Positions 1-64,000 of a DNA stretch of 64,000 bases are shown here, piece by piece. This DNA comes from Fusibacter paucivorans (GTDB taxonomy: Bacteria > Bacillota > Clostridia > Peptostreptococcales > Acidaminobacteraceae). The position numbers and the translations under genes were made by a program. The stretch is from positions 1-64,000 of the forward strand of contig NZ_JAHBCL010000011.1 of assembly GCF_018390735.1 (NCBI RefSeq), read 5' to 3'. The number at the start of each line of letters is the position of its first letter. Within the stretch, counting starts at the first letter, position 1. A model generated the notes under the pieces. The model had not been told where the DNA came from and did not search any database. It saw only the letters and a list, made by a program, of their open reading frames with translations.

Positions 1-216
<216 letters not shown>

Positions 217-252
217 AGTTGTTCCATTTAACTCATTATGAGCTAACCGTTA

Positions 253-629
253 GTATTGCGAAAAAGATGTTTGCGTTAGCAAATGTCGATCGCAATACGA
301 TTTTTAGCGCAGCTAAAAAAACTTTATTTTTCAGCTTTGCTATCCGTTGGTTTCTCTCGAAACCTTATCACTTTTTTCTGTTAAGTCGCTTCCTCTTTCG
401 ATTTCACAAACTCAAAGAATTGCGTGTTTTAATTCATTTGCGCTATTCAATTTTCAAGGTCCTACGGAAGTTTTTCAATACAGTAACTTTTCATAGAAAA
501 GTTATGAGTTTGAAAAACGGTTTTGACGTTAGTCAAAATCCTTCCTTATCTCTCGCCGTTTTCGCTACAGCACTTTTTCGCTAGAAAAAGCTGCGAGTAC
601 GAAAAGCGGTTTTTAGCGTTAGCTAAAAA
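253..629 (-). other. 16S rRNA leader with a series of short hairpins
   Basis: No protein gene is credible between the 16S gene and trpS. The transcribed leader (about 216-730) carries at least six inverted repeats: 253-260 with 291-298 enclosing 270-283; 301-308 with 312-319; 484-492 with 496-504; 521-527 with 532-538; 573-579 with 584-590; and 610-617 with 622-629. Three of them (270-283, 521-538, 610-629) share the top-strand loop GTTA, which on the RNA is UAAC closed by a G-C or C-G pair, a UMAC-type tetraloop. A TTCTTTGA element resembling boxA lies at about 413-420 on the minus strand. A role in antitermination or rRNA processing is inferred. Confidence 0.6.
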
Positions 630-735
630 TCTTACATTTGCTTTTTCCGAAACAATCTCAACATCTGTCAATCTTATTTCTTCACTCTCTTTCCCCTTCA
701 AAACAAGTCGTTTATTTGGATCAGACAGCTTTTAT

Positions 736-764
736 ATATTACCAGTTTTGCTTCATCATGTCAA
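736..764 (-). promoter_or_regulatory. rRNA operon promoter, proximal
   Basis: On the minus strand, TTGACA (complement of 759-764) is followed after 17 bp by TAATAT (complement of 736-741). The -35 is a perfect match and the spacing is optimal. It would start an rRNA leader of about 510 nt before the 16S 5' end. Confidence 0.75.
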
Positions 765-820
765 CACTTTTTTTCTTCAACATTCCGCTCAATTGGTACG
801 CCGCTTGACGCGACTTGATT

Positions 821-849
821 ATCTTACTATACTCAGATACTATCGTCAA
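821..849 (-). promoter_or_regulatory. rRNA operon promoter, distal
   Basis: TTGACG (complement of 844-849), a 17-bp spacer and TAAGAT (complement of 821-826) form a second sigma-A-type promoter 85 bp upstream of the proximal one. Tandem promoters are usual for rRNA operons. Confidence 0.6.
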
Positions 850-1135
850 CCCTTTTGCGACTTCTTTTTTTAAATTTCTTTTTTATCATACAAAGGTTGA
901 TATTCAATACATTTAATTCGTATTAATCAATACATTAATCATTTCTATGTAAATATTATACGTATCTAAACTTTTGTTATCATTATTATCTCAGCAATAT
1001 AAAATTTTCTATTTATTCACTTTCTTCATTATCTATTGTTTTATTTCATTTCTTTGTGGCTACTTAAATAAATCATACTTTTATAGAATGAACTTTCCTT
1101 TGTCTTAATCCATTTGTTTTCAATATTTCAGCGCC
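850..1135. other. AT-rich intergenic stretch, nothing recognised
   Basis: Between the distal rRNA promoter and the trpS promoter the sequence is very AT-rich. I see no open frame with a ribosome-binding site, no T-box elements and no strong hairpin. It separates two divergent transcription units. Confidence 0.5.
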
Positions 1136-1164
1136 TTGACGATCATTTTTAGAAAGTTTATAAT
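1136..1164 (+). promoter_or_regulatory. trpS promoter
   Basis: TTGACG at 1136-1141, a 17-bp spacer, and a perfect TATAAT at 1159-1164. The predicted start at about 1171 leaves only about 40 nt before the ATG, too short for a T-box leader. Confidence 0.75.
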
Positions 1165-1209
1165 AATTTTAACGTTTCTTACACTATTATAAGGAGGATA
1201 TCGTTTACG

Positions 1210-2196
1210 ATGCAGAGAATATTTTCCGGTGTTCAACCAACCGGTCAAATACATTTGGGCAATTATATTACCATGAAAAACTTTGTTAAACAGCAAGATG
1301 ATAAAGACTGTTTTTATTGTGTCGTCAATATGCATTCTATTACATTGCCCCAAGATCCTGAAGAATTGAGAAAAAGAACGATAGAACTTGCAGCGCTTTA
1401 TTTAGCCATTGGTTTAGATCCCCAAAAAATGACCTTATTTGTACAATCTCAAGTTTCAGCGCATGCTGAACTCGCTTGGATCTTAAATTGTTTTTCCTAT
1501 GTTGGTGAACTCAATCGCATGACACAGTTTAAGGAAAAGTCTCTTGGTAAAACAACTGTAACAGCCGGTCTTTTCACTTATCCCGTTTTAATGGCTGCCG
1601 ATATTTTACTTTATGATGCTAATTTTGTGCCTGTTGGCAATGATCAGAAACAACATTTGGAATTAACAAGAGATATTGCAACACGCTTTAATAATCGATT
1701 TGGGGATACTTTTATCATTCCTGAACCAATGATTGCAAAAGTTGAAGATGGTGCACGTATTATGTCATTAGATGATCCAACTCAAAAAATGAGCAAGAGT
1801 AATCCAAATGAATTTTCTAAAATCACCTTATTAGATACACCTGCAAAAATTAAAAAATCCATTATGCGTGCAACAACAGACAGTGATGGCTTTATCGCCT
1901 ATGATCTTGAAAACAAACCAGGTGTCAGTAATCTACTTACGATTTATGCACAATTCTCTGGCTTGCCAATTGAAGAAGTCGTCAAAAAATATGATGGACA
2001 AGGATACGGCAATCTCAAGAAAGATCTTGTTGAATTAGCAAATTTAGAAATTGGCAAAGTTCAAACTGAGTATCAGCGCATATTAGATGATGGTGTCGTG
2101 ATTGATGTCTTAAAGAACGGCAGAGAACGTGCCAATAGTATCGCAACTGAAGTTTTAGATCGTGTCCGTAGTAAAGTTGGATTTGTTACATTCTAA
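1210..2196 (+). CDS. trpS: Tryptophan--tRNA ligase
   Basis: Class I aminoacyl-tRNA synthetase that charges tRNA-Trp with tryptophan in the cytoplasm, using ATP. The 328-residue length is normal for the family. The HIGH-type signature appears as HLGNY at about residues 15-19 after GVQPTGQI, and KMSKS lies at about residues 193-197. The GDMTQFKEKS-type segment is present as RMTQFKEKS near residue 105. Translation starts at ATG 1210 behind AAGGAGG at 1191-1197. It is a single-gene unit with its own promoter and a strong terminator, read head-on to leftward replication. No T-box or other tryptophan-sensing leader is visible, so control is probably not by charged-tRNA antitermination. Confidence 0.97.
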   Translation: MQRIFSGVQPTGQIHLGNYITMKNFVKQQDDKDCFYCVVNMHSITLPQDPEELRKRTIELAALYLAIGLDPQKMTLFVQSQVSAHAELAWILNCFSYVGELNRMTQFKEKSLGKTTVTAGLFTYPVLMAADILLYDANFVPVGNDQKQHLELTRDIATRFNNRFGDTFIIPEPMIAKVEDGARIMSLDDPTQKMSKSNPNEFSKITLLDTPAKIKKSIMRATTDSDGFIAYDLENKPGVSNLLTIYAQFSGLPIEEVVKKYDGQGYGNLKKDLVELANLEIGKVQTEYQRILDDGVVIDVLKNGRERANSIATEVLDRVRSKVGFVTF

Positions 2197-2231
2197 TCGT
2201 GAGATCTATTAAAAAAACACATTATGTATTT

Positions 2232-2277
2232 AAAAGGTTGTTTTACTGTATCAATTACAGCAAAGCAACCTTTTTAT
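2232..2277 (+). terminator. Intrinsic terminator of trpS
   Basis: An outer stem AAAGGTTG (2233-2240) with CAACCTTT (2266-2273) encloses an inner stem CTGTA/TACAG (2246-2250, 2256-2260), followed by a T-run. It also has T-rich sequence on the other strand, so it may stop sigB transcription arriving from the right. Confidence 0.8.
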
Positions 2278-2311
2278 TATCAACTATATATTATAGCTCT
2301 ATTATAAATAA

Positions 2312-3109
2312 TCAAATTTCATTAAGTTTATTCAATTCCTTGCGAAATTTTTTAATAATTTTCTTTTCCATTCGAGAAACGGTCATTTGAGAAACATTGA
2401 GTTCATCTGCCACTTGAATTTGCGTCTTATTCTCAAAAAAACGATCATTGACGATTTTAATTTCAACTTCATTTAATTTTTTCATACACATACTGATAAA
2501 ATCTCTATTTTCAATCGTGTCAAAATATTTATCGTCTTTGCCAATAATGTCTTGTAATTGGATGTCTTTATCATCACCGGAAGAATCATAAGTGACATCC
2601 AGTGATTTTGGCGTATAAACTTGAGAAGCTTCCATCGCTTCAATGACTTCCTCTTCTGTAACATTCAAATATTCTGCAATATCACTGACTTTCGGAATAC
2701 GCTGCAAATCTTGTTGAAGTTTTGCTTTTGCTAAGTTGATTTTCTTGGATAATTCTTGAATTCTTCTTGGTACTCTAACTGACCAACCCTTATCTCTAAA
2801 GTATTTCTTAATTTCACCAATGATAGTTGGCGTTGCAAAACTAGAAAACTCAAATCCCTTATCAACGTCAAATCGTTCAATTGCATAGATTAGCCCTAAT
2901 GAAGCTACTTGATAAATATCTTCATAATCTATGCCTTTGTTTATGAACTTTTTGGCTAAAATTTCTGTGATGTACATATGACGGTTGATGAGTTCATTTC
3001 TGATTTCAATATCCCGATTATCTCTGTAGACCATAAAGAGCTCTTTTGTTTCAATGCCACCAAAAGCGCTATTGTGATGATCTTTGTTCTTCTTTATTTT
3101 TTTATCCAT
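2312..3109 (-). CDS. sigB: RNA polymerase sigma factor, SigB/SigF/SigG family
   Basis: Alternative sigma factor of the sigma-70 family, group 3 (general-stress/sporulation type). Sigma region 2 is clear at about residues 60-110 (EDIYQVASLGLIYAIERFD, then a FATPTIIGEIKKYFRDKGW segment), region 3 at about 125-165, and a region 4 helix-turn-helix (QVADELNVSQMTVSRMEKKI) near the C-terminus. Assignment to SigB rather than SigF rests on the partner genes: the adjacent anti-sigma kinase resembles RsbW more than SpoIIAB. I choose ATG 3109 over ATG 3115 because AGGGG at 3119-3123 is 9 nt from the former and only 3 nt from the latter. Last gene of rsbV-rsbW-sigB. No rsbU/rsbT-like regulator is nearby. 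Confidence 0.88.
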   Translation of the reverse strand: MDKKIKKNKDHHNSAFGGIETKELFMVYRDNRDIEIRNELINRHMYITEILAKKFINKGIDYEDIYQVASLGLIYAIERFDVDKGFEFSSFATPTIIGEIKKYFRDKGWSVRVPRRIQELSKKINLAKAKLQQDLQRIPKVSDIAEYLNVTEEEVIEAMEASQVYTPKSLDVTYDSSGDDKDIQLQDIIGKDDKYFDTIENRDFISMCMKKLNEVEIKIVNDRFFENKTQIQVADELNVSQMTVSRMEKKIIKKFRKELNKLNEI

Positions 3110-3141
3110 GAACATCAGCCCCTAATTTAATCGTCATTGAA

Positions 3142-3540
3142 TTACTCAATTATTTTACTCATTATGATCTTTGTTCCGTGACCTTCTCCAGTTTCAATAC
3201 TAACATTGTCCATTAAAGATTTAATGATAAATAAGCCAAGTCCATTCTCTTGGGGTTCTTCTAACTTTGGTTCAACGTAATTATTGTAATTAAATCCTGC
3301 GCCAAAATCCTTGATCTCAATAACCAACGTCAAATCGTTTCGGATAAATTCCAAATTATACGTGTCATGCGAACCCGAATGCAATACTGCGTTGTTACAA
3401 GCTTCACCAACTGCCAACTTAATATCCTCAATTGCTTCAATGTCAAACCCCATCTTATTTGCGACAAAAGAAGCTGTCAGTCTTGCGACACTGACATATT
3501 CAGGCTTACTAGGCAATGATAAATTTACGACATCATTCAT
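3142..3540 (-). CDS. rsbW: Anti-sigma factor serine kinase, RsbW-like
   Basis: GHKL-fold ATPase that in this family both binds the sigma factor and phosphorylates the STAS antagonist. All ATP-binding boxes are visible: the N-box (KLAVGEACNNAVLHS), the G1 box (IKDFGAGFN) and the G2 box (NGLGLFIIKSLMDNV). The N-terminal KPEYVSVARLTASFVA is closer to RsbW than to SpoIIAB. About 132 residues, a usual length. The longest frame begins at a GTG (3541-3543), but the following ATG is better spaced from GGTGGAG. It sits 32 bp upstream of sigB and 29 bp downstream of rsbV, which fits a partner-switching operon. Confidence 0.88.
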   Translation of the reverse strand: MNDVVNLSLPSKPEYVSVARLTASFVANKMGFDIEAIEDIKLAVGEACNNAVLHSGSHDTYNLEFIRNDLTLVIEIKDFGAGFNYNNYVEPKLEEPQENGLGLFIIKSLMDNVSIETGEGHGTKIIMSKIIE

Positions 3541-3569
3541 CACGATACTCCACCTTTACTCTCATAAAA

Positions 3570-3884
3570 TTAACGAATAGAAAAAATTTTATCCAACCCC
3601 GTCAATGAAAAAATCTTTAAAATACTAGGTTTTAATTTTTCAAACATGACGGTATGATTGCCGATCTTCACATTTTTATAAAAACTGATTAATACCCCTA
3701 ACCCCGTACTGTCGATATATTCGAGGTTTTCACATTTAAAAATGAAATCTGCCTGTTTTTTTTCATTTAACTGGTTGAGTTCATCTTTTAATACTGACTT
3801 TGAATTAATATCAATTTCCCCCATTAATTCAATCTCCCAACAATTTTCCGAATCATTGAAACTCGAGTTGAGCTTTAAAGACAT
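3570..3884 (-). CDS. rsbV: Anti-sigma factor antagonist, STAS domain (RsbV-like)
   Basis: A 104-residue STAS-domain protein. In its unphosphorylated form an RsbV protein binds RsbW and frees the sigma factor. The phospho-acceptor motif is intact as YIDSTGLGVL, with Ser59 as the expected phosphorylation site. The start is well defined: ATG 3884 lies 8 nt from AAGGAGG. It is first in the rsbV-rsbW-sigB operon, behind a sequence that matches a sigma-B promoter, so the module probably activates itself once RsbV is dephosphorylated. The phosphatase that would do this (RsbU/RsbP/RsbZ type) is not in the window. Confidence 0.9.
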   Translation of the reverse strand: MSLKLNSSFNDSENCWEIELMGEIDINSKSVLKDELNQLNEKKQADFIFKCENLEYIDSTGLGVLISFYKNVKIGNHTVMFEKLKPSILKIFSLTGLDKIFSIR

Positions 3885-3916
3885 TGAATTTTACCTCCTT
3901 CTAAAAACTTGAACTA

Positions 3917-3942
3917 ATACCATTATACTATATGACCGAAAC
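3917..3942 (-). promoter_or_regulatory. Candidate sigma-B-dependent promoter of the rsbV operon
   Basis: On the minus strand, GTTTCG (complement of 3937-3942), a 14-bp spacer and TGGTAT (complement of 3917-3922) lie about 30-55 bp upstream of rsbV. This fits the Bacillus sigma-B form GTTT-N12-15-GGGTAT. A TATAAT overlaps at 3922-3927 but has no good -35 at 17 bp. Autoregulation by sigma-B is inferred. Confidence 0.6.
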
Positions 3943-4118
3943 AATACGACTATTTTTTTTTACTGCCGTATGAGGTACATTCATGTATCTTATTTTATCG
4001 TTTTTATTAATATTTGTTAATAGTTTTAATGTACTTCCAGATGTCCTTTTTTGTTATGATAGTAAAAAGACATTATTATCATCTATTTGAATGATAAATT
4101 TAGTTCATTGGAGGCATT

Positions 4119-5756
4119 ATGCGATTTCTAAAAAGCTGGCAATTTATTTTGTCTATTTCAATTATCATTGCCTTTTCATTTCTATTTTCTGTTCTTTACC
4201 AAGATGCCACTGCCTTTCCAAAAGAAAATTGGTCAAGGGCAGTCGCAATAGACAGAATTGAAAATCTGGAAGATTCAGAAGCCTATTATCAGTCCTATTT
4301 CGATATTGAAACGGATGATTCATTCATTTATATTGGTCAAATTGTAAATGATATCTTTAAATTAGCAGTTTATAATGCACAATTTGACCTTATTAATCAT
4401 TATACTTATGCTCTATCTTTAAATGATGAGAAAGTTGAACAGATGTCACTTGTTCGAAGCGATAGTGGTTTTGACTTATTTATCGTTTTAAACAAAACAT
4501 TGATTCGAAAATCATTTAATCAAGATTTAAAGACAATGACATCTGATGATATTATTGCATCAAATATTGAGCAGATTGTATTAAAGAAGCAGTACGCTGT
4601 TTACCAGATTGGTGATGATTTTTATAATACTAACAGCTTAAAACAATCTTTTATGTTTAAAAGAGATGACGTTGAAGGTTTTGATTTTGATATTAATCCT
4701 GAAAGTCAAAAACTCTATCTTTCTTTAATGACTTATCATAATGGTAAATATTATGCAAATGCCGGCATTTATGATTATGCATCTGATCAGATGGTACTCA
4801 ATGAACTAAAAGCTTTAAAATCACCTTCGGCAACTGTACCGTTAGAAATTGAATCTTATTATGCCGACGCTAATTTATATACCATATTTTCGCTTAAAAA
4901 CACAAAATATGGCCAAAATTTAAATAATTTTCTGATGCTTTCTGGAGATACGCTTCAGATTACAGCAGATAGTGAATTCTCTAATAATAGTTATTCACCA
5001 AAATTTCAATTTAACAGTTTTAATCACCAGACGGTTTTAACTTTTAATGATTTAAGTTTTATTGGTAAAACGGATGTAGGTTCTCAAGCAAAATCATTTA
5101 ATAATATACTCATCTCTCCAACTTTTGATATGATCACAACGCCATTAACCAATTCTCAATATTACGCACCAAATAAAATACTTGTCAATTTTAATGCGTA
5201 TCAATACCTTATTAGCAATGAATATGCAAATGGTGTCAATACACTTTATGTCAATAGCAATCAACCAGATTTAATGATTAAAAGTCGACATTTTTCTAGT
5301 GATCAGTTTTTGTCTATTTTATTTAATAGTTTAACGTATATTCCTGCAAGTTTAATGGCACTTTTTGCACCATTAATTTTACTCGTTTTTCCAGTTGTCA
5401 TCATTATTTTACCAATTGCTATTTTCAAAATGTCATGGGCTGAAAAAAATCAAAAAAAAATGCTATGGATAGCAATTGGTGTTTACCTTCTTTCAAAAGT
5501 CTACTATTTTTATAGCAATCACAGCGATTTTATCATTGCCAATATGGGATTAGGTGCAGAGCCTTATCATATTGCAAATGCTTTTAATCTTATCTTATTT
5601 GGCATTTTTACATCGCTCATTAGCCTTGGCTGTTTAAATTATTATACACAGCGCAAAATTAATCCTTACTTTATTAATCAGTTTGCATTTTTTTATGCAA
5701 TGGAACTGATACAAATATTATTTTATTTTGTCATCTATACGGTTATGTATCTTTAA
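4119..5756 (+). CDS. Membrane protein of unknown function
   Basis: I do not recognise this 545-residue protein. It starts at ATG 4119 behind TTGGAGG. Residues 7-27 form one hydrophobic helix, then about 370 residues follow with alternating short hydrophobic strands and polar turns (repeated patterns such as FDLINHYTY, KLYLSLMTYHNGKYYAN) that look like a beta-propeller or other all-beta extracytoplasmic domain. From about residue 400 there are four likely membrane segments with a basic loop (KMSWAEKNQKKM) between the first two. The layout suggests a surface domain held by helices at both ends. It is monocistronic, sits between sigB and gyrA, and faces gyrA across a shared terminator. Whether sigma-B controls it cannot be told. 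Confidence 0.7.
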   Translation: MRFLKSWQFILSISIIIAFSFLFSVLYQDATAFPKENWSRAVAIDRIENLEDSEAYYQSYFDIETDDSFIYIGQIVNDIFKLAVYNAQFDLINHYTYALSLNDEKVEQMSLVRSDSGFDLFIVLNKTLIRKSFNQDLKTMTSDDIIASNIEQIVLKKQYAVYQIGDDFYNTNSLKQSFMFKRDDVEGFDFDINPESQKLYLSLMTYHNGKYYANAGIYDYASDQMVLNELKALKSPSATVPLEIESYYADANLYTIFSLKNTKYGQNLNNFLMLSGDTLQITADSEFSNNSYSPKFQFNSFNHQTVLTFNDLSFIGKTDVGSQAKSFNNILISPTFDMITTPLTNSQYYAPNKILVNFNAYQYLISNEYANGVNTLYVNSNQPDLMIKSRHFSSDQFLSILFNSLTYIPASLMALFAPLILLVFPVVIIILPIAIFKMSWAEKNQKKMLWIAIGVYLLSKVYYFYSNHSDFIIANMGLGAEPYHIANAFNLILFGIFTSLISLGCLNYYTQRKINPYFINQFAFFYAMELIQILFYFVIYTVMYL

Positions 5757-5816
5757 TCTTAATCTTTAATTTTCTATATTGATATTACAACTTGTCATTT
5801 AAGAAATATTGCATAT

Positions 5817-5851
5817 AAAAATCCAGATGTATTTATACACCTGGATTTTTT
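5817..5851. terminator. Bidirectional terminator between the membrane protein gene and gyrA
   Basis: A 10-bp stem AAAAATCCAG (5817-5826) and CTGGATTTTT (5841-5850) with T-runs on both strands separates the convergent genes at 4119-5756 and 5932-8463. Confidence 0.8.
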
Positions 5852-5931
5852 GATTTAAATCTTATTTAAAAAGTATTTGAGCTCAAGACTTTTTGAATGA
5901 TCTGAATTCAGAAATAACTTTCAAAATCAGC

Positions 5932-8463
5932 TTAAGATTCTGGCGGTGTTTCTTCAACCGCTTCTGTATCTTCTAAAACAACTTCTTCAACTTCGTCGTC
6001 CTCTTCACCTTCTTCAATTTTTGCAATTGAAACGAGTTTGGTATCATCGTCAACGCGCATGAGCTTGACGCCAGAAGCAATACGGCCTGTAATACTGATT
6101 TCGTCTATTTTAATACGAATAAGAACGCCACTGTCATTAATAATCATAAGGTCTTCATGATCCTGTGTCACTTTTGCACCAATGACATTGCCAGTTTTAC
6201 TATTGAGATTATAAGTCATAATCCCCTTGCCGCCACGCGTCTGCTGACGATATTCGGAAAGCGGTGTTCGTTTTCCGTAGCCATTTTCAGAAACAACAAG
6301 CAACTTACTTTCTTCTAAAACAATGTCCATGTCAATAACATAATCACGATCCATAAGTTTAATTGCACGGACACCTGTTGCTGTTCTTCCCATTGGGCGT
6401 ACATCATTTTCATCAAATCTAATTGATTTGCCCTTTGTCGTCACAACGATTAATTCATCATTACCCGTGGTCTTTTTAACAGAAATCAATTGGTCATCTT
6501 CATTTAGATTAATTGCAATGAGTCCTGTTTTACGAGATGTATCAAATTGATCAAGTGTCGTTTTTTTGATGACACCATACTTGGTGCATAGTGTCAAAAA
6601 GCCATTGTCAAAGTCTTTAATTGGTACAATCGCCGATACGAATTCCTCACTCTCTAGCGGCAGCATGTTGACGATAGCAGATCCCTTTGAAATTCTAGAT
6701 CCCTCTGGTATCATATATGCCTTCATGCGATAAACTTTGCCTCGATTCGTAAAGAAGAGCAAATAATCATGTGTTGAGGTCGTAAATATATCCTTAACAA
6801 AATCTTCTTCTCTTGTAGAAAGCCCCGTTTTACCTCTTCCACCGCGTTTTTGTGAAACGTATTCGCCTGTAGAGACACGCTTAATATAACCAGCATGTGT
6901 TAAGGTTATAATGACTTCATCCTCTTCAATGAGATCTTCATAGTCAATTTCATCAGGATTAATACTAATTATCGTACGTCGCTCATCACCGTATTGCTTT
7001 TTAATTCTCAATAGATCTTCTCGGATAATATTCATTAATTTATGATCATTTGCCAACAAATCTTCAAGATAAGCAATCAGTTTTTTAATTTCCTGATACT
7101 CATTTTCAATTTTTTCACGTTCAAGTCCCTGCAGTCTCCTCAGACGCATATCGACAATAGCTTTTGCCTGAATCTCACTAAGGTTAAAACGTTCCATCAG
7201 ACGCAGTTCTGCATCATTGTAAGATGCGCGAATTATTTTGATAATTTCATCGATGTTATCAATGGCAATGCGCAATCCTTCCAAAATATGCGCACGATCC
7301 TGCGCTTTTTTTAGGTCAAATTGAACACGCCTCGTTTCAACAATTCGCTGGTGTTTAATATATTCAACAAGCATTTGCTTTAAATTAAGTACTTTTGGTT
7401 CTCCGCCTACAAGTGCCAGCATGATAATGCTGTAAGTAACTTGCAACTGAGAATTTTTATAGAGTTGATTGAGCATGATATTCGCATTGACGTCTTTTCG
7501 GAGTTCTATAACGATTCGAATACCATTTCGATTACTTTCATCTCTTAGATCAGTAATACCGTCAACGCGCTTATTTCGGACGAGATCTGCTATGCCTTCA
7601 ATCAACTTTGATTTATTGACTTGATATGGAATTTCTGTAACGACAATTCGACTCTTGCCATTTTTCATTTCTTCAATTTCGGCTTTGGATCTTAAAATGA
7701 TTCGGCTTCGACCTGTGCGGTATGCACGTTTAATGCCCTCAACACCCATAATTTCAGCACTTGTTGGAAAATCGGGGCCTTTAATAAGTTCCATGAGTTC
7801 ATAAACGTCTGTCTCAGGATCGTCAATGAGTTTAATAACCCCATCAATGACTTCACCTAGATTATGCGGTGGAATTGACGTTGCCATCCCAACGGCAATA
7901 CCATTTGAACCATTGACGAGTAAATTTGGAAAACGGCTTGGTAATACTTGAGGTTCTTTTTCCGTTTCATCAAAGTTAGGACTATAATCAATCGTGTCTT
8001 TTTCAATATCTTTTAAAAGCTCACCGGCAAGTTTCGTCATTCTCGCCTCTGTATAACGCATGGCTGCAGCACCATCACCGTCAATGGAACCAAAGTTTCC
8101 GTGGCCGTCAACAAGCTGATAACGCATTGAAAAGTCTTGTGCAAACCGCACCATTGCATTATAAATAGACGAATCACCATGTGGATGGTATTTACCAATA
8201 ACTTCCCCGACAATACGTGCTGATTTTCGATGCGGTTTATCATAGGTAAAATTAATTTCATTCATTGCATACAATATACGCCTGTGAACTGGCTTTAAGC
8301 CATCTCTAACATCTGGAAGCGCACGGCTGACAATAACACTCATCGCATACTCAATATAGGATTTGCGCATTTCATCCATAATGTCTACATGAATGATGGT
8401 TTCATTTTGATTTAACGATTCGTTGATTTCCTCTTGATCGATATCGTTTGATTTATCACTCAA
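5932..8463 (-). CDS. gyrA: DNA gyrase subunit A
   Basis: Breakage-reunion subunit of the type II topoisomerase that introduces negative supercoils, working as an A2B2 complex. The catalytic tyrosine is Tyr137 in [11 protein letters not shown]. The C-terminal wrapping domain carries the GyrA-box as [10 protein letters not shown], which separates it from ParC. The C-terminus is acidic ([22 protein letters not shown]). The frame starts at a TTG (8461-8463) 8 nt from GGAGG; the next ATG, at residue 29, has no such site. In the quinolone-resistance region, [11 protein letters not shown] gives Ser98 (E. coli Ser83) and Asn102 (E. coli Asp87). It lies 12 bp after gyrB in the same operon. Confidence 0.97.
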
Positions 8464-8475
8464 CGCTGTTTCCTC

Positions 8476-10398
<1,923 letters not shown>

Positions 10399-11508
10399 CT
10401 ATGTGTTCAAAACACTTCCATGCTCGATTTCAATGATCTTGCCATTATTGATATAATCGTCCAGTAAATTCTTTAAATCTGTTGTCGTTACAATGGTTTG
10501 AACATCCTTTAATGCATATATCAAGTCACGTTGTCTTTTGATATCCAACTCGCTCATCACATCGTCAAGCAATAAAATGGGATATTCACCCACCTCTTCT
10601 TTAACGATTTCTATTTCTGATAACTTTAATGAAAGTGCAGCAGTGCGCTGCTGTCCTTGAGAGCCAAAGGATTTAATGTTGATATCATTTACCAAAATAT
10701 CCAGATCATCACGATGAGGGCCTACAGAAGTAAAGCCTCGCCTAATATCAACTTCTCGCTGTTTATTTAATTGATCAATCAAGTCACCCTTTATTTTATC
10801 ATAATTATCGAGATTCTTGACAGTAGTTACGTATTGTATTGTTAAATTTTCTTTTGATTCAGTAAGATTCGAATGAATTTCATGACTTATTCGATTGAGT
10901 TTCTCCGTAAAGGACATGCGTTTAGCAATAATGCGGCTTCCCTTTTCACTCAACTGTTCATCATAGACATCCAGCATATCATACCAGTCTTTGCTAGATT
11001 GAATTTTTTTTAACAGTTCATTGCGCTGCAGCAAAATTCGATTGTATTCAATGATATCGCCGCAATATATTTTGCTGATATGTGATAATTCACGATTTAG
11101 AAAACGACGTCTTTCAACTGGGCTATCTTTGATGAGTTTTAAATCATCAGGATAAAAAAGAATTAAATTGATCGAACCCAGTAACTCTGAAATTTTAGTG
11201 ATATTGATCCCATTAATTAAAAATTCTTTTTTTGACTGATGATTAATACGGTATTCTATTCGATCGACAATATGATTATCGCGTTCTATTTCGATAGAAA
11301 CATATGCCATATCCCGATTAAAACCGACGAGCTCACTTTCCTTATTGGTTCGAAAAGATTTACCAAAACCTGAAACATAAACAGCTTCAAGTAAATTAGT
11401 CTTCCCTTGTGCATTATCGCCAATAATTAAATTTAAATACGGGTCAAATTTTAGCTGTGCCTGTTCATAGTTTCGATAATGCTTGAGCTTGATGGACTTT
11501 AACCTCAA
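10399..11508 (-). CDS. recF: DNA replication and repair protein RecF
   Basis: SMC-like ABC ATPase that helps load RecA at single-strand gaps. Walker A is GDNAQGKTN at residues 30-38, the ABC signature region is SFGSQGQQRTAALSLKL and Walker B is ILLLDDVMSELD near the C-terminus. Its 369 residues match the family. The start is TTG 11506-11508 with AAGGTGA about 6 nt upstream; no suitable ATG exists nearby. It lies 4 bp downstream of yaaA, consistent with the conserved dnaN-yaaA-recF-gyrB arrangement. Confidence 0.95.
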   Translation of the reverse strand: MRLKSIKLKHYRNYEQAQLKFDPYLNLIIGDNAQGKTNLLEAVYVSGFGKSFRTNKESELVGFNRDMAYVSIEIERDNHIVDRIEYRINHQSKKEFLINGINITKISELLGSINLILFYPDDLKLIKDSPVERRRFLNRELSHISKIYCGDIIEYNRILLQRNELLKKIQSSKDWYDMLDVYDEQLSEKGSRIIAKRMSFTEKLNRISHEIHSNLTESKENLTIQYVTTVKNLDNYDKIKGDLIDQLNKQREVDIRRGFTSVGPHRDDLDILVNDINIKSFGSQGQQRTAALSLKLSEIEIVKEEVGEYPILLLDDVMSELDIKRQRDLIYALKDVQTIVTTTDLKNLLDDYINNGKIIEIEHGSVLNT

Positions 11509-11512
11509 AGCG

Positions 11513-11755
11513 TCACCTTCCTTGAATTTTTAAGACAATTTGTGTTTCGATTTCACCGTTATCATTAGGAATTATTACCTCTACGACATCACCATCTCTC
11601 ACTTTTTTACCGCGTTCAAGACAGGGCGTCTGATTGATGGTAACATAACCTTCTGTGATAAGCAATTTTGCAAATCCGCCGCTATCGACGATCGCTGCAT
11701 ATTTTAACAGCTGATCTAATTTAATAAACGGCGTTTTTATTTCTACAATTTGCAT
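11513..11755 (-). CDS. yaaA: S4-domain RNA-binding protein YaaA
   Basis: A small (80-residue) S4-like RNA-binding protein found between dnaN and recF in many Firmicutes; in Bacillus it has been linked to late ribosome assembly and is also called RlbA. The S4 core is visible: IKLDQLLKYAAIVDSGGFAKLLITEG, then VTINQTPCLERGKKVRDGDVVEV. ATG 11753-11755 follows GAGGAG. It lies 16 bp after dnaN. Assignment is by length, motif and gene order. Confidence 0.92.
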   Translation of the reverse strand: MQIVEIKTPFIKLDQLLKYAAIVDSGGFAKLLITEGYVTINQTPCLERGKKVRDGDVVEVIIPNDNGEIETQIVLKIQGR

Positions 11756-11771
11756 TTATTTATTCTCCTCA

Positions 11772-12878
11772 TTATTTTGAAATGCGACAAGGCAATACAA
11801 GATAGGTATAATAATCGTTATCAACTGGTTTCATAATACATGGACTAACATTATTATTAAATTCGAGATATACTTCTTCACTGTCGATAATTTTTAACGC
11901 ATCCATCAGGTATTTAGGGTTGAAACCTATTTCCAAATCATGTCCCTCAAGATTAATATGAATTTTTTCCAGTGAACTCCCCATTTCTGAATTTGATGAA
12001 ATCGTTAAAAAGTCATCTTTAATTTCCAGTTTAATGGCGACATTTTTATTTTCACGCGCCATTAAGAACGAACGATCAATAGAAGTCAAAAGTTTATCCG
12101 TATCAACGCGAACCGTTGATTTATGTTCAGAAGGCAATATTTGATTATAATTGATAAACTCACCTGCTAGAAGTCTCGAATAGATCCGAAGCTGGCTCGT
12201 TGAGAAAAGTGCTTGTTTGTCATCAAATGAAATTTTTAAATCCCCTTTTGCATCACTGCCGGAAAAAAGTTTATTGATTTCATTAAGCGTTCTTCCAGGA
12301 ACAACTGCCTTGCTGCTCAAATCAGATTTAATCGTCGCATTTTTTATAGCCATTCTAAAACCATCAATGGCAACCATACTCAATTTGCCATCATTCATTT
12401 CTAAAAGTGCACCTGTTAAAACAGGTCTGGATTCATCTTGAGATATGGCAAAACTCGTTTGTCTAATCATATTGCAAAATAGCGTTTTGTCGATTGCGAT
12501 TGTTTTTTCTTCTTCAATAATTGGTAATTCAGGATACTCATTGCCTGGAAGTCCAACAATTTTGAAATCAGAATCTTCACAACTAATGGTTGCAACATTG
12601 GCATCATTGATATCAAAGGTTACATCGCTGCTAGGCAGTTTTTTGATAAGTTCAGTAAAAAGTCTTGCAGGAATAACAGTATTGCCGGCTTCAATTACTT
12701 CTGCTTCTATATACGTTTCGATGGATAAATTCAAATCATTCCCAATAAGTCTTAACTGGCCATCTTTCGCTTCAAAAAAAATACCAGAGAGAATGGGGAG
12801 CGTCGTCTTTCCAGATACGGCTTTTGACACCATGTTTATTGCTTGTGATATTGCTTGTTGCTGACAAATAAATTTCAT
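11772..12878 (-). CDS. dnaN: DNA polymerase III beta subunit (sliding clamp)
   Basis: Ring-shaped processivity factor that holds the replicative polymerase on DNA. The 368 residues fit the three-domain clamp. Recognisable blocks are TLPILSGIFFEAKDGQLRLIGNDLNLSIE in domain 1, SRPVLTGALLEMNDGKLSMVAIDGFRMA in domain 2, and the C-terminal CIMKPVDNDYYTYLVLPCRI, which forms the protein-binding cleft. ATG 12878 follows GAGGAGGCGCC. It is separated from dnaA by 223 bp that contain DnaA-box-like sequences, rather than the tight linkage expected of a simple dnaA-dnaN transcript. Confidence 0.97.
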   Translation of the reverse strand: MKFICQQQAISQAINMVSKAVSGKTTLPILSGIFFEAKDGQLRLIGNDLNLSIETYIEAEVIEAGNTVIPARLFTELIKKLPSSDVTFDINDANVATISCEDSDFKIVGLPGNEYPELPIIEEEKTIAIDKTLFCNMIRQTSFAISQDESRPVLTGALLEMNDGKLSMVAIDGFRMAIKNATIKSDLSSKAVVPGRTLNEINKLFSGSDAKGDLKISFDDKQALFSTSQLRIYSRLLAGEFINYNQILPSEHKSTVRVDTDKLLTSIDRSFLMARENKNVAIKLEIKDDFLTISSNSEMGSSLEKIHINLEGHDLEIGFNPKYLMDALKIIDSEEVYLEFNNNVSPCIMKPVDNDYYTYLVLPCRISK

Positions 12879-13101
12879 TTGGCGCCTCCTCTTTTATAGA
12901 TAAAAAATAAGTTATTTATATAGTAATAGTAATAGGGGCTGTTGATTTGTGGAAAACCACCTCAAAACAAATCAGCAGCTAAAAAAGTATTCTTTTTGCC
13001 TGTGAATAAAAAATGATAAAAAAGGATGTTGTTCACATGGTGATAACTTTCTGTTATTTCAAAGTTATACACAGTGATATTATCAACATATCACCATCTC
13101 T
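12879..13101. other. dnaA-dnaN intergenic region with DnaA-box-like sites
   Basis: This 223-bp AT-rich gap holds TTATACACA at 13065-13073 and TGTGGAAAA at 12949-12957 (complement TTTTCCACA), each close to the DnaA box TTATCCACA. It may be a second part of a bipartite origin or a site of DnaA control over dnaN. In Bacillus the unwinding element lies between dnaA and dnaN. No perfect box is seen here. Confidence 0.5.
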
Positions 13102-14430
13102 TTACTCACCTTTTATTTCCTTTATTATACTGTCAATTTTTTGTTTAAATTCATAATTAACGCTGATATCGTTATTGATTTTATCGCAGGCATGAATAAC
13201 GGTCGTATGATCCCTGCCGCCAAATTCTTCTCCGATTTTTGGAAGTGACATATCTGTCAGCTCTCTGGAAATATACATGGCTACTTGTCTTGGATAGGCA
13301 ATTTGCCGCGTACGTTTTTTTGATTCAAAATCTTCTATTTTTATATTGAAATACTCTGCAACCGTTGTTTTGATTAAATCAACATCTATTTTTCTGGCAC
13401 GGGCAGCCGTGATAAGATCTTTAAGAGCTTCATTGGCAAGTGCAATATCAACTTCCCTTTTTGTCAATGTAGAATAAGCAATCACACGATTCAGTGCACC
13501 TTCGAGTTCGCGAATATTGGATTTAATACGTGTCGCAATGAACTCAAAAACTTCATTTGGAATTTCGACCTTATCGCGTTCTGATTTTTTTCTGAGAATG
13601 GCAATGCGCGTTTCAAAATCAGGTGCCTGAATATCGGTAATTAACCCCCATTCAAAGCGTGATCTCAATCGATCTTCAAGTGTTGGTATTTCTTTTGGGG
13701 GCCTATCTGATGATACAATAATCTGTTTATTAGCTTCGTGAAGGGCATTAAACGTATGGAAAAATTCTTCCTGAGTTCTTTCCTTTCCTGCAATAAACTG
13801 AATATCATCGACAAGTAAAACATCGACGGTTCGATATTTATTTCTAAATTCTTCATTTTTATCATCTTTGATAGAGTTAATGAGTTCATTTGTAAATTTT
13901 TCACTTGAAACATAATAGATTTTGGCATTTTTATCCTGAGAGAGAATATAATGACCGATAGCATGCATTAAGTGTGTTTTGCCAAGGCCGACACCACCAT
14001 AGATAAACAGTGGATTATAAGCTTTGGCAGGAGCTTCTGCTACGGCAAGTGACGCGGCATGGGCAAAGCGATTGCTGTTGCCGACGACAAATTCATTAAA
14101 GACGTATTTAGGGTTGAGATTAGTGGCGTCAAATAAATCGCCATTGTCTTTGTTATCTTTAGATTTATCAATAATATTTTCTTCTGGAATGATGTATTTA
14201 ATAAGGTATTCTTTGTTTGCAACGTGTTTGATGGTGTTTTTAATGAGATCGTTATAACGTGTCTCAAGGACATTTCTATTTAAATTACCCGTCGTTTGAA
14301 GAATGAGCGTATTCCCTTCAATCGCAATTGGCTCGATGGTTTCTATCCATGTACTAAAACTCACGGGCATGAGTTCGTTGCGCATTATTTCCCTTGCTTC
14401 ATCCCAAATGACAGTTAATGTGTTATCCAT
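13102..14430 (-). CDS. dnaA: Chromosomal replication initiator protein DnaA
   Basis: AAA+ initiator that binds DnaA boxes at oriC and opens the duplex. Walker A is GGVGLGKTH at residues 145-153, Walker B is [10 protein letters not shown], and the arginine-finger/sensor region follows in [10 protein letters not shown]. The domain IV DNA-binding signature is intact: [15 protein letters not shown] near residue 410. Domain II (about residues 82-105) is short, acidic and lysine-rich. The 442-residue length is normal. ATG 14430 follows GGGAGG. The gene is flanked by oriC upstream, and its promoter lies among DnaA boxes, which suggests autoregulation. Confidence 0.98.
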
Positions 14431-14840
14431 GTATTATCCTCCCACTTATCCACAGTTTCAAAAAGAAATGTGGATAAAAATATATATTGATATTGATAAA
14501 AACTATTAAAAAATAACGTTAAAAAAAATGTGGATAAATTTATGAAATTAGAGTTATCAACAAAAAAGGGTCAAATTTATCAACAATATCAACAATGAAA
14601 AATGCAAAAAGTCAAAAAAAATTGATAAATAATGAACATTTCATACTTATCCACAGCAACTTAACGTCTTTAATTTTTGTCGTGTTAATAAATCATATTT
14701 TATCAAATTCTCTTTTTGATTTCAAACTTATCCACAAAAAAGATTGTAAAATTTCGTTTTTTTTCATTGTGGATGATTTATTTTAAAATATTTTTAGGCT
14801 AAATAATGCTTTTTTTGTGGATATCCTGTGAATATTGTGC
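14431..14840. other. Chromosomal replication origin (oriC)
   Basis: A roughly 400-bp AT-rich gap between divergent dnaA and rpmH contains five perfect DnaA boxes TTATCCACA: 14446-14454 (+), 14469-14477 (-), 14529-14537 (-), 14647-14655 (+) and 14728-14736 (+). One-mismatch boxes lie at 14554-14562 (+, TTATCAACA), 14577-14585 (+), 14768-14776 (-) and 14816-14824 (-). Box clustering beside dnaA, together with the switch of gene direction on the two sides, marks the bidirectional origin. The long A/T runs at 14500-14530 and 14775-14815 are candidates for the unwinding element. Confidence 0.93.
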
Positions 14841-14949
14841 ACATTTTTTCAACAGCACCTACTAGATAGATGATATTGAGTAAAATTGGTTACTATATAT
14901 GCCATTGTTTTCTAATGGTTTGGCTATCTTGCCTTTATATTTCAATTGC

Positions 14950-14978
14950 TTGACATGAATGGGGCGACACGTTATAAT
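14950..14978 (+). promoter_or_regulatory. rpmH promoter, consensus sigma-A type
   Basis: Perfect TTGACA at 14950-14955, 17-bp spacer, perfect TATAAT at 14973-14978. This leaves a leader of about 60 nt before rpmH. It is among the strongest promoter-like sequences in the window. Confidence 0.88.
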
Positions 14979-15045
14979 GTTTTAGCAGAGTTGCGTAATT
15001 TATTTTTTAATATAAATGAAGGTAATGAAAGGGAGGTGTTTTAAG

Positions 15046-15180
15046 ATGAAAATGACTTTACAACCAAAAAAACGACAAAGAAAAGTCGAGCATGGTTTTA
15101 GAAAAAGAATGAAAACAAGCTCTGGTAGAAATATTATCAAGGCGCGAAGAAGAAGAGGTAGAAAAAAATTATCTGCTTAA
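15046..15180 (+). CDS. rpmH: 50S ribosomal protein L34
   Basis: A 44-residue, extremely basic protein of the large ribosomal subunit. The translated sequence begins [18 protein letters not shown] and ends GRKKLSA. The family pattern QPKKRQR...HGFRKRM...[14 protein letters not shown] is complete. ATG 15046 follows GGGAGGTG at 15031-15038. It is the first rightward gene from oriC and has its own consensus promoter and a terminator-like hairpin before rnpA, so rpmH is probably expressed in excess of the genes behind it. Confidence 0.97.
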
Positions 15181-15184
15181 AGAA

Positions 15185-15213
15185 AAAAGACCGCAGTCAG
15201 TGGTCTTTTTTTA
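15185..15213 (+). terminator. Terminator after rpmH
   Basis: AAAGACC (15186-15192) pairs with GGTCTTT (15202-15208) around a 9-nt loop, followed by seven or more T. Probably partial, allowing some read-through into rnpA. Confidence 0.75.
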
Positions 15214-15305
15214 TAAGCAAAGTTAGAAAAAGTATATGAATGTATTAGCATAATGTAGTAGAAGCTTACTATATTATAATAGTATATTTCTTATGAGGTG
15301 CTGAA

Positions 15306-15626
15306 ATGGTCTATATGAGACTTAAAAAGTCCTCTGATTTTAGTCGTGTGTACAAGAGGGGAAAATCTTATGCAGATAAGTACCTGGTACTTTATTATTT
15401 ACCAAATAATTCGGGCGAAACCAGAGTTGGCGTTTCCGTGAGTAAAAAAGTCGGAAAAAGTGTCGTCAGAAATCGTGTTAAGCGATTAATTAAAGAAGCA
15501 TTTCGATTAAATGCCAATCTGGAAAATCATTATGACATTGTTTTTATAGCGCGTGTACGTGCAAACAATGCGGCTTATCCAACAATTGAAAAATCTATGA
15601 ATTTTCTATTAAAAAAATTAAGATAG
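15306..15626 (+). CDS. rnpA: Ribonuclease P protein component
   Basis: Protein subunit of RNase P, which helps the catalytic RNA recognise and cleave the 5' leader of precursor tRNAs. The 106-residue protein shows the conserved RNR block ([16 protein letters not shown]), the basic N-terminus [16 protein letters not shown] and the [11 protein letters not shown] strand. ATG 15306 is 6 nt behind GAGGTG. A second ATG three codons in is possible. It sits in the invariant rpmH-rnpA-yidD-yidC-khpB order. A TATAAT at 15275-15280 lacks a convincing -35. Confidence 0.96.
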
Positions 15627-15639
15627 AAGTGTGTTTGTG

Positions 15640-15849
15640 ATGAAATATGTTATGATATATATGATAAAGTTTTATCGTGGGTTCATATCTCCATTTTTAG
15701 GCCATCATTGTCGTTTTCAGCCGACGTGTTCTCAGTATGCCCTCCAGGCGATTGAAAAGTATGGTGCTTTGAAAGGTGGATATCTGAGCATTAAACGTAT
15801 TTCAAAATGTCACCCATTTCATCCTGGAGGATATGATCCGTTAGACTAA
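15640..15849 (+). CDS. yidD: Membrane protein insertion efficiency factor YidD
   Basis: Small protein of the YidD family, thought to assist YidC at the membrane by an amphipathic N-terminal helix. The hallmark FRGFISP-type segment is present as [23 protein letters not shown], with Cys residues at the usual positions, followed by [13 protein letters not shown] at the C-terminus. ATG 15640 gives 69 residues, a normal size; the frame is open from GTG 15631 but that start has no better ribosome-binding site. It is only 13 bp from rnpA and 18 bp from yidC, so these are co-transcribed. Confidence 0.92.
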
Positions 15850-15867
15850 TATTAGGAGGAACGACTG

Positions 15868-16587
15868 TTGTCTATATTTGCAAAGGTTTTTGGATATCTG
15901 TTGGGCATGATCTTTCAATTTGTTCAAGATTATGGTATATCAATTATACTATTTACACTCATTACAAAATTAATATTGATGCCATTTACAATTAAACAAA
16001 TTAAGTCTTCGAAGGAAATGTCGGCTTTGCAGCCTAAGATAAAAGAGATACAAGATAAGTATAAAGGCAATCAGGAAAAACAGAACCAGTTATTGATGGA
16101 ACTTTATAAGGAACACAATTATAATCCACTAAGTGGTTGTCTGCCGCTTTTAATCCAATTTCCGATTATTATCGGTTTGTTTACGGCACTCAGACAACCG
16201 GAAACATATGTTTTCGTAAATAATCCAGAATTGCTCGCACGTGCGACTCAGGACTTTTTTTTGTGGGTTCCGAATTTATCCCAACCGGATTTATTAAAGA
16301 ATGTAATACCTAATGGTCCAGAATGGCTTGTTACATTACCAGGACTGTTGCCAATCACGTCTGCTGTTCTCACCTACTTCCAAATGAAGTCTATGAATGC
16401 TGCGCAAACAACATCTAATGCAGCTCAAAATACGCAGTTAAAAGTAATGCAGACAATTTTTCCGGTCATGATTTTATTATGGGGTAAAACGATGTCAGCA
16501 GGTTTGATCTTATATTGGACAATCGGTAATATATTCCAAATAGGTCAACAATACTTTATGAATAGACAAACTAAGGGGGAAGCTTAG
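15868..16587 (+). CDS. yidC: Membrane protein insertase YidC/SpoIIIJ
   Basis: Inserts membrane proteins alone or with SecYEG. The 239-residue protein is the short Gram-positive form with about five membrane helices and no large extracytoplasmic domain. The conserved GCLPLLIQFPIIIGLFTALR helix and the KMMKLQPKIKEIQDKYKG-like cytoplasmic loop (here EMSALQPKIKEIQDKYKG) are present. The start is a TTG at 15868 placed by AGGAGG at 15854-15859; no upstream ATG is in frame. There is no lipobox-type signal peptide of the sort seen in Bacillus SpoIIIJ, which is a small difference. Confidence 0.95.
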   Translation: MSIFAKVFGYLLGMIFQFVQDYGISIILFTLITKLILMPFTIKQIKSSKEMSALQPKIKEIQDKYKGNQEKQNQLLMELYKEHNYNPLSGCLPLLIQFPIIIGLFTALRQPETYVFVNNPELLARATQDFFLWVPNLSQPDLLKNVIPNGPEWLVTLPGLLPITSAVLTYFQMKSMNAAQTTSNAAQNTQLKVMQTIFPVMILLWGKTMSAGLILYWTIGNIFQIGQQYFMNRQTKGEA

Positions 16588-16589
16588 AC

Positions 16590-17228
16590 ATGAAATATGT
16601 CGAAACGACGGGCAAAAGTGTCGAAGAAGCAATAAGGCTTGCACTTATAGAACTTGACGCGACACGGGAAGAAATTGACTTTGAAGTGATTGAGGAAGGT
16701 GCTAAGGGTTTTTTCGGCATTGGTGCCAAAGATACAAAATTGAAAGTTTTTAAAAAGGAAAATGCTGGCGATAAAGCGGTTCAATTTTTAAGCCAAATGT
16801 TAAATGAAATGCATATTGAAGCAAGTATTACAGCTGAAATGACTGATGAAACACTTTCTATTAACATGGAAGGTGAAGATATGGCAATTTTAATTGGTAA
16901 GCGTGGTCAAACACTGGATTCCATTCAATATTTAATTAGTTTAGTTGTTAATAAAGGTCGTGAGGAATATATTCGCGTTATACTTGACACCGAAAATTAC
17001 CGAATGAAGCGTAAGGAGACTCTGGAAAATCTTGCGGGAAAATTAGCTTATAAAGTTAAAAAATCGAGAAAAAATGTCGTATTGGAGCCAATGAATCCAT
17101 ACGAACGGAGAATTATACATTCAGCACTTCAAGGTAATCCATATGTTAGTACAAAATCTGAAGGTGATGAGCCTAACAGAAAAGTAGTGATATACTATGA
17201 CTATAAAAAGTCAAAATCCGCTAATTAG
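16590..17228 (+). CDS. khpB: RNA-binding protein KhpB (Jag)
   Basis: KH/R3H RNA-binding protein coupled to yidC, implicated in cell division and elongation control in other Firmicutes. Domains in order: Jag-N (residues 1-52, KYVETTGKSVEEAIRLAL and a GAKGFFGIGAKDTKLKVF end), a KH-II domain with a GxxG loop GKRG near residue 101, and an R3H domain with ERRIIHSALQ and PNRKVVI. Its ATG lies 3 bp after the yidC stop. The 212-residue length is usual. Confidence 0.93.
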   Translation: MKYVETTGKSVEEAIRLALIELDATREEIDFEVIEEGAKGFFGIGAKDTKLKVFKKENAGDKAVQFLSQMLNEMHIEASITAEMTDETLSINMEGEDMAILIGKRGQTLDSIQYLISLVVNKGREEYIRVILDTENYRMKRKETLENLAGKLAYKVKKSRKNVVLEPMNPYERRIIHSALQGNPYVSTKSEGDEPNRKVVIYYDYKKSKSAN

Positions 17229-17258
17229 GAAAATAGTTGTCAAAAATGATTACAAGTG

Positions 17259-17285
17259 ACCCAGTGCAAACTGGGTTTATTTTAA
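17259..17285 (+). terminator. Terminator after khpB
   Basis: A perfect 7-bp stem ACCCAGT/ACTGGGT (17259-17265, 17270-17276) with loop GCAA, followed by TTATTTTAATT. The T-run is broken, so it may be leaky. Confidence 0.6.
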
Positions 17286-17361
17286 TTAAATAAGGAAATT
17301 GTAAACGCGGTTTGTGACAGTAAAATGAAGTTATAAATCTTTTGAAAGAGGTATAAAAAGC

Positions 17362-18732
17362 ATGCTAACAGATACCATTGCTGCCATTTCGACGCCAATT
17401 GGTGAAGGCGCTATTGGCATTGTAAGAATGAGCGGTTCAGATTCTTTTAAAATTATTGATCAGCTCTTTCGTGCAAAAAGTGAAAAGTCTACATGGGAAG
17501 ATAAAAAATTTAAATATGGTTATATTTTTGATGAAGATCGACTTATTGATGAAGTAATGGTCGTAAAAATGCATGCACCAAATACGTATACAAGAGAATC
17601 AATTGTAGAGATTAATTGTCATGGTGGTGCTGTTCCGCTTCGAGAGATATTGAGACTTTGCCTTAAGAATGGAGCACGATTGGCTGATCGTGGTGAATTT
17701 ACCAAAAGAGCTTTCTTGAATGGACGTATTGATTTAGCACAGGCAGAATCAATTATGGATTTAATTCAATCCAAAACGGACCGTGGTTTTGACATCGCCA
17801 TTCAGCAGCTGGAGGGAAATTTATCAAAAAAAATTAATCATATACGCCACGCATTAGTACAATTAATGGCACGTGTTGAAGTTGGTATCGATTATCCGGA
17901 AGAGGATATCGAAGAGATCACATACCAAGAAATTCAAAATGATTTACAAAGGACCTCAAAAATATTAGATGATTTACTTAAAACGTCAAGAACAGGTAAA
18001 ATTGTAAGAGAAGGTCTAAAGACTGTTATTATTGGAAAACCAAATGTTGGCAAATCAAGTTTAATGAATGCACTGTTAAAAGATGCAAGAGCTATCGTAA
18101 CCGATATACCGGGTACGACGAGAGATGTTATAGAAGAATTTTTAAGTATTAATGGTATTCCCATTAAACTTGTTGATACGGCTGGCATACGTGAAACAGA
18201 AGATATCGTTGAAAAAATGGGTGTTGAAAAATCAAAATCATATTTTAATACTGCTGATTTAATTATTTTTATGCTCAATGGCTCAGAGCAGTTAACAGAA
18301 GAAGATCATGTATTAATTGATAAAGTAAAGGGAAGACCAGCTATTATATTAGTTAATAAGAGTGATTTAGAACAAAATATAGAAATTGACTACATTAAAA
18401 AGCAATTTGAATCGCATCAAATTATCTATACATCTATGTCTAAAGATATTGGTGTTGAAGCAATAGAAAATGCGATACAATATATGATTGACGAAGGTGG
18501 GACAACAAGTACACAATCGGAAATGGTTAGTAATGCCAGACATATCGCGTTAATTGAAAAAAGTCAACTGCATGTCAATGAAGCAATAAAGGCGACTATC
18601 AATAGACTGCCGTATGATTTTATTGAGGTGGATGTTAAAGAAGCAATTGAATTACTTGGTTTTATTACTGGTGATAGCGTTTCATCAGATTTGATGAATG
18701 AGATCTTTGGTCAATTTTGTTTAGGAAAGTAA
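17362..18732 (+). CDS. mnmE: tRNA uridine-5-carboxymethylaminomethyl modification GTPase
   Basis: With MnmG it modifies the wobble uridine of certain tRNAs, using GTP and a tetrahydrofolate one-carbon unit. N-terminal folate-binding domain ([21 protein letters not shown]), central helical domain, and an inserted G domain with G1 GKPNVGKSS at about residue 222, G2 TTRD, G3 DTAG and G4 NKSD. The C-terminal motif is FCLGK, with Cys453 as the conserved cysteine. Length 456 is normal. ATG 17362 follows AAGAGG. It precedes mnmG by 10 bp, which matches the shared complex. Confidence 0.97.
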
Positions 18733-18742
18733 GAGGTGTCTT

Positions 18743-20632
18743 ATGATTAGAACCTTTGATGCAGGTTCATATGATTGTATCGTTGTCGGAGCCGGACATG
18801 CGGGCTGTGAAGCAGCGCTGGCAAGTGCTAGGATGGGTATCGAAACGCTTATATTATCAATTAATTTGGATTCTATAGCCATGATGCCATGTAATCCTTC
18901 AATTGGTGGTACCGGGAAAGGGCATCTCGTTAAAGAAATTGATGCACTTGGCGGAGAAATGGGATTAAATATAGATCGTTCTTTTTTGCAAAGCAAGATG
19001 TTAAATGCTTCTAAAGGGCCTGCAGTTCATTCATTAAGAGCACAAGCTGATAAACATCAATATCATGTTGAAATGAAACGCGTTTTGGAAAATACGGAAC
19101 ATTTGGCGGTTAAGCAAGGAGAAGTCATTGCATTAGTCATTGAAAATAAAATAATCAAGGGAGTCATTACGCAAACGGGTGCACACTATCGAGCTAAAAC
19201 AGTGATCCTAGCAACAGGTACGTATTTAGGCGGCAAAATATTTATTGGTGAGGCTGAAATACTTAGTGGTCCCAATGGTTTGGCAGCTTCATATGCATTA
19301 GGTGATTCCATGCGTCAAGAAGGCATTGAACTAAGACGGTTTAAAACGGGAACACCTGCGCGCGTCGATAAAAGATCGTTAAATTTTGATAAAATGGAAG
19401 TACAATGGGGAGATAAAGAATATGAACTATTCTCCTTTATGAATGATTCTCTGCCATTGGATGAAATGCCATGCTGGCTGACTTATACAAATCATCATAC
19501 CCATGAAGTGATTTTAAGCAATTTGGATAAGTCTGGGCTTTTTACAGGTAGTATAGAAGGTACTGGTCCTCGCTATTGTCCTTCAATAGAAACAAAAATA
19601 TTAAAATTTACTGATAAAGAAAGACATCAGCTGTTTATTGAGCCGGAAGGCAGAGATACTAATGAAATGTATGTTCAAGGAATGTCTACAAGTATGGCTG
19701 AGGATGTCCAGTTGGCGTTTATGAGAACCATACCTGGACTTGAGAATGTCGAAATCATGAGACCTGCATACGCCATTGAATATGATTGTATAGATCCGCA
19801 AGTACTAAAACTATCATTGGAGTTTAAAACTGTAGAGGGGTTATTTTCAGCTGGACAATTTAATGGTTCTTCAGGATATGAAGAAGCAGCAGCGCAAGGT
19901 TTAATCGCTGGCATTAACGCGGCTTTAAAGGTTCAGAACAGAGATGCTTTTATTTTAGATAGATCAGAAGCTTATATCGGTGTTTTAATAGATGATTTAA
20001 TTACAAAAGGAACTGATGAGCCCTATCGTATGATGACGTCAAGGGCAGAGTATCGTTTAATTTTGCGACAAGACAATGCTGATATGCGATTAACAGAAAA
20101 AGGATATGCATTAGGAATTGTAAAAGAGGACCGATATAAGCGTTTTAAAGAAAAAATGCGTATTATTGATGATGAAATGAATCGTTTAGCAACCACTAAT
20201 TTAAAAATGAATGATGTTAATATTATTTTAGAAGCAATTGGCAGCAGTAAAGTTATGCAAAGTATTAAAATCATTGAATTATTAAAGAGGCCCGAAATTT
20301 TTTATAGGCATTTAGTATCCATTGACGTGACGAGACCTGCAGTGCTTTCAAAGGATATTATAAAACAGATTGAAGTATCATTAAAATATGAAGGGTATAT
20401 CAAAAAGCAATTACAACAGATTGATAAATTTAAGGATTTAGAAGAAAGAAAATTACCAATAGAACTGGATTATTTAAATATTGAGAATCTGAGACTGGAA
20501 GCAAGGCAAAAGCTTGATGCCATTAAACCTGCTTCAATTGGACAAGCATCGAGAATTTCAGGTGTATCACCTTCCGATATTTCTGTACTGCTTGTCTATA
20601 TTGAGCAAATGAGGAGAAAGAAAAATGCATGA
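18743..20632 (+). CDS. mnmG: tRNA uridine-5-carboxymethylaminomethyl modification enzyme MnmG
   Basis: FAD-dependent partner of MnmE in wobble-uridine modification. The dinucleotide-binding motif [17 protein letters not shown] is at about residues 16-32, and the family signatures [21 protein letters not shown] and [11 protein letters not shown] follow. The C-terminal helical tRNA-binding domain ends at residue 629, the usual length. ATG 18743 follows AGAGGTG. The stop overlaps the next gene (rsmG) by 8 bp, so mnmE-mnmG-rsmG form one operon. Confidence 0.97.
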
Positions 20633-21338
20633 TGCGCTATACAAAGCAGCTAAACTGCCAGTTTCAAGCAGTGAGCAATTATTGTTTGATCATTATTATA
20701 ACCGTCTTGTTAGTGAAAATGAAAAGTATAATTTAACGGCAATTACAGATGAAAAGGATGTTCATATTAAACATTTTATTGATTCAATGTTAATCAAGGT
20801 ATTTTTTGATACTTATAAAATTGAGACAAAACAAAAGCGGCTTATTGACATTGGTACGGGTGCTGGGTTTCCAGCGATCCCAATAAAAATACTATACCCT
20901 GAAATCGAAGTGACTGGTTTAGATTCACTTAAAAAACGCATCGCATTTCTAGAAATGCTGAAAGAAGATTTGACGTTAAAAGACATACAATTTATTCATG
21001 GACGCGCTGAGGATTATGGTAGAGATACTCTATACCGTGAAACATATGATTTTGCTGTATCAAGGGCTGTTGCAGAATTGAGAATGCTGCTTGAGTACGT
21101 AATGCCATTTGTGAAAGTTGGTGGCTATTTTGTCGCTTATAAAAGCCTTAAATATGCAGAAGAGCTCGAAAATGCTGAGAATGCGCTAAAGCAAATGAAA
21201 ACGCGATACATTGAAACGATACGTATAGTGCTTCCTGAAAATTCGGGTGAAAGAGAATTAATGATATTCCAAAAAATGGAAAATATACAAAAAAAATATC
21301 CAAGAAAGGCTGGCATGCCAAAAAAAAATCCACTCTAA
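20625..21338 (+). CDS. rsmG: 16S rRNA (guanine-N7) methyltransferase RsmG
   Basis: Methylates N7 of G527 in 16S rRNA using S-adenosylmethionine. The class I methyltransferase motif I is [20 protein letters not shown] at about residues 70-90, followed by [15 protein letters not shown], and the [16 protein letters not shown] block is typical of GidB/RsmG. The 237 residues are normal. Its ATG is inside the end of mnmG, with GGAG from the mnmG coding sequence serving as ribosome-binding site, so expression is translationally coupled. Confidence 0.95.
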
Positions 21339-21365
21339 CGGTATCTTAGGATACCGTTTTTATTT
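21337..21365 (+). terminator. Terminator after rsmG
   Basis: An 8-bp stem ACGGTATC/GATACCGT (21338-21345, 21350-21357), tetraloop TTAG, and a run of T. It begins inside the rsmG stop codon. Confidence 0.85.
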
Positions 21366-21548
21366 TAATAAAAATTATGATTATGGCAATCATTGTTCAT
21401 TAGTATTACTTTTAGATAGATAATACAATCGTCTATTTTTTCACATGAATATATTTCAACATTTTGTTTTTATATAACACTAACGAAAGGTCTGAATGCG
21501 AAATATAGGATAGTCGTTTGTAAATCAATGGTTTTAATCTATATTTTT

Positions 21549-21557
21549 TGATATAAT
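21549..21557 (+). promoter_or_regulatory. parA promoter, extended -10
   Basis: TGATATAAT gives a TGn extended element directly before a perfect TATAAT at 21552-21557, about 30 bp upstream of the parA start. No clear -35 is seen at 16-18 bp. Confidence 0.5.
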
Positions 21558-21585
21558 AATTACATTCAGAGTATAGGAGGGCATC

Positions 21586-22359
21586 ATGAATAAGGTCATT
21601 GCTATCTTCAATCAAAAGGGTGGTGTTGGAAAAACGACAACAGCCGTTAATTTATCTGCAGCCTTGAGTGCGATGGGAAAGCGTGTCTTATTAGTGGATA
21701 ACGACCCTCAGGGTAATTTAACAAGTGGCGTTGGCATTAATAAATTTACAGTGGTGAACAGTATTTATCATGTGTTAATTGGTGAAATTCCAGTAGAAGA
21801 CAGTATTATCGAAACTGATTATAAAGATTTGTATCTTTTACCCGGCAGTATGGACTTGGCTGGCGCTGAAATTGAACTCATTAACTTTGAAAACAGAGAG
21901 TATCTTTTAAAAAATATTATTGATCATGTTAAAGATCAATATGATTATATTTTTATTGACTGTCCTCCTTCTTTGGGATTGCTAACCATAAACGCACTTG
22001 TTGCAGTTACTTCTGTTATTATTCCTATACAATGTGAGTACTATGCATTAGAAGGTGTAAGTCAACTGCTGAATACGTACAATCTTATAAAAAAGAGTAT
22101 TAATCAAGATATTGAAATACAAGGTGTATTAATGAGTATGTTTGATTCTCGAACAAATTTAAGTATACAGGTTGTTGAGGAAGTTAAGCAGCATTTTAAA
22201 GACATTGTATATACCACGATGATACCAAGGAATATTCGTTTGGCAGAGGCTCCTAGTTATGGTATGCCAATTATCTACTATGATTCAAAATCTAAAGGGG
22301 CTGAGGCCTATCAGGATTTGGCTGTGGAATTTTTAGAAAGGGAGAATACAAATGTCTAA
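21586..22359 (+). CDS. parA: Chromosome-partitioning ATPase ParA/Soj
   Basis: Deviant-Walker ATPase that cycles on the nucleoid with ParB-parS and, in Bacillus, also regulates DnaA. The deviant Walker A is KGGVGKTT at residues 10-17, and Walker A' and B regions are LLVDNDPQGNLTSG and YDYIFIDCPPSLG. The 257 residues match chromosomal Soj; there is no N-terminal HTH, unlike plasmid-type Ia ParA. ATG 21586 follows AGGAGG. It overlaps parB by 8 bp. Confidence 0.96.
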   Translation: MNKVIAIFNQKGGVGKTTTAVNLSAALSAMGKRVLLVDNDPQGNLTSGVGINKFTVVNSIYHVLIGEIPVEDSIIETDYKDLYLLPGSMDLAGAEIELINFENREYLLKNIIDHVKDQYDYIFIDCPPSLGLLTINALVAVTSVIIPIQCEYYALEGVSQLLNTYNLIKKSINQDIEIQGVLMSMFDSRTNLSIQVVEEVKQHFKDIVYTTMIPRNIRLAEAPSYGMPIIYYDSKSKGAEAYQDLAVEFLERENTNV

Positions 22360-23224
22360 AAAAACGGGTTTAGGAAGAGGTTTGGGCGCTCTCATACCTG
22401 ATGATGCGGATCTCAATATTAAACAGAAAATTAATGAAAGTGGTGATTTGATTGATGAGATTGATATTGATCTCATTATTCCAAATCGTGAACAGCCAAG
22501 AAGACAATTTGATAAGGAAAAAATTGAAGCATTAGCTGAATCTATTCGTATTCATGGTTTATTACAACCAATTGTATTGAAGCGAAAAGATAGTTTTTAT
22601 GAAATCATCGCCGGTGAAAGAAGATGGCGAGCTTGTAAACATATTCAAATGAAAAAAGTACCGGCAATCGTGAAAGAGGTTGATGAGTTTACGATAGCAC
22701 AGCTTGCTTTAATTGAGAATATACAAAGAGAAGATCTTAATCCAATAGAAGAGGCAATGGCCTTTCAAAAGTTAATTGATTTATATGGCATGACACAAGA
22801 AAATTTGAGTAAAATAGTAGGTAGAAGTAGATCATTTATAACCAATTACCTTAGGATGTTAAAATTAGAACCAGAAATATTAAAAAGTATTGCTGACGGA
22901 CTTATATCTCATGGACATGGGCGAGCCCTTTTAGGACTAGATAATGTGAAGGACAGAATGAAGGCATACGATAAAATTATAACGGATGGTTTAAGTGTCA
23001 GACAGACAGAAGCACTTGTTAAAAACTTTGATCAAGTTTTTAAAATGCCAGTTAAACGAAAAAGTCCAAGAAAACTACAAGAAATTATTCATTTAGAAGA
23101 ACAGCTTGCAGTCCATATTGGGACTAAGATTAATATCAAAGAAAAAAATGGTAAAGGAAAAATTGAAATTGACTTTTATAATATTGATGATTTAAATCGC
23201 ATTATAGATACAATAAAAAAGTAA
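22352..23224 (+). CDS. parB: Chromosome-partitioning protein ParB/Spo0J
   Basis: CTP-dependent clamp that loads at parS and spreads along DNA. The N-terminus (KKTGLGRGLGALIPDD) carries the ParA-interaction motif. The CTP-binding region includes NREQPRRQF, the GERRWRAC motif and ENIQREDLNPIEEA. The helix-turn-helix at about residues 150-175 (TQENLSKIVGRSRSFITNYLRML) contacts parS. The C-terminal dimer domain begins near residue 245. Its own 3' end is part of the parS-centred palindrome, so ParB can load on its own gene. Confidence 0.96.
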   Translation: MSKKTGLGRGLGALIPDDADLNIKQKINESGDLIDEIDIDLIIPNREQPRRQFDKEKIEALAESIRIHGLLQPIVLKRKDSFYEIIAGERRWRACKHIQMKKVPAIVKEVDEFTIAQLALIENIQREDLNPIEEAMAFQKLIDLYGMTQENLSKIVGRSRSFITNYLRMLKLEPEILKSIADGLISHGHGRALLGLDNVKDRMKAYDKIITDGLSVRQTEALVKNFDQVFKMPVKRKSPRKLQEIIHLEEQLAVHIGTKINIKEKNGKGKIEIDFYNIDDLNRIIDTIKK

Positions 23225-23256
23225 TGTTTCACGTGAAACATTACTTTTTTATTGTA
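23209..23256. terminator. Perfect 48-bp palindrome with parS core: parAB terminator and ParB site
   Basis: 23225-23240 is TGTTTCACGTGAAACA, the canonical 16-bp parS. The symmetry extends without a mismatch to 23209-23256, centred between 23232 and 23233. The outer arms are an A-run on the left and TTTTTT at 23245-23250 on the right, so the transcript forms a long hairpin followed by U residues. The left arm contains the last parB codons and its stop (23222-23224). Confidence 0.9.
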
Positions 23257-23520
23257 ATACAGCGACAAAGAATTTAATGATTATGTACCACTTAATTGAT
23301 CAAACACCGTGCAGCAGATTTCTTAATGGTAAAAAAATTCGAAATATACATTAATAATAGTCATCTTTTAATGAATGAGTAGCTATGACTTAATCAATAA
23401 AAAAGAGAAAGTTATAAAAATATTGATGACTAACTATTAATTAAGTATGTATGTAATGATACTTTTCCGTGGTCAATAAAGCTCTTTTTAGCTAAAATAA
23501 AAATTAGTTAAAATCACATA

Positions 23521-23536
23521 TGTTTCACGTGAAACA
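23521..23536. other. Second parS site in the parB-downstream intergenic region
   Basis: TGTTTCACGTGAAACA, identical to the parB-adjacent site and 296 bp from it. It lies in a 659-bp gap (23225-23883) before the lipid kinase gene in which I see no credible protein gene. The flanks here are not palindromic. The rest of the gap is AT-rich with a distant inverted repeat GCTCGT (23642-23647)/ACGAGC (23708-23713) of doubtful meaning. Confidence 0.92.
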
Positions 23537-23883
23537 ATTCATTCTAAGGTTATCAATCATAATAAAAGATTAATATGAAATAAAAAAAGCATTAAATAGA
23601 GTCCTTGAGTCATAAAATAGAACAACAAATATCAAAATTAAGCTCGTATAGGCGCATAGTGCAGCGAAGCGAGTTCATAATAGTAGTATACTAAAAATCA
23701 AAAAAACGAGCATACACAAAGAATTAATGTCTTAAGGCACCTTAAATGTTGAAAATAGTGCATAAAAGTGTGTTAAAATAGTAATGACAGTAGATGCTGT
23801 ATTTTTTAATTAGGACAGTGTTCCTATTGAAAATGGTAAGTTGATAAAACACTTCGTACAAAATAAAAAATTAGCAGGTAAAA

Positions 23884-24792
23884 ATGAGAAAAATATTAGT
23901 GATTGTAAATCCCGTATCTGGAAATGGTAAAGCATTAAAAATTATGCCAGATATTAAATCATTTTTCAATACACATCGCGACATGATAGAAGCAGATTTT
24001 AAAATTTCAAGATTTAAAGATGATATAAAATTAATTGCCAGCACAATGTATGACAATGGTTATCGAGAGTTTGTTGTTATTGGCGGTGACGGTTCGCTAT
24101 CAGAACTCGTAAATGGTTTAGGGCCAAAGATGGATAACAAAATTAAAATTGGTGTGATACCATATGGTAGTGGTAATGATTTTATAAAATCACTTTTTAA
24201 CCAATATAAACTTAATGATCAAATAAAAGCAATTATTGAGGATCAAACACAATTACTTGACCTTGGAAAAGTAAATGAATTTTATTATATTAATTCATGT
24301 ACTTTTGGAATTGATGGTCCGATTATTAGAATGACGGATAAATTAAAAATGAAATTACCAGGTGAGATTGCATACTATATGAGTACATTAAAAGAGGGGG
24401 TTGCATTTAGACCCAAAATAGTACGATTGACAATTGATGGTGAAGTACTAAAAGGCGAAAAAATATTGATTGCATTTAATAACGGAAAGTTCATTGGCGG
24501 CGGAATGAATATTACGCCAGATGCAGATTTATCAGATGGGTATTTAAATGTTTGTGTTATTGATGATGTTCCAAAATTGAAATTTGTACGAAGTATTAAA
24601 AAAGTCTATTCAGGTCGCTTATCAGATCTCGATGAAGTCTCACTACGCCGTATTAAAAACGGATCAATTGAGGTAGAGAATGGCAGCTATGATATAAATA
24701 TTGATGGCAATCTCGTTGGTCAAACGCCAGCTACCATTAAAATTATTCCCAATGCCATTCGCGTGTTTAAAAACATGGAAGATAAAGAATAG
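23884..24792 (+). CDS. Diacylglycerol kinase family lipid kinase (YegS/BmrU type)
   Basis: Predicted soluble kinase of the DagK/YegS family, which phosphorylates diacylglycerol or a related lipid. The N-terminal motif is VNPVSGNGKALK at residues 8-19, the catalytic glycine loop is VVIGGDGSLSELVNGLG, and the nucleotide-binding GVIPYGSGNDFIKSL follows. The C-terminal beta domain has FNNGKFIGGGMNITPDADLSDG. The 302 residues match the family. The ribosome-binding site is weak (GCAGGT), so expression may be low. The exact substrate cannot be read from sequence; DgkB-like recycling of diacylglycerol is one option. Confidence 0.88.
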   Translation: MRKILVIVNPVSGNGKALKIMPDIKSFFNTHRDMIEADFKISRFKDDIKLIASTMYDNGYREFVVIGGDGSLSELVNGLGPKMDNKIKIGVIPYGSGNDFIKSLFNQYKLNDQIKAIIEDQTQLLDLGKVNEFYYINSCTFGIDGPIIRMTDKLKMKLPGEIAYYMSTLKEGVAFRPKIVRLTIDGEVLKGEKILIAFNNGKFIGGGMNITPDADLSDGYLNVCVIDDVPKLKFVRSIKKVYSGRLSDLDEVSLRRIKNGSIEVENGSYDINIDGNLVGQTPATIKIIPNAIRVFKNMEDKE

Positions 24793-24912
24793 ATGACTTT
24801 ATTTACAAATATTGTAATATTTAGATGGCCTATATTTGAAAAAAATAGTAAAAAAGATGATTGGGTTGTCAGAACCAAAAAACATCGTACAAATGAAATT
24901 TGGGCGTTATAA
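24793..24912 (+). CDS. Possible 39-residue small protein
   Basis: An ATG directly abuts the stop of the lipid kinase gene (TAG then ATG) and opens a 39-codon frame ending at 24912, filling most of the gap before the AcoR-like gene. The predicted peptide starts MTLFTNIVIFRWPIF and has a basic, tryptophan-containing C-terminal half. Only a weak GGAAG precedes it. I do not recognise it. It could equally be chance, as the stretch is AT-rich. Confidence 0.22.
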   Translation: MTLFTNIVIFRWPIFEKNSKKDDWVVRTKKHRTNEIWAL

Positions 24913-24939
24913 GAGGGCTTAAGGAGAAAAGACACTTTT

Positions 24940-26346
24940 ATGATGATTTTAGATGCAAAAAAGCAGTTTATAAGAACCGGTAGACTTAATCGAAAAATTA
25001 TTCGTGATGAAATTGCGTTATCTTGGTATCGTTGTCGACTTAATAATGTAAATCACGAAAAAAACTTGTTTGATGAAAAAAACACAAGTTTGAAAAGAGA
25101 AAAGTATGATATTGAAACTCTTAAAAATTTACTCATGTTACTCAATCGGGAAATTTGGAATCTATTCATTATAAATCCTGATGGTGATGTGATTCTCCGT
25201 GTCACTTACGATGCTATTTTTGAATCCATACACAATCTATTAGAACAAAATATTGGTACAAATGCTGGCGCAATTGCGTTAAAAACACTAAAGGATGAAT
25301 CTGTGCATCATGAAGAACATTATTTATCTTTAATGACAGTGTATGACAGTTATGCAATTCCGTTAAAATATGAAGAAGAGATTATTGCATATTTAGTTAT
25401 TTTTACAGAAGTGCCGATCAACGCATATGAAATGAAAGCACTTAAATCACAAATGATGAATGTTACAAAGCATAATATGTCAATGCAAGCAGGCAAACAA
25501 GCAACGTCTCTAGAAATGAGCCATTTTATTATGCTGCCAAAAGCACAAGAAGACATGCTGGAACGGCAACTGGACAATATGGTTCGCATTGGGCTGCCGA
25601 TTTATGTCTATGGCCCAAAGGGAAGCGGAAAGTCCAACTTAGCATGGTATATCGCATTGACACGTTACAAAGATATGGTATTTCTTGATATTGAAAAAAT
25701 TCCATCAATCATGCGGAAAGAGGTTATAAAGAAGGCACTTTCCCAAAATGAAACAGTTGTAATTGATAACATACATGCATTGGAAGTTGAGCAAATAATG
25801 ATGTTAACGGTTTACACGGAAGAAAAAATAATTCAAAAAAATGAAGAAAAACACAGTAATTGCAAATGTTTGAATATAATACTGACATCTGTTTACAAGC
25901 CGCGTGAAATGCGTGAAAATAGAATGCTAAATGAACGATTTAGTACAAGAATGTGTCACCAAGTGATTAATACAACAGATTTTAAAGATCATCGCTTTGA
26001 TCAAATTGATTTAGAGCGCTTATTACAACGGTATCGCTATGACTTTTCAGATGGTTTTAAATCGATGATGTTAAAATTATCAAATGGCAAGCAAATAGAT
26101 GAAATTGTTACAATCATTGAAAATTCAGTTGTCGACGCGATAAAGGGCAAGACGATTACAGCAGAAGATATTGTCGTAAATACACATGATACCTATCAAA
26201 CACTAGCAGAAGTTGAGCAGCAGTATATCTTGAATATCTACGAAAAAATGGAACATAATATGACTTTGACTTCTGAGATCCTTGGTATTGGAAGAAGTAC
26301 ACTCTATAGAAAGTTAAAATCGTATCATATTGACACAAACCAATAA
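24940..26346 (+). CDS. AcoR-like regulator with GAF, shortened AAA+ and Fis-type HTH
   Basis: The N-terminus has the SWYRC motif of AcoR-family activators (ALSWYRCRLNNVN), then a GAF-like sensor region (about residues 60-190). A P-loop GPKGSGKSN begins at Gly225, and a Walker B-like VVIDNIHAL lies some 45 residues later. The Fis-type HTH (LTSEILGIGRSTLYRKLKSY) closes the protein. The stretch that would hold the sigma-54 contact loop GAFTGA is missing, and Walker B reads DN rather than DE. By family knowledge such proteins cannot open sigma-54 promoters in the normal way, so this one may act as a sigma-A-type regulator. Its targets are unknown; the four-gene operon downstream is one candidate. 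Confidence 0.75.
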   Translation: MMILDAKKQFIRTGRLNRKIIRDEIALSWYRCRLNNVNHEKNLFDEKNTSLKREKYDIETLKNLLMLLNREIWNLFIINPDGDVILRVTYDAIFESIHNLLEQNIGTNAGAIALKTLKDESVHHEEHYLSLMTVYDSYAIPLKYEEEIIAYLVIFTEVPINAYEMKALKSQMMNVTKHNMSMQAGKQATSLEMSHFIMLPKAQEDMLERQLDNMVRIGLPIYVYGPKGSGKSNLAWYIALTRYKDMVFLDIEKIPSIMRKEVIKKALSQNETVVIDNIHALEVEQIMMLTVYTEEKIIQKNEEKHSNCKCLNIILTSVYKPREMRENRMLNERFSTRMCHQVINTTDFKDHRFDQIDLERLLQRYRYDFSDGFKSMMLKLSNGKQIDEIVTIIENSVVDAIKGKTITAEDIVVNTHDTYQTLAEVEQQYILNIYEKMEHNMTLTSEILGIGRSTLYRKLKSYHIDTNQ

Positions 26347-26585
26347 AGAAAGTCAAATGACTAAAATGATACAGCCGGTAAAACTGTTTTAGTATGAAAC
26401 AAAAATACAAGGTATGATATAAATTTTAGATGTCTCAAAATGAATGGATGATTTAATGAAATTTAAGAAACGAAGTAAAAATAATGTTTGTAATGTCATT
26501 GTGTTAACTTAACAACAAGTCATATACATAGATATGATATGATTTAACTTTACAGTTATATATTTAAATCGTTTGATTGCAACAT

Positions 26586-26643
26586 ATAATGCAGACTATT
26601 CTAATTATTGTAAATAATATTTGAATTGTCTGCATTATTTTTG
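26586..26643 (+). terminator. Terminator-like inverted repeat after the AcoR-like gene
   Basis: A perfect 11-bp stem ATAATGCAGAC (26586-26596)/GTCTGCATTAT (26628-26638) is followed by T residues. The 31-nt loop contains a second small hairpin. The wider gap 26347-26730 is AT-rich and otherwise holds only the palindrome at 26687-26716. Confidence 0.55.
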
Positions 26644-26686
26644 TAGAATTAAGATAGCTAGAACATGTTGTAAATGCATGAATTTT

Positions 26687-26716
26687 ATCGTTTACAGTAA
26701 ATTTACTGTAAACGAT
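26687..26716. promoter_or_regulatory. Perfect 30-bp palindrome, probable operator of the four-gene operon
   Basis: Each half is 15 bp (ATCGTTTACAGTAAA and its complement). It ends 2 bp before the GGGGGTGAG ribosome-binding site of the first gene. A perfect palindrome of this length is what a dimeric DNA-binding protein would use, and the operon encodes two HTH proteins. In RNA it could also form a hairpin next to the ribosome-binding site. No clear -35/-10 pair is visible around it. Confidence 0.65.
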
Positions 26717-26730
26717 TTGGGGGTGAGTTG

Positions 26731-27159
26731 GTGTATAAAATAAGTGAGGCTGCAGAATTGATTGGGGTTGAGAAAGTTGACATTTTTGAAAAGATGATTA
26801 CACATAAGGCAATCCTCGATCCAAATATAAAAAAAATAGAAGGCGTCACCTATTTTGAAGAACGTGGTATTGCCATCCTAAAAACACTGTTTTTCGGTAC
26901 GCAAAGCGGTGAAGAAAAATTAACAGAGGAAGGCGCAGAAACGATCGCGCCAGAAAAGCGCGTTGTGAAAGTTCGGTCAAAATTTGAGCGTGAAAGAGAT
27001 ATCCTTTACGATAAGATTTTAATTTTAAAGCATGAACTCGTCAATTTAGATGATGAGTTATCCATGAAAGATGATATGCTGTTATCCTATCAAAAAAAAT
27101 TAATTGAAGATCTTGATGCCATTAGCAAGCTGCAAACGGCACTGTCGAAAAAGGTTTAA
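26731..27159 (+). CDS. HTH / coiled-coil protein A of an uncharacterised operon
   Basis: Unrecognised 142-residue protein. Residues 1-25 (MYKISEAAELIGVEKVDIFEKM) align with the HTH of the next gene and resemble the N-terminal helix-turn-helix of MerR-type proteins. Residues 27-55 form a small winged-helix-like segment ending GVTYFEERGIAILKTLF. After a charged linker, residues 85-142 are a heptad-like charged helix (SKFERERDILYDKILILKHEL). GTG 26731 is chosen over TTG 26728: it sits 5-8 nt behind GGGGGTGAG and gives the same N-terminus as its paralogue. There is no effector domain. It may bind the adjacent palindrome; the architecture recalls Bacillus RacA only in outline. Confidence 0.75.
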   Translation: MYKISEAAELIGVEKVDIFEKMITHKAILDPNIKKIEGVTYFEERGIAILKTLFFGTQSGEEKLTEEGAETIAPEKRVVKVRSKFERERDILYDKILILKHELVNLDDELSMKDDMLLSYQKKLIEDLDAISKLQTALSKKV

Positions 27160-27177
27160 CGAAAGTGATGTGAGGTT

Positions 27178-27561
27178 ATGTACAGAGTTATAGAAGTTGC
27201 TAAAATGTTAGGAGTCAGCAAAGTAACCGTTTATAAAAAGATCAATAAAAATAAAAAGTTGCTAAAAAACCATATTCAGACGAGAAGCAATATTACCTAT
27301 ATTGATGATGTGGGCATTGAAATTATTAAAAACACCATTGAAGTGACTTCTACTTATAGTTCAACTGATCCATCAGATATTGGCATTATTCAAAAAGAAG
27401 TGATTGATAATTTAAACGAGACTATCTTGTTTCTTAGTGACCAAGTCAGTAAGAAAAAAATGCAGATAGAAAAGAAGGATGAGATCCTAGATTCCTATAA
27501 AACGATTATAAAGAGCAACAGAGGAAAAATACAGTATCTTGAAAGCAAAATTAGCGAATAA
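27178..27561 (+). CDS. HTH / coiled-coil protein B, paralogue of protein A
   Basis: 127 residues. The N-terminal MYRVIEVAKMLGVSKVTVYKKI is a clear MerR-like HTH and better conserved than in protein A. ITYIDDVGIEIIK matches VTYFEERGIAILK of protein A, so the two genes arose by duplication. Residues 75-127 form a predicted coiled coil (LNETILFLSDQVSKKKMQIEKKDEILDSYK). It starts 18 bp after protein A, behind GTGAGG. Two small HTH/coiled-coil paralogues without ligand domains suggest homo- or hetero-oligomers on DNA rather than ordinary metabolite sensors. Confidence 0.75.
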   Translation: MYRVIEVAKMLGVSKVTVYKKINKNKKLLKNHIQTRSNITYIDDVGIEIIKNTIEVTSTYSSTDPSDIGIIQKEVIDNLNETILFLSDQVSKKKMQIEKKDEILDSYKTIIKSNRGKIQYLESKISE

Positions 27562-27578
27562 ATAGGGAGGAAATAACC

Positions 27579-28250
27579 GTGGTGCCAAAAAAATCGATAT
27601 TTGAAAAAATGGGATTGATTGATCCAATTAATAAGAGCTCTGAAGATGATGTTGAAGAAACTGTGACGGAAGAATCCTATGATGAAATTCCCGAACTGGA
27701 TTTTGTACCTGATTTAACACAACTGGAGAATGACCAAACACCAACTGAAGTGGAAACACCTATTGCCACAGAGGATATACCGAAAGATATTGGCGATAAA
27801 CTTGATTTAATCATTGGTGCCTATGAAAAAAACAAGTTATTGACGATAGAAGAAATTTATCGTAATGCACATTTGGAAAATGAAGTCAAAAAGACAATTT
27901 TTATGGCAGATGTTTATCAGAAAGCCATTCCTGAAAACTTGCCGCTTGATATTAAACGTGAGACTGTACTGAATATTATGAATGTCTCCAGTATTAGTTT
28001 AGAAGAACTGCTTAATGATGCTTATAAACGTATTGATGCGTTAAATACAGTACTGGAAGAAACTGTGTCAACAACGCAGGAAATATTTAATCGAAATGAT
28101 GCCACGGTACGTGAATTGGAAAAAAGGATTGAAGACTTAAAAGATATCAATAAAAACAGAAAGAAATTTCAAGAAGATCAGAATACGATGATTGAGTATG
28201 AAATCCAGAAAATTATTAACTTGGTTGAGTTTGTTAAACCAAAGAAGTAG
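27579..28250 (+). CDS. Acidic coiled-coil protein of the uncharacterised operon
   Basis: Unrecognised 223-residue soluble protein. It starts MVPKKSIFEKMGLID, then has an acidic linker (about residues 18-70, rich in Glu/Asp/Pro/Thr), a helical domain (about 75-155: IGDKLDLIIGAYEKNKLLTIEEIYRNAHLENE) and a C-terminal coiled coil (about 160-215). No membrane segment is seen. The short conserved-looking N-terminal helix joined by a flexible acidic linker is the form of a docking peptide. GTG 27579 (or GTG 27582) lies 8 nt from GGGAGG. It is placed between the DNA-binding genes and the membrane gene, as an adaptor might be. Confidence 0.7.
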   Translation: MVPKKSIFEKMGLIDPINKSSEDDVEETVTEESYDEIPELDFVPDLTQLENDQTPTEVETPIATEDIPKDIGDKLDLIIGAYEKNKLLTIEEIYRNAHLENEVKKTIFMADVYQKAIPENLPLDIKRETVLNIMNVSSISLEELLNDAYKRIDALNTVLEETVSTTQEIFNRNDATVRELEKRIEDLKDINKNRKKFQEDQNTMIEYEIQKIINLVEFVKPKK

Positions 28251-28256
28251 GTCGAT

Positions 28257-29066
28257 ATGATGGATAATAATCATATAAAACCAGCGTTGTTTCGGGCGAT
28301 CATTTTGCTAGTTTTTACAATTCCACTGATTATTAGCGGTTCGTATCTCTATGCGCATTTATCAAATGACAGCGAATCACCTGCTGCCAATGAAAACAGC
28401 GATTCTGAATTTATTGATACAACGTCAAAAATTGAAGATGATGCAACACCGGAAAATCCGGATAGTACTGCTGCTGCCCAGAATACGCCAGCCGATGAAC
28501 CTGAAAGTACAGTAAATACAGATCAAAATGAGCCAAATGAAAACGAATCCGTTGAAAATGAAACAGACGAAAATACGAATTCTGACAATGCTGAAAACCT
28601 TTCTGATGAAGGAAATGCAGTAGATTCGCAAGATACTATCGTATCAGAGGATATCAGTATCATGACGAAACCCTATACGGCAGTGCAAATAAATTTATTA
28701 AAGACAACAGATCAAACCTTGTATTTTTCAGCTCAGTCCTTTAAAATAAGTAATGATGATAAGGCACTGCTTGATTCCTTTATTGAGACAGCCTTAATGT
28801 TTCCAGAAGAAATGATTTCGATTGAAGGTCATGCCAATGGTTATCCGAATTTTGAAAACTCTATTTTGGAGCAAACGTTAAGTGAAGATCGAATGAAGGC
28901 GGTTAAAAAATACCTAGAAGATAAAGGTGTAAAAGCAAAAGTTATCATGACTTTTAATTGTGGTTCTAGTCAACCAGCATCTTTAGATGAGACAACACAG
29001 GAATTAAATGATCGTGTAGAGATTTACTTTACAGATTATAATGCCAGGGGTATTCAAGATAAGTAG
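28257..29066 (+). CDS. Membrane-anchored OmpA-like domain protein
   Basis: 269 residues: a signal-anchor at about 11-32 (LFRAIILLVFTIPLIISGSYL), a long low-complexity acidic linker (about 33-130, rich in Glu, Asn, Asp, Thr), and a C-terminal OmpA/MotB-type domain (about 145-262). The domain keeps IEGHANGYPNFENS...LSEDRMKAVKKYL. In peptidoglycan-binding relatives the GHxD Asp and LSxxR Arg hold diaminopimelate; here they are Asn194 and Arg212. The linker is long enough to cross a thick Gram-positive wall. As last gene of the HTH-HTH-coil operon it could tie the cytoplasmic proteins to the wall; that link is inferred. The tRNA-Arg gene follows within 20 bp. Confidence 0.75.
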   Translation: MMDNNHIKPALFRAIILLVFTIPLIISGSYLYAHLSNDSESPAANENSDSEFIDTTSKIEDDATPENPDSTAAAQNTPADEPESTVNTDQNEPNENESVENETDENTNSDNAENLSDEGNAVDSQDTIVSEDISIMTKPYTAVQINLLKTTDQTLYFSAQSFKISNDDKALLDSFIETALMFPEEMISIEGHANGYPNFENSILEQTLSEDRMKAVKKYLEDKGVKAKVIMTFNCGSSQPASLDETTQELNDRVEIYFTDYNARGIQDK

Positions 29067-29086
29067 ACTTATTTGTTGTATAGAAT

Positions 29087-29161
29087 GCCCTCATAGTTAA
29101 ATGGATATAACATGCCCCTCCTAAGGGCAAATTGCAGGTTCGATTCCTGCTGGGGGTGCCA
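29087..29161 (+). tRNA. tRNA-Arg (anticodon CCT)
   Basis: A 75-nt cloverleaf with encoded CCA. Anticodon loop CTCCTAA in the stem TGCCC/GGGCA; T arm GCAGG-TTCGATT-CCTGC; D stem GTTA/TAAC. The body from the D arm to the T arm closely resembles E. coli argW. The acceptor GCCCTCA/TGGGGGT has two wobble pairs, including G1-U72. No promoter is evident before it, so it may be read from the upstream operon. Confidence 0.93.
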
Positions 29162-29170
29162 TTGCAAACA

Positions 29171-29196
29171 AAACTCTGTATATACAGAGTTTTTAT
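29171..29196 (+). terminator. Terminator after tRNA-Arg
   Basis: A perfect 22-bp palindrome (29171-29192, AAACTCTGTA and complement) ending in TTTTT. It lies 10 bp after the tRNA. Confidence 0.8.
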
Positions 29197-29222
29197 GCTT
29201 TTTAGGAATGAGGTATTGCCTT

Positions 29223-29681
29223 ATGTGTAAAAGTGAGAATGAAACTTTTATGTTCGCAGCACTTGAAGAGGCTGAGAAAGCACTTCATTATGGCGAAGTG
29301 CCCATTGGTGCAGTGATTGTAAAATCGGGACGGATTATTGCTCGTGCACATAATACGCGAGAGACAAGTGAAGATGTATTGGGGCATGCAGAGATTAATG
29401 CTATTCGGAAAGCGTCTGAAATCCTCGGTGGATGGCGATTGACAGATTGTGATATTTATGTTACTATAGAGCCCTGCCCTATGTGTACTGGGGCACTTTA
29501 TCAGGCTAGAATTCGTAAAATATATTATGGTGCTCCAGATTTGAAAAGTGGTGCTTGTCAATCTGTGATGCGCTTTTTCGACGTAAAGGGCCTTAATCAT
29601 TATTGCGATGTAGAAAGTGGTTTGCTCGAAATACGTTGTATTCAATTATTGAAAGACTTTTTTAACAAGAGAAGACGATAA
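29223..29681 (+). CDS. tadA: tRNA-specific adenosine-34 deaminase
   Basis: Converts adenosine to inosine at the wobble position of tRNA-Arg(ACG). The zinc-deaminase signature is complete: HAE at residues 55-57 (zinc His and catalytic Glu) and PCPMC with zinc cysteines Cys85 and Cys88. The 152-residue length is normal. The frame is open upstream into the tRNA-Arg gene, but ATG 29223 is the first start with a suitable GAGG (29210-29213). The location before tRNA-Ser, SRP RNA and dnaX is conserved in many Firmicutes. Confidence 0.94.
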   Translation: MCKSENETFMFAALEEAEKALHYGEVPIGAVIVKSGRIIARAHNTRETSEDVLGHAEINAIRKASEILGGWRLTDCDIYVTIEPCPMCTGALYQARIRKIYYGAPDLKSGACQSVMRFFDVKGLNHYCDVESGLLEIRCIQLLKDFFNKRRR

Positions 29682-29683
29682 AC

Positions 29684-29773
29684 GGAGAGGTGTCCGAGTT
29701 GGCTAAGGGGCACGCCTGGAAAGCGTGTAAGGCTGTAACGGCCCCGCGGGTTCGAGTCCCGCTCTCTCCGCCA
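29684..29773 (+). tRNA. tRNA-Ser (anticodon GGA)
   Basis: A 90-nt class II tRNA with encoded CCA. Acceptor GGAGAGG/TCTCTCC, anticodon loop CTGGAAA in stem CACGC/GCGTG, a long variable arm, and T arm GCGGG-TTCGAGT-CCCGC. It starts 2 bp after the tadA stop codon. Confidence 0.97.
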
Positions 29774-29778
29774 AACTT

Positions 29779-30031
29779 TGCCGTGCTAGATGGGAAATTA
29801 GCAATTTCTTGTAACCTGCTGCTTTGCAGGGTCGATGCTCAGTGGAGGGTAACGCCATTATCTCTAAGCGTTTGATGTTGATCATTGGGTCTTGCGCAAT
29901 AGAAACTTATGAACCTCGTCAGGTCCGGAAGGAAGCAGCGATAAGTGAGTATTTCTATGTGCCGCAAGGGTGCCTGAGAGGAGTCGGCGACATTGATAGT
30001 GAATTGTTTATTCGAAGCTGAGTGCACGGCT
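29779..30031 (+). ncRNA. ffs: Signal recognition particle RNA, large bacterial type
   Basis: About 250 nt. The ends pair: GCCGTGC (29780-29786) with GCACGGC (30024-30030). The S-domain core GTCAGGTCCGGAAGGAAGCA (with the conserved GGAA-type tetraloop) is at about 29920-29940, and TTGGGTCTTGCGCAATAG precedes it. The 5' part (GTGCTAGATGGG, CTTGTAACCTGC, GCAGGGTCGA) is an Alu domain like Bacillus scRNA. The ends are approximate. It lies 6 nt after tRNA-Ser, so both may come from one transcript. It acts with Ffh in co-translational targeting. Confidence 0.95.
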
Positions 30032-30077
30032 TTACATATTATATAAAGATAGAAATCATTATTGATGACACCACATT

Positions 30078-30100
30078 AACCATCTTTTTAGATGGTTTTT
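30078..30100 (+). terminator. Terminator after SRP RNA
   Basis: A perfect 8-bp stem AACCATCT/AGATGGTT (30078-30085, 30090-30097) with a TTTT loop, followed by T residues. Confidence 0.82.
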
Positions 30101-30178
30101 ATTATTTTTGGGTTCTTTCTGATGAGTTGGCATATCACAGCGTCATAATATCCGTTATAATATGATAAGGAGGAATCG

Positions 30179-32608
30179 ATGAAAGCGGAAAAATCAAGGC
30201 TGATCACAAGTATCATTAAATACACTGCCATTGGATTGATTGTGATGCTCTATGGTTTTTTTGTCTTGTCCAGAAGTTTTATTCCGCAAAAATCGGATGA
30301 TTTGCTCCAGACAAATTACACAGATCATATTCAGCATGAGGTAGAACATTTTCAGGAAGATATGTTAATGATTAACAATTTGATCGTTGATACCTTTGAG
30401 ATGAAGGATGATGTTCAAATTTCGCAAGCACTTACAACGTTTAGAAATTTCAACCATATGATCAAAAATATACATGTTATCTCTAGTCAAAGGATACAAA
30501 TTTATGATAATGAGAAGATGACTGCCACGTATGTCAATTCAGAGGATTGGATGGATCGTGCAACAGTTAATGGGCATATATCGGCACCTTATCTCGATCC
30601 AATATCTATGAAGGATATCATTTCCATATCCTATAAGATTGAAACGTCAAATGATGTAGACATTATCACTTATGATGTATCCATTGATGATATTATTGTT
30701 TATTTCAGCAATATAACTGAAAAGACTTTTTTACTCAGTTTTAACGATGGCCAACGCTTGTACGATACAAATGGTATTGTCACAGATACAACCATCAGTG
30801 AAGCGACGAATGCAATTCCCTTTAAGCTTCTTGATGAATCTTACCAGCTTATCTATTTAAGTGAAGATCCATATGAGACTATTTATGCAGTGTTATCGGG
30901 TATACCAATTGTCCTGTTAACCGTTTCTATTATTCTTGGGTTTCTCACATACGTTATCACGCACTTTTACAATGCGATAGACCGCTTCTTTGAACAAATT
31001 GATATTGTTGAAAAGCAGTCAAGTTTTACAGATCTCAAGATGATAAAAACGCTATTTCATCAAGTTAAATTTAAATTAAAGGAAATGGAAAGAGAGCGAG
31101 CAGTGCTCGAAAAAATACAATATACAGAATGGGTAGAAGTTCAAGAAAACAGAGATATGCTTGCGGAATTAGGTGTACAGATTGAAAAGTGCCGCGATGA
31201 AATTGCATCCAATCATAGACAGCTTACAGCTATTTCAAACGTAACACCATCGCTTGTATGGATCGCCGATTCAGAAGACCGAATTACATTTGTTAATACA
31301 CAATTGAGGCAGCACCTTATTGAAGCCGGCGCTCAGACAATTAAACTCAGTGATCTGCTCATGGATATTGATACAGGTTCAAGGCTCCTTAAAAAAAGAG
31401 ATTATAATAAAATTAAACTCAAACTGAAACAAGTAAATGGAGGCGAAGCACTTCTGGGCAAGACCAAGCGTATTTTCTTTAATAATACACTTCAAGCAAT
31501 TTTATTTGCAACGAACACGAGTAATTTTGACTCAAAGATGCACTACAATTATTTACGCAAGTCAAGAGACCTGCATTTTATCAATGAAGTCACGAAGATT
31601 ATCAACAATAATGTTAGTATGGATCAGACACTACAGGAAGTTATGGACAAGGTGGCTTTTTTAGGCAATTTTAATGCTTGTACAATACGATTGATGAGTG
31701 ATACGCAAACACTCGATAAAACTGCTGCCGCCGGTTACAGTGTCGAACACCTTTACGAAGATAATTTGCCATTCCATGGAACACATATGGGTGTGGCTTA
31801 TGCAGAAAACCGAATGATCGTGATTAATACAGAAAATGATATGGAATTTGAAGAAATGCAAATTGCTCAAATCCTTAATAACGGACGGAGTATTGTTTAC
31901 CTGCCGCTTTCCAATTTTGACAAATCTTTTGGTGTCATGGCGATTATTAGCGACTTGCCATTTAACTCAGATATACTTGTTATGCTTGAATCCATTGCCA
32001 TCAATGTGACAATATCACTTGAAAAGCTTGTCCTATACGATCAGCTTAAAGCCAATTATTTTAAAACAGTAGAAGCATTTGTCAACGCGACAGAGATTAA
32101 ATCGGATCGTTTTTCTGGTCATTCACGACGCGTTGCTGAGATCTGCAATGCGATCGCAGAAAGACTTTTTCTGTCAAAGACAGAGGCTGAAGAAATCTTT
32201 ATTGCGGGTCTCTTGCATGATGTCGGTAAACTGGCCTTTCAAGATGATTCACTGGAATACTTTAACGATGTTGAGGTACACGGTGAAATTGGAATGAAAA
32301 TGGTTGAAAATGTTGGTCTTTCAAAAGAAATTTTGGAAGGGATTGCCTATCATCATATGAATTTTGACTGGAAGCATCAGGATGATGAAAAAATGCACGA
32401 ACAGCCTTATTACGCACAAATCATAAGAATTGCCAATGACTTTGATGTCTTTGTTTATAAGCACAAAAATCCTTTTGAGTTTGAAGGTTTTTTTGAACAC
32501 TGTAAGGCAATGAGCGGTTCGGTTTATGCACCGCAGATTTTTAATGTCCTCAAAGACATTGTTTTTAATCAGAGTGAAAAAATTGAACGGATTTACCAGA
32601 CCAGCTGA
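30179..32608 (+). CDS. Membrane sensor with GAF and degenerate HD-type domain (no GYP)
   Basis: 809 residues. Membrane segments at about 14-33 and 236-262 bracket a 200-residue extracytoplasmic sensor domain. A coiled coil (about 300-345), a PAS-like region, a GAF-like region (about 460-610) and a C-terminal HD domain follow. The HD pair is in GLLHDVGKL at about residue 680, and YHHMNFDW matches the second metal cluster, but the GYP motif of cyclic-di-GMP phosphodiesterases is absent (DWKHQDD in its place). It may hydrolyse another nucleotide, or only sense. ATG 30179 follows AAGGAGG. It is paired with the next gene (12 bp apart), which has a full HD-GYP. Confidence 0.82.
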   Translation: MKAEKSRLITSIIKYTAIGLIVMLYGFFVLSRSFIPQKSDDLLQTNYTDHIQHEVEHFQEDMLMINNLIVDTFEMKDDVQISQALTTFRNFNHMIKNIHVISSQRIQIYDNEKMTATYVNSEDWMDRATVNGHISAPYLDPISMKDIISISYKIETSNDVDIITYDVSIDDIIVYFSNITEKTFLLSFNDGQRLYDTNGIVTDTTISEATNAIPFKLLDESYQLIYLSEDPYETIYAVLSGIPIVLLTVSIILGFLTYVITHFYNAIDRFFEQIDIVEKQSSFTDLKMIKTLFHQVKFKLKEMERERAVLEKIQYTEWVEVQENRDMLAELGVQIEKCRDEIASNHRQLTAISNVTPSLVWIADSEDRITFVNTQLRQHLIEAGAQTIKLSDLLMDIDTGSRLLKKRDYNKIKLKLKQVNGGEALLGKTKRIFFNNTLQAILFATNTSNFDSKMHYNYLRKSRDLHFINEVTKIINNNVSMDQTLQEVMDKVAFLGNFNACTIRLMSDTQTLDKTAAAGYSVEHLYEDNLPFHGTHMGVAYAENRMIVINTENDMEFEEMQIAQILNNGRSIVYLPLSNFDKSFGVMAIISDLPFNSDILVMLESIAINVTISLEKLVLYDQLKANYFKTVEAFVNATEIKSDRFSGHSRRVAEICNAIAERLFLSKTEAEEIFIAGLLHDVGKLAFQDDSLEYFNDVEVHGEIGMKMVENVGLSKEILEGIAYHHMNFDWKHQDDEKMHEQPYYAQIIRIANDFDVFVYKHKNPFEFEGFFEHCKAMSGSVYAPQIFNVLKDIVFNQSEKIERIYQTS

Positions 32609-32620
32609 TTTGGAGTGTTT

Positions 32621-35077
32621 ATGAAACTGACGATTTATAATGTGAAAAAATGGTTAATAATTGCGGGCTTGATTTTACCGATGCTGCTGATTCAACTTGC
32701 TATTTCACTGTCTTACGAGCAGACGCTAATCAACAATCTCGTAATGGAACGTGAAGAAACACTTAAGTTGTACAGCAGAGATCTTAACAATAGTATTAGC
32801 CAGCTTGAGAATCTTGTAATCGCATTAAATGAGATGCCGGTTATAACGGATGATACCATCCAATTAATTGAGGCATCAAAAGATATTACGATTATGAATT
32901 CATCAAATCCCAGCAATGATATCGAAGAAACACAGCGCATTACCAATTTGCTAAAAACGGGTAATATCGTACTGGATAAATCTAAACAGTTCATCTATTT
33001 TATCAATCGCAATCGTGAGTACAACCGCATTTTGATTTTTAAAAAAGATTTGGGAAGTATGGTACAGGAATCGCTGTCTCATGAAAGCAGAATAGTCGAT
33101 ATTGGTTTGTACATGAATGGTGCATTAATATATCAAAGCGAACATTTCACACCTTTAAGCAATCTCAATAACTATACGGCAGAAATTGTGCCTATTGGCG
33201 ACGATACCTATTTGGCCATGCAGTCATTACTTCAGCATTTGCCAATAGAAGTTATTATTATGGATCAGCTTACGAATGAAATTACGTATATTCATCAAAA
33301 GATTATTACGTATTGCATTTTTGCTTATGCGGCATTAATCGTTCTCAGTATTCTGTATTTAAAAATGAGCAGAATAAACGATGATCCATTGACGCTTTTA
33401 TTAACACAGCTTGAGCAGATTGATTCAGCGCTTGAACACAAAAAATTTAATTCACATCACAATATGTCTACCGCATTTCCAATTCAAAAGGAGATTGATG
33501 GCTTTATAAAGCAAGGGCAAAAGCTAATGAAGCATATCGAATCGCTTGAAAATCAAATTGGTCTCTATCGAAATGAAAAAAGTCAGTTTAACAGTACTTA
33601 TGAAGTGCAGCATCAAACATTAAACGATCTTGAAAACACATTGTCTGTTGCAACGTATATTCGAGATGAATTTACAGACTTTGTCGATCAAATCTTGATA
33701 ACGGTTACGACATCATTGGAAATTACCAATGTCAACCGAGCATATCTTCAAAAAATGGGCTATAGGCGAGATGAGATTATCGGCAAGTCATTTATGGATT
33801 TTATTATTGAAGATTTTGAAAGTGTGACGCCTGAAAGACTATTAAAATTATCAAATGATCCGATCTTTTTGAATTTGAGACATAAGACAATGTCGGAAAC
33901 GACTTCAGAATTTATTAGTTTAAAGAGTATTCCATGGGATAAGGATCAAATTTTATTTATTGGAAAATCTATTCATGAAGAAATTTCGCTGCAAAGCAGA
34001 ATTCTTCGGAAGAATAGAGAACTTGAATACATCAATCAAATTAACACATCATTAATCAGCAATTGGGGTGTCAATGAATTGCTGGATAATATTATCAGGC
34101 GCATTGATTATTTGTTTAATGTTGAACTTGGCACAATCTATGTCAAGGAGTCCGACGAAACATGGTCTTTAAAGGCGACGGCAAGTACATTAGAGAATGA
34201 GGAAGATGCGTATTTATGCGATTTTGAGAATGTTTTGAATATTGATGGGACAGATTTGAGCGTAATTGATATCAACGCTCTGAATCACAAACAGAATCCA
34301 TTTGCAGAAGATGTCAAGTACTTGGTTATATCACCGCTTGAGGTTGAACAAGAAGTGATTGCCGTTATGATTATTGGGTTGAAGACAAAAATGAAGAGCA
34401 GTGACCTAAATGTTTTAAGGATGTTTAAAAATCAAGCTTCCATTGTCATTCAGCGAGCGATTTTGTATGATCAGCTCAGAGATCAGTATTTTAATACCAT
34501 TGAAGCACTCGTTAACGTTATTGAAGCAAAGGATAAATATACAGAAGGGCATTCACGGCGCGTTTCACGATTTTCAGTTGAAATTGCCAATGAAATGGGC
34601 TATAGTAATGAAGAAATTGAAAATATTGAAATAGCGGGTTTATTACATGATGTCGGCAAAGTAGGGATTAATCAAAAAATTCTGAATAAAATTGGGAAAC
34701 TTACGCCAGAAGAATATGAAATTATTAAAGAGCATCCTGAAAAGGGTATTCAAATATTACAGTCGATTAAACTTGACAGCAACATTACGGCAGGCATTCG
34801 ATACCACCATGTACGCTATGATTTGACTGGGTATCCTGAAAACCATGGCTTATCAGAATTGCCGACCTATGCTGCGATTATCGGTGTTGCAGATGCATTT
34901 GACGCAATGAGTTCAGCAAGATCGTATACGAAGCCAAAACGCATCGACGAAGCTGTTGATGAATTAATAAGGTGTTCGGGCACGCAGTTTTCGCCGGAAG
35001 TAGTCGACGCAATGGTGAAAGTCGTAAAAGAATCACCTCAGAGAATTCAAACTATAATTGATGATTTAAGGAGTTGA
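32621..35077 (+). CDS. Membrane HD-GYP phosphodiesterase with PAS and GAF domains
   Basis: 818 residues with the same plan as the previous protein: membrane helices at about 10-28 and 232-248, a sensor domain between, then PAS (about 355-430: TTSLEITNVNRAYLQKMGY), GAF (about 480-620) and HD-GYP. Metal ligands are visible in GLLHDVGKVG (His676, Asp677), EHPEKG, IRYHHVRYD and LTGYPENHG (Gly-Tyr-Pro 737-739), then ADAFDAM. HD-GYP proteins hydrolyse cyclic-di-GMP to GMP. ATG 32621 is preferred over GTG 32615, which lies within the GGAG site. The stop is 2 bp from the dnaX start, so it is probably transcribed with dnaX. Confidence 0.88.
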   Translation: MKLTIYNVKKWLIIAGLILPMLLIQLAISLSYEQTLINNLVMEREETLKLYSRDLNNSISQLENLVIALNEMPVITDDTIQLIEASKDITIMNSSNPSNDIEETQRITNLLKTGNIVLDKSKQFIYFINRNREYNRILIFKKDLGSMVQESLSHESRIVDIGLYMNGALIYQSEHFTPLSNLNNYTAEIVPIGDDTYLAMQSLLQHLPIEVIIMDQLTNEITYIHQKIITYCIFAYAALIVLSILYLKMSRINDDPLTLLLTQLEQIDSALEHKKFNSHHNMSTAFPIQKEIDGFIKQGQKLMKHIESLENQIGLYRNEKSQFNSTYEVQHQTLNDLENTLSVATYIRDEFTDFVDQILITVTTSLEITNVNRAYLQKMGYRRDEIIGKSFMDFIIEDFESVTPERLLKLSNDPIFLNLRHKTMSETTSEFISLKSIPWDKDQILFIGKSIHEEISLQSRILRKNRELEYINQINTSLISNWGVNELLDNIIRRIDYLFNVELGTIYVKESDETWSLKATASTLENEEDAYLCDFENVLNIDGTDLSVIDINALNHKQNPFAEDVKYLVISPLEVEQEVIAVMIIGLKTKMKSSDLNVLRMFKNQASIVIQRAILYDQLRDQYFNTIEALVNVIEAKDKYTEGHSRRVSRFSVEIANEMGYSNEEIENIEIAGLLHDVGKVGINQKILNKIGKLTPEEYEIIKEHPEKGIQILQSIKLDSNITAGIRYHHVRYDLTGYPENHGLSELPTYAAIIGVADAFDAMSSARSYTKPKRIDEAVDELIRCSGTQFSPEVVDAMVKVVKESPQRIQTIIDDLRS

Positions 35078-35079
35078 CA

Positions 35080-36924
35080 ATGTCTTACCAAGCACTCTAT
35101 CGCCAGTGGCGGCCGTTGGACTTTGACGAAGTCATTGGTCAAAGTCACATCACAGTACCGCTGAAAAATCAGATAAAGGCAAACAGCATCGGTCACGCTT
35201 ATGTGTTTTCAGGAACACGTGGAACGGGTAAAACTTCCACTGCAAAAGTATTTGCAAGAGCGGTCAATTGTTTAAATAACAAAGATGGCAATCCGTGTAA
35301 TCAATGCGAAAACTGTATGAGTATCTTAGATGAACAGTTTATTGATGTTATAGAAATGGATGCTGCTTCCAACAACAGTGTCGACGATATCCGAGAGTTG
35401 CGAGAACACATTAAGTTTGCACCCTCTAACGGAAAATATAAAGTCTATATTATCGATGAAGTTCATATGCTTTCAAGTGGTGCCTTTAATGCACTGCTGA
35501 AGACACTGGAAGAGCCGCCAGGCTATGTGCTTTTTATCTTGGCGACAACAGAAGTGCATAAGATTCCACAAACGATCTTATCACGATGTCAAAGATTTGA
35601 TTTTAAGCGTGTGTCACAGGAAGATATTTTTGCTAGACTAGCTTTTATCTGCAAAAAGTTGAATGTCGTTTATGAAGATGAAGCACTGAGATTGATTATC
35701 CGAAAAAGTGATGGCGCCGTCCGTGATTCACTCAGCAGTTTAGACCAGTGTTTGAGTATCGGAGGCAACGCGCTGACAGTGGTCGGTGTTATTGAAATGC
35801 TTGGCCTCGTAGAAAAGAACATGCTCTTGGATCTGATTCGCTATATGGCTGTTGGAAAAAGCGGTGAGGCATTGACAATGGTTAATGGTATTCTCAGCGA
35901 TGGCAAGGATATAACTCAATTTGTCAATGGTATCATTGATGTTTACAGAGATTTGTTAGTTGTTAAGTTAATTGATGAAAATCATCATTTGCTAATCAAT
36001 GCATCTCAAGATTATATAGATCTTTTAATAGAACTTAGTAAACAGTTTACAGAGCCTCAAATCGCAAGGGGGCTCAATGCATTTATTGAGTTGTCCAAAT
36101 CAATTAAATATGCACAAAATCAGCGCATTGTTTTTGAGGCAACACTGGTTAAAGTATTGCATCCAGAAGCGGATACATCCAATGAAGCGCTGCTTGAACG
36201 CATTGCCAAACTGGAGCAAAAAATAGCACAAGGTTATATAGCGAACAAATCTGATTCCCCGCTTGTTAAATCTGCCATGACGACAGAAACAACAGAGAAA
36301 ACCACTGAGATAGCAGTTGAAAATCAGGAAACAGCAGCAGCGGGAGAAATCCCGGTGGAATCCGCGGATGAAGTAGACGTTAAACAAGAGGATGACGTTT
36401 TAAAAGAACCCTTTAATGAAGTGGAAAAGCTAAAAGAATCAACAAGTAAATCAGATGAAGCACCTCATGAAGCGGCACAGGAAGCATTGAAGCCAGAAGA
36501 GACTGCAAGTGATGCCAAGAAAGAAGCCATGAATGAGAAAGTTTCTGACATTATTGAATTTACAGATTCGGCTTTGACATTTGAAATGGTTAATGAAGTA
36601 TGGCATACTTTTATGGAGACGGTTCAACGTGAGAAAAAAGGGATTTATCCTGCACTTGAAGGTGCTGCAGTTGCCGACGTCTCGGGAAATAAAATTACAA
36701 TTGGTCTAAGAGCAGAGAATAAGCTCTTTGTTGGTGTTTTGGAAAGCAAGCAGAATTATGATTATCTCAATCAGCTGATGCATTCCCTCGTTAAGCACGT
36801 GATTCAACTGGCCTTTATGGCTGTCGATAATGAAAAAGCCTCAGATGAGCCAATTGAAAAGCAGAAAGAGCAAGAGATTATGGCCTTTTTTAAGGAATAT
36901 CAAGATGTACTTGAAATCAAATAA
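35080..36924 (+). CDS. dnaX: DNA polymerase III subunit gamma/tau
   Basis: AAA+ subunit of the clamp loader. Walker A GTRGTGKTS is near residue 45-53, the zinc module has CNQCENC, the DEAH-like Walker B is VYIIDEVHMLS, and the SRC motif is LSRCQRFDF. The region 390-485 is Glu/Lys/Ala-rich and probably unstructured. The C-terminal tau-like domain (about 490-614) is intact. ATG 35080 lies 6 nt from AAGGAG; the TTG six bases upstream is in frame but worse placed. An A6G run at 36634-36640 is in the wrong phase for gamma-type frameshifting. The dnaX-ybaB-recR order is conserved. Confidence 0.96.
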   Translation: MSYQALYRQWRPLDFDEVIGQSHITVPLKNQIKANSIGHAYVFSGTRGTGKTSTAKVFARAVNCLNNKDGNPCNQCENCMSILDEQFIDVIEMDAASNNSVDDIRELREHIKFAPSNGKYKVYIIDEVHMLSSGAFNALLKTLEEPPGYVLFILATTEVHKIPQTILSRCQRFDFKRVSQEDIFARLAFICKKLNVVYEDEALRLIIRKSDGAVRDSLSSLDQCLSIGGNALTVVGVIEMLGLVEKNMLLDLIRYMAVGKSGEALTMVNGILSDGKDITQFVNGIIDVYRDLLVVKLIDENHHLLINASQDYIDLLIELSKQFTEPQIARGLNAFIELSKSIKYAQNQRIVFEATLVKVLHPEADTSNEALLERIAKLEQKIAQGYIANKSDSPLVKSAMTTETTEKTTEIAVENQETAAAGEIPVESADEVDVKQEDDVLKEPFNEVEKLKESTSKSDEAPHEAAQEALKPEETASDAKKEAMNEKVSDIIEFTDSALTFEMVNEVWHTFMETVQREKKGIYPALEGAAVADVSGNKITIGLRAENKLFVGVLESKQNYDYLNQLMHSLVKHVIQLAFMAVDNEKASDEPIEKQKEQEIMAFFKEYQDVLEIK

Positions 36925-36996
36925 GCCATGCGGCATGAAGCACTTTTAATATCGCGTGATATGTCTTTTGGCGTTAATTAAAATGAGGAGGATCCA

Positions 36997-37344
36997 ATGG
37001 CAAAAGGAAGAGGCCCCAAAATACCGGGCAATATGAACAATATGAACAGTATGATGAAACAGGTACAGAAAATGCAGCGTGATATGCAGCAAACACAGGA
37101 AACAATTGAGCAGGAGACTTTTGAAGCAACTGCGGGCGGTGGTGCTATCCGCATTAAGGCAAACGGCAAAAAGGAAATTTTAGAAATTGAACTAAAGCCG
37201 GAAGTCGTTGATCCGGATGATATTGAAATGCTGCAGGATTTAATCATCGTTGCAACCAATGAAGTTTTAAAAACCGTTGAAGATGAAACCAATAAGCGTA
37301 TGAGCAAATACAGCAGTGGCTTAGGAATGCCGGGCTTGTTTTAG
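36997..37344 (+). CDS. Nucleoid-associated protein, YbaB/EbfC family
   Basis: Small DNA-binding dimer usually encoded between dnaX and recR. The 115-residue protein has the helical N-terminus rich in Met, Gln and Asn ([19 protein letters not shown]) and the conserved [37 protein letters not shown] core. ATG 36997 follows GAGGAGG. It lies 8 bp upstream of recR. Confidence 0.94.
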
Positions 37345-37352
37345 AGGATGAC

Positions 37353-37967
37353 ATGACGAAATTTATACCGGCTATAACAAAATTAATAGAAGAATTTTCA
37401 AGATTGCCGGGCGTTGGTAAAAAGTCTGCTCAAAGGCTGGCATTTCATATCATCAATATGGAGCAGTCTGAAGCGGTTGCATTCGCTGAAGCCATACTGG
37501 ACGTCAAGCGCAAAGTGCGTTATTGTGAGCGCTGTTTCAATATAACCGATCAGCAGTACTGCGATATTTGTACAGATTATCGAAGGGATACCACGCAAAT
37601 TTGTGTCGTCGAATCACCAAGAGATCTGATTGCCATTGAGAATACGAAGGAATATCATGGTCTCTATCACGTCTTGCATGGGGCCATATCACCGCTCTCT
37701 GGCATTGGACCCAATGAAATCAAGATTCGAGAATTGATTATTCGATTGCAAAATGAAGATGTTTCTGAGATTATTTTAGCGACGAATCCAACCATTGAAG
37801 GTGAGGCGACGGCAATGTATATCTCAAAACTGCTGAAAGCCGTAGAAATTGACGTTAGCCGTATTGCACACGGTATTCCAGTTGGTGGCGATCTCGAATA
37901 CGCGGATGAAGTAACGCTGGCGAAGGCAATGGAAGGCAGACGTCACTTGAACACTTCTGGCCAATAA
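37353..37967 (+). CDS. recR: Recombination mediator RecR
   Basis: Works with RecF and RecO to load RecA on gapped DNA; recF is also in this window. The 204-residue protein has an HhH motif near the N-terminus ([15 protein letters not shown]), a zinc finger [16 protein letters not shown] at about residues 54-69, and a TOPRIM domain ([16 protein letters not shown], then [12 protein letters not shown]). ATG 37353 follows GAGGATG. It ends the dnaX-ybaB-recR operon. Confidence 0.96.
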
Positions 37968-38012
37968 AAATTCCTAACAGACATTCGAATGATAATAAAA
38001 ATGAAATTGTAT

Positions 38013-38047
38013 AAAAAGCAGCTTTCAATTTGAAAGCTGCTTTTTTA
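38013..38047 (+). terminator. Terminator after recR
   Basis: A near-perfect 16-bp stem beginning AAAAAGCAGCTTTCAA (38013-38028) with its complement at 38030-38045 and a T-run. Very strong. Confidence 0.9.
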
Positions 38048-38072
38048 AATGTAAAAAAATGGCATTTGCATA

Positions 38073-38101
38073 TTTACAGGAAATTCCAAACGTGTTATAG
38101 T
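38073..38101 (+). promoter_or_regulatory. Promoter of the Tad cluster
   Basis: TTTACA at 38073-38078, a 17-bp spacer, and TATAGT at 38096-38101, about 33 bp before the first gene. It lies just after the recR terminator, so the Tad cluster appears to be an independent transcription unit. Confidence 0.6.
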
Positions 38102-38133
38102 AATACCATAATCTGGAAAGTCGATGGGTCATT

Positions 38134-39297
38134 ATGGAATCCTATGGTGTTGTTTTAGTCAAAAAAGAAAGTGAATACATGTCATTTCAAGCGGATCAAT
38201 TAAAATTGAAACGCCTTTATACTTTATCGGAAGAAGCACTTAGAGATCAGCCGCTTTGCGTTATTATTAGTCCTGTGACGAGCGAAGAGGCGGCACTGGT
38301 TAAAACCATGACAGCAGTTACCTTTTTTGTTTATCTCGGCGTACAGAAGCTAAATGAACCCAGTGAACACATTCGTCATTTTTCATCACTGGAAAATCTT
38401 CAATCACTCATGGTAGATTATGAGGCAGCGTGGCTAGTCTCGCTTAAAACAGCTTATCTGGAAGAAGCGCTCGCCTTTAGTGAAAAAGACGAGGCATTTA
38501 TTCGTGAACAGTATGATTGCCTTAATCAAGCACCTTTAAAACAGACACCTTTAAAGCAGACAAAAAAGAAAAAAAGTCATTGGATAAAGAAACGTTATGA
38601 CAAGCGTTCATCGCCATGTATTGTCGGACTTATCGGCCATCCCCAGACTGCATCAGCATTGGTAAAGGCTTATCAAAAAATGAGTTATGATCATTGTCTG
38701 ATTATAGATGGCGACTTGTTGAAGCCAACGTTAGACGACAGCTTTAATGTTCGACAGATTGAAACATCTTTGAAAACGCAGTTAACGGGACGCGATAACA
38801 CTGCTTTTAATGTCTTGGTAGATGCTCAGCAGAAGGGGTTGGCTGTAGAGCGAATGGTACCGCTTATCGTTCATCGCTATTCAGAGCATTTAGATGTTCT
38901 CTTTGGCAATTACAATCCGCATAATTATGAACATTATAAAATAGAATCCGTCATGGGCATGGTTAGCGATTTAAAACGTCTATACGATGTGATCTTTATC
39001 TGTCTCCCGATGAACTTGTACGACGAACTAACCTTGTCAGTACTGCATGAATGTGAAATGAGTGTATTGATGGCGACATCAAATAGAGCTGATGTTCGTG
39101 TGATACTCAATACACTGGAACTCATTGAAAATCGGCGTGGCTTGCCGACTGGAAAATTCTACTTTTATTTTTTGAAAAGCAATCAAAAACAGCTTTGGCA
39201 TTCAGCCAATGCTGACGTACTGCGCGCTTTGTTTAAAAAGCAGTATTTAAGTTCTAAAAGCGCCGTTTTACGTCAATTACTGAAAGGAAGGCGTTAA
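38134..39297 (+). CDS. TadZ/CpaE-like protein with degenerate P-loop
   Basis: First gene of the Tad-type cluster, 387 residues. The N-terminal third (about 1-125) resembles a receiver-like fold; the middle has a basic linker with a tandem APLKQTPLKQT repeat; the C-terminal half has a ParA/MinD-like layout: GLIGHPQTASALVKA where the deviant Walker A would be, LIIDGDLLKP in place of Walker A', and YDVIFICLPMN as Walker B. The glycine-lysine P-loop is lost, so ATP hydrolysis is unlikely. TadZ proteins place the pilus machine at the cell pole, and degenerate ones are known. Identity rests on position before the TadA ATPase and fold pattern. Confidence 0.7.
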   Translation: MESYGVVLVKKESEYMSFQADQLKLKRLYTLSEEALRDQPLCVIISPVTSEEAALVKTMTAVTFFVYLGVQKLNEPSEHIRHFSSLENLQSLMVDYEAAWLVSLKTAYLEEALAFSEKDEAFIREQYDCLNQAPLKQTPLKQTKKKKSHWIKKRYDKRSSPCIVGLIGHPQTASALVKAYQKMSYDHCLIIDGDLLKPTLDDSFNVRQIETSLKTQLTGRDNTAFNVLVDAQQKGLAVERMVPLIVHRYSEHLDVLFGNYNPHNYEHYKIESVMGMVSDLKRLYDVIFICLPMNLYDELTLSVLHECEMSVLMATSNRADVRVILNTLELIENRRGLPTGKFYFYFLKSNQKQLWHSANADVLRALFKKQYLSSKSAVLRQLLKGRR

Positions 39298-39299
39298 CA

Positions 39300-40460
39300 A
39301 TGGGGTCCGTTAATTCGCTCTCAATGCCGCAGCATGCGTATCAAAACAGAAAAAATCACTCGGATCGAACGAAGATGATTGTTGAACTGCAGGATGAAGT
39401 TGTCTTAAAATTTTCGAATCTCATCGCTGACGTAGAACTAGGGAATGTCCCAGCGGATATTCTCAAAAATGAAATTAGTAAAATGGTTGATCAGAAAAAG
39501 GGACTTTTTAATACGGATGAAGCAAAGCGGGATTTGTTTAACAGATTATTTGGATATGGTATTTTACAGTACCTCATTGAAGATTCTTCGATTTCCGACA
39601 TTGATGTTTTGAGATATGATTACGTGATGATTAAGCGAAACGGTCAGTGGGAAGTGACAGACTGCAACTTTGGATCTGAATCAGCTTTAGAGAGCTATTG
39701 TAAACTCGTGGTTATCCGTAACGGCGGTGTGCTCAATGATGCTGACAGCCATTGCAGAATCAGTGATCATAAGAACAAGCTGCGAATCAATGCAGCTATC
39801 ACGCCTCGAAATGTCAATGGGTCCACGTTAAACATAAGAAAACACAATCACAGTATCCGAACGCTGGATAAACTGCGAGATATGGGGATGATGGATGATA
39901 CCGTTTTCAGTGAACTGAAAGCGATCAATGCAGCAGGTGCCAATATTTTTATTTGCGGCAAAGGCGCAGCAGGCAAAACGACATTGCTGCGTGCGATGAT
40001 AGAAGAGGTGGATAACTTGGAGCGCGTGTTGATATGTGAGTCGGATGTGGAACTTTATCCACAGAAACCCAACATTATTTCACAGACGATCAAGAAAGAC
40101 TATTTGGGTGGTATCTCGAGAAAATTGAGTGATCTTATTTTAGATGGTTTGACCATGGGACTTGATACATACTGTATTGGCGAGATCATTGGGTCGGAAG
40201 CTTGGGATTTAATTCAAGCAGGACATACAGACCATCGGATCATGACGACAGTCCACGCCACATCTCCAAATGATTTGTTTTACAGATTATTGGCCATGAT
40301 CGAACCAAGAACGCGATTGTCAGAAAGCGTATTAATGAAAATGCTCTGTCAGAGTATGGATGTCATTGTTTATTTGAAGGCTTTCAAGGTGCAGGAAGTT
40401 GTTCGCGTTAAAGGTTATGATGAAGAGATATCACAGCCTGTATTGGAGCAAATCATATGA
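39300..40460 (+). CDS. tadA: Tad pilus secretion ATPase TadA/CpaF
   Basis: Hexameric type II/IV secretion ATPase that powers pilus assembly; not the tRNA deaminase of the same symbol. The P-loop is GKGAAGKTT with Lys226. The Walker B/His-box region reads GEIIGSEAWDLIQAGHTDHRIMTTVHATSPND. The N-terminal domain (about 1-140) includes YGILQYLIEDSSISDIDVLRYD. The family norm is GEVRG; GEIIG here is a mild change. ATG 39300 follows GGAAGG. It overlaps the next gene by 4 bp (ATGA). Confidence 0.9.
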   Translation: MGSVNSLSMPQHAYQNRKNHSDRTKMIVELQDEVVLKFSNLIADVELGNVPADILKNEISKMVDQKKGLFNTDEAKRDLFNRLFGYGILQYLIEDSSISDIDVLRYDYVMIKRNGQWEVTDCNFGSESALESYCKLVVIRNGGVLNDADSHCRISDHKNKLRINAAITPRNVNGSTLNIRKHNHSIRTLDKLRDMGMMDDTVFSELKAINAAGANIFICGKGAAGKTTLLRAMIEEVDNLERVLICESDVELYPQKPNIISQTIKKDYLGGISRKLSDLILDGLTMGLDTYCIGEIIGSEAWDLIQAGHTDHRIMTTVHATSPNDLFYRLLAMIEPRTRLSESVLMKMLCQSMDVIVYLKAFKVQEVVRVKGYDEEISQPVLEQII

Positions 40461-41362
40461 TGATAGTCAATAGTTTGCTGTTTGTTGCCAATGCGCTTTG
40501 GCTTATTGCAGTGGGATGGATTGTGGTGGATCTGGGCGATGAAAAAGTACAATACGATTATCATCTGCAGTATCACTCGATCAAATGGCATCAAAAATAC
40601 ATCCATAAGTTAATTGAGGGACTTCAACTTGAAATACTCTTTGGCACGAAAGCAGCCTATGCTATTCAAGAAGGTATCGGCTATCTGTACGCTGCACTCT
40701 TGGCACTTGTTTTAGCGCTCTTGGCGAGTTGGCATGCACCGCTGTTCACAAGTGGGATTGCACTTGCCGCTTGGCTGATATTGCCTGTCATCATTATCGA
40801 GTTTTTAATTCAAAAGGTATCAGATGGTGTTGATCAATCCTTACTCGGGCTGTTGCAGTCTATACACGCTGGGCTCTTGCAGACAGGTGATATTATTTCA
40901 GCATTGAAATATGCGGAAACACTGGTTAAAGACCGTTATCTGATACGTTTGCTGAATAGATTTAATTACAGTATTCAAAAGGGATTGAGTCCGGAGATTG
41001 CCTTTGAGCAACTAAGACAAGGGGCACATCACGATTATTTTGCCTATGTTATTTTGAATATCGAACAGGTTTATCAGCGGCGCGGCGATGTGATTAGCAT
41101 TATACAAGCACTTCAGGTGGAACACACGGCTATCCAAATCGAACTGAATAAGCGCCAAATTGAACTTAAGCGTGAAAAAATGATGGTAACGATCTGTATG
41201 TGCGTATTTTTGGGGGTGATTATTGAAGTGATACGGGAAGAAAGCTATATATGGCTATTTTATCATCAGCATACATTAGCGGGCTATGTCTTTGCGGTCA
41301 CCGTTTTTGCAGTGATTTTAACACTCTTTGTGCTGATAAAGGGTGACCAGTTAAAGTACTGA
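40457..41362 (+). CDS. tadB: Tad pilus membrane platform protein TadB-like
   Basis: 301 residues with an N-terminal membrane segment (about 4-24), a pair near 75-115, and two C-terminal ones (about 245-262 and 272-292), separated by a cytoplasmic T2SS-F-type helical domain (about 130-230: LLGLLQSIHAGLLQTGDIISALKYAE). This is the TadB layout. It starts within the TadA stop codon. With TadC it forms the inner-membrane platform on which the ATPase acts. Confidence 0.82.
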   Translation: MMIVNSLLFVANALWLIAVGWIVVDLGDEKVQYDYHLQYHSIKWHQKYIHKLIEGLQLEILFGTKAAYAIQEGIGYLYAALLALVLALLASWHAPLFTSGIALAAWLILPVIIIEFLIQKVSDGVDQSLLGLLQSIHAGLLQTGDIISALKYAETLVKDRYLIRLLNRFNYSIQKGLSPEIAFEQLRQGAHHDYFAYVILNIEQVYQRRGDVISIIQALQVEHTAIQIELNKRQIELKREKMMVTICMCVFLGVIIEVIREESYIWLFYHQHTLAGYVFAVTVFAVILTLFVLIKGDQLKY

Positions 41363-41381
41363 GAGAAAAAGGGGGCCTGTG

Positions 41382-42113
41382 ATGCTTATACTGGTGAATA
41401 CATTATGTCTGGCTGTCTTTGGGATGTATCTGAAAGACCGCGTTATGATGAAGACAATTCGTTCAGACTTCAGTGAATACCAGTGGTGGCCTTTAGTGCT
41501 CATCGTCATAGACGTCGGTCTTTTTGCGACATTAAACATTGACATCGGCATTGCAGAGACCCTTAAGACGTGGCTGCTGTCGGGGGTTCGCTGGCTTCTC
41601 ATTGGCGGTGCGGTTACATATGCAATACGTCAGCTTTGGTATCGTCGAAATCGACAGCTGGTGGAAACGCGAAACTTTTATAAGATTTTTAAATTTATCT
41701 TTACGCAAATGAATGCCGGTGCAACCAATTATCAAATTTTCAAACTGCTCTACAAAGTGGTGGACGATGCGAAAATGTCGCGACACTTGCTGCGCTTTTC
41801 CATTCTATTGTCACAAAATGCACAGATGCAGGAGGCCATTGCCTATTTGCGGAATGTGTATAAAAACGATGAAGGCAGCATTTTTGTAGGCATACTCGAC
41901 AATATCAGTCAAAATCACTTAACCGCCAATGGCTTGATAAACGTCGATCAAATGCTGTTTCAGAAGTATCTTTCGGGCATTCGAGCGGAGACAAAGCGCA
42001 TTGAGCGCAATTATGTCCTGCTGGTCGTGATGTACACGCTGTTAATGACGATTTTTTTACTGCTCCCCTTGATTTCGAGTATGGCGGAGAGCGCGCAGAA
42101 TATATTTTCCTAG
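41382..42113 (+). CDS. tadC: Tad pilus membrane platform protein TadC-like
   Basis: 243 residues with membrane segments near the N-terminus (about 2-20, 35-80), a cytoplasmic helical domain (about 90-205) and a C-terminal helix (NYVLLVVMYTLLMTIFLLLPLISSM). It is a shorter relative of TadB, as TadC usually is. ATG 41382 is well spaced from GGGGG; GTG 41379 is also in frame. It lies 19 bp after tadB. Confidence 0.75.
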   Translation: MLILVNTLCLAVFGMYLKDRVMMKTIRSDFSEYQWWPLVLIVIDVGLFATLNIDIGIAETLKTWLLSGVRWLLIGGAVTYAIRQLWYRRNRQLVETRNFYKIFKFIFTQMNAGATNYQIFKLLYKVVDDAKMSRHLLRFSILLSQNAQMQEAIAYLRNVYKNDEGSIFVGILDNISQNHLTANGLINVDQMLFQKYLSGIRAETKRIERNYVLLVVMYTLLMTIFLLLPLISSMAESAQNIFS

Positions 42114-42171
42114 CTAAAAAAATCGCATCAATCATAAATTGCAATGCACGATATTATAAGGGAGGCAAACT

Positions 42172-42423
42172 ATGAATTTAGAACGTATTCAGCGCATCAG
42201 TGTATGGCTTCGCGTCAAAATGGCTGATGAGCGCGGCGAGTATGGTATGGGAACGGTTATCAGTATTGCCATTGGGCTAATTGTCACATCATTTATCATC
42301 TTGCCGGAACTCAGAAATTTCTCAACGACAATTATGGACAAAATGGATACTTGGTGGGCGAACACTGTCGTTAAAGATATTTTTCCAACGACAATTCCAA
42401 CGACAGTTACAACAACTCCCTGA
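42172..42423 (+). CDS. Flp-type pilin candidate
   Basis: 83 residues, preceded by a strong AGGGAGG. A basic N-terminus with ADERGEYGMG is followed by one hydrophobic segment (TVISIAIGLIVTSFIILP, about 28-45) and a hydrophilic tail ending in a threonine/proline-rich stretch (TTIPTTVTTTP). The Gly-Glu-Tyr before the membrane helix recalls the G/xxxxEY site of Flp prepilins, though not in exact register. The size, strong ribosome-binding site and position after tadC suggest it is the major pilin. The Thr-rich tail could be glycosylated. Confidence 0.65.
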   Translation: MNLERIQRISVWLRVKMADERGEYGMGTVISIAIGLIVTSFIILPELRNFSTTIMDKMDTWWANTVVKDIFPTTIPTTVTTTP

Positions 42424-42435
42424 GGTGTTTGAAGC

Positions 42436-42822
42436 ATGACCCTTTCAGATACGATAATTACAGGCGTCGTCATTGTGATCCTGCTCAGTTTCTTTGTGGC
42501 ATTTACAGATTATACGATCCCCGTCATGGCAAAGCTGGATCAAAACAATATTTGCAGGGATTACGCGACGCTTTTAGCAGCAGAAGGCAAACTGAATACG
42601 GCGGAAACGTCGGCATTGACTTCTGAACTGACAGCGCGAGGCTTTGAATCGGTGGTGATTAGCGTGACGGCGCCAGAGGGCTTAAAGTTTAAGGATATCA
42701 TTCACTTTGAAGTGAGTGCCGTTTTTAGAAGTCGTCAGACGACAGGGCTTTTCAGTAGAGAGGAGATTGAAATACCATGCCGATACGAGGCAGATATGAT
42801 CTACCGGAAGTACGTCAATTAA
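42436..42822 (+). CDS. TadE-like minor pilin candidate
   Basis: 128 residues: one N-terminal membrane helix (ITGVVIVILLSFFVAFTDYTI, about 7-27) and an extracytoplasmic alpha/beta domain with two cysteines (Cys38 and one near the C-terminus). This is the form of TadE/TadF pseudopilins. ATG 42436 follows TGAGGTG. It overlaps the next gene by 46 bp. The sequence alone does not prove the family; the context does most of the work. Confidence 0.6.
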   Translation: MTLSDTIITGVVIVILLSFFVAFTDYTIPVMAKLDQNNICRDYATLLAAEGKLNTAETSALTSELTARGFESVVISVTAPEGLKFKDIIHFEVSAVFRSRQTTGLFSREEIEIPCRYEADMIYRKYVN

Positions 42823-43232
42823 AGTGGTGTCGGGGCAGTGGGATGCTTTCTATGCTGGTGGGCATTCAGCTGCTCCTCCTGCTGATGCTGCCGCTCTTTG
42901 TTTTTTCAGCAGAGTATCTGCATCTGCTGCATGTAAAGTCATTACTTGCATCAAAGACGGAAATGGCCAGCTATCAGCTGATCAGCGACTTGGCATTGAC
43001 AGATCTAAGCATGCGGACAACCACAGCGACAAGAGATTACTCGGAGACATTTGACAGTTATTTGTCGGAGTTGCTCTCCGAGGATGAACAGTGGCGATAC
43101 CAAAACATCACGGCAAATGCTGATGGCTATGCGCTCAATGTTTATTTTGAATACCAGTATGACATTCTGCTCATGCATCGTGTCAAAACACTTGTCTGTG
43201 CCCAAACTTATCAAATACCGCAAAACTATTGA
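42777..43232 (+). CDS. TadE/TadF-like minor pilin candidate
   Basis: 151 residues: a basic N-terminus with RGSGMLSM, one hydrophobic segment (LVGIQLLLLLMLPLFVFSAEYL, about 26-47) and an extracytoplasmic domain. RGSG before the membrane helix is like the RGS/RGxA motif at the start of TadE/TadG helices. The start is ATG 42777, 12 nt behind AGGAG and inside the previous gene; ATG 42843 would remove the basic segment. Probably co-translated with the upstream pilin-like gene. Confidence 0.55.
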   Translation: MPIRGRYDLPEVRQLKWCRGSGMLSMLVGIQLLLLLMLPLFVFSAEYLHLLHVKSLLASKTEMASYQLISDLALTDLSMRTTTATRDYSETFDSYLSELLSEDEQWRYQNITANADGYALNVYFEYQYDILLMHRVKTLVCAQTYQIPQNY

Positions 43233-43269
43233 GTGTCTTAAAAGACAGAAGGAGCAAGCGTGATTACAT

Positions 43270-43869
43270 ATGACAAAGAAAATTATCGTCGTCATGACAT
43301 TTGCACTGCTGAGTCTCGCAGTCACACAATATCAAATACAGCGTATTAATCACAAGACGCTGCAAACCTATGAAGACGTGTGTGTCTATACAAGAGATAT
43401 TGAATATGGTACGGTACTAAAAGCTTCCGATATTGCCGTGGGTAAAATCAACACGCAGTGGGACAGCGCTGATTATATCAAAGACAGTACCACTGCCGTT
43501 GGGATGCAGCTTAAAACAGATGTCAAAAAAAATGCGATTTTAGCAGCAGGCAATTTATCAGAAGCCAATGAAGCAATGCTCCCTTCTGAAGGGCGTGCAC
43601 TGACGGCAATAAAGCTTTCTTCAGAAACAGCCGTTGGTTGGTCTTTTGAGGCTGGTGATACCATGGTGCTCTATTGGGTTGGAACCGATGCGACAACAGA
43701 ACTAATGGGTGATGTTTTTATTAAGGCAATTATCAGTGAAACAGGCGCGGCAAATGCATCACCTGTCTATGTGATTGTTGAAACAGATGTGCCCATGGTG
43801 GCGAAAATAGTCTCTATTCGCGATAAGGGAAGATTTGAGCTCGTACGCCAATTTGGATTAATAAATTGA
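43270..43869 (+). CDS. CpaB/RcpC-like SAF-domain protein
   Basis: 199 residues with a signal-anchor (KKIIVVMTFALLSLAVTQY) and an SAF domain (VYTRDIEYGTVLKASDIAVGKI, then a VGMQLKTDVKKNAILAAGNL segment), which is the core of CpaB/RcpC. In Gram-negative bacteria CpaB works beside the outer-membrane secretin; here no secretin exists, and the protein may act in the cell wall. It closes the cluster. No prepilin peptidase (TadV/CpaA) is in the window, so it must be encoded elsewhere. Confidence 0.78.
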   Translation: MTKKIIVVMTFALLSLAVTQYQIQRINHKTLQTYEDVCVYTRDIEYGTVLKASDIAVGKINTQWDSADYIKDSTTAVGMQLKTDVKKNAILAAGNLSEANEAMLPSEGRALTAIKLSSETAVGWSFEAGDTMVLYWVGTDATTELMGDVFIKAIISETGAANASPVYVIVETDVPMVAKIVSIRDKGRFELVRQFGLIN

Positions 43870-43894
43870 ATATTCAAATGCATTTGTTTATAAT
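43866..43894 (+). promoter_or_regulatory. Promoter before the pseudo-kinase gene
   Basis: TTGAAT at 43866-43871, a 17-bp spacer and a perfect TATAAT at 43889-43894. The -35 overlaps the stop codon of the CpaB-like gene. It suggests that the sensor gene is transcribed on its own as well as by read-through. Confidence 0.65.
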
Positions 43895-43947
43895 TTAAAT
43901 AGAGAAAGCGCAACCGGCAATTGCTATTTAAACTAAATGAGGTGCAT

Positions 43948-45504
43948 ATGGATGCTTACGGCAGTCTTTCAAGAGAATCGCTGATTCACGAAATTAGACA
44001 ATTGAATAAGACCATCGAAACGCTTAAGTTTAAAATGGATTCAGAAGAAGTTAACCTGCTGGATCTGGTCAAGTTTCCGATTATTCACATCAGCAGTGAA
44101 TATGATATCCTATGGGCTAATCATTATGCAACGGAACAATACGATAGGCTTTATCATAAAAAGTGCTATCAGGCGCTTTATGGTTTTAATGATATTTGTT
44201 CGAACTGTCCAATGAAAGAAGTGCTTTCTTATAAGGTTACGATGAACATTGTCGTCGTTGATAAACACGCCGATAATTGGCATAATGCACTGATGCCAGT
44301 TGATGAAGGCGATGTTCAAGGGAGTATTTTAGAATTTCAACAGCGAAAAGATGAACGCCTGCAAGTAGAAGAAGCATTTAAGGATGCTATCGCACGCCTG
44401 CGTCATGAAAATCAGGAACTTCGCCGTAAACTTCAGATAAAGAATGATTTCATTAAGATTTTTTCAACGAAGCTCATGACGCCAATCAAGGCGATTAGGG
44501 GTATTCATACCAGTTTAGAAAATACATATCTATCACAGATTCAGTCTGAATACTTAACCGTTCTCGCGAAAAACAGCAGGTTGATTCACGATATTTTTAA
44601 CCGCGCGTTGATGCATGCGGATATGGAAGAGAGCGTTTTGCTCAATCCAAAACAGGAATTTGATCTCGTCGGCGTTTTGACGGCGCTTGAAACGATGTCA
44701 AAGGCACAGTTTGAAGTCGTACTGCACTATGATGATGCCATGCCGAAAATCGTACTTGGCGATGAAACGAATTTTACGCTGGCACTTTATCTGTTGCTTG
44801 AGACGGCGGTTTCAATTAGTGCGCATAAACGCATTTTCCTCAATGCGACAAGTATTTCAGAAACCATTAAAAATGTCAGTGTTAAATTGACAATTACAGA
44901 TCGGGCCGACAATCGTCAAGCGGCTCTTAAGAACTTTACAGACACGGTTTATGAGCAAGATGATATTTATCGAAGCTTAGAAAGTTATATCTCCTCTGTT
45001 GGGATTCAAGTCGGCAAGAAAATTATTGAGGCATTAGACGGAACACTGATTATTTCAACGACAGAGGGCAAGGGCATTCATATGACCCTTTTTATTAATT
45101 TTGAAAAAGTCATGCCGCGAAAACCTATTCAAATCGCCGTAACGACATCTGAGAAGGCCGGTATACTCTTTGTTGATGAAGATAGACCCCCAGTTTCGCT
45201 GGAAATGTTTGATCGGTACAATATTTATTTTGCAAAATCGAAAGAACAGGCGGTGGCACTTTTTACAGCACATATGCCGGAGATCACAATGATCAATATC
45301 ATGCTGAACGATGAAGATGGTTTTAGTATTTTTGACGCGATCGAACGCTATCGTCAAGAGGGTCAGTATATTTTGGCGACATCTGTCAAGCTGATTGACA
45401 ACGAACGCGATTTTATGCGCGATTACGGTTTTGACGACTATTATGAAAAACCGCTTCATCAATCGGATCTCAATGACATTTTTAAACTTTACATCAATCG
45501 ATGA
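43948..45504 (+). CDS. Hybrid sensor-kinase-like protein lacking both phospho-acceptors
   Basis: 518 residues, no membrane segments. Order: short coiled coil, PAS-like domain (about 30-130) with a CYQALYGFNDICSNCPM cysteine motif, a second coiled coil, DHp-like helices (about 165-225), a HATPase-like domain (about 240-385), and a C-terminal receiver-like domain (about 395-518). In the H-box (FSTKLMTPI) Thr174 stands where the histidine should be. In the receiver, ILFVDED and Lys501 (EKPL) are kept but the phospho-Asp position is Asn450 (MINIML). The ATP-binding boxes are poorly conserved too. It is probably a protein-protein signalling scaffold. ATG 43948 follows GAGGTG. Confidence 0.8.
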   Translation: MDAYGSLSRESLIHEIRQLNKTIETLKFKMDSEEVNLLDLVKFPIIHISSEYDILWANHYATEQYDRLYHKKCYQALYGFNDICSNCPMKEVLSYKVTMNIVVVDKHADNWHNALMPVDEGDVQGSILEFQQRKDERLQVEEAFKDAIARLRHENQELRRKLQIKNDFIKIFSTKLMTPIKAIRGIHTSLENTYLSQIQSEYLTVLAKNSRLIHDIFNRALMHADMEESVLLNPKQEFDLVGVLTALETMSKAQFEVVLHYDDAMPKIVLGDETNFTLALYLLLETAVSISAHKRIFLNATSISETIKNVSVKLTITDRADNRQAALKNFTDTVYEQDDIYRSLESYISSVGIQVGKKIIEALDGTLIISTTEGKGIHMTLFINFEKVMPRKPIQIAVTTSEKAGILFVDEDRPPVSLEMFDRYNIYFAKSKEQAVALFTAHMPEITMINIMLNDEDGFSIFDAIERYRQEGQYILATSVKLIDNERDFMRDYGFDDYYEKPLHQSDLNDIFKLYINR

Positions 45505-45510
45505 TTAATC

Positions 45511-45541
45511 AACCCTCAAATAATATGAAGAGGGTTTTTTT
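45511..45541 (+). terminator. Terminator after the pseudo-kinase gene
   Basis: A 7-bp stem AACCCTC/GAGGGTT (45511-45517, 45530-45536) followed by a T-run. A TATAAT at 45548-45553 just after it may start transcription of the next gene. Confidence 0.8.
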
Positions 45542-45600
45542 ATATGGTATAATCGTTAATGAGATCCAATAAAATCAATAAAGATAAGCGGATGGTGGAC

Positions 45601-46752
45601 ATGAATTATAAATTAGTGGCAACAACTGTATTTGGCTTAGAAGCCATTGCGGCATATGAGATAAAAGCACTTGGATTCGAGAACGTCGCAGTGGAGAATG
45701 GCAGGGTTTTCTTTGAAGGCACTGAAGAGGGCATTGTGAAGGCTAATCTATGGCTGAGATGTGTTGAACGCGTTTTCGTCTGTGTCGGCAGTTTTAAAGC
45801 GACGAGTTTTGAAGCGCTTTTTGATGGTGTAAATGCTTTACCTTGGGAGCTTTATATCCCTGAAAAAGCAACTTTTCCCGTCAATGCAAAATCGGTTAAG
45901 TCAAAACTCTTCAGCCTTTCAGATATTCAAAAAATTTCTAAGAAGGCGATTGTAAAGCGACTGAGCAGCTTATATGGGGTCAGCTGGTTTGAAGAAACTG
46001 GCGAGACTTATGCACTGACGATTGCGCTGCTCAACGACAATGTTACGGTTATGATTGACACATCAGGTGAAGGGCTTCATAGGCGCGGTTATCGTGAACG
46101 CGGCAATGATGCCCCGATGAAAGAGACCTTGGCAGCAGGACTGTTACAGGTTGCCCGGTGGCAGCCGAAGATCCCGTTAATTGATCCCATGTGCGGTTCC
46201 GGTACCATTGTGATTGAAGCGGCGATGATTGCAAAAAATATTGCCCCGGGTTTAAACAGAAATTTTGCATCAGAAGCATGGCCTAAAATTGGCAAGGAAC
46301 TGTGGAAAGCTGAACGCATGAAGGCATACAGTGCGATTCGTCAAGAAGTTGATGTCAGTTTATATGGCTATGATATTGATTCAAAGAGTATTGCCATTGC
46401 CAGAGAAAATGCTGAGCTCGCAGGTGTTGACGATATTGTGTCTTTTTCTGTAAGAGCTGTTCAGTCCTTTGAAACCGAAGCGCGTTATGGTTATGTTTTA
46501 TGCAATCCGCCATATGGAGAACGCTTGAGTGAAGCCAAGGCAGTTGAAAAGCTTTATGCCGATATGGGCAAAGTCTTTAAACGTTTCCCAACGTGGTCAA
46601 AATACATTATTACTGCCTATGAAAACTTTGAAACGGCTTATGGCATGAAAGCGAACAAGAACAGAAAGCTGTACAATGGTCGAATCAAGACGTACTTTTA
46701 TCAATTTTATGGTGAAAAACCGCCTAAAAACGGACGGAGCAAACCCGTATGA
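45601..46752 (+). CDS. THUMP-domain class I RNA methyltransferase (RlmL/YpsC-like)
   Basis: 383 residues. The N-terminal THUMP domain (about 1-155) precedes a Rossmann methyltransferase with motif I DPMCGSGTIVIEAAM and catalytic NPPYGER (motif IV), typical of N2-guanine or N6-adenine RNA methyltransferases. It corresponds to the N-terminal half of E. coli RlmL, which makes m2G2445 in 23S rRNA; the C-terminal RlmK half is absent, as usual in Firmicutes. The frame is open from 45559, but that codon is too close to the TATAAT; ATG 45601 with GGATGGTGG is chosen. It overlaps the next gene by 4 bp. Confidence 0.88.
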   Translation: MNYKLVATTVFGLEAIAAYEIKALGFENVAVENGRVFFEGTEEGIVKANLWLRCVERVFVCVGSFKATSFEALFDGVNALPWELYIPEKATFPVNAKSVKSKLFSLSDIQKISKKAIVKRLSSLYGVSWFEETGETYALTIALLNDNVTVMIDTSGEGLHRRGYRERGNDAPMKETLAAGLLQVARWQPKIPLIDPMCGSGTIVIEAAMIAKNIAPGLNRNFASEAWPKIGKELWKAERMKAYSAIRQEVDVSLYGYDIDSKSIAIARENAELAGVDDIVSFSVRAVQSFETEARYGYVLCNPPYGERLSEAKAVEKLYADMGKVFKRFPTWSKYIITAYENFETAYGMKANKNRKLYNGRIKTYFYQFYGEKPPKNGRSKPV

Positions 46753-47849
46753 AGCGATGGAAGTTTTTCTCTGTAGTGAGCCTGGCTTTAAGCATTTTTA
46801 TCGTCTTTCAAGGCAACCATATCATTCAGTGGTTTACCAAAACTTCTTTTGAGAAAGTACATCAAATCGAGTTTAATAAAAACAGCGACTTTGAGTACCG
46901 GGCAACCTTGGTCAATATGGACGATGCCTATGTTGTGATTGAAAAAGATGCCGTTTATTTATACAATGCTACAGGTGAACTCATGTGGTCAAAACCGCTC
47001 AGCAGTCAAAACACCTTGGTAGCTTCCGGCAAGCGTGAATTCGTACTCGCTGAAAAGAAGGCCGGTGATATTTTTGTCATTGATGAAAAAGGGAATATTA
47101 AAGCATCAGTGCTCGGCATCGGCGCACTACAGTCATTAAAAATTTTTGACGATACTTATGTTGGTGCAGTGATGACAGATGGCACCTTAAATATTTATGA
47201 TGAGAAGATGAATCTCATGGGTGTGACAAAACTGCCAAACGGTGAAATGATTGATTTTGATGTAAACGCCAAACGCCAGGATATCGTCATGGGTATTTTG
47301 GATTTAAGCAGGACGGATTTTAATTCAAAGCTCGTTATTGCCGGCTTTAACGGCAATATTATCAGCGGGAGCAACCTCATACAGGATGTTATTTTCGATT
47401 TGGATTTAACAGACGACGCCATGTGGATTACCACGGATCATCAACTTCGCCTCTATAATTACGACAGTGAGCTTTTGCACGAAATCTCACTTGACAGACT
47501 CGTCAACGGCATCTATTTTGACGAAATTGCTGAACGCATGTACCTTCAACTAACCAATGAAGAATCAGAACTCTCCAATCCGAAGTCAAAGCAGACGCTG
47601 GTCTGCTACGATTCAAGCGGTAAAATTGTCTATGATATACCGTTGACGTTGACGGAGATTAATGGGATCAAAGGGTTTGACGATAAAATGTGTCTTTATA
47701 ATGACAACAACGTTTATTTTTACGATTCAAGCGGAAAACTGCTGGAGCATTATACCACGGTTGAAGCAATTCGAGATGTCTTGTTGACGCGTGCGAATAC
47801 CTTTGGTATCGTTTATGATAACAGTATGGATATTTATGTGGAAAAATAA
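46749..47849 (+). CDS. DUF5711 family protein, membrane-anchored beta-propeller
   Basis: 366 residues with a signal-anchor (about 6-26) and an extracytoplasmic domain of repeated four-stranded units, seen in repeated patterns such as AVYLYNATGELMWSKPL, LVCYDSSGKIVYDIPL and VYFYDSSGKLLEHYT. This fits DUF5711, a clostridial family of unknown function. The ATG overlaps the preceding stop (ATGA). It is followed 18 bp later by a CvpA-family gene, a pairing that suggests a shared envelope role. Ligand and partner are unknown. Confidence 0.75.
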   Translation: MKRWKFFSVVSLALSIFIVFQGNHIIQWFTKTSFEKVHQIEFNKNSDFEYRATLVNMDDAYVVIEKDAVYLYNATGELMWSKPLSSQNTLVASGKREFVLAEKKAGDIFVIDEKGNIKASVLGIGALQSLKIFDDTYVGAVMTDGTLNIYDEKMNLMGVTKLPNGEMIDFDVNAKRQDIVMGILDLSRTDFNSKLVIAGFNGNIISGSNLIQDVIFDLDLTDDAMWITTDHQLRLYNYDSELLHEISLDRLVNGIYFDEIAERMYLQLTNEESELSNPKSKQTLVCYDSSGKIVYDIPLTLTEINGIKGFDDKMCLYNDNNVYFYDSSGKLLEHYTTVEAIRDVLLTRANTFGIVYDNSMDIYVEK

Positions 47850-47867
47850 GCCTATAAGGGGGCAAAC

Positions 47868-48593
47868 ATGAACTGGGTGGATATCGTTGTCATCATCATT
47901 TTGGTACTCAGTATTGTTCAGGGCTGGCGCAAGGGTTTTATTATGATGGCCGTCAGTTTTATTAAATGGTTTGTGGGCTTTGCCGCTGCCAAATTCTTTT
48001 ACAAAACTGCGACTGCCTATTTTATTGAAAATATATGGAATCCACTGCCGGCAATTTCAGAGCGTATTCAAGGATTTTTGTATGATTCACTTGCAATAGA
48101 TCCCGGCTCGAATATAGCGATGACGGCTGCGGATGTGAAGGCGGCGTTGTCTTCGCTGTCACTGCCGGACATTTACTTAAAAAATCTCGAAAAACTGGTT
48201 TCGGGTACAGATACGACGGCAATGCAATTTGTTGCAGAGCTTGCGGATAAACTCAGTCAAATTCTCGTTGAAGCAATCGGCTTTTTAGTGATTATGCTCG
48301 TTGCGGTCGGTGTTTTTACCATTCTTGGCCTCGTGATCAACAGTATTTCAAAATTGCCTGTTCTCAATGAACTTAACCGCGGCGGCGGTGTTCTCGTCGG
48401 TGGCTTTATCGGCTTGGCAACAGTCTATTTTATTATGGCGATTTTGAATTATCTTTACCCGCTGCCAATGGTTTCATCGATTATTGAAACGGTTACTGAA
48501 TCACAAGTGGCCATCTATTTTTACAAATACAATGTTTTGACCTATTTGCTCAAAAGTTTTTTTGAAGCAAATGGTATTTTCTTTTTCACATGA
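47868..48593 (+). CDS. CvpA family membrane protein
   Basis: 241 residues with the CvpA N-terminal signature (MNWVDIVVIIILVLSIVQGWRKGFI) and four membrane segments (about 4-24, 28-45, 135-160, 175-200). The conserved NELNRGGGVLVGGFIGL loop precedes the last core helix. CvpA is required for colicin V production in E. coli and takes part in envelope stress; its molecular role is uncertain. ATG 47868 follows AAGGGGG. Confidence 0.87.
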   Translation: MNWVDIVVIIILVLSIVQGWRKGFIMMAVSFIKWFVGFAAAKFFYKTATAYFIENIWNPLPAISERIQGFLYDSLAIDPGSNIAMTAADVKAALSSLSLPDIYLKNLEKLVSGTDTTAMQFVAELADKLSQILVEAIGFLVIMLVAVGVFTILGLVINSISKLPVLNELNRGGGVLVGGFIGLATVYFIMAILNYLYPLPMVSSIIETVTESQVAIYFYKYNVLTYLLKSFFEANGIFFFT

Positions 48594-48654
48594 GGTATAA
48601 AAGTCAGGGTATGATGTTGTTGTCAGTCATGAGAGAGAGTATGAGGTGAATAGA

Positions 48655-49251
48655 ATGGAAATTAAAATTGATGCACGTGGACTCGCCTGTCCAAAACCTG
48701 TTATTGAAACAAAAAAAGCACTGGACCAAATTCCGGAGGGCAATATTATTACGCTCGTCGACAATGCAATTGCAAGAGATAATGTTTCCAAGCTCGCAAA
48801 AAGCATGCAGCTTCACTTCACCGTTGAAGAAGCTGACGGCAATTTTCAAATCAGTATTTTTAAGGGCGAATATGTCGGCCTTGGTGATGAGGGGATTGAA
48901 AATCGCCCGAACTTATCAAATCTCGTCATGCTTGTTGCAAGCGATGTGATGGGCGAAGGTGAGCGTGAGCTCGGTGAAATTCTAATGAAGGGCTATTTTT
49001 ATGCACTTGCAGAATATGAACCTTACCCAAAAGCTGTTATTTTTATGAATTCAGGTGTTAAGCTGGCGATAGAAGGATCTCCTGTGCTTGAACATGTCCG
49101 CAGACTTCAAGAATATGGAACCGAAGTGATGAGCTGCGGCACCTGTCTTGACTATTACGGCATCAAAACGCTATTGGCAGTAGGTGAAGTGAGCAACATG
49201 TATACGATTGTCGAATATATTTCAGAAGCCAACAATACGATTAAGCTATAA
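48655..49251 (+). CDS. yedF: YedF-type protein (TusA-like plus DsrE-like domains)
   Basis: 198 residues. The N-terminal SirA/TusA domain has the DARGLACPKPVIETKKAL motif with the sulfur-carrying Cys at residue 12, and the C-terminal domain (about 85-198) is DsrE-like with SCGTCLDYYG, where a second redox-active Cys pair lies. The family is annotated as sulfurtransferase-like selenium metabolism protein YedF; selD is not in the window. ATG 48655 is 6 nt behind TGAGGTG; the frame is open from GTG 48646, which lies in that site. Confidence 0.88.
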   Translation: MEIKIDARGLACPKPVIETKKALDQIPEGNIITLVDNAIARDNVSKLAKSMQLHFTVEEADGNFQISIFKGEYVGLGDEGIENRPNLSNLVMLVASDVMGEGERELGEILMKGYFYALAEYEPYPKAVIFMNSGVKLAIEGSPVLEHVRRLQEYGTEVMSCGTCLDYYGIKTLLAVGEVSNMYTIVEYISEANNTIKL

Positions 49252-49266
49252 AGGGGCACAACACCT

Positions 49267-49554
49267 ATGGAAACGATGTTTATGTTTATCACTTTTGAAA
49301 CGACACACAGGGCCATTGCCTTTGAAAATCTTTTAATTGACCGCTTTGCGATTGAGCTTATTCCAACACCGCGTGAAGTGACGTCAAGCTGCGGTCTGGC
49401 GTTAAAGTTTAAAATGGAAGACAGGGCAGCAGTACTGGAAGCTATTAAAGAACAGGACTTTCGTGATATCAAACTCTTTCAATATCACAGACATCATGAA
49501 AAATCTCAGGCTGTTGCTATGGACTGGAGGGAAGCGTATGCCGCTGAAGCTTGA
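49267..49554 (+). CDS. DUF3343 domain protein
   Basis: 95 residues. Begins METMFMFITFETTHRAIAFENLL, then PTPREVTSSCGLALKF, the core pattern of DUF3343, a family that often sits beside YedF. The single Cys (about residue 43) in SSCG is conserved in the family and may carry sulfur or selenium. It starts 15 bp after yedF and overlaps the DUF951 gene by 17 bp. Biochemical role unknown. Confidence 0.8.
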   Translation: METMFMFITFETTHRAIAFENLLIDRFAIELIPTPREVTSSCGLALKFKMEDRAAVLEAIKEQDFRDIKLFQYHRHHEKSQAVAMDWREAYAAEA

Positions 49555-49753
49555 AGTTGGCGATGAAATTGTTACCAAAAAAAGTCATCCCTGCGGCTCT
49601 AATCGATTTGAAATAACGCGTGTGGGAATGGATTTTCGGATTAAATGTGAAAAATGCGAGAAGGAGATTTGGATTCCGCGCATTAAACTGGAGAAGCGAA
49701 TCAAGGAGATTTATCGAGGCGGCGAAAAAGTTGATAAGCAGCAAATGCTGTAA
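49538..49753 (+). CDS. DUF951 family protein
   Basis: 71 residues, with PCGSNRFEITRVGMDFRIKC then KCEKEIWIPRIKLEKRI. Cys residues in HPCG and CEKC suggest a small zinc- or nucleic-acid-binding fold. DUF951 genes are usually just upstream of rpsF in Firmicutes, as here. ATG 49538 follows GGAGGG inside the DUF3343 gene; the frame is open further upstream but without a ribosome-binding site. Confidence 0.85.
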   Translation: MPLKLEVGDEIVTKKSHPCGSNRFEITRVGMDFRIKCEKCEKEIWIPRIKLEKRIKEIYRGGEKVDKQQML

Positions 49754-49817
49754 TGGAGACTGTATAAGGGTTGTAAACGCCGAATAAAAAAACTTTTATC
49801 AGCCGGTGATAAAAAAC

Positions 49818-49932
49818 TTGTGCCGGCAGGTGATGAGTGATATAATACCACTGTTGTACGTGTGGCAAGTCACACGACTTCTCTGCTCTTTTTTAGGAAA
49901 AAGGGCCAATATGTCCATAGGGAGGTGTAAAA
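49818..49932 (+). promoter_or_regulatory. rpsF operon promoter and leader
   Basis: TTGTGC (49818-49823), 17 bp, TATAAT (49841-49846), giving a leader of about 80 nt before rpsF. The leader has a GTGTG/CACAC hairpin (49860-49875) and a CTCTTTTT/GAAAAAGGG hairpin (about 49887-49907). rpsF leaders in other bacteria bind the S6:S18 complex; I could not confirm the specific motif by eye. Upstream, TTTATCA/TGATAAA (49796-49811) pairs without a following T-run. Confidence 0.6.
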
Positions 49933-50220
49933 ATGAGACAATACGAGACACTTTTTATCTTAAGACCTTCACTCGAAGAAGAAAAACGCAATGAAGTGAT
50001 TGAGAAATTCAAAGGCATCATCGAATCAGATGGTGAAATTGAAAAAGTAGAAGAGTGGGGTATCAAAAGACTCGCATATGAAATCGAAAAGATTAGAGAA
50101 GGTTACTATATCTTGGTAAACTTCAAAGCGAACCCTGAGCTTCCAAAAGAACTCGAAAGAAATTTCAAAATTTCTGATGATGTTCTTCGTTATATCGTCG
50201 TTAATTTAGAGGAAAAGTAA
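49933..50220 (+). CDS. rpsF: 30S ribosomal protein S6
   Basis: 95 residues, the usual length. Begins MRQYETLFILRPSLEEEKRNEVIEKF, with the WGIKRLAYEIEKIREGYYILVNF core. It forms a dimer with S18, encoded two genes later, on the platform of the small subunit. ATG 49933 follows GGGAGGTG. First gene of rpsF-ssb-rpsR. Confidence 0.97.
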   Translation: MRQYETLFILRPSLEEEKRNEVIEKFKGIIESDGEIEKVEEWGIKRLAYEIEKIREGYYILVNFKANPELPKELERNFKISDDVLRYIVVNLEEK

Positions 50221-50244
50221 TCTGAGAAGAAGGGGGTCATTCTA

Positions 50245-50688
50245 ATGAATAGTGTAGTATTAATAGGACGTTTGGCGAGAGACCCAGAACTTAGATTCGT
50301 TCCCGGAAGCGGTATGGCAGTTGCCAACTTTACCATGGCAATTGACAAGGGGCTTACGAGAGAAAAAAAGCAAGAATTTGAGAGCCAGGGCAGACCGACA
50401 GCCGACTTTATTCGTATCGTCGTCTGGGGTAAGCAGGCAGAAAATTGCTCACAATATTTGTCAAAAGGCAAGCTCGTTGCTATTCAGGGTTCCATTCAAA
50501 CCGGTTCGTACAAAACGCAAACCGGTGAAACTCGCTATACAACGGAAGTACTTGCCAATCGCGTTGAATTCCTCGAATGGGGCGAAAGGACGTCGACACC
50601 TAATCGTAAAAATGACGACTTTAGCTTTGGTTCGGGTGGTTTTGATGACTATCAGGCCATTGAGGACGACGACGATGTTCCATTCTAA
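50245..50688 (+). CDS. ssb: Single-stranded DNA-binding protein
   Basis: 147 residues. The OB fold begins [34 protein letters not shown], and the acidic C-terminal tip DDDDVPF, which binds partner proteins, is intact. Position between rpsF and rpsR is the classical one for the main replicative SSB. ATG 50245 follows AGAAGGGGG. Confidence 0.97.
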
Positions 50689-50705
50689 TAGAAGGAGGGA
50701 AAACC

Positions 50706-50927
50706 ATGATTAAAAGACGTCGTAAAAGAAAAGGTTGCGCTTTTTGTCAAGATAAAATTGATTCAATTGATTATAAAGACACAAAAAAATTGCAAAAGTA
50801 CTTAACCGAAAGAGGTAAAATCTTACCTAGACGTGTTACAGGCAACTGTGCAAAACATCAAAGAATGGTTACCGGTGCGGTAAAAAGAGCGAGAATCATC
50901 GCGTTACTGCCATTCGTCAATGACTAA
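50706..50927 (+). CDS. rpsR: 30S ribosomal protein S18
   Basis: 73 residues, basic. The zinc-type Cys residues of the C+ form are present in part (CAFCQD near the N-terminus and GNCAKHQ near residue 57), followed by the conserved [32 protein letters not shown] 50706 follows GAAGGAGGG. It ends the operon. Confidence 0.96.
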
Positions 50928-50939
50928 TAAGTTAAATGA

Positions 50940-50969
50940 CAGACCTTTGAGCCTCAAAGGTCTGTTTTT
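50940..50969 (+). terminator. Terminator of rpsF-ssb-rpsR
   Basis: A perfect 11-bp stem CAGACCTTTGA/TCAAAGGTCTG (50940-50950, 50954-50964) with a 3-nt loop and five T. Confidence 0.92.
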
Positions 50970-51143
50970 CGTTTTAATGCTTTCATCATTGCTTTAGCAA
51001 TCTATATAGAGGCTTTTCTAAGGATTTCAGCAGGGATGAGGCAGTTCCTTAGGCGTCTAAATTTAATAACATCGCGCAGGATTATAGTGTATAATCGTAA
51101 TAAGGTACATAAAAAGACATCAGTGAGATTGGAGGCACGACCA

Positions 51144-52103
51144 TTGAATCGCACGAGACAAATTACGGAAGCCGGACTCTTTGCCGCCATTATGATTATT
51201 CTAATGATTGGCTCCTATTATATTCCCGTAATCGGAACACTCTTATTTTTCATCATGCCGTTACCGGTCATCATTTTAACCATTCGTAATACACTGCCAA
51301 ATACCATTGCTGCAACCATTGTCGCGACGCTTATCTCCAGTGCGCTGGTGACGATTATCGTTGGCATAGGAAATGGTGCACTCGCCCTGTTTGTCGGTTT
51401 GCCGCTGGGGTATTGTTTTAAACGCAAGGATTCGACACTCAAGAGCATTGCTTTTGGAGGAATCGGCGCTTTAGCTGCCTATCTTGTCATACTGGGTGTT
51501 GCACAGGGATTCTTAGGGCTTAGTGTCACAGAGCAGCTCGATCAGATGTTTGATCTTTCAGGTACGATGCAGTCAGAGATGAACACGGTTTTGGGTGCGC
51601 TTAACAATGATGCACTTGATGCATCTATGGCGGAGACACAGACAATTTTACAGAATATGCAGCATATGATTAAACTCATCTTTCCATCGGCACTCATTAT
51701 TTTTTCTATGGTCTACAGTGCCATCAATTATTTATTTGCAAGACCGATCTTAACGCGGTTGCGCATTGCCGTTCGCCCAATTGGTTCTTTTGCGGCATTT
51801 AGTTATCCAAAGCACATGGCATTTGGCGGCGGCATGATGCTGATCTTAGCTTATCTCGTGGGTTATTTAGGCATTGCAGATCCGGAGTTGGTCTTTACGA
51901 ATTTCCTGTACTTGTTTCTCATGGTATTTTCTATTCAGGGTTTATCACTGCTCTACTATTTTCTCCTGAAATTTATGCCGAGGGGATTTGCCATTGCGAT
52001 GATTGTATTTTTAACCCTTTCGCAATTTTTGTATTATATTTCCATCATCGGATTTTTCGATGTCATGATTAACTTTAGAAAAAGAGGCACCATAAAGAGG
52101 TGA
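51144..52103 (+). CDS. DUF2232 family membrane protein (YybS-like)
   Basis: 319 residues with about eight membrane segments. In Firmicutes this family precedes gdpP and rplI (yybS-yybT-rplI in Bacillus). The frame is open from 51036, but GGAGG at 51131-51135 points to TTG 51144 (start of MNRTRQITEAGLFAAIMIIL), which is 8 nt away. A TATAAT lies at 51090-51095 without a good -35. DUF2232 proteins resemble S components of ECF transporters or RNase-like membrane proteins in layout; the substrate is unknown. It ends 4 bp before gdpP. Confidence 0.85.
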   Translation: MNRTRQITEAGLFAAIMIILMIGSYYIPVIGTLLFFIMPLPVIILTIRNTLPNTIAATIVATLISSALVTIIVGIGNGALALFVGLPLGYCFKRKDSTLKSIAFGGIGALAAYLVILGVAQGFLGLSVTEQLDQMFDLSGTMQSEMNTVLGALNNDALDASMAETQTILQNMQHMIKLIFPSALIIFSMVYSAINYLFARPILTRLRIAVRPIGSFAAFSYPKHMAFGGGMMLILAYLVGYLGIADPELVFTNFLYLFLMVFSIQGLSLLYYFLLKFMPRGFAIAMIVFLTLSQFLYYISIIGFFDVMINFRKRGTIKR

Positions 52104-52107
52104 AACC

Positions 52108-54096
52108 ATGCCAAATAACAAATTAACAAATCCTTTTAAGGAATCTGTCAATCTGTACCTCGTCTTTATTGGCATCTTAGTAGGTGTGATTGCTTACTAT
52201 AACCCGATATTTGGGCTTGCAGGGCTATTTTTGCTCGCGGGGCTCATCTTTTATAATTGGTTTAACAATCGCATTAGAAGTAAAAAATGGCGAAAATACG
52301 TTGAGAACCTTTCAACCAATATTGATAGTGCTGCACGCTATGCCGTCTTTAATCTGCCCGTGCCCCTTGTCGTCGTCGATTTAGACGGCAAAATCAACTG
52401 GTATAACTCAAAATTTACGGATCTCGTCGAAGAAAAAAGTGTGATTGGCAAGAGTATTGACAAGCTGATTACCAGTTTGACACTTGAGCAGGTTAAGTCA
52501 TCTGAACCGATAGAAGGCGTTAAGGTCTCAGACCGCTACTATGACGTCTATACCAACATCGTTGGGCTTGACGAAGAAAACCCCGAAAATGTCATTATCA
52601 TGCTCTACTGGTTTGACAATACGGCGTATACGAATTTACAGACGAAATACGATGATGAAAAAATTGTCATCGCACTGATTAATGTGGATAATTACGATGA
52701 TGTTATGAATGAGACAAAGGAAGAAAAAATCCCGTTTGTAACCTCTGAAATCGAGAAAAAAATAAATCTCTGGGCGACACGGATGAATGGACTCATTAAA
52801 CGGTATCAGTCTGACAAGTATCTGATTATCTTTGAACGCAAATACCTTGAGAACCTAGAAGCCAAGCGATTTGCCATCTTGGATGACGTACGCGAGATTG
52901 ACGCCGGCAACAAGATTCCGGTTACGCTCAGTATTGGCATTGGCGTCAATGGCAAAAATCCCACGTCACTTGAAGAAGACGCCTATGCGTCACTGGAACT
53001 GGCACTTGGACGGGGTGGCGATCAAGCTGTGGTTCGGAAAAAAAATACCTTTGAATTCTATGGCGGCAAGACAAAGGCAGTGGAAAAGCGAAATCGCGTA
53101 AAAGCGCGTGTCATCGCACACGGTTTTAGAGCATTGGTCGATGAGAGCAGCCATGTCATTATCATGGGACACAAGAGTCCGGACATGGATTCCTTCGGCG
53201 CTGCCGTCGGTGTTTACCGTAGTGTGCTCAATCGCGGCAAAGATGCATACATCGTCCTGAATGAAGTGACAGATGCCATCCGAAATGTTTATGAAATGTT
53301 TCAGGATAATGATATTTATCGCTTTATTTCATCAGAAGAGGCATTAAATCTCGTGGATGAAGACATGCTGCTCGTCGTCGTCGATACACATAAGCCTAGT
53401 TTGACGGAATGCCCTGATCTTATTGCTCAGACAATGCGAACCGTATTAATCGACCATCACAGGCGCAGTACGGAGTTTATAGAAAACACGGTCTTAAAGT
53501 ATATGGAACCCTATGCGTCCAGTACTTCCGAACTGATTGCCGAGCTCTTTCAGTATATGGAGAATAAACCAAAGATTGAAAAGGAAGAAGCGGATGCACT
53601 GTTGGCGGGTATTACAGTGGATACGAAAAACTTCTCCCTTAAAACAGGGGTGCGCACCTTTGACGCTGCTGCCTTTTTAAGACGTCAAGGCGCCGATACG
53701 ATTCGCGTCAGACAACTCTTTCAAGATGATTTGGAAACCTTTACAGAAAAGGCTGCTATCGTTGGCAATGCAATGCGCTATCATGAAGCCATTGCTATTT
53801 CTGCATCCAATAAGTCCAGTGAGAGCATTCAGCTGATTGCCGCCCAGGCAGCTGATGATCTTCTCAATATACGGGGCATCATCGCCTCATTTGTCATCGG
53901 ACAGAGATTAGATGATACTGTATTTATTTCCGGCCGATCACTTGGCGATATTAACGTGCAGGTAATTTTGGAAAAGTTAGGCGGCGGTGGTCATCTCGAA
54001 GTTGCCGGCGCACAGTTTAAAGACACAAGTATTGAAGCGGTTAAGCTCCGGCTGATTGCCGCTATTGATGAATATTATGAGAAAGGGGATAAGTAG
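52108..54096 (+). CDS. gdpP: Cyclic-di-AMP phosphodiesterase GdpP
   Basis: 662 residues. Two membrane helices (about 14-50), a PAS-like domain (about 75-160), a degenerate GGDEF domain (about 170-310, ending ALGRGGDQAVV, with no GG(D/E)EF motif), then DHH (about 335-490, with GHKSPDMDSFGAAVG and Asp449-His450-His451 in LIDHHRRS) and DHHA1 (about 560-655, GGGGHLEVAGAQ). GdpP hydrolyses c-di-AMP and so affects potassium and cell-wall homeostasis. ATG 52108 follows AGAGGTG. The rplI start directly follows its stop. Confidence 0.96.
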   Translation: MPNNKLTNPFKESVNLYLVFIGILVGVIAYYNPIFGLAGLFLLAGLIFYNWFNNRIRSKKWRKYVENLSTNIDSAARYAVFNLPVPLVVVDLDGKINWYNSKFTDLVEEKSVIGKSIDKLITSLTLEQVKSSEPIEGVKVSDRYYDVYTNIVGLDEENPENVIIMLYWFDNTAYTNLQTKYDDEKIVIALINVDNYDDVMNETKEEKIPFVTSEIEKKINLWATRMNGLIKRYQSDKYLIIFERKYLENLEAKRFAILDDVREIDAGNKIPVTLSIGIGVNGKNPTSLEEDAYASLELALGRGGDQAVVRKKNTFEFYGGKTKAVEKRNRVKARVIAHGFRALVDESSHVIIMGHKSPDMDSFGAAVGVYRSVLNRGKDAYIVLNEVTDAIRNVYEMFQDNDIYRFISSEEALNLVDEDMLLVVVDTHKPSLTECPDLIAQTMRTVLIDHHRRSTEFIENTVLKYMEPYASSTSELIAELFQYMENKPKIEKEEADALLAGITVDTKNFSLKTGVRTFDAAAFLRRQGADTIRVRQLFQDDLETFTEKAAIVGNAMRYHEAIAISASNKSSESIQLIAAQAADDLLNIRGIIASFVIGQRLDDTVFISGRSLGDINVQVILEKLGGGGHLEVAGAQFKDTSIEAVKLRLIAAIDEYYEKGDK

Positions 54097-54543
54097 ATGA
54101 AAGTAATATTGTTAAAGGATATCAAGGGCACCGGAAAGAAAGGTGACGTCATCAACGCAAGCGATGGACACGCTAGAAACTATTTAATTCCCAGGGGGCT
54201 TGCAAAAGAGGCGACAGAAGGCAATGTAAGAGCACTGGAGCATCAGCAGGCGACTGTTCAGAAGAAAAAGGATGAAGCCTTTGCGGAAGCGGTTGCACTC
54301 GGTAAAGATATCGAGAAGATACAAATTATTTTCAAGGCAAAAGCTGGTGAAGGTGGGCGGCTGTTTGGTTCCATTACCAATAAAGACATTGCAGATGAGC
54401 TAAAAAAAGCGCATGGCATTGATATCGATAAGAAAAAGATTGCACTTGATCAGCCGATACGAACATTGGGCACCACACTGGTCACCGTAAAAGTCTATCC
54501 GAAAGTTTCCGCGCAATTCAGCGTGAAAGTCATAGAAGAATAG
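54097..54543 (+). CDS. rplI: 50S ribosomal protein L9
   Basis: 148 residues, normal length. The N-terminal RNA-binding domain has [36 protein letters not shown], joined by a long helix to a C-terminal domain ([16 protein letters not shown], then the final beta strands). The ATG abuts the gdpP stop codon (TAG ATG), and AGAAAGGGG just before that stop serves as ribosome-binding site. In most relatives dnaB follows directly; here 4.7 kb intervene. Confidence 0.97.
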
Positions 54544-54545
54544 TA

Positions 54546-54625
54546 AAATCCTGACGGCAACTGATCTATTGAATCAATTGTGATTAAATAGATGTAAAGT
54601 GAGCTGTCGGGATTTTTATTTTTTT
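54546..54625 (+). terminator. Terminator after rplI
   Basis: An outer stem AAATCCTGACGGC (about 54546-54559) with GCTGTCGGGATTT (54603-54615) encloses an inner ATCTATT/AATAGAT hairpin, followed by a T-rich run. It closes the DUF2232-gdpP-rplI unit before the MarR/ABC genes. Confidence 0.75.
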
Positions 54626-54628
54626 GTA

Positions 54629-54687
54629 TTGACAGAAATGTATTCACTCACTATAATGTTCTATAGCGAACTGTTCTATGTAGAACA
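54629..54687 (+). promoter_or_regulatory. Promoter and probable MarR operator
   Basis: Perfect TTGACA (54629-54634), 17 bp, perfect TATAAT (54652-54657). Directly after the -10 lie two operator-like repeats: TGTTCTA-TG-TAGAACA (54672-54687, perfect inverted repeat) and a weaker TGTTCTA-TA-GCGAAC (54657-54671), abutting head to tail. A repressor here would cover the transcription start. The following MarR gene is the obvious candidate to bind it. Confidence 0.82.
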
Positions 54688-54820
54688 ATTCGAATTATTT
54701 TTTTGTCAACTGATTGGCGATTATGCTTTTGTCGAATTCCAAATGGGATATTTGAATGGATTACTGGAGTTGGATTTGAATCAAGGTATAGCAGCGGTCG
54801 GAAGGGATAAGGAGGTAACG

Positions 54821-55270
54821 ATGATACAAAGGCGGATTGGTCTAGAGCTGCGTGCACTTAACAATTTGATCAAACGCTATTTTGCTTTTTCAGCGCATAA
54901 TGAGGAAATCGAACGCGTGACGGGGAACAATGGCTGGATTATTGGTTATTTGGCCAATCATTCAGATCGTGAAATTTTTCAGAAGGACATTGAGGAACAT
55001 TTTACGATAGCGCGATCTACGGCTTCTAAAGTGCTGAGTTTAATGGAGCGGAAAGGATTGATTGAGCGTCTGACAGTTGAGCATGATGCCCGTCTTAAAA
55101 AGATTGTATTGACGGATAAGGCATGGAAAATTCGAGAAGTCATGACAAAAGATGCTGATGCCATGGAAAGAACGCTTATGACCGGGTTTTCTGAAGCAGA
55201 AATCGAGACGCTAACGTCCTATATTGACAGAATGAAAGAAAATATCTCCATAGCCATGGAGAAAAAGTAA
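54821..55270 (+). CDS. MarR family transcriptional regulator
   Basis: 149 residues with a winged HTH (about 45-115: FQKDIEEHFTIARSTASKVLSLMERKGLIERLTVEHDARLKKIVLTDKA), the MarR pattern with the DxRxKxxxLT wing. The frame is open upstream to 54599, but that codon precedes the promoter; ATG 54821 follows GGAGG. This leaves a leader of about 155 nt after the predicted start site, in which I see no certain element. It precedes two ABC exporter genes by 10 bp; a drug- or stress-induced efflux operon under self-control is the likely meaning. Confidence 0.92.
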   Translation: MIQRRIGLELRALNNLIKRYFAFSAHNEEIERVTGNNGWIIGYLANHSDREIFQKDIEEHFTIARSTASKVLSLMERKGLIERLTVEHDARLKKIVLTDKAWKIREVMTKDADAMERTLMTGFSEAEIETLTSYIDRMKENISIAMEKK

Positions 55271-55280
55271 GGAGAAATAC

Positions 55281-57035
55281 ATGATTCGTAAGCTGTTAGC
55301 AAGTGTGCGCGAATACAAAAAAGATATGATTCTCGCACCTGTCTACGTCACCCTTGAATCCGTTCTGGAAATTATTATTCCAACGCTGATGGCTTTTTTA
55401 ATTGATAACGGAATTACCCAGAAGGATATGACGTATGTGTGGAAAATTGGATTAATATTAGTTGTATGCGCTGTATTTTCACTGATAACCGGTGTTCTGG
55501 CCGGTCGGAGCGCTGCAATTGCCTCGGCGGGATTTGCAAAAAATTTACGTCAGGATATGTTTTACAATGTGCAGAAATTTTCATTTTCAAACATCGACAA
55601 ATTTTCATCGGCCAGCATTATCACGAGGCTGACAACAGATATTACAAATGTTCAAAATGCTTTTCAGATGATGGTCAGGCTCGCTGTGAGAGCACCGATG
55701 ATGATCATTTTCGCATTGATTTTTTCGTTTCGCATTGATGCAAAGCTATCGCTTATTTTTTTAGGGGTTATTCCGGTGCTGGGATTGGGATTATGGCTGA
55801 TCATGTCTCACGTTCACCCGATCTTTGTACGCGTTTTTAGAACGTATGATAAATTGAACAGCGTGGTTCAAGAGAATCTTCGCGGTATTCGCGTTGTCAA
55901 ATCCTATAACCGTGAAGCTTTTGAAGTGGAAAAATTTAAGGGCATTTCCAAATCGATCTTTGAAGATTTTTCAAGGGCGGAAAAAAGACTGGCTTTCAAT
56001 ATGCCAATGCTGCAATTTTGTCTATATAGCAGCATGCTGCTGCTTTCGTGGTTTGGCGCAAAATCTATTATCGCCAGTGGAAATAATGCGGCAATAGGCC
56101 TTTCCACGGGTGAACTGGCGAGTTTGATTACCTATACAATGCAGATCTTAATGAGTCTCATGATGCTGTCCATGATCTTTGTTATGATTATTATTTCAAG
56201 GGCATCCGTTGAAAGGATCGTGGAGGTGTTGGATGAAGAAAGCGATCTTAAAAACAACGATGCGCCCATTTGCGATGTGAAAGACGGTTCAATTGCCTTT
56301 GAAGACGTATCTTTTGCCTATACGGCGAGTGCCGATAAAATGGTGCTGAATCATATTGACTTAACCATTCAATCGGGTGAGACGATCGGCATTGTCGGTG
56401 GTACGGGTTCTGCAAAATCAAGCCTTGTTCAGTTGATTTCCAGACTCTATGATGCGACGTCCGGCAGTGTGAAAGTCGGTGGTGTAGATGTTAGAAATTA
56501 TGACATCGAATCACTTCGAAATCAAGTGGCAGTCGTGCTTCAAAAAAATGTTCTCTTTTCGGGCAGTATTAAGCAGAACCTGAGGTGGGGAAATGAAAAT
56601 GCCACAGATGAGGAACTCATCAAAGCATCTAAACTGGCGCAGGCAGATGATTTTATTCGGGAATTTCCCGATCAATATGAGACATATATTGAACAGGGCG
56701 GTACCAATGTCTCAGGCGGTCAGCGACAACGGCTCTGTATTGCGAGGGCGCTGTTAAAACAACCTAAAATATTAATTTTGGATGATTCTACCAGTGCCGT
56801 CGATACAAAAACGGACAGCTTGATCCGTCAGGCATTCCGTGAAAACATTCCCGATACGACAAAGATCATCATTGCTCAGCGCATCGCCTCTGTTCAGGAT
56901 GCTGATAAGATTATTGTCATGAATGACGGCAAGGTGGATGCGGTTGGAACACATGAGATGCTTCTTGAGACCAATGCAATTTACCGCGAAGTCTTTGAAT
57001 CTCAAAATAGAGGAGGTGTCGGCGATGAAGCATAA
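55281..57035 (+). CDS. ABC exporter half-transporter with degenerate nucleotide site
   Basis: 584 residues: six membrane helices (about 15-310) then an ATPase domain. The signature VSGGQRQR is canonical, but Walker A reads GGTGSAKS (Ala378 for the third Gly), the catalytic Glu after Walker B is Asp502 (LDDSTSAVD), and the switch His is Gln533 (IIAQRIASV). Glu-to-Asp and His-to-Gln are the known marks of the inactive site in heterodimeric exporters such as TM287/288, LmrCD and BmrCD. The partner is the next gene, overlapping by 11 bp. Substrates may be drugs or lipids; not readable from sequence. Confidence 0.93.
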   Translation: MIRKLLASVREYKKDMILAPVYVTLESVLEIIIPTLMAFLIDNGITQKDMTYVWKIGLILVVCAVFSLITGVLAGRSAAIASAGFAKNLRQDMFYNVQKFSFSNIDKFSSASIITRLTTDITNVQNAFQMMVRLAVRAPMMIIFALIFSFRIDAKLSLIFLGVIPVLGLGLWLIMSHVHPIFVRVFRTYDKLNSVVQENLRGIRVVKSYNREAFEVEKFKGISKSIFEDFSRAEKRLAFNMPMLQFCLYSSMLLLSWFGAKSIIASGNNAAIGLSTGELASLITYTMQILMSLMMLSMIFVMIIISRASVERIVEVLDEESDLKNNDAPICDVKDGSIAFEDVSFAYTASADKMVLNHIDLTIQSGETIGIVGGTGSAKSSLVQLISRLYDATSGSVKVGGVDVRNYDIESLRNQVAVVLQKNVLFSGSIKQNLRWGNENATDEELIKASKLAQADDFIREFPDQYETYIEQGGTNVSGGQRQRLCIARALLKQPKILILDDSTSAVDTKTDSLIRQAFRENIPDTTKIIIAQRIASVQDADKIIVMNDGKVDAVGTHEMLLETNAIYREVFESQNRGGVGDEA

Positions 57036-58950
57036 CAAAGAAAATCATAAGGCTGCACCAAAGAGACCCAAACACCGTTTTAAACCGGGAACGATTAAAA
57101 GACTTTACGGCTATATGGCTGAATATAAATATCGGCTGGTTGTTGTCTTTTTATGCATTCTCATCAGTGCGTCTGCCAGTGCAGCATCGTCGCTGTTTCT
57201 CCGAACGCTGATTGACGATTATATTACACCGCTGCTAGGACAGGCCAATCCGGTCTATGCATCGCTGGTACGTGCCATGATGAGCATTGGAGCGGTCTAT
57301 CTGATTGGCGTTTCTGCAACGCTTTTCTACAATCGTACGATGGTTATCATTGGACAGGGAACGCTGAAAAAAATTAGAGATAGAATGTTTGAACACATGC
57401 AGGGGCTTCCCATCAGGCACTTTGATACACATACGCACGGCGATTTAATGAGTCATTATACTAACGATACCGATACGCTGAGACAGGCGATTTCACAGAG
57501 TCTACCACAGATGCTGTCGTCGCTGTTCACGGTGATTGCGGCTTTTGTTTCGATGCTCTACCTCAGTGTGGGACTTGCCTTGTTTGTTGCGTTGTTCGCC
57601 GTCGTCCTGCTGAAAGTGATTCGCGTCCTCGTCGGGCGCAGTGGCTCTTATTTTGTTAAACAACAGGCTTCGCTTGGAGATCTTAACGGTTATATTGAAG
57701 AGATGATCAACGGTCAAAAAGTGGTTAAAGTTTTCTGCTACGAGGATAGTGCAGCGAAAGCATTTGACCTCAAGAATGAGGCGCTTTGCAACAGTGCCAC
57801 AGAGGCTAATAAATACGGCAACATCACCATGCCGATCGTGGGCAACTTAGGGTATATGCTCTATGTTATTCTTGCAATTATCGGCGGTGCGGCGGGCATA
57901 GCAGAAGTGCCGAATCTGAGTCTCGCCGGGGTCAATACACTGACCATTGGGACGATTGTCTCCTTCTTAACCTTATCCCGTGCCTTTATTAACCCCATTG
58001 GACAAATTTCCATGCAGTTCAATATGGTGGTGATGGCACTTGCCGGTGCCTCACGTATTTTTGAATTAATGGATGAGCCGGTCGAAATGGATGACGGACA
58101 CGTGACACTGGTCAACGTGCGGGAAGAAAGCGGCGTAATTCATGAATGTGAAGAAAAAACGGATATTTGGGCTTGGAAGCATCCACACAGCGACGGGACG
58201 GTACTCTATACACCGCTGAAAGGTGAAATTCGATTTTTTGATGTTGATTTTGGCTATGAAGCCAATAAAATCGTATTGCACAATATTTCGCTTTATGCAA
58301 AACCGGGTCAAAAAGTTGCCTTTGTCGGTGCAACAGGCGCGGGCAAGACGACGATTACCAACCTCATCAATAGGTTTTACGATATCGCCGACGGAAAGAT
58401 TCGATATGACGGCATCAATATCAACAAAATAAAAAAAGCTGATCTGCGCCGTTCACTTGGAATCGTCTTACAGGATGTCAATCTCTTTACGGGTACCGTG
58501 TTGGACAACATTCGTTACGGCAAACTGGATGCTACCGATGAAGCGTGTATTGAAGCGGCAAAACTTGCCAATGCCGACGGCTTTATTCGAATGCTGCCGC
58601 AAGGCTATCATACGGTACTAAAGGGTGATGGCACTGGTCTTTCACAAGGGCAGCGTCAGCTGATTTCCATTGCACGAGCAGCAGTGGCAGACCCGCCGGT
58701 AATGATCTTAGACGAGGCGACATCTTCAATTGATACGAGAACCGAAGCCATCGTACAGGCGGGAATGGATGCTCTGATGAAAGGGCGTACGGTATTTGTC
58801 ATTGCACACAGGCTTTCAACCGTACAAAATGCCGACGTCATTATGGTACTCGAACATGGGCGTATCGTTGAACGCGGCAATCACGATCAGCTTATTGCTG
58901 AAAGAGGAAGGTATTATCAGCTCTACACAGGTGTTTTTGAATTGGAATAA
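57025..58950 (+). CDS. ABC exporter half-transporter, catalytic partner
   Basis: 641 residues. A basic N-terminal extension (about 1-30) precedes six membrane helices (to about 345). The ATPase domain has an intact Walker A (GATGAGKTT), Walker B with catalytic Glu564 (LDEATSSID) and switch His595 (IAHRLSTV), but a non-canonical signature LSQGQRQ. This complements the defects of the preceding subunit, so the heterodimer would have one active site. An insertion of about 40 residues between the membrane and ATPase domains (VREESGVIHECEEKTDIWAWKH) is unusual in length. ATG 57025 follows GAGGAGG. Confidence 0.93.
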   Translation: MKHNKENHKAAPKRPKHRFKPGTIKRLYGYMAEYKYRLVVVFLCILISASASAASSLFLRTLIDDYITPLLGQANPVYASLVRAMMSIGAVYLIGVSATLFYNRTMVIIGQGTLKKIRDRMFEHMQGLPIRHFDTHTHGDLMSHYTNDTDTLRQAISQSLPQMLSSLFTVIAAFVSMLYLSVGLALFVALFAVVLLKVIRVLVGRSGSYFVKQQASLGDLNGYIEEMINGQKVVKVFCYEDSAAKAFDLKNEALCNSATEANKYGNITMPIVGNLGYMLYVILAIIGGAAGIAEVPNLSLAGVNTLTIGTIVSFLTLSRAFINPIGQISMQFNMVVMALAGASRIFELMDEPVEMDDGHVTLVNVREESGVIHECEEKTDIWAWKHPHSDGTVLYTPLKGEIRFFDVDFGYEANKIVLHNISLYAKPGQKVAFVGATGAGKTTITNLINRFYDIADGKIRYDGININKIKKADLRRSLGIVLQDVNLFTGTVLDNIRYGKLDATDEACIEAAKLANADGFIRMLPQGYHTVLKGDGTGLSQGQRQLISIARAAVADPPVMILDEATSSIDTRTEAIVQAGMDALMKGRTVFVIAHRLSTVQNADVIMVLEHGRIVERGNHDQLIAERGRYYQLYTGVFELE

Positions 58951-59030
58951 AAATGGTTTAAGCAGCTTAAAAAGGCTGCACTCGATGTCATTTCTGATTT
59001 TTAGCAGCACTTGGCTTAAATAATGGCTAT

Positions 59031-59068
59031 GAGGGCTATCTTCTTATGATTGAAGATAGCTCTTTTTT
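59031..59068 (+). terminator. Terminator after the ABC exporter genes
   Basis: GGCTATCTTC pairs with GAAGATAGCTC (59052-59062) around an 8-nt loop, with six T. The rest of the 350-bp gap 58951-59300 has only an AT-rich region and a TATAAT (59234-59239) that may be part of the dnaB promoter; its -35 is poor. Confidence 0.82.
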
Positions 59069-59300
59069 ATTGTGATAAAAGGGGTGGGCTTAAGATTACC
59101 ATACCAATGCCCAGAAGCATGCAAACGTAACAATACCTTAATATTCTGACAAGGATTCTTTGTGTATGCTATAAAAAAGCATGATGGTGAATGGATTATT
59201 AAAAGATCGGCGTGAAATTTCGGGGAGTTATGTTATAATATTGTCACGCTATTACAATACATAATGGCAGATGAAGTGGATAATGGGGGATAGAAAGACG

Positions 59301-60638
59301 ATGAATCTCAATCTGAAGACGATGCCAAATGACCATAATGCAGAGCAAAACGTACTGGGATCGCTGCTCCTTGACAGTGACCTGATCGGTGATGTTTTTG
59401 AAGTCATAAGGTTTGATGAAGAATTTTATAATGAAGCACATCGGGAAATATTCAGAACGCTGAAACGTCTTTTTGGTGAAGGTAAGACTGTTGACCTCAT
59501 CACCGTGTCTGATGATCTTGCAAAACATCAGCTTCTGGAAGCCGTTGGCGGCTTTGAGTATTTAACAGAGCTGACAGATGTCGGTACACTGATTGCAAAT
59601 GTCACACTGCATGCTAAAATTATTCATGAAAAATACATTCTCAGAAGGCTGATTAAAGCGTCGACTGAAATTGTCGAACGCGGCTATGAAAATCAGGATG
59701 TTGAAACGCTCATTGAAACAGCTGAATCAGAAATTTTTGATATTTCTCAAAATCGAAACCGTAAGAGCTTTCAGAATATCAGCGATTTGCTGCAGTTTAC
59801 ATACGATCGGATCGTTCTGCTGCACGATGATCCCAATGCGCTAACAGGTCTTTCATCGGGATTTGAAGCCCTTGATGAGAAAACAGCCGGTTTTCAAAAA
59901 TCGGATTTGATTCTCATTGCGGCAAGACCTTCTATGGGAAAGACGGCTTTTGCACTTAACATTTGTCAGAACGTAGCTGTCAAAGAGCACAAGAGTGTTG
60001 CGATATTCAGTTTGGAAATGGCGGCAGACCAGCTGGTGCAGAGGATGCTTGCAGCGCAGTCGCTGGTTTCCATTGGCGATATTCGTACCGGCAGTATTGA
60101 AGACGACGAATGGGTGAAGCTCGCGCGGAGCAGTGCACAATTGGCAGAAGCTAAAATTTCAATTGATGACACGCCCGGTATCACCGTTGCTGAAATTCGA
60201 AGCAAGTGTCGTCGGTTAAAGATGAATCAAGGTTTAGACCTTATTATGATAGACTATTTACAACTCATGTCCGGCAATGGCAAAACGGAAAACAGACAAC
60301 AGGAAATTTCGACGATTTCGAGATCATTGAAACAAATCGCACGTGAAATGCAGTGCCCCGTCATTGCACTTTCACAGCTTTCCCGTGCTTCCGAACTCAG
60401 GACAGACCATCGTCCAATCTTGTCGGATCTTCGTGAATCCGGTGCGATAGAACAGGATGCGGATCTCGTTATGTTTTTATATCGGGATGAATATTACAAC
60501 CCCGAAACTGTTGATGAAAAATTCAAGGGGATCGGTGAGATTATCATTGCAAAACAGCGTAATGGTGAAACGGGGAAAGTCTATCTGGCTTGGCTGGGTA
60601 AGTTCCAAAAATTTGCGAATGCAACGCAGTTGAGGTGA
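59301..60638 (+). CDS. dnaB: Replicative DNA helicase DnaB
   Basis: Hexameric 5'-3' helicase of the replication fork (DnaC in Bacillus naming). The N-terminal domain begins MPNDHNAEQNVLGSLLLDSDLI, and the RecA-like domain has Walker A ARPSMGKTAFALN, then SLEMAADQLVQRML, Walker B LIMIDYLQLM, and the C-terminal DLRESGAIEQDADLVMFLYRDEYY. The frame is open from ATG 59271; ATG 59301 is preferred because it follows GGGGGAT and gives the usual short lead before the conserved PNDHNAEQ. Either start yields a full protein. It is followed by a GNAT gene after 3 bp. Confidence 0.95.
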   Translation: MNLNLKTMPNDHNAEQNVLGSLLLDSDLIGDVFEVIRFDEEFYNEAHREIFRTLKRLFGEGKTVDLITVSDDLAKHQLLEAVGGFEYLTELTDVGTLIANVTLHAKIIHEKYILRRLIKASTEIVERGYENQDVETLIETAESEIFDISQNRNRKSFQNISDLLQFTYDRIVLLHDDPNALTGLSSGFEALDEKTAGFQKSDLILIAARPSMGKTAFALNICQNVAVKEHKSVAIFSLEMAADQLVQRMLAAQSLVSIGDIRTGSIEDDEWVKLARSSAQLAEAKISIDDTPGITVAEIRSKCRRLKMNQGLDLIMIDYLQLMSGNGKTENRQQEISTISRSLKQIAREMQCPVIALSQLSRASELRTDHRPILSDLRESGAIEQDADLVMFLYRDEYYNPETVDEKFKGIGEIIIAKQRNGETGKVYLAWLGKFQKFANATQLR

Positions 60639-60641
60639 TTT

Positions 60642-61229
60642 ATGAAGTACCATTTTCGCAAATTAAAATTGGCGGACGCCTACAGGTTTTCCAGATGGGG
60701 AAAACACGAAGACGTGCGCTACTATCAGTATAATTTTCCATTTGAAACAGAGCGCGAGTATTTTGAATGGTATGTGATGAAGCAGCGGCTTATACGCAGA
60801 AAAGTTTATGGGCTTTTCGATGAGCGGGAAAATCCCGTGGGTTTTATTACATTAAAAAACATCCGCTGGTTCAAGCGGATGGCAGAGCTCGGTATCGGCA
60901 TCGACCCGAATTATCTCGGTGAAGGACTGGGACGACAGTTGATTACGTCATTTCTCGACTATGTCTTTAAACATTTTCCCATTGACATCATGACGCTGCG
61001 CGTCGCATCGTTTAATACCAGAGCACAGCGTTGCTATCGCGCGTGTGGGTTCAGAACAGTGGTTAAAAAGACAGAACCCTTTGAAGAACAGAGTTTTCGG
61101 GAGGAGATTATTCGACAGTTTCCCGACCAGTTTGTGCTGAATGACGATGTGCTCTATGCTGATTTCTTTTTAATGAAGATTGAGCGAAATTATTTTTATG
61201 CTAATAATCCGCATCTGGTGTCATCATAG
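60642..61229 (+). CDS. GNAT family N-acetyltransferase
   Basis: 195 residues of the RimJ/RimL-like type. The acetyl-CoA loop is seen at GIGIDPNYLGEGLGRQLITSFL (Q/RxxGxG/A-like, about 85-110), and VASFNTRAQRCYRACGFR is the typical end of the domain. A C-terminal extension of about 45 residues is less usual. It follows dnaB by 3 bp behind GAGGTGA, so it is co-transcribed with dnaB. Substrate unknown. Its last 29 bp overlap the 3' end of the convergent CapA gene. Confidence 0.87.
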   Translation: MKYHFRKLKLADAYRFSRWGKHEDVRYYQYNFPFETEREYFEWYVMKQRLIRRKVYGLFDERENPVGFITLKNIRWFKRMAELGIGIDPNYLGEGLGRQLITSFLDYVFKHFPIDIMTLRVASFNTRAQRCYRACGFRTVVKKTEPFEEQSFREEIIRQFPDQFVLNDDVLYADFFLMKIERNYFYANNPHLVSS

Positions 61230-62517
61230 ACATCGTATCTTCATAGGCATCGGCGGTATATTGATAAATGGCAGGCGTTTCCGTATAGGATGCCTGCTTT
61301 TCTATTGGCAGAATGACATATTTTAGTTCATTGGATCTGGAAACCCATGTTGGAATATGTCTGACAGCTGTTAAAGCGGTTCCATCCTTTGATTTTGTCA
61401 GCCGAAGGTAGACGATGATGCCGTTTTCGGTATATTTGGCGTTGCCAATGCTGGTAAGCGTTTGACGGCTTTGATTGGAGATAAAATTGCCCATGGAGTA
61501 AATGACATATTTGGGATCGCCTTCATGATAGAGAATTTCAGAGCGTTCAACGACGTGAGGATGTGATCCCAAGATAATATCAGCGCCCCAGTCCACTAGT
61601 TTTTGTGCGAGCGCTTCCTGAGTTTCTGTTGGCGTGCGTCGATATTCATTGCCCCAGTGAATAAAGACAATGGTCTGATCGACATCAGTTTCTTCAATAG
61701 CTTGTAGTGTCTGTGCCATTTTGGTTTCATCGATGAGATTGACCGCTTGATGAAGTGCCGTTTCTGACAGTGTTTGTTCTAAGCCGTTGCATCCGTATGT
61801 CACAGCAAAAATAGCGAGTTTGATGCCCTTAACGGTTGTCGTGTGATATCTTGGTGCTTCTGTTTCAGCTTGAAGAAAAGTACCGGATTGTGCGATTTCG
61901 CGAAGGCGCATTTGCTCAATGGTACGCTCAATGCCGAAAAGGCCGCGATCTAAGCAATGGTTATTGGCTGTGGTGAGAAAGTCATAGCCAGCCCATTTGA
62001 TGGCGTCTAGTGTTGCATCAGGTGCGTTAAATGCCGGATAACCTGAAAAACCCTTTTCTCGGCTTGCAGTGGTCGTTTCAAAATTTCCCATTGTGTAATC
62101 TGCGGCATTTAAATAAGGGGCGACATTTGCGAAGCTCTTCTTAAAATCATAAGTATCGGTATCGGCGCGATAGGCGGCTTTTATCTGAGGACCGTGGAAC
62201 ATGATGTCGCCTGTGGCGGCGAGCCAGATATCAGTAGAATCATCTCGGCGCGATGCGGCGAGTGCTGTATCGTCGATAAGCCTCGGATCGGTACGGACGA
62301 GGCTTTCTGTCACTGCTGCGGCATATGATGGCGATATATATTGACTAAGCCATTGTGAGACGGCATTGTCGCTGTCATCTGAAAAAGTTTGATTTGCGAA
62401 GCCAGGATTTCCGTCTATGATAACGGTAGCGCTGAAACAAAGGATCAGCGTTAACAGTTTGTAAAAAATCATTCTTGGACAGCTATGGTTGTCCAACCTT
62501 TTTTCAAATCGATTCAT
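61201..62517 (-). CDS. CapA family protein (PGA_cap metallophosphoesterase-like)
   Basis: 438 residues. A basic N-terminus and a hydrophobic segment (about 16-38) act as signal or anchor. The catalytic-type domain has AATGDIMFHGPQ, NFETTTA, TTANNHCLDRG, IHWGNEY and GSHPHVVERSE, the metal-binding pattern of CapA/PgsA proteins. PgsA takes part in poly-gamma-glutamate capsule synthesis, but other CapA genes and PgsB/C are absent here, so the role is open; many CapA proteins have an unrelated envelope task. ATG 62517 follows GGGAGAG. It is convergent with the GNAT gene. Confidence 0.87.
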   Translation of the reverse strand: MNRFEKRLDNHSCPRMIFYKLLTLILCFSATVIIDGNPGFANQTFSDDSDNAVSQWLSQYISPSYAAAVTESLVRTDPRLIDDTALAASRRDDSTDIWLAATGDIMFHGPQIKAAYRADTDTYDFKKSFANVAPYLNAADYTMGNFETTTASREKGFSGYPAFNAPDATLDAIKWAGYDFLTTANNHCLDRGLFGIERTIEQMRLREIAQSGTFLQAETEAPRYHTTTVKGIKLAIFAVTYGCNGLEQTLSETALHQAVNLIDETKMAQTLQAIEETDVDQTIVFIHWGNEYRRTPTETQEALAQKLVDWGADIILGSHPHVVERSEILYHEGDPKYVIYSMGNFISNQSRQTLTSIGNAKYTENGIIVYLRLTKSKDGTALTAVRHIPTWVSRSNELKYVILPIEKQASYTETPAIYQYTADAYEDTMSMMTPDADY

Positions 62518-62565
62518 CGTATGCTCTCCCTTATTGATGATGCAACTTCCTCATGTAATAGCTTT

Positions 62566-62594
62566 ATTATAGAGTTTTCACTAAAAAAAGTCTA
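62566..62594 (-). promoter_or_regulatory. Promoter of the CapA gene
   Basis: On the minus strand, TAGACT (complement of 62589-62594), 17 bp and a perfect TATAAT (complement of 62566-62571). The -35 matches 4 of 6 positions. Confidence 0.5.
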
Positions 62595-62653
62595 TGCATG
62601 GCATTTCAAGAGGTGAAATTAGCTAAAAATCATGCAAAATATGCAAAAACGAT

Positions 62654-62682
62654 TTGTATTTGTTGAACAAACGGTTTATAAT
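62654..62682 (+). promoter_or_regulatory. ispE promoter
   Basis: TTGTAT (62654-62659), 17 bp, and a perfect TATAAT (62677-62682), leaving about 60 nt before the ispE start. It is divergent from the CapA promoter, 60 bp away. Confidence 0.6.
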
Positions 62683-62749
62683 AAAATTGTATTTTATATG
62701 TATTTTGTATTCATATACTTAATGGATCACATCACGCAAAGGGGATCAT

Positions 62750-63652
62750 ATGACAGCAGCAGTGACCGTCAAGGCGCATGCGAAAATAAATCTTACATTG
62801 GATGTTATTGGCAAACGAACCGATGGTTATCATGATGTAGAAATGATTATGCAGCAAATTAGTTTACACGATGTGGTGACAATATCACAGAGGCATGAAG
62901 ACTTGGCGATAAATCTGACGAGTACCGTATCTCATCTGCCGACAGATTCGACTAATTTGGCATATAGAGCGGCGATGCTCATGCGTGAAGTTTATGGTAT
63001 TCAATCGGGGTTTAACATCCATATTGAAAAGCATATACCCGTCGCAGCCGGTTTAGCAGGCGGCAGTACTGATGCTGCTGCGGTTATAACGGGGATTGCG
63101 AAACTTATGGCATTGCCGGTTGAAACAGCATCGCTGGAAGCGGTTGGCTTAAAAATAGGCGCAGACGTTCCCTTTTGTATTCGTGGCGGTTGTGTCATTG
63201 CACGTGGATTAGGCGAAATACTGGAACCAATCAAAGGCTTAGAATATGTTTGGCTTCTGCTGGTAAAACCAAATTTTGGCGTTTCTACGAAAGAAGTTTA
63301 TGGCAATTTGGATTTATCGGCAATTAAAGCAAAACCGAATACGCAGGCGATGGTTGCGGCGATCCGTGACAATCAGAGAATGACAGTGATTTCTGAACTC
63401 TGTAATGTGCTTGAGACCGTCACCATAAAACGTTATCCGGAAGTGGGAATGATTAAGAAACAACTTGTGAGCTTTGGCGCCGAAGGGGTGCTGATGAGTG
63501 GCAGTGGACCGACAGTATTTGGCTTTTTCAAAGACTTAAACCGTGCAAAGCTAGCCCATAAAAAAATGAAACGATTTTATCATCAAAGTTATATCGTGAC
63601 GACGTATAATGGCGAAATATCACATAAAGGAGATATGAAAGGTGAATTTTAA
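62750..63652 (+). CDS. ispE: 4-diphosphocytidyl-2-C-methyl-D-erythritol kinase
   Basis: GHMP kinase of the non-mevalonate (MEP) isoprenoid pathway; phosphorylates CDP-methylerythritol with ATP. KAHAKINLTLDVIGKRTDGYHDVEMIMQ is at the N-terminus, the GHMP ATP loop is PVAAGLAGGSTDAAAVI at about residue 95, and MSGSGPTVFGFF lies near the C-terminus. The 300-residue length is usual. ATG 62750 follows AAAGGGG. Its end overlaps the next gene by 11 bp. The presence of ispE indicates that isoprenoids are made by the MEP route. Confidence 0.96.
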   Translation: MTAAVTVKAHAKINLTLDVIGKRTDGYHDVEMIMQQISLHDVVTISQRHEDLAINLTSTVSHLPTDSTNLAYRAAMLMREVYGIQSGFNIHIEKHIPVAAGLAGGSTDAAAVITGIAKLMALPVETASLEAVGLKIGADVPFCIRGGCVIARGLGEILEPIKGLEYVWLLLVKPNFGVSTKEVYGNLDLSAIKAKPNTQAMVAAIRDNQRMTVISELCNVLETVTIKRYPEVGMIKKQLVSFGAEGVLMSGSGPTVFGFFKDLNRAKLAHKKMKRFYHQSYIVTTYNGEISHKGDMKGEF

Positions 63653-64000
63653 CAAATTGGAAATCAGGAATTACAAGCCACTCGGCGAGGTTGTATTTGA
63701 ATACCTTAGAAATGCTATTTTGAGCGGCGAACTTAAGCCAGGTGAGCGCTTAATGGAAGTCACCATTGCCGATCAGCTCGGCGTCAGCAGAACGCCCGTT
63801 AGAGAGGCTATTCGAAAACTCGAAAAAGAAAATTTTGTTATTATGATTCCGAGAAAAGGCGCTTATGTCGCGGATCTTACGAAGAAGGACATTCTCGAAG
63901 TGCTCGAAATCAGAAAAGAACTCGAAGGATTTGCTGCGGCACTTGCAGCAGAGCGCATGAATGATACAGAGCGCGAGAAGCTGGGCCGCGTTATTGAAGA
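63642..64000 (+). CDS. GntR family regulator, FadR subfamily (partial)
   Basis: Runs off the right edge; the first 119 codons are seen. The N-terminal winged HTH is clear: FEYLRNAILSGELKPGERLME, then IADQLGVSRTPVREAIRKLE and MIPRKGAYVADLT. The all-helical FCD ligand domain begins with DILEVLEIRKELEGFAAALAA, the mark of the FadR/FCD subfamily. GTG 63642 lies about 9 nt behind AAAGGAG within the end of ispE. In many clostridia such a gene follows ispE; the ligand is unknown. Confidence 0.9.
   Translation, partial: MNFNKLEIRNYKPLGEVVFEYLRNAILSGELKPGERLMEVTIADQLGVSRTPVREAIRKLEKENFVIMIPRKGAYVADLTKKDILEVLEIRKELEGFAAALAAERMNDTEREKLGRVIE

Follow-up and report, generated by a model that had tools for sequence, protein, structure and literature searches.

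A catalytically degenerate hybrid histidine kinase at the Tad pilus locus of Fusibacter paucivorans: a candidate phosphorylation-independent regulator

Introduction

Pseudo-histidine kinases, of which DivL is an example, and pseudo-receivers are both established kinds of protein, and RetS reportedly acts through contact with another kinase. Several of these systems are relevant to the locus described here. DivL consists of a PAS domain and a histidine kinase core in which the phospho-His is replaced, and it works without kinase activity (PMC4211667); polar targeting of FrzS, a protein of type IV pilus motility, depends on the output face of its pseudo-receiver and not on phosphorylation (PMC1974792). 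The receiver of CpaE/TadZ is atypical as well and is likely responsible for contacts between CpaE molecules (PMC13170226). Among receivers that lack the aspartate, Asn is the second commonest replacement (PMC4395418), and the on/off switching of pseudo-receivers was termed a mystery in 2025 (PMC12632262).

The window analyzed here is a stretch of 64,000 nucleotides from Fusibacter paucivorans (contig NZ_JAHBCL010000011.1, positions 1 to 64,000), in which a Tad pilus cluster is followed by a gene resembling a hybrid histidine kinase without its catalytic residues. Among the titles and abstract openings of the best matches in the open-access literature, we found neither a pseudo-histidine kinase with a pseudo-receiver, lacking ATP-site motifs and located beside tad genes across genera, nor such a regulator for the Tad pili of Clostridiales-type bacteria. 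We propose, with about even confidence, that the protein descends from an ordinary hybrid histidine kinase and now serves the Tad pilus machine as a dedicated regulator that does not depend on phosphorylation.

The Protein and Its Catalytic Residues

The gene is an open reading frame for 518 residues at 43948-45504 on the forward strand, with an ATG start at 43948, a Shine-Dalgarno-like GAGGTG just 5' of it and a stop codon ending at 45504. It is present in 23 of 41 genomes of the family, as a 14-member clade and nine more distant copies; of the 18 genomes without it, seven were judged from a protein search only, and in 11 the locus itself was examined (in G015 without the junction). The clade spans five genera (g1, g17, g19, g9 and g20) with tree support of 100/100, and Met1 is aligned across all 13 full-length members.

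Open reading frame, Pfam and alignment together identify a pseudo-hybrid histidine kinase with the domain order PAS, DHp, CA, receiver. Pfam places the receiver of the window protein slightly below the cut-off and HisKA below threshold; at an E value of 0.1, the full-length clade members match Response_reg in 13 of 13 cases, HisKA in 9 and HATPase_c in 5. In NCBIfam, hybrid kinase models come out on top, ArcB leading (2e-20, residues 145-516), all with scores far below the model cut-offs. Judged by homology of its DHp, CA and receiver domains, the protein is a member of the histidine kinase superfamily by descent. An AlphaFold2 model of the window protein as a single sequence reached a mean pLDDT of 33.5, too poor for a fold search.

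An earlier, sequence-only reading had placed a Cys motif in a PAS domain. The cysteines hold up, in that Cys73, Cys84 and Cys87 (CY-x9-CxxC, 44164-44208) are invariant in the alignment of all 13 full-length members, but the surrounding domain (approximately residues 31-135, 44038-44352) is only weakly PAS-like: no Pfam PAS model matches the window protein, and at most 3 of 13 clade members match one. The DNA pattern of the Cys motif has 24 matches in the same genome, against 16 in a reversed control; in the one match followed up besides the window's own, in contig C51, the frame is interrupted by stops. The same pattern brought up a tandem repeat of the 7-mer TGCTATG at G000:C15:79971-80036 (L226-L229).

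Box names and CheY-equivalent positions follow general usage and were transferred by alignment to canonical relatives. In the degenerate DHp/HisKA domain (44437-44640), Thr174 (44467-44469) occupies the phospho-His site; in the pseudo-receiver (45160-45495), Asn450 (45295-45297) occupies the phospho-Asp site and Lys501 (45448-45450) is retained. All three assignments had been made in the earlier reading and are confirmed. The acidic pair, which had also been said to stay, does so in the window protein as Asp410 and Glu411, but position 411 is non-acidic in 12 of 12 other full-length orthologues, and within the clade an acidic residue there is confined to the genus of the window. Beyond that earlier reading, the ATP site is degraded as well: the CA/ATPase domain (44641-45123) lacks the N-box Asn and DxGxG, each of which is found in none of the 13 full-length members. 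The H-box His, the ATP-site motifs and the receiver Asp by which a canonical hybrid kinase is recognized are thus all absent from the window protein, and on the aligned residues the ATP-site motifs, the phospho-donor and the phospho-acceptor are missing together.

These losses are not peculiar to one sequence. Orthologues keeping both His and Asp had been named beforehand as evidence against a double pseudo-kinase and pseudo-receiver. Across the 14 clade members the His site holds Thr in 2, Arg in 4 and Lys in 8, with His in none; the receiver site holds Asn in 10, His in 1 and Asp in 3, all of genus g17. The reading is supported throughout for the kinase half, and for the receiver half outside that genus. 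Sequencing error is very unlikely, because the same Thr and Asn recur in G001, a genome of the same genus whose copy is 98.6% identical over the 352 residues covered. Within its own genome, the window protein gives the weakest of 42 HisKA matches, His being retained in 40 of the 41 others, and its receiver ranks 70th among 72 receiver matches. Another histidine kinase of that genome (G000:C86:139705-139908; L163:85-2184) has Asn at the phospho-His position (LSNELRTSL) and canonical-looking ATP-site motifs.

It may be that the receiver can still be phosphorylated, either because Asn450 is deamidated to Asp or because a different kinase donates the phosphate. Asp410, Ser479, Tyr498 and Lys501 are retained in 13 of 13 full-length clade members, genus g17 retains the Asp in 3 of 3, and PMC4395418 records an Asn-to-Asp reversion for a receiver. 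However, at the second position of the acidic pair 12 of 13 full-length members have a non-acidic residue, the window protein being the exception, and His occupies the Asp site in one member; we consider continued phosphorylation very improbable.

The Tad Locus

All genes of the cluster lie on the forward strand. The first is a TadZ-like gene without the P-loop Lys (38134-39297), an assignment based on position and on weak similarity to a ParA-like tyrosine-autokinase model. It is followed by a TadA/CpaF ATPase gene with an intact Walker A motif (39300-40460, profile match), a TadB-like gene (40457-41362, Pfam T2SSF below cut-off) and a TadC-like gene (41379-42113, by place). A short open reading frame of 83 amino acids without a Pfam match (42172-42423) is presumably Flp-prepilin-like, on a motif judged by eye. 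Two TadE-like open reading frames (42436-43232, by place) and a CpaB/RcpC-like SAF-domain gene (43270-43869, profile matches) complete the series before the pseudokinase gene, and an rlmL-like methyltransferase gene (45559-46752, Pfam) is the downstream anchor. Close to the locus there is also a selenium-metabolism protein, YedF (48646-49251, TIGR03527, 7e-65).

As far as contigs reach, this block is common to the clade in outline, in the order TadZ-like, TadA, TadB, TadC, small pilin- and TadE-like open reading frames, CpaB/SAF, pseudokinase, rlmL and DUF5711. The CpaB/SAF-like gene is directly 5' of the pseudokinase gene, and the rlmL-like gene directly 3', in 13 of 14 clade loci each, the exception in both cases being a contig end. 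The far side of the block is more variable: recR is found upstream in six of the 14 loci (the window, G047, G009, G048, G052 and G020), and other genes are upstream in genus g17 and in G051. A Tad block is also recognizable at the loci of the more distant copies in genera g7, g2, g12 and g14. There, the CpaB-like gene has a SAF match above cut-off in G012 and G014, weak SAF/RcpC matches in G054, G055, G002 and G007, and none in G022.

The gene therefore has a conserved place in the Tad locus, and a shared transcription unit is indicated as well. In the window, an intrinsic terminator with a loop of 12 (45511-45541, forward strand) lies in the gap between the pseudokinase and rlmL-like genes; it was missed by a scan with loops of at most 8 and found when longer loops were allowed. 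Among 20 of the 23 loci (G001, G009 and G020 were left out of the count), 14 have a terminator between the kinase gene and rlmL, against 0.4 expected from shuffles, and two, G054 and G007, have one 5' of the kinase gene. From the terminator before rlmL in 14 of 20 loci, the pseudokinase gene is likely the last of the tad unit, and judging by this arrangement it seems to be part of the tad transcription unit wherever that unit exists. A promoter-like TTGAAT-17-TATAAT just 5' of the gene (43866-43894, forward strand) is a 10/12 consensus match only, and 38 such sites were found in the region against 29.8 expected.

Across genomes, gene and cluster tend to go together. With the cluster scored as present on a TadA match of about 1e-77 or better, and on a hand-counted table uncorrected for relatedness, the gene is found in 20 of 25 genomes with the cluster and in 3 of 16 without it, one of the three being a broken contig (Fisher p 0.0002). 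By genus, the corresponding figures are 9 of 13 and 1 of 8 (Fisher p 0.024). Removal of two doubtful genomes, G001, whose contig ends within the gene, and G015, which has a contig break, gives p 0.00003 by genome, and p becomes 0.020 by genus when g15 is dropped.

The co-occurrence is not strict, and there are exceptions in both directions. In G008 and G053 (genus g8) there is no Tad cluster, and the kinase gene is located between recR and rlmL, 2-11 bp from the latter and without a terminator. In G013, G018, G056 and G023 there is a Tad cluster without the kinase gene; an M17 peptidase gene immediately precedes rlmL in G013, and a transporter gene is second before it in G018. These cases speak for a model in which the protein is a phosphorylation-independent regulator of something other than the pilus, kept at this spot by vertical inheritance. 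The promoter-like site in the window and the 5' terminators of G054 and G007 speak for such a model as well. However, among the 18 loci with a Tad context, a terminator lies toward rlmL in 14 and toward the pilus genes in two, and both copies without a Tad cluster belong to the distant, less degraded group. We regard this alternative as somewhat unlikely. The link to the pilus machine, which the earlier reading had offered as a possibility, is strengthened by operon position and synteny, but falls short of proof in view of the two genomes with only the gene and the four with only the cluster.

The TadZ-like protein has a peculiarity of its own. In none of the 21 loci compared does the position that aligns with the P-loop lysine hold a lysine, as judged by eye; a GK[ST] motif occurs elsewhere in 3 of the 21, and in G015 there is a full Walker-A-like motif in the linker. 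It is possible, going by this position, that a pseudo-ATPase is encoded in the same cluster as the pseudokinase.

Stepwise Loss of Catalysis at One Spot

No clade member beyond the 14 turned up when 247 genomes sampled from the order were searched with a profile, and within that sample the pseudokinase is restricted to the family. The 14 members score at 2.3e-129 or better; the next matches are the same-place proteins of G014 (8e-61) and G022 (5e-52), and matches from 3e-45 onward are mostly at other loci. The nine distant kinases at the corresponding place belong to genera g7, g2, g8, g12 and g14. Since their monophyly lacks tree support (22/0), their orthology rests on position.

All nine retain the receiver Asp, and four retain the His. 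The G014 protein is canonical in its H-box, N-box, G1, G2 and receiver and has no PAS domain. The copies of G008 and G053 retain the His and the ATP-site motifs and have lost the acidic pair of the receiver; that of G012, also without PAS, retains the His and the receiver and has a degraded CA domain. In G022 and G002, the ATP site and receiver are retained and Glu replaces the His. The three g7 copies have lost both the His and the ATP-site motifs and retain the receiver. In G014, the gap between the canonical kinase gene and rlmL (L122:7845-8120) contains 3.2 tandem copies of an 86-base unit with 92% matches.

That one distant kinase at the same spot is fully canonical indicates that catalysis was probably lost stepwise in place. 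The tree requires at least three changes in His state and two in Asp state, the distant branches being unresolved, and the simplest account of the aligned sequences is probably a stepwise, partly parallel loss of catalysis at a single chromosomal spot. At one syntenic position, members of one family have an intact hybrid kinase, one that is partly degraded, or a dead one that is nevertheless strongly conserved. With such a series, a stepwise switch from phosphotransfer to contact becomes testable by comparison.

Selection and Conservation

Loss of catalytic residues might also be expected of a decaying pseudogene. Between the window and G001, however, dN is 0.007 and dS 0.447 (dN/dS 0.015), the frame is open in all 13 full-length copies, and there are invariant residues with no catalytic role; decay was rejected on these grounds and is almost certainly wrong. 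Six further computable pairs, two of them from the distant group, give dN/dS values of 0.033-0.147; ten pairs were tried in all, of which three were saturated. On these substitution ratios, strong purifying selection acts on the gene, and neutral decay can be excluded.

In a working kinase, the catalytic boxes would be expected to be the best conserved parts. Here, among 10 non-redundant clade members of the 14 (the partial G001 being left out), mean pairwise identity is 0.79 for residues 1-20 (43948-44007), an N-terminal signature presumed to be helical, and 0.51 for residues 70-92 around the cysteines. It falls to 0.33 in DHp and 0.30 in the CA domain (0.28-0.33 over the kinase core) and rises to 0.54 in the receiver, where it is 0.73 for residues 474-503 and highest, at 0.77, for residues 481-500. 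The H-box (0.40) and N-box (0.41) lack their key residues, yet are somewhat above their own domains. Invariant residues are concentrated in the N-terminal stretch, the Cys patch and the receiver. By these alignments, the ends of the protein lead in conservation within the clade and the core drifts. A contact-based output through the receiver face is proposed chiefly on the strength of this pattern of conserved ends and drifting core; residues 481-502 (45388-45453) of that face are presumed, from the usual secondary structure of receivers, to be beta4-alpha4-beta5.

Two other models relate to the same pattern. In the first, the protein would act in the manner of DivL or RetS, its dead core either forming a pair with a second kinase or recognizing a response regulator in its phosphorylated state. 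Of the solved sequences nearest to the clade profile, the histidine kinase 7z8n comes first and RetS (6dk8, 6dk7) is among those that follow, Pro179 of DHp is invariant (13 of 13), and DivL offers the precedent of a pseudo-histidine kinase that senses DivK~P (PMC4211667). However, DivL keeps all histidine kinase boxes but the His, with a conserved patch around it, whereas here the H-box and core are well below the receiver in identity. No other kinase or response regulator was recognized by Pfam among nine neighboring proteins either, and we consider this model unlikely. In the second, the pseudo-receiver is a ligand sensor, perhaps for a cyclic dinucleotide at its alpha4-beta5-alpha5 face. 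Conservation of the receiver peaks at residues 481-500, and the pseudo-receiver of ShkA binds c-di-GMP at that face (PMC12632262); however, ligand binding in ShkA frees an active kinase, which is absent here, and a ShkA-like role is improbable.

Proposed Function

The preferred reading remains that of a phosphorylation-independent regulator of the Tad machine, and the evidence points to signaling through direct contact with partners in place of phosphotransfer. Signaling by contact, as the earlier reading had supposed, fits the conservation pattern in so far as the ends and the receiver face are kept and the core drifts. In this mechanism, an ordinary hybrid histidine kinase would have been the ancestor, with its catalytic residues subsequently lost. 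The N-terminal stretch and PAS-like domain would be the input, sensing a cytoplasmic signal, the dead DHp/CA core would serve as dimer and linker, and the pseudo-receiver would bind a partner through its alpha4-beta5-alpha5 face.

That partner would most likely belong to the cytoplasmic part of the Tad machine; the TadZ-like protein and the TadA ATPase are attractive candidates because CpaE/TadZ already carries an atypical receiver. When profiles of the pseudokinase and the TadZ-like protein were compared, no receiver similarity was detected, and a search of solved structures with the TadZ-like profile returned no chain labeled TadZ. The conserved receiver face could also serve a different partner. 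The zinc-binding PAS domain of WalK (PMC6624279) offers a loose analogy by which the cysteines could plausibly have a sensing role; their invariance only makes redox or metal sensing worth a test.

A broader and more speculative possibility, which we think doubtful, is that the hub controlling this Tad system in the cytoplasm consists largely of retired enzymes: a kinase without its His and ATP-site motifs, a receiver without its Asp and a TadZ-like protein without its P-loop lysine. Such a hub might be a binding-only switch in which the PAS cysteines set the output face and gate pilus assembly, with the conversion of kinase to scaffold recorded lineage by lineage at one spot. In any of its pilus-related forms, the protein is a candidate regulator for the Tad pili of Clostridiales-type bacteria.

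Comparison with Known Systems

RetS resembles the clade in its kinase core, as its place among the nearest solved sequences shows. It is said to keep its phospho-His and to be membrane-bound, whereas the window protein has Thr174 at that position. DivL shares the combination of a PAS domain and a histidine kinase core with the phospho-His replaced, but has Tyr at the His site with the other boxes kept, whereas Thr, Arg or Lys is found here and the boxes are lost; the DivL architecture ends at the CA domain, and here a well-conserved receiver follows (PMC4211667).

The resemblance to pseudo-receivers such as FrzS, RitR, ShkA and others is one of receiver homology with the phospho-Asp replaced, by Asn in the window protein. 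FrzS provides the further analogy of a pilus-linked receiver that acts without phosphorylation, which for the window protein is proposed (PMC1974792). The pseudo-receiver described here differs in its setting, as the C-terminal part of a dead hybrid kinase encoded within a Tad operon, and in that its switch Ser, Tyr and Lys are invariant. TadZ/CpaE, finally, is a cytoplasmic Tad component with an atypical receiver (PMC13170226), but it is a protein of ATPase fold, and the same cluster contains a separate TadZ-like gene.
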